This document shows, one piece after another, positions 1-43,495 of a DNA stretch of 43,495 nucleotides. Position 1 is the stretch's first letter. Each line of letters opens with the position of its first letter. The DNA is from Candidatus Nanopelagicales bacterium (GTDB lineage Bacteria > Actinomycetota > Actinomycetes > S36-B12). The translations under genes and the position numbers were made by a program. Location of the stretch: contig JAQTXL010000005.1 in NCBI GenBank assembly GCA_028688835.1, positions 1 through 43,495 on the forward strand, in the 5' to 3' direction. The notes beneath the pieces are model-generated. The model saw only the letters and a program-made list of their open reading frames with translations. It did no database searches and had not been told where the DNA came from.

Positions 1-1831
1 TGACGGACTTGGCGAGGTTGCGCGGCTGGTCGACGTCGTGGCCCTTGGCCGTGGCCATCTCGCAGGCGAACACCTGCAGCGGCACGGTCGAGACGAGCGG
101 CTGCATGAGCAGCGGCACGACGGGCACCCGGATGATGTGATCGCTGAACTGCGTGATCTTCTCGTCGCCCTCCTCGGCGATGGCCACGATGAGCGCGCCG
201 CGGGCACGCACCTCCTGGATCGCCGAGATCACCTTGTCGTGCAGGAAGCTGCGGGGCGAGGGCACGATGACGACCACGGGCACGCCGTCCTCGATGAGCG
301 CGATCGGCCCGTGCTTGAGCTCGCCGGCCGCGAAGCCCTCGGCGTGCATGTAGGCCAGCTCCTTGAGCTTGAGCGCACCCTCGAGGGCAACGGGGTAGCC
401 GACGTGCCGGCCGATGAAGAGCACCGACTTGGCGTCGGCAAGAGCGCGCGCAAGCACGCGAACAGGCTCGACGGTGTCGAGCACGAGGTCGACGGCATGG
501 GGCATGTTGTCGAGGTCGCTGAGCACGGCCCCGATCTCGTCGGACCCGAGGATGCCGCGCACCTGCGCGAGGTAGAGCCCGATGAGATAGGCCGCGACGA
601 TCTGGGTGAGGAAGGCCTTCGTCGAGGCAACTGCGATCTCGGGACCCGCATGCGTGTAGAGCACGCCATCGCACTCGCGCGGGATCGTCGAGCCGACGGT
701 GTTGCAGATTGCGAGCGTGCGGGCGCCCTGCTGCGCGGCGTGCCGAAGCGCCATGAGCGTGTCCATGGTCTCGCCCGACTGCGAGATCGCGATGACCAGC
801 GTGCGGGGGCCCACGATCGGCTCGCGGTAGCGGAACTCGCTGGCCACGTCGACCTCGACGGGGATGCGGGTCCAGTGCTCGACCGCGTACTTGGCCACCA
901 TGCCTGCGTGGTACGCCGTGCCGCAGGCGACCACCACGACCTTGTCGATGTCACGCAGGTCGGCGTCGTCGATGCGCATCTCGTCGAGCTGCAGCTGGCC
1001 GGCCTTGTTGATGCGACCGCGCAGGGAGTCGGCGACGGCCTTGGGCTGCTCGGCGATCTCCTTGAGCATGAACAGGTCGTAGCCGCCCTTCTCGGCGGCG
1101 GAGGCGTCCCAGTCGACCGTGAACGGTCGCACCTCAGCGGCGCCGCCGAAGAAGTCGGTCACCGTGACGCCCCCGGGCGTGAGGGTCACGACCTGGTCCT
1201 GCCCCAGCTCGAGGGCATTGCGCGTGTGATCGACGAAGGCCGCGACATCGGAGGCCAGGAAGTTCTCGCCCTCGCCGACACCGACCACCAGTGGTGAGTT
1301 GCGGCGGGCGCCCACCACGACATCGGGGTAGAGGGGCGAGACCGCGACCAGCGTGAAGGCGCCCTCGAGCACCTGCACCACCGTGCGCATGGCCAGGGTG
1401 AGATCGCCGACCTCGGGGAGCACGCGTGCCAGCAGATGCGCGACCACCTCGGAGTCGGTGTCGGAGGTCAGGTGCACGCCGGCTGCCGTGAGCTCCTCAC
1501 GGAGCTCGGAGAAGTTCTCGATGATGCCGTTGTGGATGATCGCGACCGTGCCGTCCTCGCTGACATGCGGATGGGCATTGCGATCAGTCGGGCCGCCATG
1601 CGTGGCCCAGCGGGTGTGGCCGATGCCGGTGGTGGAGTCAGGCAGCGGATCGATGCCCAGCAGCGCCTCGAGGTTGACGAGCTTGCCGGCCTTCTTGCGC
1701 GTATCGAGCACGCCGTCGGCGATCACCGCGACACCAGCGGAGTCATAGCCGCGGTACTCGAGGCGACGCAGCCCTGCGACGACGACCTCCAGGGCCTGCT
1801 TCTGACCGACGTACCCCACGATGCCGCACAT
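1..1831 (-). CDS. glmS: Glutamine--fructose-6-phosphate aminotransferase, 3' end truncated by window
   Basis: Minus-strand start ATG at 1831 reads MCGIVGYVGQKQ..., the N-terminal Cys glutaminase signature; frame runs off the left edge; adjacent to glmM as in other Actinomycetota. Confidence 0.9.
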   Translation of the reverse strand, partial: MCGIVGYVGQKQALEVVVAGLRRLEYRGYDSAGVAVIADGVLDTRKKAGKLVNLEALLGIDPLPDSTTGIGHTRWATHGGPTDRNAHPHVSEDGTVAIIHNGIIENFSELREELTAAGVHLTSDTDSEVVAHLLARVLPEVGDLTLAMRTVVQVLEGAFTLVAVSPLYPDVVVGARRNSPLVVGVGEGENFLASDVAAFVDHTRNALELGQDQVVTLTPGGVTVTDFFGGAAEVRPFTVDWDASAAEKGGYDLFMLKEIAEQPKAVADSLRGRINKAGQLQLDEMRIDDADLRDIDKVVVVACGTAYHAGMVAKYAVEHWTRIPVEVDVASEFRYREPIVGPRTLVIAISQSGETMDTLMALRHAAQQGARTLAICNTVGSTIPRECDGVLYTHAGPEIAVASTKAFLTQIVAAYLIGLYLAQVRGILGSDEIGAVLSDLDNMPHAVDLVLDTVEPVRVLARALADAKSVLFIGRHVGYPVALEGALKLKELAYMHAEGFAAGELKHGPIALIEDGVPVVVIVPSPRSFLHDKVISAIQEVRARGALIVAIAEEGDEKITQFSDHIIRVPVVPLLMQPLVSTVPLQVFACEMATAKGHDVDQPRNLAKSV

Positions 1832-1868
1832 GCACACAAGCCTACGTGGTCTGCGGGAGGATGTGCGG

Positions 1869-2831
1869 GTGCTCACCTTGCGCGTCAACTGCCCGGCCGA
1901 TGCGAGCCAGGCCGTCCAGGCGATCCTGCGCGCGCAGCCTGCGGTGAGCTCGCTCAGCGTGATCGAGGGAGCCAGCCAGATCCCGCAGGGCGACCTGATC
2001 TTCGCTGACATCCCGCGCGAGAGCGCCAACGAGGTGATCACCGCGCTCCGGGCGGCCGGCATCGACCAGACCGGCACCATCGTGCTCAACGACGCCGACA
2101 CGTGGATCTCGCGCGCGGCGTTCGACGCCGAACGCAAGGCACCCGGGGCGGACAGCGATGCCGTCGTCTGGGCGTCGGTCATCGAACGCGCCTACAACGA
2201 CACGGCGCTCACCTGGACCTTCATCTCCTTCATGATCCTGGCGACGGCGCTGGCGGCGATCGCCATCGTCACCGACTCGGTGATCCTGGTGATCGCCGCG
2301 ATGGTGCTCGGCCCTGAGTTCACTGCGGTTGCATCCCTGGGGCTGGCACTGGTGCGCCGCCGGCCGCAGCTGTTCCGGCGCGCGCTGCGCACGCTGATCA
2401 TCGGATTCTCGGTGTCCATCGCCGTCGTCGCCGCGATGGCCTTCATCGCCCAGGCCCTGGGCCTCATCACCGTCGATGAGCTGACGCGCCCGCGTCCGGG
2501 CACCAGCTTCATCTACTCACCGAACATGTGGTCGCTGGTCGTCGCGGTCATCGCCGGGGCGGCCGGTGTGCTCGCACTGACCTCCGCGCATGCAGGCGGC
2601 CTGGTGGGCGTGTTCATCTCGGTCACGACGATCCCGGCCTCAGGCGATGCAGCTCTGGCCATCGTGTTCGGCCGCTGGAGCGAGGCCGCCGGGTCGCTGA
2701 CGCAGCTGGTGGTGAATATCGCAGGCATGGCGATCGCCGGCTGGGCGACGCTGGCGCTGCAGCACGTGGTGTGGAACCGCGTTACGGCAAGGGCAGGGCG
2801 GACTGCACGACCTGAGCAAGCTGATCGGTGA
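1869..2831 (+). CDS. DUF389 family integral membrane protein
   Basis: ORF with hydrophobic helices ([50 protein letters not shown]), typical of DUF389; GGGAGG motif upstream of GTG at 1869 (GTG at 1863 is an alternative). Confidence 0.75.
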
Positions 2832-4131
2832 TGCGCTGCGCGACCTCGCTGCTGCGCGCCTCGACCATCACGCGGATCACCGGCTCGGTGCCGGACGAGC
2901 GCAGGAGCACCCGGCCGTCGGCGCCGAGTTCTGCCTCCGCGGCAGCGACTGCGGCTGCGACCTCGGCCGAGGACTCCAGGGCCGCCTTGTCGACATTGCG
3001 GACGTTCACGAGCACCTGCGGCAGCTTGACGAGCTCGGCTGCCAGCTGCGCGAGGCTCTGGCCGGTGGCGGTCATGCGCGCCAGCAGGTGCAGGGCTGTC
3101 AGCAGCCCGTCGCCGGTCGTGGCGTGCTCGAGCATCACGACGTGGCCGCTCTGCTCGCCGCCGAGGGCGAACGCGCCGGCCTTCATCGCCTCGAGCACGT
3201 AGCGGTCGCCGACACCGGTCTCGACCACGGCGATGCCGTGCTGCTGCATCGCCAGCTTGAAGCCGAGATTGGCCATGACCGTGGCGACGACGGTGCCGCC
3301 GGCCAGCGTGCCGGCCTCGTGCATGCCGATGGCCAGGATCGCGAGGATGTGATCACCGTCGATGACGCTGCCGTCGGCGGCCACCGCCAGGCAGCGATCG
3401 GCATCGCCATCGTGCGCGATGCCGGCATCGGCGCCGTGCTCGAGCACTGCCGCGATGAGGTCCTCCAGATGCGTGCTGCCGCAGTTCTCGTTGATGTTGA
3501 GGCCGTTGGGCTCGGCGTGGATCGCGATGACCTCGGCGCCGGCGGCACGCAGCACGGCCGGGGCCACGGCAGATGCCGCGCCATTGGCGCAGTCGACGAC
3601 GACGCGCAGCCCGTCGAGGTGATTGGGCAGCGTGCGCAGCAGGTGCGTCTCGTAGAGCTCGACGGCGATGCCATTGGCCTGGATGTGGCCGATGTCGGCG
3701 CCGAGCGGGCGCTCCCAGGGCTCACGGAGCCGGGCCTCGATGGCGTCCTCGATCACATCGTCGAGCTTGTGCCCGCCGCGCGCGAAGAACTTGATGCCGT
3801 TGTCGGGCATGGGGTTGTGCGAGGCGGAGAGCATGACGCCCAGATCGGCGCCCAGGGCGTCGGTCAGGAAGGCGACCGTGGGGGTGGGCACGACCCCGAG
3901 GGTGATGACGTCGACGCCGGCGCTGGCCAGGCCGGCCACGATCGCCGATTCGAGGAACTGGCCGCTGATGCGCGAATCGCGCCCGACCACGGCGCGCGGG
4001 CGATGCCCGGCGAAGCTGCCGACCTCGCCCAGCACGTGGGCTGCCGCGACTGCAAGGTCCAGCGCCAACTCCGCCGTGAGATCGCGATTCGCGAGCCCAC
4101 GGACACCGTCGGTGCCGAAGAGCCGACCCAA
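2782..4131 (-). CDS. glmM: Phosphoglucosamine mutase
   Basis: [19 protein letters not shown] start and active-site motif [18 protein letters not shown]. Confidence 0.96.
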
Positions 4132-4135
4132 GGGG

Positions 4136-4639
4136 TCAGCGCTTGCTGTACTGGGAAGCCTTGCGGGCCTTCTTCAGGCCGTACTTCTTGCGCTCCTTGG
4201 CACGCGGGTCACGCGTGAGGAAGCCAGCCTTCTTCAGCGACGGACGGTTGCCCTCGGTGTCGATGCCGTTGAGCGCGCGTGCCACGCCCAGGCGCAGGGC
4301 GCCGGCCTGGCCGGAGACACCACCGCCGTGGATGCGGGCGATGACGTCGAACTTGCCCTCGGCGCCGGTGGTCGTGAACGGATCGTTCACTTCCTGCTGG
4401 TGCACCTTGTTGGGGAAGTAGTTGTCGAGGTCGCGGCCGTTGATGGTCCACTTGCCGGTGCCGGGAACGATGCGCACGCGGGCGATGGCCTGCTTGCGAC
4501 GACCCGTGGCAGCACCCGGGGCGACGACGACGTCACGGGTGACCACTGCGCGCGCAGGGGTCTCGGAGGTGTACTCCGAGGGAATCTCTTCCTCGGTGTC
4601 GATGTCGACGTCTGCGATCGTGGCCTCTGACACTGCCAT
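4136..4639 (-). CDS. rpsI: 30S ribosomal protein S9 (uS9) with acidic N-terminal extension
   Basis: [36 protein letters not shown] and C-terminal [12 protein letters not shown]. Confidence 0.97.
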
Positions 4640-4671
4640 GTCCTCTTCGTTAAGTTCCGGCTCGGGGAGTT

Positions 4672-5115
4672 CTACTGTGCGATCTGGGTGATCGCGAACG
4701 GCTGTGGTGCCTGTGCGGCGTGCGGGTGGTCGGCTCCGCCGTACACCTTGAGCTTCTTCAGCTGCTGCTTGCCGATCTTGTTGTGGGGCAGCATGCCCTT
4801 GACCGCCTTGAGGACAGCCTTGTCGGCGTTGTCATTGAGGAGGTCGGAGTAGGTCGTCGATGACATGCCACCCGGGTAGCCGGAGTGGTGGTACGCCTTC
4901 TTCTGCTCACGCTTCTGACCGGTCAGTGCGACCTTGTCGGCGTTGATGATGATGACGAAGTCGCCGGTGTCGATGTGCGGGGCGTAGGTGGGCTTGTGCT
5001 TGCCGCGCAGCAGGTTCGCAGCGTGCGTGGCAAGGCGTCCGAGGACGACATCGGATGCGTCGATGACATGCCAGGTACGAGTAACCTCGCCGGCCTTAGG
5101 GCTGTACGTGCGCAC
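4672..5115 (-). CDS. rplM: 50S ribosomal protein L13 (uL13)
   Basis: [45 protein letters not shown] start with AAGGTGG upstream; pairs with rpsI. Confidence 0.97.
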
Positions 5116-5274
5116 GGGACGCCACCTTCATAGTTGGTTCGGACTGGTGATGCGGGCCTCAGGACTCATGGGGAAGCACTGAAGCGACCCCAAAGAGTAC
5201 CCAGTGAGGGCGGTTTCAGCCAAATCGGGTGGGCCTGCGCCCGGCTCCGGCGGCACCGGCCTCCGTCGAGGACC

Positions 5275-5967
5275 CTAGCCCAGGCCCAGGCCCGCCGCGA
5301 CCTCGCGCATCTGGTGCTCGAAGAAGGCCCGGCGGGTGCGCTGGCCGGGCGCGACGACGTTGGTGAGGTGCCCGAAGACCTCCAGAGAGACCGCGCCCAG
5401 CAGGGTCGCCCAGGAGGCCAGTCCGCGCGCGATGCGCTCGTCGGGGATGCCTCCCGCCGCGGATGACGCGAGCGGGGCGATCGCCGTGCGCACGACCTTG
5501 GCCTCAGCAGGGGCCAGGCCCGCTGCGGGCTCCGGCATCTGCGCGAGGATCGTGAGCAGCAGCGTGGGCACGCGGCTTGCTGGGCCGATCGTGGCCTCGG
5601 GGGCCGCGTAGCCCGGCACCGGACTGCCGTAGATGAGGGCGTACTCGTGCGGGTGCTCCAGCGCCCAGGTGCGCACGGCCATGGCCACGGCGACGAAGCG
5701 GCCCATGAGGTCGGCACGCGCCACGCGCGCCTCGGCGGTCTCGGCCACCGCACCGAGGGCGTCGTACGCGTCGACGATGAGCAGGGTGAGCAGCGCATCG
5801 CGGCTGGGCACGTAGCGGTAGACGGCCGACGACACCATGCCCAGATCGCGCGCGATGGCGCGCAGCGACAGCCCGGCTGCGCCCTCGACCGCCAGGTGCG
5901 CACGGCCCAGCTCGAGGATCTGCGCCGTGAGCTCCTCGCGGGCAGCCTCGCGCCGGGTCCTGGCCAT
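5275..5967 (-). CDS. TetR family transcriptional regulator
   Basis: MARTRREAAREELTAQILELGRAHLAVEGAAGLSLRAIARDLGMVSSAVYRYVPSRDALLTLLI has the TetR helix-turn-helix; divergent from an SDR gene with palindromes between them. Confidence 0.9.
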   Translation of the reverse strand: MARTRREAAREELTAQILELGRAHLAVEGAAGLSLRAIARDLGMVSSAVYRYVPSRDALLTLLIVDAYDALGAVAETAEARVARADLMGRFVAVAMAVRTWALEHPHEYALIYGSPVPGYAAPEATIGPASRVPTLLLTILAQMPEPAAGLAPAEAKVVRTAIAPLASSAAGGIPDERIARGLASWATLLGAVSLEVFGHLTNVVAPGQRTRRAFFEHQMREVAAGLGLG

Positions 5968-6009
5968 GGCCTGATCCTCGCACAGCCGGCACCAGTCGTC
6001 TTGCATTTC

Positions 6010-6045
6010 GAGAGCAGTGCTCTCTATAGTGAGAGCACTGCTCTC
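6010..6045. promoter_or_regulatory. Double palindromic operator (probable TetR site) flanking a TATAGT -10-like element
   Basis: GAGAGCAGTGCTCTC (6010-6024) TATAGT (6025-6030) GAGAGCACTGCTCTC (6031-6045) in the divergent tetR/SDR intergenic region. Confidence 0.75.
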
Positions 6046-6060
6046 GCATTGGAGGCCATC

Positions 6061-7005
6061 ATGAGCATCGCAGTCAGCCCAGGAACCCACCTCGTCGTCG
6101 GCGCCGGCGCCGTCGGCAGCGCGCTCGCACTCGAGCTCGCCCAGGCCGGTGCGTCCGTCGCCCTCGTGACGCGCTCGGGCTCAGGCCCTGCGCACGACGG
6201 CATCCGGCGGATCGCCGCGGACGCGTCATCAGTGGCCGCACTGCGCACAGCGGCGGGCACCGCGGCTGCCGTCTACAACTGCGCGAACCCGCCGTACCAC
6301 CGCTGGCCCCAGGAGTGGCCGCCCATGGCCCAGGCCTTCCTCGCCTATGCCGAGCAGACCGGCGCGGTGCTCGTGACGTGCTCGAATCTCTACGTCTACG
6401 GGCCGCAGTCCGGCACCCTGCACGAGGGCCTCCCCCTGGCCGCTCCCGGGACCAAGGGCCGCATCCGAGTGGCGATGTGGCAGGAGGCCAAGGCCGCCCA
6501 TGATGCGGGCCGCATCCGCGCCACCGAGGTGCGCGGGTCGGACTACATCACCGCGAATGCGCAGAGCCGCCTGGGCGACCGGGTGGTGCCTCGGCTCCTG
6601 CGCGGCAAGGGCGTGCAGCTGGTCGGCGGCCTCGACACCCAGCACACCTGGACGGCTCCTCGCGACGTCGCGCGCCTCATGGCCATCGCGGGCTCGGACC
6701 CGCAGGCCTGGGGCCGCGCCTGGCATGTGCCGAGCAATCCGCCCAGGTCGCAGCGCGAGGCGGTCGCCGACCTGTGCGCGGCTGCTGGCGTCGCTGCGGT
6801 GAAGGTCGGTGCCGTGCCCGGGCTGATGCTGCGCGCGTTGGGGCTCGTGAATCCCATGATCCGCGAGCTGGGCGAGACCGAGTACCAGTTCGCCAGTGAC
6901 TTCGTGCTCGATGACTCCCAGGCGCGAGCCGCCTTCGGCATGGAGCCGACGCCGTGGGCGACGCTGGTCAGCGACCAGGTGGCGGCGTACCGCAGCCGCG
7001 GCTGA
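6061..7005 (+). CDS. NAD-dependent epimerase/dehydratase (SDR) family protein
   Basis: Nucleotide-binding motif HLVVGAGAVGSALALELAQAG; YVYGPQSGTL; ATG at 6061 with GGAGG upstream. Confidence 0.85.
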   Translation: MSIAVSPGTHLVVGAGAVGSALALELAQAGASVALVTRSGSGPAHDGIRRIAADASSVAALRTAAGTAAAVYNCANPPYHRWPQEWPPMAQAFLAYAEQTGAVLVTCSNLYVYGPQSGTLHEGLPLAAPGTKGRIRVAMWQEAKAAHDAGRIRATEVRGSDYITANAQSRLGDRVVPRLLRGKGVQLVGGLDTQHTWTAPRDVARLMAIAGSDPQAWGRAWHVPSNPPRSQREAVADLCAAAGVAAVKVGAVPGLMLRALGLVNPMIRELGETEYQFASDFVLDDSQARAAFGMEPTPWATLVSDQVAAYRSRG

Positions 7006-7008
7006 GGA

Positions 7009-7818
7009 CTACGACGGATCGTCGCAGGCGCCGTCGAGCGTGCGCATGTCGCGCGTGACGCGCTGGCGCGCCGCGAGCTGCTCGTCGGGCGGGTAGCCGA
7101 CCTCCTCGAGCACGAGCGGGTGCGGGGGCATCACCGTGACCCCCACGTTGCGCTCACCGCCTGCGAGCACCTGCCCCGGCCACGTGGTCGGCTGGCGGCC
7201 ATCGCCCACCGGCAGCATGGCGCCGACGATGCTGCGCACCATCGAATGGCAGAAGGCGTCGGCCTGGATCGTCATGACGCAGGAGTCGGCCTCGCGGCGC
7301 CACACCAGGCTCTGCACTGAGCGCACCGTGCTCGAGAAGTCGCGCGGCTTGCAGTAGGCCGCGAAGTCGTGCAGGCCCAGGAGGCTGCGTGCGGCCTCGT
7401 TCATCGCATCGATGTCGAGCGCGCGGTGGTAGGTCAGGGTCTGCCGGCGCATGAGCGGGTTCATCAGTGTCGATCGGTCGCAGACGCGGTAGGTGTACCG
7501 CCGCCACATCGCGGCGAAGCGGGCGTCGAAGCCGGCAGGCGCGCGCTCCATGCGGTGGATGCGGATGTCGGCGGGCAGGGCCCGGTTGACGCGACCGGCA
7601 TCCTCGAGTGCGTCCCACTGGCGCTGGGTGATGTCGAGGTGCGCAACCTGGCCGCGCGCATGCACGCCGGCGTCGGTGCGGCCTGCGCAGTAGATCTCGA
7701 TGTGGTCGCGCGTCAGCATGTCGAACACGCGCATGAGCTCGCCCTGCACGGTGCGCAGCTCGGTCTGCACGGCCCAGCCGTGGAAGTCGGTGCCGTCGTA
7801 CGACAGGTCGAGCCGCAA
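7009..7818 (-). CDS. truA: tRNA pseudouridine(38-40) synthase TruA
   Basis: RLDLSYDGTDFHGWAVQ and catalytic region CAGRTDAGVHARGQVAHLD; TTG start; located after rplQ. Confidence 0.95.
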   Translation of the reverse strand: MRLDLSYDGTDFHGWAVQTELRTVQGELMRVFDMLTRDHIEIYCAGRTDAGVHARGQVAHLDITQRQWDALEDAGRVNRALPADIRIHRMERAPAGFDARFAAMWRRYTYRVCDRSTLMNPLMRRQTLTYHRALDIDAMNEAARSLLGLHDFAAYCKPRDFSSTVRSVQSLVWRREADSCVMTIQADAFCHSMVRSIVGAMLPVGDGRQPTTWPGQVLAGGERNVGVTVMPPHPLVLEEVGYPPDEQLAARQRVTRDMRTLDGACDDPS

Positions 7819-7821
7819 ACG

Positions 7822-7860
7822 GATCAGCCCGTCGCCCGGGTGACCGGGGACGGGCTGATC
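7822..7860 (-). terminator. Stem-loop downstream of rplQ
   Basis: GATCAGCCCGTC (7822-7833) / GACGGGCTGATC (7849-7860), with inner CCCGG-GTGA-CCGGG (7835-7848). Confidence 0.7.
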
Positions 7861-7874
7861 AGAGTCGTGCTGGG

Positions 7875-8483
7875 TCAGGACTTGTCCTCGTCGACCGTGT
7901 CGTCCTGGACGACCTCGATGACGGTGATGTCCTCTTCGATCACCTCGCCGGTCGCATCGACCGTGACCTCGTCGACGACGATCTCCTCTGCGACGACGTT
8001 GCCGTCAGCATCGGTGAACACCTCCTCGACCACGGTCTCGACGACTGCCGGCGCTGCGGTGGCCGCTGCCTGCTCCTTGGCTGCGCGCTGCGTGGCAGCA
8101 CTGGCCTCGGCGATGACCTGCTCCAGCATCGGCTCGCAGAGCTCGATGATGGCCATGGGGGCGTTGTCGCCCTTGCGGTTGCCGATCTTGGTGATGCGCG
8201 TGTAGCCACCCTGACGGCCGACGTAGTTCGGCGCGATCTCGGTGAACAGCGTGTGCACAACCGACTTGTCGCGCACGACCGTGAGCACCCGACGGCGGGC
8301 GTGCAGGTCGCCGCGCTTGGCCTGGGTGATGAGGCGCTCGGCGAGCGGACGGAGTCGCTTTGCCTTGGCCTCGGTCGTGGTGATGCGCCCGTGCTCGAAG
8401 AGCGAGGTGGCGAGATTGGCCAGGATCAGCCGCTCATGGGCCGGACCACCGCCGAGGCGGGGACCCTTGGTAGGCGTGGGCAT
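7875..8483 (-). CDS. rplQ: 50S ribosomal protein L17 (bL17) with long acidic C-terminal tail
   Basis: [52 protein letters not shown]. Confidence 0.96.
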
Positions 8484-8520
8484 CGAAGTTCTCCTGTCAG
8501 TTGCTAAAGATCAGTGGTGA

Positions 8521-9540
8521 TTAGAGCTGCTCGTCCTCGGCGAATGCGAGGTCGTCATCTTCTTCATCGTTGTAGTAGGCAGCCTGGGTCGGATCGAATC
8601 CGGGCGGGCTGTCCTTGAGGGCCAGGCCCAGGCTTGCCAGCTTGACCTTGACCTCGTCGATCGACTTCGCACCGAAGTTGCGGATGTCGAGCAGATCGGC
8701 CTCGCTGCGCGTGATGAGCTCACCCACGGTGTGGATGCCCTCGCGCTTGAGGCAGTTGTACGACCGGACGGTCATGTCGAGCTGCTCGATCGGGGTCGAC
8801 AGCTGCTCGGCGACGAACGTGTCGGTCGGCGACGGGCCGATGTCGATGCCCTCGGCGTCGACGTTGAGCTCACGAGCCAGGCCGAAGAGCTCGACCAGCG
8901 TCTTGCCTGCTGACGCGACAGCGTCGGCCGGACGGATCGACTGCTTGGTCTCGACGTCGATCACGAGCTTGTCGAAGTCGGTGCGCTGCTCGACACGGGT
9001 CGCCTCGACCTTGTAGGTCACCTTGAGGACCGGCGAGTAGATCGAGTCGACCGGGATGCGGCCGATCTCCTGGCCGGGCTGCTTGTTCAGCGTGGCGGAG
9101 ACGTAGCCGCGGCCGCGCTCGACCACGAGCTCGATCTCCAGCTTGCCCTTGTCGTTGAGCTCGGCGATGTGCAGCTCGGGGTTGTGCACCTCGACGCCGG
9201 CCGGAGGCTGGATGTCGGCAGCGACGACCTTGCCGGGGCCCTGCTTGCGCAGGTACATCACGACAGGCTCGTCGTGCTCCGAGGAGACGACCAGCTGCTT
9301 GATGTTCAGGATGAGCTCGGTGACATCCTCCTTGACACCCGGGATCGTCGTGAACTCGTGCAGCACGCCGTCGATGCGGATGCTCGTGACTGCAGCCCCC
9401 GGGATCGAGGAGAGCAGGGTGCGACGAAGCGAGTTGCCGAGGGTGTAGCCGAATCCTGGCTCGAGGGGCTCGAGGATGAACCGCGAGCGGAACTCGCTGA
9501 TGGGCTCCTCGGTGAGCACGGGGCGCTGGCTGATGAGCAC
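8521..9540 (-). CDS. rpoA: DNA-directed RNA polymerase subunit alpha
   Basis: [43 protein letters not shown] and the alpha-CTD. Confidence 0.98.
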
Positions 9541-9588
9541 GTTGTCTTCCTTCCCGCGACGACCACTATTTGAAGTCGCGTTTCATAG

Positions 9589-9612
9589 GGCGACCGGATG
9601 GCTCCGGTCGCC
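9589..9612 (-). terminator. Perfect 10-bp hairpin between rpsD and rpoA (attenuator or partial terminator candidate)
   Basis: GGCGACCGGA-TGGC-TCCGGTCGCC, immediately after the rpsD stop; no U-tract. Confidence 0.5.
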
Positions 9613-9618
9613 GGGGGA

Positions 9619-10245
9619 TTACTTGGAGTAGAGCTCGACGATCAGCTGTTCCTGGACCGGGGTGTCGATGACGGCGCGAGCCGGCAGCGCGTGGACCAGG
9701 ATGCGCATCTTCGACGGGATGACCTCGAGCCATGCAGGCACGGTGCGCTCGCCGATCTCGGCGTGCGCGACGATGAACGGGGTCATCTCGCGTGAGCCGG
9801 GGGCGACCTCGACGATGTCGTTGGCGGTGACGCGGAACGACGGGATGTTCACCTTCTGGCCGTTGACCAGGAAGTGCCCGTGCGTGACCAGTTGACGGGC
9901 CATGTCGCGCGACTTGGCGAAGCCAGCGCGGAACACGACGTTGTCCAGACGGGTCTCCAGGATCACCAGGAGGTTCTCACCGGTCTTGCCCGCCTGACGC
10001 GAGGCCTCGACGAAGTAGTTCGCGAACTGCTTCTCGAGCACGCCGTACATGCGGGTGGCCTTCTGCTTCTCACGAAGCTGCAGCAGGTACTCGCTGTCCT
10101 TCGAGCGACCGCGGCCGTGCTGGCCCGGAGGGTAGGGACGCTTCTCGAACGGGCAGGCCGGCGAGTCGCACTTTGCTCCCTTGAGGAACAACTTCATCTT
10201 CTCGCGGCGGCACCGCTTGCAATCGGCAGCTGTATAACGCGCCAT
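9619..10245 (-). CDS. rpsD: 30S ribosomal protein S4 (uS4)
   Basis: MARYTAADCKRCRREKMKLFLKG and C-terminal VQEQLIVELYSK. Confidence 0.97.
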   Translation of the reverse strand: MARYTAADCKRCRREKMKLFLKGAKCDSPACPFEKRPYPPGQHGRGRSKDSEYLLQLREKQKATRMYGVLEKQFANYFVEASRQAGKTGENLLVILETRLDNVVFRAGFAKSRDMARQLVTHGHFLVNGQKVNIPSFRVTANDIVEVAPGSREMTPFIVAHAEIGERTVPAWLEVIPSKMRILVHALPARAVIDTPVQEQLIVELYSK

Positions 10246-10273
10246 GGTTCTTCGCTCCTGTTTCTACGCGCGA

Positions 10274-10681
10274 CTAGACGCGACGACGCTTGGATGGGCG
10301 GGTGCCGTTGTGCGGCGCGGGCGTGACGTCGGCGATCGAGCCGACCTCAAGACCAGTTGCCTGCAGCGAACGGATAGCGGTCTCGCGGCCTGAGCCCGGA
10401 CCCTTGACGAACACGTCGACCTTGCGCATGCCGTGCTCCATCGCGCGACGTGCTGCCGACTCTGCGGCGAGCTGCGCGGCGAACGGGGTGCTCTTGCGGC
10501 TGCCCTTGAACCCGACCTGGCCGGCGCTCGACCAGGCGATGACTGCGCCTGTCGGGTCGGTGATCGAGACGATCGTGTTGTTGAACGTGCTCTTGATGTG
10601 AGCGTGGCCGTGGGCCACGTTCTTCTTCTCCTTGCGGCGAACCTTCTTCGCCGCGCCCTTCTGACCTGTCTTCGGTGCCAT
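10274..10681 (-). CDS. rpsK: 30S ribosomal protein S11 (uS11)
   Basis: [49 protein letters not shown]. Confidence 0.98.
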
Positions 10682-10720
10682 GTGTGGTTCTCTCCTACGA
10701 GTCCGGGTGAAGCCGACGAA

Positions 10721-11098
10721 TTACTTCGTGGCCTTCTTCTTGCCAGCGACGGTCTTGCGCGGGCCCTTGCGGGTGCGCGCATTGGTGTGGGTGCGCTGGC
10801 CGCGGACCGGGAGGCCCTTGCGGTGGCGGAGTCCCTGGTAGCAGCCGATCTCGACCTTGCGGCGGATGTCTGCGGCCACCTCACGACGAAGATCGCCCTC
10901 AACCTTGAGGTTGGTGTCGATCCAGTCGCGAAGTGCGAGTGTCTGATCGTCGGTGAGGTCCTTGGACTTCAGCTCGGGATCAATGCCGGTAGCGGCAAGG
11001 GCGGCGGAGGCCTGCGAGCGGCCGATGCCATAGATATAGGTGAGTGCGATTGCCATGCGCTTCTCGCGCGGCAGATCGACACCGACTAGACGTGCCAT
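10721..11098 (-). CDS. rpsM: 30S ribosomal protein S13 (uS13)
   Basis: [30 protein letters not shown]...[18 protein letters not shown]. Confidence 0.98.
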
Positions 11099-11135
11099 GT
11101 GACGTTCTCTCTTCTGTCATGCACGGGGTTTGGGT

Positions 11136-11223
11136 TGCAGCACCAGCCCTGCCCGTCGAGGCAGGTCTTCGGCCCCGTGGCCGAAGGTGTCGTCCCGGCG
11201 TGCGCCGGGGGTCGGGTGCTGCA
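11136..11223 (-). ncRNA. Candidate structured cis-regulatory RNA (four-way junction) in the rpmJ-rpsM intergenic region
   Basis: 9-bp closing stem TGCAGCACC (11136-11144)/GGTGCTGCA (11215-11223) encloses three hairpins: CCTGCC/GGCAGG (11148-11165), CTTCGGCC/GGCCGAAG (11167-11186), CCCGGC/GCCGGG (11194-11209). Confidence 0.5.
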
Positions 11224-11270
11224 CAGTTGAGGTCACTCGGGTTGTCTCCCCGATGACCCTCGTCAGGTGA

Positions 11271-11384
11271 CTAGCCCTGACGCTGCTTGTGGCGAGGGTT
11301 CTCGCAGATCACCATGACAACAGCGTGGCGACGGATGACCTTGCACTTGTCGCAGATCGGCTTGACGCTGGGCTTGACCTTCAT
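11271..11384 (-). CDS. rpmJ: 50S ribosomal protein L36 (bL36), 37 aa
   Basis: Read from sequence: [37 protein letters not shown]; not in the ORF list because it is short. Confidence 0.95.
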
Positions 11385-11407
11385 GATGTTCTCGAGTCCT
11401 CGTGTCG

Positions 11408-11629
11408 TTACTTGTAGCGATAGACGATGCGACCGCGGGTGAGGTCATACGGCGACAGCTCGACGACGACACGATCATCGGGGAGGATGCGGATGTAGTG
11501 CATCCGCATCTTGCCGCTGATGTGCGCCAAGACCTTGTGGCCGTTGTCCAACTCCACGCGAAACATTGCATTCGGCAAAGACTCCATGATCGTGCCCTCA
11601 AGCTCGATCGCTCCGTCTTTTTTGCCCAT
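11408..11629 (-). CDS. infA: Translation initiation factor IF-1
   Basis: [73 protein letters not shown]. Confidence 0.98.
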
Positions 11630-11670
11630 GCTGTTGCATCGTCCTTCGTTGTGGTGGTTGCTGGCCTTGC

Positions 11671-11714
11671 CTGCCCCGGACAGCCGGAAGCCACCAGCAC
11701 ATGGTGGCGGGCAG
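11671..11714 (-). promoter_or_regulatory. Candidate structured infA 5'-UTR element (three-way junction)
   Basis: CTGCCC (11671-11676)/GGGCAG (11709-11714) enclosing GCCACC (11690-11695)/GGTGGC (11703-11708) and a small CCGG-ACAG-CCGG hairpin. Confidence 0.35.
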
Positions 11715-11888
11715 TCGGGGAAGCCAACGTCAGCCTGCCGAGTCTAGGGGCCGAGGGGCTCAATCGTCTAATCGGGGTGTTCTGCACCTTTTGTCCGCTT
11801 TTCCAGCGTCCCCGGATCGATGTGCACGACCTTATCGCGCAGCAGTCGGGCACCGCCATCGATCGGGTCGCGCCGGGGCCGGGCATGG

Positions 11889-11928
11889 CTGTGGGGAGCG
11901 GCCGGCCTGAGCCCGCCGCTCCCCACAG
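11889..11928 (-). terminator. Strong stem-loop downstream of the PhoX-like gene
   Basis: 14-bp perfect stem CTGTGGGGAGCGGC (11889-11902)/GCCGCTCCCCACAG (11915-11928), 8 nt past the stop codon. Confidence 0.8.
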
Positions 11929-11936
11929 GTGTCGTG

Positions 11937-13553
11937 CTAGCCGTAGACCTTCGACCAGTCGTCGATGGTCATGAGGTAGATCTGGCCGCCCTCGATCGCG
12001 TCCTTGAGCGCCTGGGCCGAGGCCGGGTTCGCGGCGATGTCCGGGCGGGCCACTGCCGTCGGCGCATGCACCTGGGCGTTGAAGAAGAAGTAGCTCTTGG
12101 CGTCCTTGCCGTCGACCGCGAGGAACGGGGTCGCGTCGACCACGCCGCTGGACTCCTCATCGCGGGTCATGAGCTGGGCCCCACCCTTGGCGAAGTAGAG
12201 GTCCTTGAACCTGGCGACGGTGCCGACCTTGCCGTCGGAGATGCGGTAGGCGACGATCCGCGCCACGTGGTCGTTGTTGCCTGGATCCTCCTGGATCAGC
12301 AGGTTGCCCTTGGCGTCGATGGCCATGTTGTCCGGCTTGTTCATCATGATCGACTCCGAGCCGTCGAGCAGCATCTCGATCGTGGCACCGGCAGTGGGCC
12401 GGTTGACGTCCGCGAAGCGCACGCGCCACAGCGCCCCGCCGTCACGGGCAGCACCCGGGTACAGCGGATTGGCCGAGGTCGCCTTGGCGTCCTTATCGGA
12501 CTCCGTGGTCAGGAAGTAGTAGTCGTTGGGGTTCTTCGGATCGAAGGCCCCGTCCTCGACACGCGCGAGCACCGAGCCGGCCGCACGTGCCTGCTGGTTC
12601 TGGATCTTGCCGTTCTTGGTCCAGTCGATCTGGTTGAACGAGACGGGCACGGCCTTGCCCTTGCCCACCGCGGCGCGGAACAGGTTGTCATCGTTGTAGC
12701 CGTTGATGGCCATGACGTACAGGTTGCCGTTCGTGAGGCCGGCCTTGTCCACCCACGAACCGGCCGTGGTCTTGGTGCCCGCGTACATGAACAGCTGGCT
12801 GTCGGTGGCGTCGCCGTCCTCGTTGCCCATCACCACGGTCGTGGTGCCCTTGGGTGGAGCGACGATGAAGTTCTCCCAGGCCGCCAGGCCAAGCCGCGGC
12901 AGTTGGATCAGGTTGCCCGCGTTGTCGGACACGAAGCCTCGTGACTCGTCGCCACCCTCCTCGCCGGTGAAGTACGCGGGGCCGGTGTAGCCCACGGTCG
13001 TGGACTTGCCGTTCGCGTCGACCGACGAGTAGCTCAGCGTTCCCGGCTGGGCTGTGTACGAGGAGCAGAAGCGATTGAGCGCTGCCGTGTGGTTCGGCGT
13101 GCCGAAGCTGTCCTTGGCATCGGCCCCCGCGGGTGCGACCGGCTTGGTCGAGGTCTGCCCCGTCGAGTAGTCGTACCAGGTCACGCTCTTGAGCAGCTCG
13201 GTTCCGGCCACGATGGTGGCCGATGCGGTGTCGTAGTTGAACGCCGACACTGTCGATCCCGAGGCGGCGCCGCCTGCCCGCTTGGCAGCCGCGGCCACCG
13301 CGTTCGCGGCGGAGAGCTCATGGTTCATGAGCAGCGTCAGGTTGCGGCCATCCTGGAGGATGCCCATGCCATCGGGCACGCCCATCACCGTGTAGCCATT
13401 GAGGGAGTCGCCTGCAGTGGCCAGCACCTTCAGGCTCACACCCGAGGCGACGGGCTCCATGTAGGCGAAACCACTGTCGGCCTGCGCCGACGTGACTCCC
13501 AGCAGCACTGCGCCTGCAGCGACTGAGGCAGCGATTGGATATGCGATGCGCAC
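11937..13553 (-). CDS. Secreted PhoX/DUF839-like phosphatase family protein
   Basis: Sec-type signal peptide RIAYPIAASVAAGAVLLGVTSAQA; LLMNHELSA, GEEGGDESRGF and ENFIVAPPKGTTTVVMGNEDG consistent with the DUF839/PhoX family; GTG at 13553 preceded by GGAGG. Confidence 0.75.
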   Translation of the reverse strand: MRIAYPIAASVAAGAVLLGVTSAQADSGFAYMEPVASGVSLKVLATAGDSLNGYTVMGVPDGMGILQDGRNLTLLMNHELSAANAVAAAAKRAGGAASGSTVSAFNYDTASATIVAGTELLKSVTWYDYSTGQTSTKPVAPAGADAKDSFGTPNHTAALNRFCSSYTAQPGTLSYSSVDANGKSTTVGYTGPAYFTGEEGGDESRGFVSDNAGNLIQLPRLGLAAWENFIVAPPKGTTTVVMGNEDGDATDSQLFMYAGTKTTAGSWVDKAGLTNGNLYVMAINGYNDDNLFRAAVGKGKAVPVSFNQIDWTKNGKIQNQQARAAGSVLARVEDGAFDPKNPNDYYFLTTESDKDAKATSANPLYPGAARDGGALWRVRFADVNRPTAGATIEMLLDGSESIMMNKPDNMAIDAKGNLLIQEDPGNNDHVARIVAYRISDGKVGTVARFKDLYFAKGGAQLMTRDEESSGVVDATPFLAVDGKDAKSYFFFNAQVHAPTAVARPDIAANPASAQALKDAIEGGQIYLMTIDDWSKVYG

Positions 13554-13594
13554 TCTTCCTCCATTGATTGACGGGCGATCACCGGAGGGAACCA

Positions 13595-13627
13595 GTGCCC
13601 GGTGGCCGGGCGGCCACGAGCGGGCAC
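13595..13627 (-). promoter_or_regulatory. Stem-loop in the 5' region of the PhoX-like gene
   Basis: GTGCCCG-GTGGCC-GGGC-GGCCAC-gag-CGGGCAC: two stacked stems with a 3-nt bulge, about 40 nt upstream of the start. Confidence 0.5.
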
Positions 13628-13684
13628 CGTGGAGATGGCGATCGCATGTCAGGCAGAAGAAGATCGGTGAGCCAACAGGCAGCG

Positions 13685-13706
13685 CCGGAGTGACGCCCGG
13701 ATGAAC
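13685..13706 (-). promoter_or_regulatory. Candidate PHO box (PhoP operator)
   Basis: Minus strand GTTCATCCGGG-CGTCACTCCGG: two adjacent 11-nt units matching the Streptomyces PHO-box unit G(T/G)TCAYYYR(G/C)G at about 11/11 and 9/11, upstream of the PhoX-like gene. Confidence 0.45.
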
Positions 13707-13709
13707 GGT

Positions 13710-13733
13710 GCGGCAGGCGCGTTCACCTGCCGC
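13710..13733 (-). terminator. Stem-loop downstream of the carbamate kinase gene
   Basis: GCGGCAGG (13710-13717)/CCTGCCGC (13726-13733), 8-nt loop, just after the stop at 13749. Confidence 0.55.
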
Positions 13734-13748
13734 TCTCGCCGGGTTCAA

Positions 13749-14723
13749 CTAGTCGACGAGGCCCTCACTGCCGGGGACGATCCGGGTTCCGGCAGTCCCC
13801 CGCAACGCCTCGCGCACGAGCCCGATCGACGTGATGACGGCGTCGGAGCCGCACCCCGCGACATACGCGATCGCCGACTCGATCTTGGGGCCCATGGATC
13901 CGGGCGGGAAGTGACCTGCCTCGAGCAGCGTCTCCGCCTCGGCTGCCGTGATGACGTCAAGCGCCCGCTCGTGCGGTCCGCGGAAGTCGACGCACACGCG
14001 GTCGACGCCGGTGACGATCACCATGGCCGAGGTGCGCAGCTGCGCAGCAAGGAGCGCCGAGACGCGGTCCTTGTCGATGACCGCGTCGACCGGGACCAAG
14101 TCGTGGTCGAGCACCTGCACGGGGATGCCGCCGCCGCCTGCGGCGACCACGATCGCTCCGGCCTGCATGAGCGTTCGGATCGCATCGAGCTCGACCACCT
14201 CCAGCGGCGCCGGGCTCGCCACCACCCGCCGATAGCTGCCGGGGTCCTCCTCGTGCACGTCCCAGCCGTCGTCGACCACGTGCTGCATGGCCGTGGGTGC
14301 ATCGAGCCAGCTGCCGATGGGCTTGGTCGGGTGGCCGAAGGCCTCGTCGTCGATGTCGATGATGGTGTGCGTGAGCACGGCGGCCACCGGGTTCGCCAGG
14401 CCTCGCCGGCGCATCACGGCATTGAGCGCCACGGTGATGATGTGCCCGATCCCGCCCTGGGAGTCGGCGACGGCCAGCCACAGCGGCAGGTCGGGCAGTC
14501 GCTCGACGAGCGCGTCGGATGCGGCGAGCTCGCCGCGGCGCAGGATGAAGCCCACCTGCGGACCGTTGCCGTGCGTGATGATCGGGGTCCAGCCGTCCTG
14601 CACCAGGTCCGCGACGGTCTCGGCGAACTCGTGCGCCCGCGCTGACTGGATCGTGAGTGAGCCGCCCTCGCCCTCGTGGATCAGCGCATTGCCCCCGATC
14701 GCGATGAGCACCGTGCGACTCAT
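13749..14723 (-). CDS. Carbamate kinase
   Basis: VLIAIGGNALIHEGEGGS...PIITHGNGPQVGFILRRGEL...VVAAGGGGIPVQV: amino-acid-kinase/carbamate-kinase motifs. Confidence 0.93.
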   Translation of the reverse strand: MSRTVLIAIGGNALIHEGEGGSLTIQSARAHEFAETVADLVQDGWTPIITHGNGPQVGFILRRGELAASDALVERLPDLPLWLAVADSQGGIGHIITVALNAVMRRRGLANPVAAVLTHTIIDIDDEAFGHPTKPIGSWLDAPTAMQHVVDDGWDVHEEDPGSYRRVVASPAPLEVVELDAIRTLMQAGAIVVAAGGGGIPVQVLDHDLVPVDAVIDKDRVSALLAAQLRTSAMVIVTGVDRVCVDFRGPHERALDVITAAEAETLLEAGHFPPGSMGPKIESAIAYVAGCGSDAVITSIGLVREALRGTAGTRIVPGSEGLVD

Positions 14724-16099
14724 CGTGAGGCCTCCGCTCGCTCGCGCGCGGCAAGAGCGGCGATCGCGGCGCTGAAGACCTCAGCCGGTGCGGTGACGGT
14801 GCCCGCACCGATCTGCCCGACGCCGGCCTCCAGGTGCGCGATGCCCGTGTTGATCACCGGCAGCACGCCGGTCTCGACCACCTTGCGGGCATCGATGCCC
14901 GAGGGCGTGCCGACGAAGCCCAGGCCGGGAAGCTGGTAGACCGGATGCTCGGTGATCGTGATGCGACGCATCGAGCGCGTCGTTGCGATCGCATCGGCGA
15001 CCGTGCCGCCGACGAAGCGCGTGATCGCGGGCGCGGCAGCCATCGCGAAGCCGCCGAGGCCGAGCGTCTCGGTGATCGACGAGTCCCCGAGATCGGGATT
15101 GGCATGCTCGGGCCCGAAGCCGGAGAAGTACAGGCCCGTTGCCGGTCCGACAGGAGCGGTGAACCACTGCGCGCCCGTGCCGGCCGTGCGGATGCCGAAC
15201 TCCACGCCATTACGGCACATCACGGTCACCAGCGAGGAGTGCGCGACATCAGCTGCGGCATCCATGGAGAGCTTGGCGGCGGCCATCGAGATGTTGAGCG
15301 CGAAGTGGTCGTTCGCCGCGAGGAAGGACAGCGCTGCCGCGCCGTCGTCAAGCCTTGCGAGCTCGGGTGCCAGCCGTCGCGCGAGCAGTGAGGACGACGC
15401 GAGGTTGCGGTTGTGCCCCTCGTCGCCCATCGACAGCGCCTGGGCCACGAGCGTGGTGACGTCGACGGGCCCTCCTGTCTCGAGGGCCTGCGAGAGCACG
15501 GGGCCGAGCACCTCGCGCAGCCAGGCGAGCCGTCCGAGCACCTCGGCGTCGAAGGCGCCGAAGCGCAGCACCTTGCCCAGGCCCTCATTGAGTGTCGCGA
15601 AAGCCCGGCGCTCGCCGTCGCCGACCACGAGCACGGGCATCGACGGCGACACGACTCCCGCCATCGGGCCGACGGTTGCGTGGTCATGGCAGGGCGACAG
15701 CGTGATGCGCCCTGATCCCAGCAGTGCGCGCGCAGCCGACTCATCGGGCGCCCACCCCTCGAACAGGGTGGCACCGATGAGCGCCCCCTGCATCGGGCCG
15801 CACATGCGCGACCAGGCGATGGGCGGGCCTGCGTGCAGCAGGCCGTGATCGACGAGCCCGGGGACGACGTCGGAGGCGGGCCGCACGTCGAGCAGCTGGG
15901 GCCGGACCGCGTGCACGAGCGCCATGGCGCGGGCATTGGCCGCGTCGACCTCGGGCTCGGTCACGGTCATGAGATCGCGCGCCGCATCCGGATCACCCGA
16001 CCCCGGCGGGCGCCAGTCCAGGCGCAGGAGGTCGGCCTCCGGCACGGCATCGGTGATGAGCGCTGCGCCTGCGGCCACGACGCGCACCCCGCCGAGCAT
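14720..16099 (-). CDS. DUF1116 family protein (YlbE/AllG-like; putative oxamate/ureide carbamoyltransferase subunit)
   Basis: SRMCGPMQGALIGATLFEGWA, SPCHDHATVGPMAGVVSPSMPV and MGDEGHNRN are typical of DUF1116; next to fdrA-like and carbamate kinase genes. Confidence 0.8.
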   Translation of the reverse strand: MLGGVRVVAAGAALITDAVPEADLLRLDWRPPGSGDPDAARDLMTVTEPEVDAANARAMALVHAVRPQLLDVRPASDVVPGLVDHGLLHAGPPIAWSRMCGPMQGALIGATLFEGWAPDESAARALLGSGRITLSPCHDHATVGPMAGVVSPSMPVLVVGDGERRAFATLNEGLGKVLRFGAFDAEVLGRLAWLREVLGPVLSQALETGGPVDVTTLVAQALSMGDEGHNRNLASSSLLARRLAPELARLDDGAAALSFLAANDHFALNISMAAAKLSMDAAADVAHSSLVTVMCRNGVEFGIRTAGTGAQWFTAPVGPATGLYFSGFGPEHANPDLGDSSITETLGLGGFAMAAAPAITRFVGGTVADAIATTRSMRRITITEHPVYQLPGLGFVGTPSGIDARKVVETGVLPVINTGIAHLEAGVGQIGAGTVTAPAEVFSAAIAALAARERAEASR

Positions 16100-17574
16100 C
16101 AGGCACCTGCCTTGATGAGCTGGGCGGCGATCGACACGGCCGCCGCATTGCTCTCGCCGATGATGACGCCGGCCTCGATCAGCGTCTGCCGCTGCGCCTC
16201 CATGCCCTGCGGATCGCGCACGGTGCCGCAGATGCTCGCCACGACAGCCAGCACCCGGCCATCGCGCGCCGCACTGGCCTTGGCCCGTGCCACCGCTGCA
16301 GCGAGCGGGGTGGCCGGATCCGGGCTCGCGCCCAGGCCCAGCACGAGATCCACGAGCAGCACCCGGACTGAGGCGTCGCCGCCGGCTGTCTCAATGCGCT
16401 CGCAACGCAGGCTCGGATCGATCATGGGATGCGGACGACCGACCGTGAACTCGTCGTCGCCCAGATCGAGCACCTGCCCTTCGACCGCGAACTCGTGCAG
16501 CAGGTGCCGGGCCTCAGCAGCGAGCGTCCCACCGGCGTACAGCCCGAGCAGCCCAGATGCCGGCGCTGCGGGCATCACCTCAGGATCATGCGGCAGCACG
16601 AGCGGCACCTCTGCCCCGACCAGCCGCGCTGCGTAGGCGGCTGCGTCAGCGAGCGTCACCGCCACCACGGCGTTCGCGGTCGTCGCCTCGAGCTCACTGC
16701 CGATCAGGCAGATCACCACGGGCTTGGCGAGCGCGGCGACATGGGAGAGCAGCTTGGCGGCCACTGCAGGTGCCGGTGGCTTGCCCACGATGACGATGCA
16801 GTCCGTGTCGTCATCCCCCGCGAGCAGGTCGAGGGCAGCGCTCGTCATGATCCCGCCGACGGCGGCGCTCAGGTCACGTCCGCCGACCCCGATGACCTGG
16901 GACACCCCCACGCCGAGCGCGTCGAGCTGGCACATGACCTCCTGGGCGCCGGTGCCGGAGGCGGACACGATGCCCACCGGGCCTGTGGCCACGGCGTTGA
17001 CGAAGCCCAGCGGCACGCCGTCGACGAGCGACGTCCCGCAGTCCGGGCCCATGAGCAGGAGGTTGCGGCTCACCGCGAGCCGCTTGAGGGCGACCTCGTC
17101 GGCGATGTCGACATTGTCGGAGAAGCAGAAGACGTGCAGGCCGGCAAGCAGGCCCTGCTTCACGAGCAGGGGTGCGTAGGCCCCCGGCGTGGACACGGAC
17201 AGCAGGCTCGCATCCGGCATCGCGGCACAGCCCTCGATCACCGTGGCGGCCGGGATCTCGTCTCGCTGCTCGCTACTCCCGGTGTCAGGCGAGGACACAT
17301 GGTCACTCGCGAAGGCAAGCGCGCTCGCAGCGGCGTCGGCATCGGTTGTGCGCACGACGATGAGCAGGTCGTCCGGCGCGGCCACGACCGCATACGGCAG
17401 CATCCCGGCCGCCGCAAGGATCTCCAGGTTCGCTGGCGTGGCCATGACGACGCCAGCCCGCTCGACACCGGGCAGCTGCTGCAGCTGCGAGGCGAGCAGC
17501 ATGAGCGAGACCGAGTCGCGGTACATGCCCGGGAGCAGCAGGCTGTCGAGCCCGACCGACGTGGCACCGCTCAT
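16099..17574 (-). CDS. FdrA/AllF-like protein (acyl-CoA synthetase-like fold; putative carbamoyltransferase subunit)
   Basis: SVSTPGAYAPLLVKQGLLAGLHVFCFSDNVDIADEVALKRLAVSRNLLLMGPDCGTSLVDGVPLGFVNAV; start MSGATSVGLDSLLLPGMYRDSVSLM overlaps the upstream stop. Confidence 0.85.
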   Translation of the reverse strand: MSGATSVGLDSLLLPGMYRDSVSLMLLASQLQQLPGVERAGVVMATPANLEILAAAGMLPYAVVAAPDDLLIVVRTTDADAAASALAFASDHVSSPDTGSSEQRDEIPAATVIEGCAAMPDASLLSVSTPGAYAPLLVKQGLLAGLHVFCFSDNVDIADEVALKRLAVSRNLLLMGPDCGTSLVDGVPLGFVNAVATGPVGIVSASGTGAQEVMCQLDALGVGVSQVIGVGGRDLSAAVGGIMTSAALDLLAGDDDTDCIVIVGKPPAPAVAAKLLSHVAALAKPVVICLIGSELEATTANAVVAVTLADAAAYAARLVGAEVPLVLPHDPEVMPAAPASGLLGLYAGGTLAAEARHLLHEFAVEGQVLDLGDDEFTVGRPHPMIDPSLRCERIETAGGDASVRVLLVDLVLGLGASPDPATPLAAAVARAKASAARDGRVLAVVASICGTVRDPQGMEAQRQTLIEAGVIIGESNAAAVSIAAQLIKAGA

Positions 17575-18392
17575 GCGCTGCGACCTGCACGCACGGCGAG
17601 TGCATCGTGCGCGATCGCGGACAGGCCCCCGAGCATGCCGAGGGCCAGGTCCTGGCCGGACGTCGCGCCCCACGACTGCAGGACGTCCATGACCTCTGCG
17701 GTCTGGCGCACGTCAGTGAGCGCACCGGCCAGGCGATGCACGCGCTCGGAGAACCGGCCGCCCTCGGCAGCACGCAGGAACAGTCGCGATGACCGTGTGG
17801 TGCGATGTGCCAGGTCGACCGCGCAGGCGGCGACCTGCACCGATGCATCAGGCCGACCGCTCATGCGCAGGGCCGCGCATACGCCGACGAGGACGTCGTC
17901 ACCGGTCGGGGTGCTGCCAGCACCGCGGCCGACAAGGCTGCTCACCGCCGCCTCGACGCCATCACGGTCGCCGGCACAGGCATCATGCGCCAGCACTGCA
18001 GCCCTGGCCTTCCAGTCGAACTCGTGCCGCGCAGCCTCGCTGGCATCGAGGGTCGCCGCCGCGAGGCCTACAGCCGCGACATCGCAGCGCACCGCGCCGA
18101 GCTCGAGGCTCACGCGCTCGAACAACGACAGTGATCGCGCGTCAGTGGTGATGGTGAGCAGTGCACCAGCACGCTGCGAGGCCCACACCGGGTAGAGGTC
18201 CTCAGGCACGTGCAGGCCACCCGGCATGAGGCCAACTGCTCCTGTGGTGATCACGACGTCGTCCGCATGGAGCTCATAGGGACGCAGCACGACAGCGTGC
18301 TGGCCCACGTGCGCGACGATGAAGTCCGTGTCGTAGCTCGACAGCAGTGCTGACGCGGCGTCGATGCGAGGCATCACGGCAGACCCCCTCAT
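17571..18392 (-). CDS. DUF2877 family protein (YlbF/AllH-like)
   Basis: Glycine-rich motif GRGAGSTPTGDDVLVGVCAALR typical of DUF2877; ATG at 18392 overlaps the upstream permease stop (ATGA). Confidence 0.8.
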   Translation of the reverse strand: MRGSAVMPRIDAASALLSSYDTDFIVAHVGQHAVVLRPYELHADDVVITTGAVGLMPGGLHVPEDLYPVWASQRAGALLTITTDARSLSLFERVSLELGAVRCDVAAVGLAAATLDASEAARHEFDWKARAAVLAHDACAGDRDGVEAAVSSLVGRGAGSTPTGDDVLVGVCAALRMSGRPDASVQVAACAVDLAHRTTRSSRLFLRAAEGGRFSERVHRLAGALTDVRQTAEVMDVLQSWGATSGQDLALGMLGGLSAIAHDALAVRAGRSA

Positions 18393-19303
18393 GCTCGGGC
18401 GTTGTCGAAGACCTTGCGCAGCTCGGCCGGCGTCGAGTCCACCGCCCGGCGGCCCAGGAACACCAGCAGCACGAGCGTGAGCAGGAACGGGAGCATGTCG
18501 AGCGCGAACTGGTTGATCTCGTAGCCACGCGCCTGCAGCACTGGGCTCAGGGCAAGGGCGGAGCCGAACAGGTACGCGCCGCCGATGACCTTCAGCGGAT
18601 CCCAGGCCGCGAACACGACGAGTGCGACGGCGATGAACCCGCGACCGACGATCATGTTCTCGAACCACGACTGCGAGTACGCCACTGAGAGGTAGGCACC
18701 ACCGACGCCCGCGAAGATGCCGCCGGTCACCACGGCGATGTAGCGGACCTTGGCGATGCTGTAGCCGTTGACGGTCAGCACCTCGGCGCTCTCGCCCGCG
18801 GTGCGGAGCATCAGGCCGATCCGCGTCCTGAAGATCACGAACCACAGTGCAGGAGCGATGACGTACGAGAGGTACGTCAGGATGTTCTGGTCGAACAGGA
18901 CCGGGCCGAGGATCGGGATCGCCGAGAGCCCGGGGATCGCGATGGGATCGAAGCCGTTGATCTGCTGGCCGACGAAGCCCGAGCCGTACAGGGCGGTCAG
19001 CCCGAGGGCCAGGAACAGCAGCGACAGGCCGCTGGCGAACTGGTTCGACTTGCGGGTGACCACGAGGATCGCGTGGATGAGGGCCAGCGCGCCGCCCGCA
19101 GCGGCCGCCGCCAGGATTCCCAGCCACGGACTGCCCGTGAGCGAGGTGACCGCGAACCCGCTGAAGGCGCCCATGAGCATGCATCCCTCGGTGCCGAGGT
19201 TGATGACGCCCGAGCGCTCGCTCACCGTCTCACCGAGAGCGGCGTACATGATCGAGGTCCCGCCGCTCACTCCACCGCTGAGGATGTCGACGAAGATGTT
19301 CAT
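18389..19303 (-). CDS. ABC transporter permease (nucleoside/BMP type)
   Basis: [50 protein letters not shown]: YufQ-like permease signature. Confidence 0.9.
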   Translation of the reverse strand: MNIFVDILSGGVSGGTSIMYAALGETVSERSGVINLGTEGCMLMGAFSGFAVTSLTGSPWLGILAAAAAGGALALIHAILVVTRKSNQFASGLSLLFLALGLTALYGSGFVGQQINGFDPIAIPGLSAIPILGPVLFDQNILTYLSYVIAPALWFVIFRTRIGLMLRTAGESAEVLTVNGYSIAKVRYIAVVTGGIFAGVGGAYLSVAYSQSWFENMIVGRGFIAVALVVFAAWDPLKVIGGAYLFGSALALSPVLQARGYEINQFALDMLPFLLTLVLLVFLGRRAVDSTPAELRKVFDNARA

Positions 19304-20403
19304 GCGGATCCCTTCGACTTGCGCCATGGCATCTGGGTCCAGCCGAGCACGGCGATCAGCAGCAGGCCCGTGAGGATGTTGATGGTGGCCGCAGGCAGGT
19401 CGGAGTCGATCTGCAGGCTGTCACCGGACACGATGAGGATCGACAGCACGGTCGCCGACACGACCACGGCGAGCGGCCGATGACGTACCAGCCAGCTGGC
19501 CAGGAACGCGGTGTAGCCGATCGACGCCATGATCCCCGGGCGCAGCTGGAACTCGGTGCCCGCGTAGTAGAGCATCCCGCCGAGCCCGGCGAAGGCGCCG
19601 CCGAGCAGCATGGACGACATCAGCAGTGACGAGACCGGCATGCCCGCCCTTCGGGCCGCTTCGGGGTTTCCGCCGGCGACGGCGAGCTTGAAGCCCCAGC
19701 GGGTGAAGCGCAGCAGCGCCCACGTCAGGATCGCGGCGACGACGGCGATGATGATGCCGATGTTGACGGTGGAGCCCGGGAACATCGGCAGGTGCGCGTC
19801 GGCCTGCAGCGGCGGGCTCGCCGGCTGGCCGGTGCCGTTGGGGTCCTTCCACGGCTGGAAGATCAGGAACAGCAGCAGGTCCAGCGCGATGAAGTTCAGC
19901 AGGAGCGTGCCCACTGCCTCGTTCACCTGGGCCGTCACGCGCAGGAATGCGGCCAGGCCCGACCACAGCGCACCGGCGATCAGCCCGGCCAGCGCCATGA
20001 GCACGATGAGCACCGGTCCGGCCAGGCGACCATCGGAGACCTGGGCGACGCCGGCGGCAGCGACGGCGCCGATGAGCAGCTGCCCCTCGCCGCCGACATT
20101 CACGAGGCCAGCGCGGGCAGGCACGACCACTGCGAGGGCAGCCAGGATCATCGGGCCGGCCTTGACCAGCGCCTGCTGCATGGCGAACGGCGACTGGATC
20201 GTGTTCACCCATGCGTCGCTGAACACCGTGATCGGGTTCGACCCTCGCGTCATGATGAGGATGCTGAAGAACACGAGAGCAAGGGCGATGGCACCGACCC
20301 AGCGGCCGAGCACGCGCGCGAACTGCTCCATGCGCACGCTCGCCGGCGACGGACCGTCCTCGACGACGGTCACGAGCTCACCCGGCGGCGCGACGGTGCT
20401 CAC
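19300..20403 (-). CDS. ABC transporter permease (nucleoside/BMP type)
   Basis: [36 protein letters not shown]: YufP-like permease. Confidence 0.9.
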
Positions 20404-21917
20404 GCTGCACCCCCGAGCATCAGCTGGCCGATGGCGAAGCGATCAGTGTGTGCAGCATCGACGACTCCCATGATCTTCCCCTCATGCATCACGGCGATGC
20501 GGTCTGCGATCGACATGAGCTCATCGAGGTCCTCCGAGACCACGAGCACGCCCGCGCCCTCCGAAGCCCGCTCGATGAGCAGCTCCTGCGTCCGCTGGGT
20601 GTTGATGACGTCGAGCCCGCGCGACGGATACTCCGCGATGATCAGCGCCGCGTCGTCAGCGAAGACGCGCGTCAGGATCACGCGCTGGATGTTGCCGCCG
20701 GAGAGCGTCGACACCTTGCGGTCGATCGCCGCCATGCGCAGGCGCACGCGCTCGTTCGCGTCAGTCGTCCAGCGCCGGATGGCGGGCCAGTCGATGCCTG
20801 CGATGCCGCTCGGGATATCCACACCGCGCAAGGCCATGTGCTCGAGCACCGACATGTCACCCACCACGCTGTCCGCGACAGGATCCTCGGGAACGCCCAC
20901 GGCCCCTGCTGCCCGCGCCTGCGCGGGACTCGCGCCGATCTCCTTGCCTGCGATGCGCACGGTCCCGGCCGTCGCAGTCCGCAGGCCCAGGATCACCTCG
21001 CACAGCTCACGCTGGCCGCTCCCGGCGACTCCGGCGATGCCCAGCACCTCGCCTGCCCGCAGGCTCAGGCTCGCCTCGTGCACGGCCATCGCCCCGTGAT
21101 CGCCGTCAGCGCTCACGCCCGTCACCTCGAGCACGGTCGCGCCGTCCATCGCGAGGCCGGCCGATCGGCGCACTGGCGACACGTTGGAGCCGACCATGGC
21201 CACCACGAGGGCGGCGTCGTCGTACTGCCGAGGATCCTCGCCATCGAGGATCACCTTGCCGCCGCGCAGCACGGTCACGCGATCGGCGATGGCGCGGACC
21301 TCGGGGAGCTTGTGGGTCACGATGACCACGCCGTAGCCCTCGTCGCGTAGCGTGCGCAGCACCGCGAACAGGCCCTCGACCTCCTGTGGCGCGAGCACGC
21401 TCGTGGGCTCATCGAGAATGACGAGGCGGGCTCCGGTGAGCAGCACCTTGAGGATCTCCACGCGCTGCCGCTCGCCGATCGACAGGTGGCGCACGAGGGC
21501 TCCCGGGTGCACCGACAGGCCGAACTGCAGGCTCGCGGCCGAGATCTGGTCGCGCACGGCCTTCATGTTGAGGCGCTTGGTGCGCATCGCCAGCGCGATG
21601 TTCTCGGCGACGGTCAGTGCGGGCACGAGACGGAGGTCTTGGAACACCATGCCGATGCCGAGTGCGCGGGCTGTGAGCGGCGTCGCGATCACGACCTCGC
21701 GGTCCTCGAACATCATCTGGCCCTCGTCAGGGTGGTAGAGCCCGAAGATCATCTTGAGCAGCGTGGACTTGCCTGCTCCGTTCTCTCCGATCAGCGCGTG
21801 GATCTCGCCTGTCGTCACCGAGAAGTTCACCGCGTCGTTCGCGACGAGGTCACCGAATCTCTTGGTGCACCCGATCACGTCGAGGAGCGGCTGTCCGTGC
21901 ATCGCTTGTGCTGTCAC
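20400..21917 (-). CDS. ABC transporter ATP-binding protein with two nucleotide-binding domains (BMP type)
   Basis: Walker [15 protein letters not shown], signature [15 protein letters not shown], Walker B LVILDEPT; second NBD with [12 protein letters not shown] and LSGGNIQRV. Confidence 0.95.
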
Positions 21918-21970
21918 GTCGGCGGACGCTAGTGACGCAAGGTTTCCTGCTCATTCCCCATCATTACCAA

Positions 21971-22069
21971 TGCATTTCCGCATGTGCGGTGTTTCGATCG
22001 AATTGCCGGGTCGCGCACTCTGCCGGGAAATGCACACTTAACAAATCTCAGCACTGCGCGAAACACCGC
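21971..22069. promoter_or_regulatory. Divergent promoter region with interleaved inverted repeats
   Basis: TGCATTTCC (21971-21979)/GGAAATGCA (22026-22034) and GCGGTGTTTCG (21986-21996)/CGAAACACCGC (22059-22069), between the ATPase and BMP genes. Confidence 0.55.
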
Positions 22070-22153
22070 GCTCCTACATTCGCCGTCGAGTGCCTCGCAC
22101 TCAGTTCATCACCAGCAGACATGCGTGGTGTCTCACCATTGGAAAGGTTCCAG

Positions 22154-23338
22154 ATGCGCAGAATCCCCATTGTCGGCGCTGCCATTGCGGCAGCACTGAT
22201 CTTCGCCGGCTGCAGCAGCACCACGGACACGACGACTGAATCGACAGCACCGACCGAGGCGGCATCCACTGCAGCAGCAGGTTCTGGACCCGGCACAGGT
22301 GGATCGGCCATCGGCTTCATCTTCGTCGGCCCCAAGACCGACTACGGCTACAACCAGGCCGCCTACGAGGGCAGCCAGGCAGTCGCAGCGGCCTTCCCGG
22401 ACATGACCGTGCTCACGCAGGAGAACGTCCCCGAGGACGACAACGCCTACCGTGTCATGGAGGGCATGATCAGCCGCGGGGCCAAGATCCTGTTCGCCAC
22501 GAGCTACGGCCACCTGCAGGCTGCACAGAAGATCGCTGCCGCTCACCCCGATGTCGCAGTCGTGCAGCAGGGCAACTACATCTCGGACCCGAAGGCCATC
22601 ACGCCCAACATCGGCACCTACTTCGGCACCGTCTACGAGCCCGTCTACCTGGCTGGCATCGCAGCCGGCAAGGCGACGAAGTCGAACAAGCTCGGCTACA
22701 TCTACGCCTTCCCGATCCCGCAGACGGTGAACAACATCAACGCCTTCGAGCTCGGCGCGCAGTCGGTGAACCCGAAGGCCACGACCTCGACCATCAGCAC
22801 GTCGAGCTGGTGCGATCCGCAGAAGCAGAAGGCTGCGGTCGACAGCCTGCTCAAGCAGGGCGTGGATGTCATCACCCAGCACCAGGACTGCACGGACACG
22901 ATCATCAAGGCCACTGAGGCCGCCGGGGCCATGACCGTCGGCTACCACGCAGATGCATCGTCCCTGGCGCCGAAGGGCTGGCTCACCGGTTCGCAGTGGA
23001 ACTGGGCACCGCTCTATGAGGACATCGTGACCACGGCGCTCGCTGGCAAGTTCACCGGCAGCGAGTACAACGCGAACTTCCGCGTCGGCCTCCAGGACGG
23101 CAGCAACCCGTTCGAGCAGTCGCCGTACGGACCCACGGTCACCGACGACACGAAGACGACGATCTCCGCGGCACTCGACAACCTGTCGAGTCCTGGCGCG
23201 TCGGTCTTCACCGGCCCGATCAAGGACCAGTCGGGCAAGATCGTCGTTCCCGCAGGCACGTCGCTGCAGTACGGCGATCCGTCGATCGAGGGCATGAACT
23301 GGTTCGTCGAGGGCGTCAAGGGGAAGCTCGCACAGTGA
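22154..23338 (+). CDS. BMP family ABC transporter substrate-binding lipoprotein
   Basis: Lipobox MRRIPIVGAAIAAALIFAGCSS; IGFIFVGPKTDYGYNQAAYEG and NIGTYFGTVYEPVYLAGIAAGKATKSNKLGYI; GGAAAGG upstream of ATG 22154. Confidence 0.92.
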   Translation: MRRIPIVGAAIAAALIFAGCSSTTDTTTESTAPTEAASTAAAGSGPGTGGSAIGFIFVGPKTDYGYNQAAYEGSQAVAAAFPDMTVLTQENVPEDDNAYRVMEGMISRGAKILFATSYGHLQAAQKIAAAHPDVAVVQQGNYISDPKAITPNIGTYFGTVYEPVYLAGIAAGKATKSNKLGYIYAFPIPQTVNNINAFELGAQSVNPKATTSTISTSSWCDPQKQKAAVDSLLKQGVDVITQHQDCTDTIIKATEAAGAMTVGYHADASSLAPKGWLTGSQWNWAPLYEDIVTTALAGKFTGSEYNANFRVGLQDGSNPFEQSPYGPTVTDDTKTTISAALDNLSSPGASVFTGPIKDQSGKIVVPAGTSLQYGDPSIEGMNWFVEGVKGKLAQ

Positions 23339-23985
23339 CCCACGATCCCAGGCCAGCGCCCGCGACAGGGACGACTGCCGCACGACCAGTCCAGCTGGTC
23401 GACGGCACGACCCCCTATCCCTGGCCATTCGATGAGCAGCTCGACGCCGCAAGGCTCGCACTGGTCATCGTGATGCCGAGCGGGCCTGCGCCTGGGATCA
23501 CCCTCGACGACGGTGCTGCGGCACTGGCCGCCATCACTGAACTCGCGCTCGCGGTGGAGGCGTACAGCGCCCTGGTGCTGCACGTCTCCACCGCAGGACC
23601 ACTGGTGCGACGGGGGCCCGTCACAGGCACCAGCGGAACAGCTGTGGGCGGCGATTCCTGGTCGCCGCCCACAGCGCTCCCCTACTCCGCGCAGCACCTG
23701 TCGTCGGCGGGCATCGATGGCTTCTTCGGCAGCCAGCTCGACGTGACCCTGCAGCGCGCCAGGATCACCCACCTGCTGCTGGCCGGGCTCCCGGTCGAGA
23801 CCGCCGTGCACTCGACCATGCGCGATGCGAACGACCAGGGGTACGAGTGCCTGCTGGTGCGCGACGCGACCGCGGCCCTGGATTCCGCACTCCTGGACAA
23901 CACCATCTCGATGATCGAGATGTCGGGCGGGATCTTCGGCGCCGTCGGCACCCGCGCCGCCGTCATCGCCGCCCTCACCCGCTGA
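23335..23985 (+). CDS. Isochorismatase-fold protein lacking the catalytic triad (predicted pseudoenzyme)
   Basis: Aligns with the next ORF (PYPWPFDEQLDAARLALV; LDVTLQRARITHLLLAGLPVETAVHSTMRDANDQGYECLL), but catalytic Asp, Lys and Cys positions read Met, Ile and Ala. GTGA overlap with the BMP gene. Confidence 0.8.
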   Translation: MTHDPRPAPATGTTAARPVQLVDGTTPYPWPFDEQLDAARLALVIVMPSGPAPGITLDDGAAALAAITELALAVEAYSALVLHVSTAGPLVRRGPVTGTSGTAVGGDSWSPPTALPYSAQHLSSAGIDGFFGSQLDVTLQRARITHLLLAGLPVETAVHSTMRDANDQGYECLLVRDATAALDSALLDNTISMIEMSGGIFGAVGTRAAVIAALTR

Positions 23986-24009
23986 CCACGCCACACCACT
24001 GGAGGATCC

Positions 24010-24717
24010 ATGCCCCTGTTCGCTCAGGTCGACGCAGAGCCGTACACCTGGCCCTATGACGGAGCCATCGATGCCAGCACCACGGCGCTGGTCTGCATCG
24101 ACTGGCAGGTCGACTTCTGCGGGCCCGGCGGATACGTCGACGCCATGGGCTACGACCTGAACCTCACCCGCGCCGGCCTGGAGCCGACGGCAGCAGTCCT
24201 GGCGGCAGCGAGGGCCGCAGGGCTGACCGTGGTGCACACGCGCGAGGGCCATCGTCCCGATCTCTCCGACTGCCCCCCGAACAAGCTCTGGCGCTCGGCT
24301 CGCATCGGGGCAGCGATCGGCGACACCGGCCCCTGCGGCCGCATCCTGGTCCGCGGCGAGCCCGGATGGGAGATCGTCCCTGAGGTGGCACCCATCGAGG
24401 GTGAGCTCATCATCGACAAGCCCGGCAAGGGCGCCTTCTACGCGACGGATCTCGACCTCCTGCTGCGCACCCGCGGCATCACGCACCTGATCTTCACCGG
24501 CATCACCACGGACGTGTGCGTGCACACCACGATGCGTGAGGCCAATGACCGCGGCTACGAGTGCCTCCTGCTCACCGACTGCACGGGGGCCACCGACACG
24601 GGCAACTACGCAGCAGCGCTGAAGATGGTGACGATGCAGGGCGGCGTCTTCGGCGCCATCGCTCCCTCGTCAGCGCTGCTTGCCGCCCTCAGCACGCCGG
24701 CAAGCGTCGATGCATGA
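24010..24717 (+). CDS. Isochorismatase-family cysteine hydrolase, biuret amidohydrolase/RutB-like
   Basis: Catalytic motifs intact: [19 protein letters not shown] (Asp), [14 protein letters not shown] (Lys), [27 protein letters not shown] (Cys). Adjacent to allophanate hydrolase. Confidence 0.85.
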
Positions 24718-26402
24718 GCGTTGACGCACGGTCGGCTCAGCTGGCGGCGAAGCAGGCGCACGAGCTCAGCCAGCACGCCTTCATCAGCATCCTGGAGCCC
24801 GCGCGCATCGCTGAGCTTGCGGCCTCTGCCGGTGACGGCCCCCTCGCCGGAATGCCGTTCGCAGTCAAGGACAACATCGACGTCGCGGGCGTGCCCACGA
24901 CCGCGGCCTGCCCGGCGCTGGACGCTCCAGCGCCTGAGCACGCCCATGTGGTCGCCCGGCTGATCGCAGCCGGGGCGATCCCCGTCGCCAAGACGAACAT
25001 GGACCAGTTCGCCACGGGGCTGGTCGGCACCCGCTCGCCGTACGGTGCCTGCCACAGCGTCTACTCCCCCGATCACGTCAGCGGTGGCAGCAGCAGCGGC
25101 AGCGCGGTCGCCGTGGCCTCCGGTGTCGTCCCCCTGGCCCTCGGCACGGACACCGCAGGCAGTGGGCGTGTCCCGGCCGCGTTCAACGGCCTCGTCGGGA
25201 TGAAGCCGTCGCGCGGGCTGGTCTCCAACACAGGGTTGCTGCCGGCCTGCCCGTCACTCGACTGCATCACGACCTTCACCACGACGGTCACCCAGGCAGC
25301 GGCCGTCTTCGACGTCGTCGTCGGCTACGACGCAGCCGACCCGTACTCGCGCCCGATGCCGCCTGCGCTGCCAGCAGGAGTCGCTCGACACATGCGCGTC
25401 ATCGCCGTTCCCGCAGGGCCCCTTGCACTCGACCCGGAGCACGAGCAGGCGTGGCAGCAGGCGCTCGCGCACGCTGCGACGGTTGCACTGCTCGTGCCGG
25501 TCGACATCGAGCCCTTCCTGGCAGCAGCCCGGCTGCTCTACGAGGCCCCGTTCGTGTCCGAGCGCACCGCGGCCTTCGGAGCCCTGCTCGAGCCCGATGG
25601 CCCGCACCTGGACCCGACCGTGCGCTCGATCGTGCTGCGTGGAGCCGAGTTCACGGCGGCGCAGTCCTTCGCAGCTGCGCATGAGCTCGCCCGGCTGCGA
25701 CGGCTGACTGAGGCTGCGTTCGTCAGCGCCGACGCACTGCTGCTGCCGGTGACCCCGTGGCACCCGACACTCGCGCAGGTCGCCGCTGATCCCATCGGTG
25801 CGAACTCGTGCAACGGGGTCTTCACGAACATGACCAACCTGCTCGACCTGTGCGCCATCGCCCTGCCAGCTGGTGAGCGAGCCGACGGCCTGCCCTTCGG
25901 GATCCAGCTGCTGGCACCGGCCTTCGGCGATGTGCCCCTGCTCGAGCTCGCCGCGACCTGGACAGGCGAGCGCGTGATGGACGCGTGGGCTCCCGAGCCG
26001 CATCGCACCCTCGTGGCTGTCGCCGGAGCGCACCTCAGCGGACAGCCGGCGAACCCGCAGCTCATCGGTCTCGGCGGACACCTGCACGCACGTGCCCGCA
26101 CGGCAGCGGGCTATCGGATGTACACCGTGCCGGGCCCGTTCCCGCGCCCAGGCCTCATCGGCACCGGTGACGGACCGAGCACGGGCATCGAGATCGAGGT
26201 GTGGAGCCTGCCCACGGTGACCATCGATCAGCTCGTGGCGACCATCGCGCCACCGCTCCTGCTCGGCCCGCTCGAACTCGACGACGGGACCACCGTGCTG
26301 GGATTCATCGCCGAGCCGGGTGCGGCCGATCCAGCCAGGGACATCACGGACTTCGGGGGATGGCGAGCGTTCGTGACCGCGCGTGAGCGCCTCCAGCGTT
26401 GA
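24714..26402 (+). CDS. atzF: Allophanate hydrolase (AtzF type, amidase domain plus C-terminal domain)
   Basis: Amidase Lys-Ser-Ser: [59 protein letters not shown]-terminal [33 protein letters not shown]...IEVWSLP matches the allophanate hydrolase C-domain. Confidence 0.9.
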
Positions 26403-26435
26403 CAGCCGTGCGCGAGCGCCGACAGGATCCGGGCC

Positions 26436-26837
26436 ATGGCCATCACCGCAGTCCAGCTGTTCTCCGTGCCCGTGAGCGACCAGTCGCGATCGCGCGACTG
26501 GTACGTCGACGTCCTTGGCTTCGAGCTCGTCTCCGACACCCCCATGGGTCCCGACGCCCGATGGGTGCAGGTGCGCCCGCGCGGGGCCTACACCTCCATC
26601 ACGCTGGTGACGTGGTTCGAGACGATGCGGCCCGGCGATGTCTCGGGCATCGTGATCGAGACCGACGACCTCGATGGTGATGTCGCGCTGCTGCGCAGCC
26701 GCGGCATCGACTTCCCTGATGGCATCATCCAGGAGCCCTGGGGCCGGTTCGTCTCGCTGGCGGATCCGGACGGCAACGGCCTGCTGCTGCAGGCCACGGA
26801 CATCGCGTTCATGACCGGTGGCGCGTCCGAGGCCTAG
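26436..26837 (+). CDS. VOC/glyoxalase family protein
   Basis: VQLFSVPVSDQSRSRDWYVDVLGFELVSDTPMG...RFVSLADPDGNGLLLQ. Confidence 0.88.
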   Translation: MAITAVQLFSVPVSDQSRSRDWYVDVLGFELVSDTPMGPDARWVQVRPRGAYTSITLVTWFETMRPGDVSGIVIETDDLDGDVALLRSRGIDFPDGIIQEPWGRFVSLADPDGNGLLLQATDIAFMTGGASEA

Positions 26838-27406
26838 CCCGCCCCCTGCCCGTGCACGCGGTAGTGCGTGGCCACGACCCCGCTGTCGAACAGCCGCACC
26901 TCGGCGCGCTCGAGATCGAGGCGCAGGCCAGGCGGCAGTGCGCTCGTGCCGCCACCGACGACCACCGGGAACGTGATGAGGTGGAGGTCGTCTATCAAGC
27001 CGGCCCTGAACGCCACGGCCGCAAGCGCGGCCCCACCGATGCTGAGGTCGGCGGTGGCATCGGCCTTCAGCTGCGCCACCTGCTGCGGCTCGAATGCGCG
27101 ATGCAGGGTCGTGCGCGCAGTCGTGACGCTCGTCAATGTCGTGGAGTACACGTGCTTGTCACACAAGGTCCACTGCCGCGCGAACTCGAGGGTCACTGGG
27201 TCCTGGTCGAGGTCGGCGTCCTGGCCCTCCCAGAACTCCATGACCTCGAACATGCGGCGGCCGAAGAGGTGGGTGCCGACCGTGCTCTCGAGCTCGTTCG
27301 CGAACGCGTGCACCGCGGCATCGGGCATCGCGAAGTCGAAACTGCCATCCGCGTCGGCAATGAATCCGTCGAGCGAGCACATCGCGGAGTACACCAGCCG
27401 GGCCAT
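26834..27406 (-). CDS. Dihydrofolate reductase/RibD C-terminal family protein
   Basis: MARLVYSAMCSLDGFIADADGSFDF...DLSIGGAALAAVAFRAGLIDDLHLITFPVVVGGGTSALP. Confidence 0.88.
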   Translation of the reverse strand: MARLVYSAMCSLDGFIADADGSFDFAMPDAAVHAFANELESTVGTHLFGRRMFEVMEFWEGQDADLDQDPVTLEFARQWTLCDKHVYSTTLTSVTTARTTLHRAFEPQQVAQLKADATADLSIGGAALAAVAFRAGLIDDLHLITFPVVVGGGTSALPPGLRLDLERAEVRLFDSGVVATHYRVHGQGAG

Positions 27407-27442
27407 GCACAGACTGTGCCACAGCCCAGCGGCGGTCGACCG

Positions 27443-28060
27443 CTAGTCAGGGGGCCAGATGCCCGACGACCCGCGCCGGTGACTGTCGAGGAGATGGGTG
27501 TCGATGACCCCGATCGACTCCATCATCGCGTACATGGTCGTCGGCCCGACAAAGGTGAAGCCGCGCCTCTTCAGCTCCTTGGACAGAGCGACCGACTCCG
27601 GGGACTGCGTGGGGATCTCGTCGATCGTGCGCGGCGCAGGCGTGGCGTCGGGCTTGAACGACCAGACGAGTGCGGCCAGGCCGCCGTCCGCGCGCAGCGC
27701 GATCGTCGCACGCGCGTTGGTGATCGCCGACGCGATCTTGGCGCGGTTGCGGATGATGGCGGCATCGGCCAGCAGGCGCTCACGATCGCGCTCGTCGTAC
27801 TCGGCGACGATGTCGGGCACGAACTGATGGAAGGCGGCACGGAAGCCGGCCCGCTTGCGCAGGATCGTGTCCCAGGAGAGCCCGGCCTGGAAGCCCTCGA
27901 GCACCACGCGCTCGTAGAGCCCGTGCTCATCGGTGACCGGCATGCCCCACTCGTGGTCGTAGTACTCACGGCGCAGCGGGTCATGCGCAGCCCACACCGG
28001 TCGTCGCAGGCCGTCCTCGCCCAGGACTGTGCCCAGGCCCTCGTCAGCGTTGGCCGGCAT
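27443..28060 (-). CDS. tag: DNA-3-methyladenine glycosylase I
   Basis: YYDHEWGMPVTDEHGLYERVVLEGFQAGLSWDTILRKRAGFRAAF and FVGPTTMYAMMESIGVIDTHL. Confidence 0.92.
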   Translation of the reverse strand: MPANADEGLGTVLGEDGLRRPVWAAHDPLRREYYDHEWGMPVTDEHGLYERVVLEGFQAGLSWDTILRKRAGFRAAFHQFVPDIVAEYDERDRERLLADAAIIRNRAKIASAITNARATIALRADGGLAALVWSFKPDATPAPRTIDEIPTQSPESVALSKELKRRGFTFVGPTTMYAMMESIGVIDTHLLDSHRRGSSGIWPPD

Positions 28061-28069
28061 CTGCGTCGC

Positions 28070-28852
28070 CTACAGGCGGACGTCGTCGAGCGCGGTGAGG
28101 ACCCAGGGGCCCTGCTCCGTGATCGCCACCGTGTGCTCCCAGTGGGAGGCCCACCGCCGGTCGCTGGTCACGACCGTCCAGCCATCGACGAGCACCTGCA
28201 CCTCCGGTGAGCCCAGCGTCACCATGGGCTCGATGGCCAGGGCCATGCCCACCTTGAGGAGGGGCCCGCGGCCCGGATCGCCGTAGTTGGGGATCGGCGG
28301 GGCCATGTGCATCGCAGTGCCGATTCCGTGCCCGATGTACTCCTCGATGATCCCGAAGTCGCTCTGCGTGCGCACGCACTGCTCGACGGCGTGGCCGATG
28401 TCGGACAGGCGGCTGCCCTCGCGCACCTGGGCGAGACCGGCCCACAGCGAGGCCTCGGTCACCCGTGAGAGCTCGACGACCTCGGGTGCCGCCTGGCCCA
28501 CGAGCACGCTGATGGCCGCGTCGCCGTGCCAGCCGTCGACGATGGCGCCGCAGTCGATGGAGATGATGTCGCCGTCGAGGAGCGCACGCGGGCCGGGGAT
28601 GCCGTGCACGACCTCCTCGTTGATCGAGGAGCAGATGGCAGCCGGGTAGCCGTGGTAGCCCAGGAACGACGGTGTCGCACCTGCATCACGGATGACCTGG
28701 TGCGCGATCTCATCGAGCTGCGCAGTCGTCACGCCGGGCCGCACCGCCTGCTCGACGGCCTGCAGGGCGTGCGCAACCACGAGGCCTGCCTGCCGCATGA
28801 CGGCGAGCTGGTCAGGTGACTTGATCTGGATGGAGTCCTTCTTGCGGAACAT
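28070..28852 (-). CDS. map: Type I methionine aminopeptidase
   Basis: SINEEVVHGIPGPRALLDGDIISIDCGAIVDGWHGDAA; GIGTAMHMAPPIPNYG. Confidence 0.95.
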   Translation of the reverse strand: MFRKKDSIQIKSPDQLAVMRQAGLVVAHALQAVEQAVRPGVTTAQLDEIAHQVIRDAGATPSFLGYHGYPAAICSSINEEVVHGIPGPRALLDGDIISIDCGAIVDGWHGDAAISVLVGQAAPEVVELSRVTEASLWAGLAQVREGSRLSDIGHAVEQCVRTQSDFGIIEEYIGHGIGTAMHMAPPIPNYGDPGRGPLLKVGMALAIEPMVTLGSPEVQVLVDGWTVVTSDRRWASHWEHTVAITEQGPWVLTALDDVRL

Positions 28853-28858
28853 CGCGAG

Positions 28859-29422
28859 CTAGGCGCCGAGCGCTGCGAGCAGTCGCGCGGTGACGTCGTC
28901 GACAGCACCCATGCCGTCGACCTGCACCAGGAGCCCGCGCTCCGCGTAGACCGCCGTGAGGGGCGCCGTCTGCTCGGCGTAGACCTCGAGGCGACGCCGG
29001 ATGACGTCCTCGGTGTCATCGGCCCGACCCTGCTCCTGGGCGCGCTTCACGAGTCTCACGACGACCTCGTCGATGTCGACCGTGAGCTCGACCGCGCGGT
29101 CGATCGTCGACCCGGAGGCTGTGAGCATGGAGTCGAGCTCGCCGACCTGCTCGAGGGTGCGGGGGTAGCCGTCGAGCAGGAAGCCCGGGGCGCAGTCGTC
29201 ATGCGTCAGGCGATCGCGCACCATGGCGTTCGTGACATCGTCGGGGACGTACTCGCCCGCGTCCATGAAGCGCTTGGCCTCGACGCCCAGGGGCGTGCCC
29301 TGCGACACGTTGGCGCGGAAGATGTCGCCGGTGGAGATGTGCGGGATGCCCAGCCGCTCGGCGACGACCACGGCCTGGGTGCCCTTGCCCGCTCCCGGCG
29401 GACCCATGAGTACTACACGCAT
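28859..29422 (-). CDS. adk: Adenylate kinase
   Basis: MRVVLMGPPGAGKGTQAVVVAERLGIPHISTGDIFRA; GFLLDGYPRT. Confidence 0.97.
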   Translation of the reverse strand: MRVVLMGPPGAGKGTQAVVVAERLGIPHISTGDIFRANVSQGTPLGVEAKRFMDAGEYVPDDVTNAMVRDRLTHDDCAPGFLLDGYPRTLEQVGELDSMLTASGSTIDRAVELTVDIDEVVVRLVKRAQEQGRADDTEDVIRRRLEVYAEQTAPLTAVYAERGLLVQVDGMGAVDDVTARLLAALGA

Positions 29423-29432
29423 GTCATAACCC

Positions 29433-30731
29433 CTAGCGGAGGAATCCCTCGTAGTTGCGCTGCTGCAGCTGCGACTCGATCTGCTTCACGGTGTCAAGGC
29501 CCACGCCCACCATGATGAGCAGGCTCGTGCCGCCGAAGATGAACTGGCCCGACACCCCGAGGAACCCGAAGGCGAAGACTGGCAGCACGGCGATGATGCC
29601 CAGGTAGAGCGAACCGGGCGCAGTCAGGCGGGTCAGCACGTAGTTCAGGTAGTCGGCAGTCGGCTTGCCAGCGCGGATGCCGGGGATGAAGCCGCCGTAC
29701 TTCTTCATGTCGTCGGCGACCTCAACGGGGTTGAAGGTGATCGAGACGTAGAAGTAGCAGAAGAAGATGATGAGCAGGAAGTAGGTCATCAGGTACCAGG
29801 TGCCTGAGCCCGTGCCGAAGTTCGACTGCACCCAGATGGCCCAGTCGGCCTGGCTCCCGGTGAGCTGGATGAACAGGGTCGGGATGAACATCAGCGACGA
29901 GGCGAAGATCACCGGGATGACACCGGCCATGTTCACCTTGAGCGGGATGTAGGTCGAGGTGCCGCCGTACATGCGGCGGCCGACCATGCGCTTGGCGTAC
30001 TGCACGGGGATGCGCCGCTGCGCCTGCTCGACGAAGACCACGAGCGCCATGACCACGATGCCGATGAGGATCGTGATGAGGAAGGTGAAGGGCCCCTTGC
30101 TGCCCCAGACCGACGCGAACTGGGCAGGCACCGTGGCGATGATGGAGGTGAAGATCAGCAGCGACATGCCATTGCCGACGCCGCGCTCGGTGATGAGCTC
30201 GCCGAACCACATGATCACGGCGGTGCCGGCGGTCATCGCCAGCACCATCACGAGGATGATCCAGGTGCCCTGGTTCGGGATGATCTGCTCGTTGCAGCCG
30301 CTGAACAGGGCGCCGGGCGTGCGCGCCAGGGACAGGATCGCGGTGGACTGCAGGATCGCCAGCGCGATCGTGAGGTAGCGCGTGTACTGGGTGATCTTGG
30401 CCTGGCCGGACTGCCCGTCCTTCTTGAGCGCCTCCAGGCGAGGGATCACGACCGTCATCAGCTGCAGGATGATGCTCGCAGTGATGTACGGCATGATGCC
30501 GAGCGCGAAGACGGACAGCTGCAGGAGCGCGCCGCCGCTGAACAGGTTGATGAGGGCATAGATGGAATTGCCCTGCACGACATCGATACACCGCTGGACA
30601 GCCGAATAGTCCACGCCTGGGGTCGGCACGACCGACCCGAGGCGGAACAGCGCGAGGAGACCCAGGGTGAACAGGATCTTCTTGCGGAGGTCCGGTGTAC
30701 GCAGGGCAGCCCCGAACGCACTGATGTGCAC
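29433..30731 (-). CDS. secY: Preprotein translocase subunit SecY
   Basis: RKKILFTLGLLALFRLGSVVPTPGVDY, multi-pass; between rplO and adk. Confidence 0.97.
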   Translation of the reverse strand: MHISAFGAALRTPDLRKKILFTLGLLALFRLGSVVPTPGVDYSAVQRCIDVVQGNSIYALINLFSGGALLQLSVFALGIMPYITASIILQLMTVVIPRLEALKKDGQSGQAKITQYTRYLTIALAILQSTAILSLARTPGALFSGCNEQIIPNQGTWIILVMVLAMTAGTAVIMWFGELITERGVGNGMSLLIFTSIIATVPAQFASVWGSKGPFTFLITILIGIVVMALVVFVEQAQRRIPVQYAKRMVGRRMYGGTSTYIPLKVNMAGVIPVIFASSLMFIPTLFIQLTGSQADWAIWVQSNFGTGSGTWYLMTYFLLIIFFCYFYVSITFNPVEVADDMKKYGGFIPGIRAGKPTADYLNYVLTRLTAPGSLYLGIIAVLPVFAFGFLGVSGQFIFGGTSLLIMVGVGLDTVKQIESQLQQRNYEGFLR

Positions 30732-30743
30732 TGTGCCTCCTGC

Positions 30744-31184
30744 TTAGCTTTCGGTAACGGTCCCACCTGCGGCGACGATCTTGTCGCGCGCAACTGATGA
30801 ACAGGCATCCACAGTGATCGTGATGGCCACTGAGATGTCGCCCTGTCCGAGAACCTTAACAAGGTGACCCTTGCGGACCGCACCCTTGGCGACGAGATCG
30901 TCGACCGTGACTGCGCCGCCCTCAGGGAAGAGCTTCTCCAGCATCGCGACGTTTACGACCTGGAACTCCACCTTGTTGGGGTTCTTGAACCCCTTGAGCT
31001 TGGGCAGGCGCATGTGCAGCGGCATCTGGCCGCCCTCGAACCGGGCCGGAACCTGGTAGCGCGCCTTGGTGCCCTTGGTGCCGCGGCCTGCGGTCTTGCC
31101 CTTCGAGGCCTCGCCGCGACCCTTGCGGGTGCGTTCGGTCTTGGCGCCGGGTGCTGGGCGCAGATGATGGACCTTGAGCGCCAT
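30744..31184 (-). CDS. rplO: 50S ribosomal protein L15
   Basis: [42 protein letters not shown]. Confidence 0.97.
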
Positions 31185-31186
31185 GG

Positions 31187-31369
31187 CTACTCGACCTCCT
31201 CAACGACAACGAGATGCTGCACGGTGTTGACCATGCCGCGGATTTCGGGGCGGTCCTCCTTGACCACCGAGTCGTTGATCCGCTTCAGGCCGAGCGAGCG
31301 CAGCGTGTTGCGCTGGCCGGCCGTGCCGCCGATCTCCGACTTCTTCTGCGTGACCTTCAAGCGTGCCAT
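31187..31369 (-). CDS. rpmD: 50S ribosomal protein L30
   Basis: [54 protein letters not shown]. Confidence 0.97.
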
Positions 31370-31962
31370 TACGCACCCATTCCTGCGGCACGCGCACGCA
31401 GCAAGCGAGCAGGTGCCACGTCTTCAAGCGGCAGTCCGCGACGCGCAGCAACGGCCTCCGGGGACTCGAGCCCCTTGAGCGCTGCGATCGTGGCATGAAC
31501 GATGTTGATGGCGTTGTCCGATCCCATCGACTTGCTCAGGATGTCGTGCACGCCTGCGCACTCCAGCACGGCACGCACCGGGCCACCGGCGATGACGCCG
31601 GTACCGGGGGCAGCCGGGCGCAGCATGACCACGCCTGCAGCAGCCTCACCAGTGATGGGGTGAGGAATCGTGCCCTGGATGCGCGGGACCTTGAAGAAGT
31701 GCTTCTTGGCCTCCTCGACACCCTTGGCGATCGCAGCCGGGACTTCCTTCGCCTTGCCGTAGCCCACGCCCACCATGCCGTCGCCGTCGCCGACGACCAC
31801 AAGTGCGGTGAAGCTGAAGCGACGACCACCCTTGACGACCTTGGCGACGCGATTGATGGCGACCACACGCTCGACGAATGCGGACTTCTCCTCGCGAGGA
31901 GAACGCTCCTTGCGATCCTTGCGCTCGCCTGCGCCGCTTCCGCGACGTTCGCTAGCTGCCAT
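31369..31962 (-). CDS. rpsE: 30S ribosomal protein S5
   Basis: [49 protein letters not shown]. Confidence 0.97.
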
Positions 31963-31995
31963 GGTTTTCCTCTTCCCTACTTGTCCGAATACGTC

Positions 31996-32379
31996 TTAGA
32001 AGTCCAGGCCACCCTCGCGGGCGCCCTCAGCGAGAGCGGCCACACGACCGTGGTACTTGTTGCCGCCGCGGTCGAACACGACCGCTTCGACTCCGGCCTT
32101 CTTGGCGCGATCGGCGACCAGCTGGCCCACCTTGCGTGCCTTGGCAGTCTTGTCCTCGGAGGCTCCCCGAAGGTCGGCCTCCATGGTCGAGGCCGACGCG
32201 AGCGTCTGGCCGATGGTGTCGTCGACGATCTGCGCCACCATGTGGCGGGCAGAGCGGGTGACGACCAGCCGTGGCCGCGCCGAGGTCCCGGAGACCTTCT
32301 TGCGCACACGGATGTGGCGACGCTTGCGGCCGACAACGTTCTTGTTGCCCGACCCGAGCTTGATGCCGTAGGAGCTCAC
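31996..32379 (-). CDS. rplR: 50S ribosomal protein L18
   Basis: [37 protein letters not shown]. Confidence 0.96.
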
Positions 32380-32915
32380 TTCTTACCAGCCTTTCCAGCC
32401 TTGCGGCGGATGACTTCACCCTCGTAGCGCACGCCCTTGCCCTTGTACGGCTCCGGCGGACGGATCTTGCGGATGTTGGCGGCGACCTCGCCGACCTGCT
32501 GCTTGTCGATGCCCTGGATCCTGAGCTTCACGGGGCTCTCGACCTGGAAGGAGATGCCTGCAGGTGCAGGCACGAGCACGGGATGGCTGAAGCCGAGCTG
32601 GAACTCCAGGTCCGTGCCCTTGGCCGCGACGCGGTAGCCGGTGCCGACGAGCTCGAGCGACTTCTCGAACCCGGTCGTCACACCGATCACCATGTTGGCG
32701 ATCAGGGTGCGCGACAGGCCGTGCAGTGCGCGTGAGCGTCGCTCGTCATTGGGCCGCGTCACCGAGAGGACGCCGTCCTCCTGGGACACGGCGATGGGCT
32801 CGGCGACCGTCAGGCTGAGATTGCCCTTGGGGCCGGTGACCGTGACGAGCTGTCCGTCGATCTGCACCGTGACGCCCGCAGGCAGCGCGATGGGGAGACG
32901 TCCAATACGTGACAT
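32376..32915 (-). CDS. rplF: 50S ribosomal protein L6
   Basis: [33 protein letters not shown]; start chosen inside the longer ORF. Confidence 0.97.
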
Positions 32916-32925
32916 CAGATACTCC

Positions 32926-33324
32926 CTACCAGACGTAGGCGAGGACTTCCCCACCTACGCCCTTCTTCTGGGCCTGGCGGTCAGTGAGCAGACCGCTGGA
33001 CGTGGACAGGATGGCGATGCCGAGGCCGCCGAGCACGCGCGGCAGCGCGGTGTTCTTCGCGTAGACGCGAAGGCCGGGCTTGGACACGCGGCGCAGGCCG
33101 GCGATCGAGCGCTCGCGGCTCGGGCCGTACTTGAGCTCGAGCGTGAGCGTGCGGCCCACGGCGTCCTCGGTCTCGCTGAAGCCGGCGATGTAGCCCTCAC
33201 GCTTGAGGATCTCGGCGATGTGCACCTTGATCTTGCTGTGAGGCATCGACACGGTGTCGTGATAGGCAGAGTTCGCGTTGCGCAAGCGCGCAAGCATGTC
33301 TGCGATCGGGTCAGTCATTGTCAT
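32926..33324 (-). CDS. rpsH: 30S ribosomal protein S8
   Basis: [33 protein letters not shown]. Confidence 0.97.
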
Positions 33325-33382
33325 GTTGTTGGCCTGAGGCCTTCCTCGCTGTGGTTTCCGTCAGGACCTTCAGCGTCGTGGT

Positions 33383-33568
33383 TTACCAGCTGCTCTTGGT
33401 CACGCCGGGCAGTTCGCCCGCGTGTGCCATCTCACGGAGACAAATCCGGCACAGGCCGAACTTGCGGTAGACAGAGTGCGGACGACCGCACTTGTTGCAG
33501 CGTGTGTACGCGCGAACCTTGAACTTCGGCGTCTTCTGCTGCTTCTGGATGAGTGCTTTCTTCGCCAT
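33383..33568 (-). CDS. rpsN: 30S ribosomal protein S14 type Z (zinc-binding)
   Basis: 61 aa, [41 protein letters not shown] with CxxC..CxxC. Confidence 0.97.
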
Positions 33569-33571
33569 GGC

Positions 33572-34138
33572 TCAGGCCTCCTTGAAGGGGAATCCGAGAA
33601 GGCGAAGCAGGGCGCGGCCTTCATCATCGTTGGTCGCCGTGGTCACGACGGTGATGTCCATGCCACGCGTGCGATCGATCTTGTCCTGGTCGATCTCATG
33701 GAACATCGACTGCTCCACGAGGCCGAAGGTGTAGTTGCCGCGTCCGTCGAACTGCTTGGGCGAGAGCCCGCGGAAGTCACGGATGCGCGGCAGCGCGATC
33801 GACAGCAGGCGGTCGAGGAACTCCCACATGCGATCACCGCGGAGGGTGACGTGCACGCCGATGGGCTGGCCCTCGCGCAGCTTGAACTGGGCGATCGACT
33901 TGCGCGCCTTGGTGATCTGCGGCTTCTGGCCGGTGATCTCCGTGATGTCGCGGATCGCGCCCTCGATGAGCTTGGAGTCGCGAGCAGCCTCGCCGACACC
34001 CATGTTCACGACGATCTTCGTGAGGCCGGGCACCTGCATGATGTTGGCGAACTCGAACTCGCTCTTGAGCGCAGGGATGATCTCCGCGCGGTACCGCGCC
34101 TTGAGGCGCGGCTGAGCGTTGGTGGTTGCAGTACTCAT
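33572..34138 (-). CDS. rplE: 50S ribosomal protein L5
   Basis: [40 protein letters not shown]. Confidence 0.97.
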
Positions 34139-34140
34139 GC

Positions 34141-34503
34141 TCAGATGTCCTTACCTGTGCGACGCGAGATGCGCACGCTGCGCTGTGCTTCGTAGGTCGA
34201 GCCGTCAGGACGACGCTTCTCGACGGTCTCCTTGCGGTAGCCGACGCGAGTCGGGCGACCGTCCTCGGGATCGATGACCATGACGTTCGACGCGTGGATG
34301 GGCGCCTCGACGGTGACGATGCCACCGGTCATTGCGCCACCGGCGGCCTGGCCGACCTTGGTGTGCTTCTTGACGCGGTTGACGCCCTCGACGATCACGC
34401 GGTTGGCATCAGGCAGGACCTCGATGACCTTGCCCTTGACTCCGCGGTCCTTGCCGGAGATGACCTGGACGACGTCGCCCTTGCGGACATGCAGTTGTGT
34501 CAT
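34141..34503 (-). CDS. rplX: 50S ribosomal protein L24
   Basis: [42 protein letters not shown]. Confidence 0.96.
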
Positions 34504-34505
34504 GG

Positions 34506-34874
34506 CTACAGCACCTCCGGAGCCAGCGAGATGATCTTCATGTACTTCTTGTCGCGCAGCTCGCGTCCGACGGGTCCGAAGATGCGCGTGCCGCGGGGCT
34601 CGCCATCGGCCTTCAGGATCACAGCAGCGTTCTCGTCGAAGCGGATGTACGAGCCATCCGGACGACGGCGCTCCTTCTTGGTGCGCACGATGACCGCCTT
34701 GACGACGTCACCCTTCTTCACGCCGCCGCCGGGGATCGCGTCCTTGACGGTGGCGACGATGACATCGCCGATGCCTGCGTAGCGGCGCCCCGAGCCACCG
34801 AGCACACGAATGCACAAGAGCTCCTTGGCACCCGTGTTGTCAGCGACTCGTAGTCGCGACTCTTGCTGAATCAC
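34506..34874 (-). CDS. rplN: 50S ribosomal protein L14
   Basis: [46 protein letters not shown]. Confidence 0.98.
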
Positions 34875-34927
34875 TTCATTCTCCTGATCGTCTGCCGGTT
34901 CTCACTGCCGAGCCTGGCGGAACTGAC

Positions 34928-35212
34928 TTACTTGGCCTTTTCGAGGATCTCGACGACGCGCCAGCGCTTGGTGGCTGACAGCGGTCGGGTCTCCATCAGA
35001 AGCACGCGGTCGCCGACGCCGGCGGCGTTGGCCTCATCATGTGCCTTGAGCTTGTTCGTGCGACGCACGACCTTGCCGTAGAGCGGGTGCTTGAAACGGT
35101 CCTCGACCGCAACCACCACTGTCTTGTCCATCTTGTCGCTGACGACCAGGCCCTCACGGGTCTTGCGGTTGCCGCGCTTCTCGTCACTCACACTTGCCTC
35201 TTTCGCACTCAT
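34928..35212 (-). CDS. rpsQ: 30S ribosomal protein S17
   Basis: [45 protein letters not shown]. Confidence 0.97.
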
Positions 35213-35442
35213 GCCGCACCACCCTGAACCGGGGTGATGCCCAGCTCACGCTCACGCAGGATCGTGTAGATCCGCGCGATGTCCTTGCGGACGGCGCGAA
35301 GTCGACCGTGGTTCTCAAGCTGCCCGGTTGCGCCCTGGAAGCGGAGGTTGAAGAGCTCCTCCTTCGCCTCACGGAGCTTGGCGGTCAGCTCGACGTCGTC
35401 GAGATTCCGCAATTCGCCTGCCTGGGTACCTGCTGCCATCAC
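35209..35442 (-). CDS. rpmC: 50S ribosomal protein L29
   Basis: [51 protein letters not shown]. Confidence 0.97.
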
Positions 35443-35861
35443 TGCTCACCTGCTTCATCGCGCCGCACGATGCGGCACTTCATCGGAAGCTTGTGCATGG
35501 CACGGGTGAGTGCCTCATGCGCAACCTTCGCATCTGGGTAGTTGAGTTCGAACATGACCCGGCCTGGCTTCACGTTGGCCACCCACCACTCGGGCGAGCC
35601 CTTGCCGGAGCCCATGCGGGTCTCAGCAGGCTTCTTGGTGAGCGGGCGGTCCGGGTAGATGTTGATCCAGACCTTGCCACCACGACGGATGTGGCGGGTG
35701 ATGGCGATACGGGCGGACTCGATCTGGCGGTTGGTGACATAGCCATGCTCGAGCGCCTGCAGGCCGTAGGTGCCGAAGGTGACCTCGGTGCCGCCCTTGG
35801 CCACACCACGACGCGTGGGGTGGTGCTGCTTGCGGTGCTTGACGCGGCGGGGAATCAGCAT
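35439..35861 (-). CDS. rplP: 50S ribosomal protein L16
   Basis: [48 protein letters not shown]. Confidence 0.98.
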
Positions 35862-35863
35862 GA

Positions 35864-36691
<828 letters not shown>

Positions 36692-36698
36692 GGCGTGA

Positions 36699-37040
36699 TC
36701 ACCCTTCCTTCTGGTCTGAGACAACCACGGTGATGTGGCTGCTGCGCTTGCGGATCTGGTAGGCCCGACCCTGCGCACGCGGGCGGATGCGCTTCATCGT
36801 GGGACCTTCGTCCACGAATGCCGCGCTCACAACGAGCGAACGGGCGTCCATCGCATGGTTGTTCGTCGCGTTCGCAATCGCGCTCGCCAGCACCTTGCCA
36901 ATGGGCTCACTGGCGGCCTGCGGCGCGAATGCCAACACTGCCTGGGCGTCGCTTGCGTTCATGCCTCGGATGAGGTCAATCACGCGGCGCGCCTTCATGG
37001 GCGTGACGCGGACGTACCGCGCTTGGGCCCTGGCTTCCAT
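36699..37040 (-). CDS. rplV: 50S ribosomal protein L22
   Basis: [38 protein letters not shown]. Confidence 0.97.
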
Positions 37041-37097
37041 CGCTATCCCCTTGCTTCGTCGTGTCGTTCGTTGGTGGTCTGTGAGCAGCGGCGCTGG

Positions 37098-37379
37098 TTA
37101 GCGGCGCTTGGCCTTGCGGTCGTCCTTGACGTGACCCTTGAAGGTACGCGTGGGAGCGAACTCGCCCAGCTTGTGTCCGACCATGTTCTCGGAGACGAAC
37201 ACCGGAACATGCTTGCGGCCGTCGTGCACGGCGATCGTGTGACCCAGCATGGCCGGGACGATCATCGAGCGGCGCGACCAGGTCTTGATCACGTTCTTGG
37301 ATCCGGACTCGTTCTGAGCGTCGACCTTCTTGATCAGATGGTCGTCGACGAACGGACCCTTCTTGAGGCTACGTGGCAT
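37098..37379 (-). CDS. rpsS: 30S ribosomal protein S19
   Basis: [60 protein letters not shown]. Confidence 0.98.
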
Positions 37380-37387
37380 GACTTCCC

Positions 37388-38224
37388 TTAGCGCTTCTTG
37401 CCGGTCTTGCGGCGACGGACGATGAACTGGTCACTGGCCTTGTTGGCCTTGCGGGTACGGCCCTCGGGCTTGCCGTTCGGGTTGACCGGGTGACGTCCAC
37501 CTGAGGTCTTGCCCTCACCACCACCGTGCGGGTGGTCAACCGGGTTCATGGCGACACCGCGGACGGTCGGGCGCTTGCCCTTCCAGCGCATGCGGCCGGC
37601 CTTGCCCCAGTTGATGTTCGACTGCTCGGCGTTGCCGACCTCGCCGATGGTCGCGCGCGAGCGCAGGTCGACGTTGCGGATCTCACCGGACGGCATGCGC
37701 AGCTGTGCGAACGGACCGTCCTTGGCCACGAGCTGGACGCTCGTGCCGGCCGAACGGGCGATCTTGGCGCCACCACCGGGCTTGATCTCCACGGCGTGGA
37801 TCACGGTGCCGACGGGGATGTTGCGCAGCGGCAGGTTGTTGCCCGGCTTGATGTCGGCACCGGGGCCGGTCTCGATCGGGTCGCCCTGCTTGAGCTTGTT
37901 CGGGGCCAGGATGTAGCGCTTCTCGCCATCGGCGAAGTGCAGCAGCGCAATGCGAGCCGTGCGGTTGGGGTCGTACTCGATGTGAGCGACCTTGGCCGGC
38001 ACGCCGTCCTTGTCGGCACGACGGAAGTCGATGATCCGGTAGGCGCGCTTGTGGCCGCCACCCTGGTGCCGCGTGGTGATGCGACCGCTGTTGTTGCGGC
38101 CGCCCTTCTTCGGCAGCGGGCGGACGAGCGACTTCTCCGGCTCGGACCGTGTGATCTCGACAAAGTCGGCAACACTCGAGCCACGACGGCCCGGAGTTGT
38201 CGGCTTGTACTTGCGGATTCCCAT
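37388..38224 (-). CDS. rplB: 50S ribosomal protein L2
   Basis: [58 protein letters not shown]. Confidence 0.98.
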
Positions 38225-38252
38225 GTCAGTTCCTCTGGTGATCGATGGCCGG

Positions 38253-38552
38253 TCAGGAGACCGGGCCTCCGAAGATGTCGATGCGGTCGCCTGCTGCAAC
38301 AGACACGATGGCGCGCTTGGTGTCAGCGCGCTTGCCGAAGCCTGTCTTGGTGCGAAGGCGCTTGCCCTCACGGTTCATGGTGTTCACTGCGGTGACCTTG
38401 ACCCCGAAGACCTCTTCGACCGCGATCTTGATCTGGGTCTTGTTGGCGTGCGGAGCGACGATGAACGTGTACTTGTTCTCGTCGAGCAGTGCGTAGCTCT
38501 TCTCGGACACCACTGGGGAGATCAGGATGTCGCGCGGATCTGCGATTCTCAT
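38253..38552 (-). CDS. rplW: 50S ribosomal protein L23
   Basis: [49 protein letters not shown]. Confidence 0.97.
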
Positions 38553-39229
38553 GCTTCTACCTCGTTCTCGGCTGCGACTGCCTTCACGCTCTTGCCCGAC
38601 GGGTTGCCAGCGATGAATGCCTCAAGTGCCGCTTCGGTGAAGAGCACGTTGTCGTTGACCAGCACGTCGTAGGTGTTGAGCTGGTCGACGTAGAGCACGT
38701 GGACCGTGACGACGTTGCGCAGGCTCAGCACGGCGATGTCATCGTCGCGCGTCAGCGCGACCAGGGTGCGGCCCTCGAGGCCCAGCGCGGTCAGGGCGGC
38801 AAGTGCCGCCTTGGTCGACGGCGTGGCACCCGTGACGATCTCGGAGACGACCTGCACGCGACCCTCACGGGCGCGATCGGACAGGGCACCGCGCAGGGCG
38901 GCGGCCTTCATCTTCTTGGGGGTGCGCTGCGAGTAGTCACGCGGGTGCGGGCCATGGGCCACGCCGCCACCTGCATAGTGCGGCGCGCGGATGGAGCCCT
39001 GGCGGGCGCGACCGGTGCCCTTCTGCTTGTAGGGCTTGCGGCCACCGCCGCTGACCTCGCCGCGACGCTTGGTGTCGTGGGTGCCCTGGCGCGCTGCGGC
39101 GAGCTGCGCCACGACGACCTGGTGGATGAGCGGCACGTTGACCTGCACGTCGAAGATCTCGGCGGGGAGGTCGACCTTTCCGGCGGTTGCGCCGGCTGCG
39201 GTGCGAACGTCGACTGCAGTCATCGTCAC
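38549..39229 (-). CDS. rplD: 50S ribosomal protein L4
   Basis: [52 protein letters not shown]. Confidence 0.97.
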
Positions 39230-39870
39230 GCCTCCTTCACAGCGGTACGGACGAACACGAGTGCGCCCTTGGGGCCGGGAACGGCGCCCTTGATGAGCAG
39301 CAGGCCACGATCGGCGTCGACGCCCTGGACGATGAGGTTCAGGGTGGTCTGGCGATCGCCGCCCATGCGGCCGGCCATCTTCATGCCCTTGAACACGCGA
39401 CCGGGGGTCGAGCAGCCGCCGATGGAGCCCGGCGAGCGGTGCTTGCGCTTGACGCCGTGCGAGGCGCGCAGGCCGTGGAAGCCGTGGCGCTTCATGGCAC
39501 CGGCGAAGCCCTTGCCCTTGGTCGTCGCGACGACGTCGATGCGCTGGCCGTCCTCGAAGGTCTCCGCGGTGAGCTCCTGGCCCAGCGTGTACTCCGAGGC
39601 GTCATCGGTGCGGATCTCGACGAGGTGGCGGCGAGGCGTGACGCCTGCCTTCTCGAAGTGGCCCGCAGCCGGCTTGTTGACCTTGCGCGGATCGATCGCG
39701 CCGTAGGCGATCTGGACGGCTGAGTAGCCGTCGTTCTCAGGGGTGCGCACCTGGGTCACAACACAAGGACCGGCCTGCACGACTGTGACGGGAACAACCT
39801 TGTTGTTCTCGTCCCAGACCTGTGTCATGCCGAGCTTGGTGCCCAGTACACCCTTCACATTGGTGCCCAT
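39226..39870 (-). CDS. rplC: 50S ribosomal protein L3
   Basis: [56 protein letters not shown]. Confidence 0.98.
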
Positions 39871-39884
39871 TGTCGTCGTCGTCC

Positions 39885-40193
39885 CTACAGCTTGATCTCG
39901 ATGTCGACACCGGCCGGGAGGTCGAGTCGCATGAGCGAGTCGACGGTCTTCGGCGTGGGGTCGAGAATGTCAATGAGGCGCTTGTGCGTGCGCATCTCGA
40001 AGTGCTCGCGGCTGTCCTTGTACTTGTGCGGCGAGCGGATCACGCAGTACACGTTCTTCTCCGTGGGCAACGGCACAGGGCCAGCCACCGACGCACCAGT
40101 GCGGATCACCGTCTCGACAATCTTGCGTGCCGATGAATCGATGACCTCGTGGTCATAGGCCTTCAGCCGGATTCGGATCTTTTGTCCCGCCAT
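39885..40193 (-). CDS. rpsJ: 30S ribosomal protein S10
   Basis: [46 protein letters not shown]; start chosen inside the longer ORF. Confidence 0.98.
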
Positions 40194-40266
40194 GGTGGCT
40201 GGTGTCCTTACTTCTCGTGTGCCAATGCTTCGGTTCGTGCAGGTGGAGCGGGTCGTGCGCAGCGGT

Positions 40267-40294
40267 GGTTGGGGGCGGTTGCCCGCCCCCAACC
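40267..40294 (-). terminator. Stem-loop downstream of tuf
   Basis: 12-bp perfect stem GGTTGGGGGCGG-TTGC-CCGCCCCCAACC, 5 nt past the tuf stop. Confidence 0.75.
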
Positions 40295-40298
40295 GCGA

Positions 40299-41495
<1,197 letters not shown>

Positions 41496-41531
41496 TTGAG
41501 TTCTCCCTTGTCGTGTAGCCGTCCGGCGGTA

Positions 41532-41585
41532 TCGCGGATCGGGTTGGTGTTCCTGTGGATATGTGTTCGGTTATGTGATCCGCGA
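41532..41585 (-). promoter_or_regulatory. Inverted repeat spanning the fusA-tuf intergenic region
   Basis: TCGCGGATC (41532-41540)/GATCCGCGA (41577-41585), 36-nt loop, abutting the fusA stop codon. Confidence 0.45.
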
Positions 41586-43495
41586 CTATTCGCCGCGAGC
41601 CTTGGCGATGATCTCCAGCTGCACGTTGGTCGGAACCTGCGCATAGGAGTCAAACTGCATGCTGTAGCTCGCTCGTCCCTGCGTGCGGCTGCGGAGGTCT
41701 CCCACGTAGCCGAACATCTCGGACAGCGGCACAACTGCCTTCACGACGCGAGCGCCGGAGCGCTCCTCCATGGCCTGGATCTGGCCACGACGTGAGTTGA
41801 GGTCACCGATGACGTCACCCATGAAGTCCTCAGGGGTGGTCACCTCGACAGCCATCATCGGCTCGAGGATCACGGCACCGGCCTTGCGAGCGGCCTCCTT
41901 GAACGCCATGGATCCGGCGATCTTGAAGGCGAGCTCGGATGAGTCGACATCGTGGTAGGCGCCGTCGGTCAGCGTGACCTTGACGTCGACCATCGGGTAG
42001 CCCGCGAGGACGCCGTTCTCCAGCGACTCCTGGCAGCCTGCGTCGACCGAGGGGATGTACTCCTTGGGGATGCGTCCGCCGGTCACCTTGTTGACGAAGG
42101 CGTAGCCGCCGCCCTCATCGGTGTTGGGCTCGAGGTCGATGATGACGCGACCGAACTGGCCCGAGCCGCCGGACTGCTTCTTGTGGGTGTAGTCGACCTT
42201 CTCGACGCGCTTGGTGATGGTCTCGCGGTAGGCGACCTGGGGCTTGCCCACGTTGGCCTCGACGCTGAACTCGCGCTTCATGCGGTCGACGAGCACCTCG
42301 AGGTGCAGCTCGCCCATGCCGCCGATGATGGTCTGGCCGGTCTCCTCGTCGGAGCGGACGTGGAAGGTCGGATCCTCCTCGGCAAGGCGCTGGATGGCGA
42401 CGCCGAGCTTGTCCTGGTCGCCCTTGGTCTTGGGCTCGATCGCGATGTGGATGACCGGCGCCGGGAAGGTCATGGACTCCAGGACCACCGGGTTGGACGG
42501 ATCGCACAGGGTCTCGCCCGTGGTGGTGTCCTTGAGGCCCATGACGGCCACGATGTCGCCAGCGCCGACCGAGTCGATCTCCTCGCGCTTGTTCGCGTGC
42601 ATCCGGTAGATCTTGCCGATGCGCTCCTTGCGGTCCTTCACGCTGTTGAGCACCGCAGTACCGGTGTTCAGGCGGCCGGAGTACACGCGCAGGTACGTGA
42701 GCTTGCCCAGGTGCGGGTCGGTCATGATCTTGAAGGCCAGGGCGGCGAACGGCTCGGAGTCGCTCGGCTTGCGCTCGATGATGACCTCTTCGTTGCCCAT
42801 CTTGTGGCCCTCGACGGCGGTGACGTCGAGCGGGCACGGCAGGTAGGCGACGACGGCGTCGAGCATGGGCTGGACGCCCTTGTTCTTGAACGCCGAGCCG
42901 GTCAGGATCGGGGTGAGCTTGTAGGCGAGGGTGGCGCGACGGATCGCGGCCTGGAGCTCCTCGGGCGCGAACTCCTCGCCGTCGAGGAACTTCTCCATGA
43001 TGGCGTCATCGGCCTCGGACAGGGTCTCGAGGAGCTTCTCGCGGTACTCGGCGGCCTGGTCGACGAGGTCGGCCGGGATCTCCTCGACCGCGTAGTCCTC
43101 GCCCTTCTGGGTCTCGCCGCGCCAGGTGAAGGCCTTCATGGTGATGAGGTCGACCACACCGAGGAAGCCGCCCTCGGCACCGATCGGCAGCTGCAGCACG
43201 AGCGGGGTGGCGCCCAGGCGCTCGACGATCATGTCGACGCAGCGGAAGAAGTCGGCACCCGTGCGGTCGAGCTTGTTCACGAAGCAGATGCGGGGGACGC
43301 TGTACTTGTCGGCCTGGCGCCAGACGGTCTCGGACTGCGGCTCGACGCCGGCGACGCCGTCGAACACCGTGACGGCACCGTCGAGCACGCGCAGCGAACG
43401 CTCGACCTCGACCGTGAAGTCGACGTGGCCCGGGGTGTCGATGATGTTGATGGTGTGGTCTTTCCAGACGCACGTGGTCGCAGCAGAGGTGATCG
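41586..43495 (-). CDS. fusA: Elongation factor G, 5' end truncated by window
   Basis: [50 protein letters not shown]; frame runs off the right edge. Confidence 0.97.

Follow-up and report, generated by a model that had tools for sequence, protein, structure and literature searches.

A putative biuret/triuret scavenging island with an AllFGH–carbamate kinase arm and a catalytically dead BiuH paralogue in Candidatus Nanopelagicales

Introduction

Which compound do AllFGH and carbamate kinase split when their genes lie beside those for the hydrolysis of biuret? The question is raised by an island at positions 13749–26402 of the window, the 43,495-nucleotide stretch of a Candidatus Nanopelagicales contig (JAQTXL010000005.1) analysed here, which belongs to a genome of 2.34 Mb that is 96.7% complete. 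Oxalurate is the sole proven substrate of AllFGH, and E. coli has no further use for oxamate, the other product formed from it (PMC11326118). The reading favoured here, with a probability of roughly 45%, is that the island scavenges biuret and triuret, and that the acylurea phosphorolysed by AllFGH and carbamate kinase is triuret or carboxybiuret and not imported oxalurate.

Organization and Genomic Site of the Island

All the gene families that the initial annotation had named in the island are confirmed by profile matches (NCBIfam and Pfam scores), and the gene coordinates bear out its division into two divergent arms (Table 1). The minus arm is transcribed from the ABC ATPase through two permeases, AllH, AllF and AllG to the carbamate kinase, so that all three AllFGH subunits are present and adjacent (NF004760, PF06545 and PF11392), while the plus arm runs from the BMP lipoprotein through a dead BiuH-like gene and BiuH to AtzF. 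Genes are tightly packed, with overlaps of a few bases at most junctions, several of them of exactly four bases, and with GTGA at the BMP junction. Starts were corrected to 17574 for AllF, to about 18374 for AllH (by comparison with the relatives L076 and L077) and to 24714 for AtzF.

Table 1. Features of the island, with positions in the window.
Feature	Position	Strand	Evidence
Carbamate kinase (AllK-like)	13749..14723	-	NF009007, 308 bits (cut-off 266); 37% identity to E. coli YbcF
AllG subunit (DUF1116)	14720..16099	-	PF06545, 285 bits (cut-off 27); 53% identity to E. coli AllG over 407 aa; solved homologue 3clq
AllF subunit (FdrA, succinyl-CoA-synthetase fold)	16099..17574	-	NF004760, 439 bits (cut-off 433); 41% identity to E. 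coli FdrA; solved homologue 3dmy FdrA
AllH subunit (DUF2877)	17571..18374	-	PF11392, 81 bits (cut-off 25); 31% identity to E. coli AllH
ABC permease 1	18389..19327	-	PF02653 (BPD_transp_2)
ABC permease 2	19300..20403	-	PF02653 (BPD_transp_2)
ABC ATPase	20400..21917	-	PF00005
Intergenic region separating the divergent operons	21918..22156	.	Flanked by the ATPase and BMP starts; similar length (about 235 bases) in L076 and L077
BMP-type substrate-binding lipoprotein	22157..23338	+	PF02608; nearest solved relatives AtzT 6pi5 and 3s99; predicted pocket signature YSYQNWHD
Catalytically dead BiuH paralogue (pseudoenzyme)	23335..23985	+	Active-site residues lost; 4-base overlap with bmp stop
Biuret amidohydrolase BiuH, active site intact	24010..24717	+	NF050097, 421 bits (cut-off 370); best PDB match RhdBiuH 6xjm
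Allophanate hydrolase AtzF	24714..26402	+	TIGR02713, 622 bits (cut-off 511); amidase PF01425 and AH_C PF21986

The island is set within the ribosomal gene cluster, between the secY/adk/map part and the infA-rpsM-rpsK-rpsD part. AllG was found in two of the eight congeneric genomes sampled, and both of these carry the whole island, in the same order and at the same site.

The Hydrolytic Arm and Its Importer

When considered from the point of view of its catalytic residues, BiuH appears fully equipped: the active-site positions named in PMC5806882 (D, Q, F, K, K, T, C and Q) are all kept in the alignment, including the Asp-Lys-Cys triad as well as Lys145 and Gln215. Its nearest solved relative is RhdBiuH (6xjm, 416 bits) of Rhodococcus sp. 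Mel, an enzyme that also hydrolyses triuret, although slowly (PMC7948467). AtzF combines the amidase domain with the C-terminal (AH_C) domain, and it passes the TIGR02713 cut-off. A hydrolytic route in which BiuH would convert biuret to allophanate and NH3, and AtzF would convert allophanate to NH3 and CO2, is therefore well supported at the level of sequence. This arm is expected to work alone, with AllFGH being dispensable for biuret use, since 24 of the 29 genomes bearing the importer–paralogue–BiuH operon are without any AllG. The proposal of the initial annotation that a single imported ureide is cleaved by two routes, phosphorolysis and hydrolysis, is not borne out by this distribution.

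The BMP protein of the island is related to AtzT (6pi5), which binds guanine and 2-hydroxyatrazine (PMC6834077), and also to 3s99. It shares with AtzT the BMP fold and the aromatic sandwich of Tyr45 and Trp194, but Glu165, Asn218 and Asn220 of AtzT are replaced by Gln, His and Asp, respectively. Mapping of the AtzT pocket positions onto 64 BMP proteins of biuret operons, from Actinomycetota, Nitrospirota, Paenibacillus, Proteobacteria and Chloroflexota, revealed the signature Y-S-[YF]-Q-N-W-H-D in 61 of them, across several phyla; the full signature is absent from AtzT, from 3s99 and from all 17 of the other actinobacterial BMP matches. One of these 17 (L252) is a single position off the signature. 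Since the signature is the same with or without AllFGH, the ligand is probably tied to BiuH rather than to AllFGH, and the importer would take up a planar urea polymer, of which biuret is the likeliest candidate and triuret a possible one.

The Proposed Phosphorolytic Arm and Its Probable Substrate

AllFGH would act by N-acylurea phosphorolysis, in which R-CO-NH-CO-NH2 and Pi yield R-CO-NH2 and carbamoyl phosphate, the latter serving carbamate kinase for the formation of ATP, NH3 and CO2. Two acylureas would fit the island: triuret, which would give biuret, the substrate of BiuH, and 1-carboxybiuret, which would give allophanate, the substrate of AtzF. In both cases the product of AllFGH is a substrate of the hydrolytic arm, and both arms would therefore feed the same line. 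Carboxybiuret would, however, require BiuH to act on triuret, because the island has no gene for TrtA or AtzD and holds one active isochorismatase-fold enzyme only. The island genome and two congeners were found to lack urease, urea carboxylase and the AllD (Ldh_2/ureidoglycolate dehydrogenase) family; thus, phosphorolysis of triuret or carboxybiuret fits better than that of biuret to urea, which is unlikely here, or that of endogenous oxalurate. The initial annotation had likewise suspected a substrate other than that of E. coli, and this suspicion is upheld by context and chemistry, on which the assignment proposed here also rests.

The distribution of AllG is consistent with a link to biuret metabolism. 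Of 397 genomes sampled from the phylum, 49 have AllG, and it is enriched alongside BiuH-like genes (6/11 versus 29/285 genomes, Fisher p 0.0005). BiuH- or TrtA-type hydrolases are encoded next to AllFGH not only in congeners but also in other Actinomycetota, in a Chloroflexota MAG and in comammox-type Nitrospirota, so that the pairing of the arms seen by the initial annotation recurs elsewhere. On the AllG tree, the genes adjoining BiuH-like genes fall into three groups and imply three label changes, but independent recruitment is suggested rather than proved, as the starred branches force just one change.

The neighbours of AllFGH are informative as well. In one locus (L082), the carbamate kinase and the AH_C domain of allophanate hydrolase form one fused protein, whose gene adjoins AllF-AllG and a TrtA-like gene, while in another (L080) the kinase and AH_C are separate genes. 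Other actinobacteria encode AllFGH and carbamate kinase together with an NCS2 permease, a molybdenum hydroxylase, an amidase and a ring-opening enzyme of the AtzD/barbiturase family. The AllD route leads to oxalurate, TrtA-like enzymes to carboxybiuret, and the AtzD/barbiturase family to carboxybiuret or ureidomalonate. What the three neighbour sets (E. coli AllD, TrtA-like and AtzD/barbiturase family) share is an N-acylurea product. Neither the association with ring-opening enzymes nor the kinase–AH_C fusion nor the importer pocket signature was found in the openly licensed papers searched. As a separate matter, many AtzF matches in AllG loci are not allophanate hydrolases, being the AH_C domain alone or the amidase domain alone.

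The most serious competitor, which we regard as somewhat less likely than the favoured reading, holds that two separate products of purine breakdown are scavenged: biuret by BiuH and AtzF, and imported oxalurate by AllFGH and carbamate kinase, with oxamate, CO2, NH3 and ATP as products. This has been put forward for comammox bacteria and AOA (PMC12625717) and agrees with the only activity proven for AllFGH (PMC11326118); the similarity of the island subunits to their E. coli counterparts, highest for AllG and lower for AllF (Table 1), together with the possibility of oxalurate import, also counts against triuret or carboxybiuret. On the other hand, oxamate would remain unused, the pocket of the importer tracks BiuH and not AllFGH, and E. 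coli AllG is placed in a different part of the tree than the biuret-linked AllGs. The kinase–AH_C fusion also argues against oxalurate, as does the lack of allantoin-pathway genes in the island, which the initial annotation had noticed and which is confirmed here, the ureidoglycolate dehydrogenase family being missing from all three genomes too.

It is unlikely that AllFGH serves some other acylurea, such as ureidomalonate from pyrimidines, and lies beside the biuret operon only as part of a co-controlled set of nitrogen-scavenging genes. The loci with an NCS2 permease and a ring-opening enzyme would suit such a role, but none of those partners occurs in the island, and in three genomes both arms diverge from one common region and occupy one site. 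The three congeneric genomes also gave no match to the AtzD/barbiturase family, a weak negative given that the search was run without a positive control.

A Conserved, Catalytically Dead BiuH Paralogue

Two isochorismatase-fold genes had been taken for enzymes of the plus arm; the fold holds for both, yet only the second has an intact active site, the first being no working BiuH, as it has lost the catalytic Asp, Lys and Cys. This first gene scores 101 bits against NF050097, for which the cut-off is 370, and at the positions of Asp36, Lys142, Lys145, Cys175 and Gln215 it reads M, S, I, A and S in the alignment. A scan of genome contigs, complemented with relatives, yielded 34 such paralogues from many actinobacterial families, encoded between bmp and biuH wherever the locus has enough flank, at times with one extra gene in between. 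None of the 34 retains Lys142, Lys145 or Gln215; a single member still has Asp36, and six still have Cys175. In the adjacent BiuH proteins these residues are kept. The position of Gln215, a residue that BiuH donates to the active site of the neighbouring subunit (PMC5806882), is always Ser in the paralogues and lies inside an invariant MSGGIFG motif. The paralogues form a single clade with full SH-aLRT support and long branches, and an AlphaFold model of the island protein (pLDDT 90.9) has BiuH 6xjm and TrtA as its best fold matches.

Although all catalytic residues are gone and the paralogue changes faster than BiuH does (within the genus, 59% identity against 87%), a functionless, decaying duplicate is very improbable: the frame is open and keeps its place in the operon in 34 genomes from many actinobacterial families, the members make up one clade with invariant motifs, and dN/dS within the genus is 0.09–0.30. 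The dead paralogues stay under purifying selection and probably act as a partner subunit or a regulator of BiuH. A search of openly licensed papers for biuret together with a pseudoenzyme returned nothing, and as far as could be found there, the clade is undescribed. The "trtA" of comammox bacteria was considered as a candidate for the same dead paralogue and was rejected, since both active sites are kept in all 12 fully readable two-copy Nitrospirota loci. In Candidatus Manganitrophus (L150), the first isochorismatase copy shows Cys replaced by Ala and Gln by Ser.

Wider Implications

Biuret, triuret and cyanuric acid reach soils via urea fertiliser and herbicides. It is tentatively proposed that AllFGH and carbamate kinase constitute a general module for N-acylurea phosphorolysis and that actinobacterial BiuH works together with its conserved dead paralogue, either in a heteromeric enzyme or in a sensor. 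If so, carboxybiuret or triuret would have a third, ATP-yielding fate in biuret/triuret and ring-opening operons, besides decarboxylation and deamination by AtzE, and cells would draw ATP from a reaction so far regarded as hydrolysis only. The term "oxamic transcarbamylase", taken from E. coli, would then be unduly restrictive, and genes of nitrifiers and actinobacteria would have to be re-annotated. The dead paralogue lends itself to direct testing.

Comparison with Known Systems

The gene combination of the island is not new, since a published study (PMC12625717) describes the joint occurrence of biuH, atzF, bmpA-nupABC and allFGHK in comammox Nitrospira, and that of biuH and allFGHK in AOA. 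In these clusters, as in the island, biuH and allFGHK share a contig with a BMP-type ABC importer, and upstream purine genes are absent. The published combination was recovered in comammox-type genomes (the AMO family being found in 12 of the 17 tested), in agreement with that report except for the AtzF call, and the locus there is one block, AllHFG-CK-BMP-permease-permease-BiuH-ATPase-TrtA-like-AH_C. Comammox-type loci have an active TrtA-like gene and, in most of those fetched, an AtzF match that is the AH_C domain alone, whereas the island has a full AtzF, no TrtA and the dead BiuH paralogue.

All four genes of the E. coli allFGH-allK system (PMC11326118, PMC9843812) are present in the island, but in E. 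coli they adjoin allC, allD and allE, none of which occurs here. RhdBiuH of Rhodococcus sp. Mel differs from the island BiuH in being encoded with AtzD (PMC7948467). Finally, the TrtA-BiuH-AtzF operons of Herbaspirillum and Rhizobium (PMC7948467) have the same BiuH and AtzF chemistry, to which the island, itself without TrtA, adds a phosphorolytic arm.

Genomic setting and related gene arrangements

Between infA and the island, which as a whole lies inside a ribosomal protein cluster, stands a gene whose DUF839/PhoX-like product begins with a signal-like stretch.

Features of the window and of comparison loci (L-numbers) from other genomes
Feature	Locus	Position	Strand	Remark
Ribosomal protein cluster harbouring the entire island	window	9619-30731		secY-adk-map ... 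infA-rpsM-rpsK-rpsD
DUF839/PhoX-like protein	window	11937-13748	minus	family by sequence reading only
Carbamate kinase-AH_C domain fusion	L082	10214-11626
First BiuH-like copy, Candidatus Manganitrophus	L150	9980-10678

In Candidatus Manganitrophus, the first BiuH-like copy retains the Asp and Lys, whereas Cys is replaced by Ala and Gln by Ser; this pattern perhaps reflects either an intermediate state or a loss in parallel. Frameshifts disrupt the second copy in this record. Carbamate kinase and AH_C, fused in L082, are encoded by two separate genes in L080.

In several loci (L086, L089, L095, L096, L097, L113 and also L088), the AllFGH-carbamate kinase operon includes an NCS2 permease and an AtzD/barbiturase-family enzyme, with a molybdenum hydroxylase, an amidase and HyuA/HyuB as frequent further members; such operons look like systems for pyrimidine or cyanuric acid breakdown.

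Finally, in most fetched loci of the comammox-type Nitrospirota (L234-L246), the gene that follows the TrtA-like gene encodes a stand-alone allophanate-hydrolase C-terminal domain rather than a full AtzF, while full AtzF is present in L247. Published ‘atzF’ calls in comammox-type Nitrospirota may need checking.
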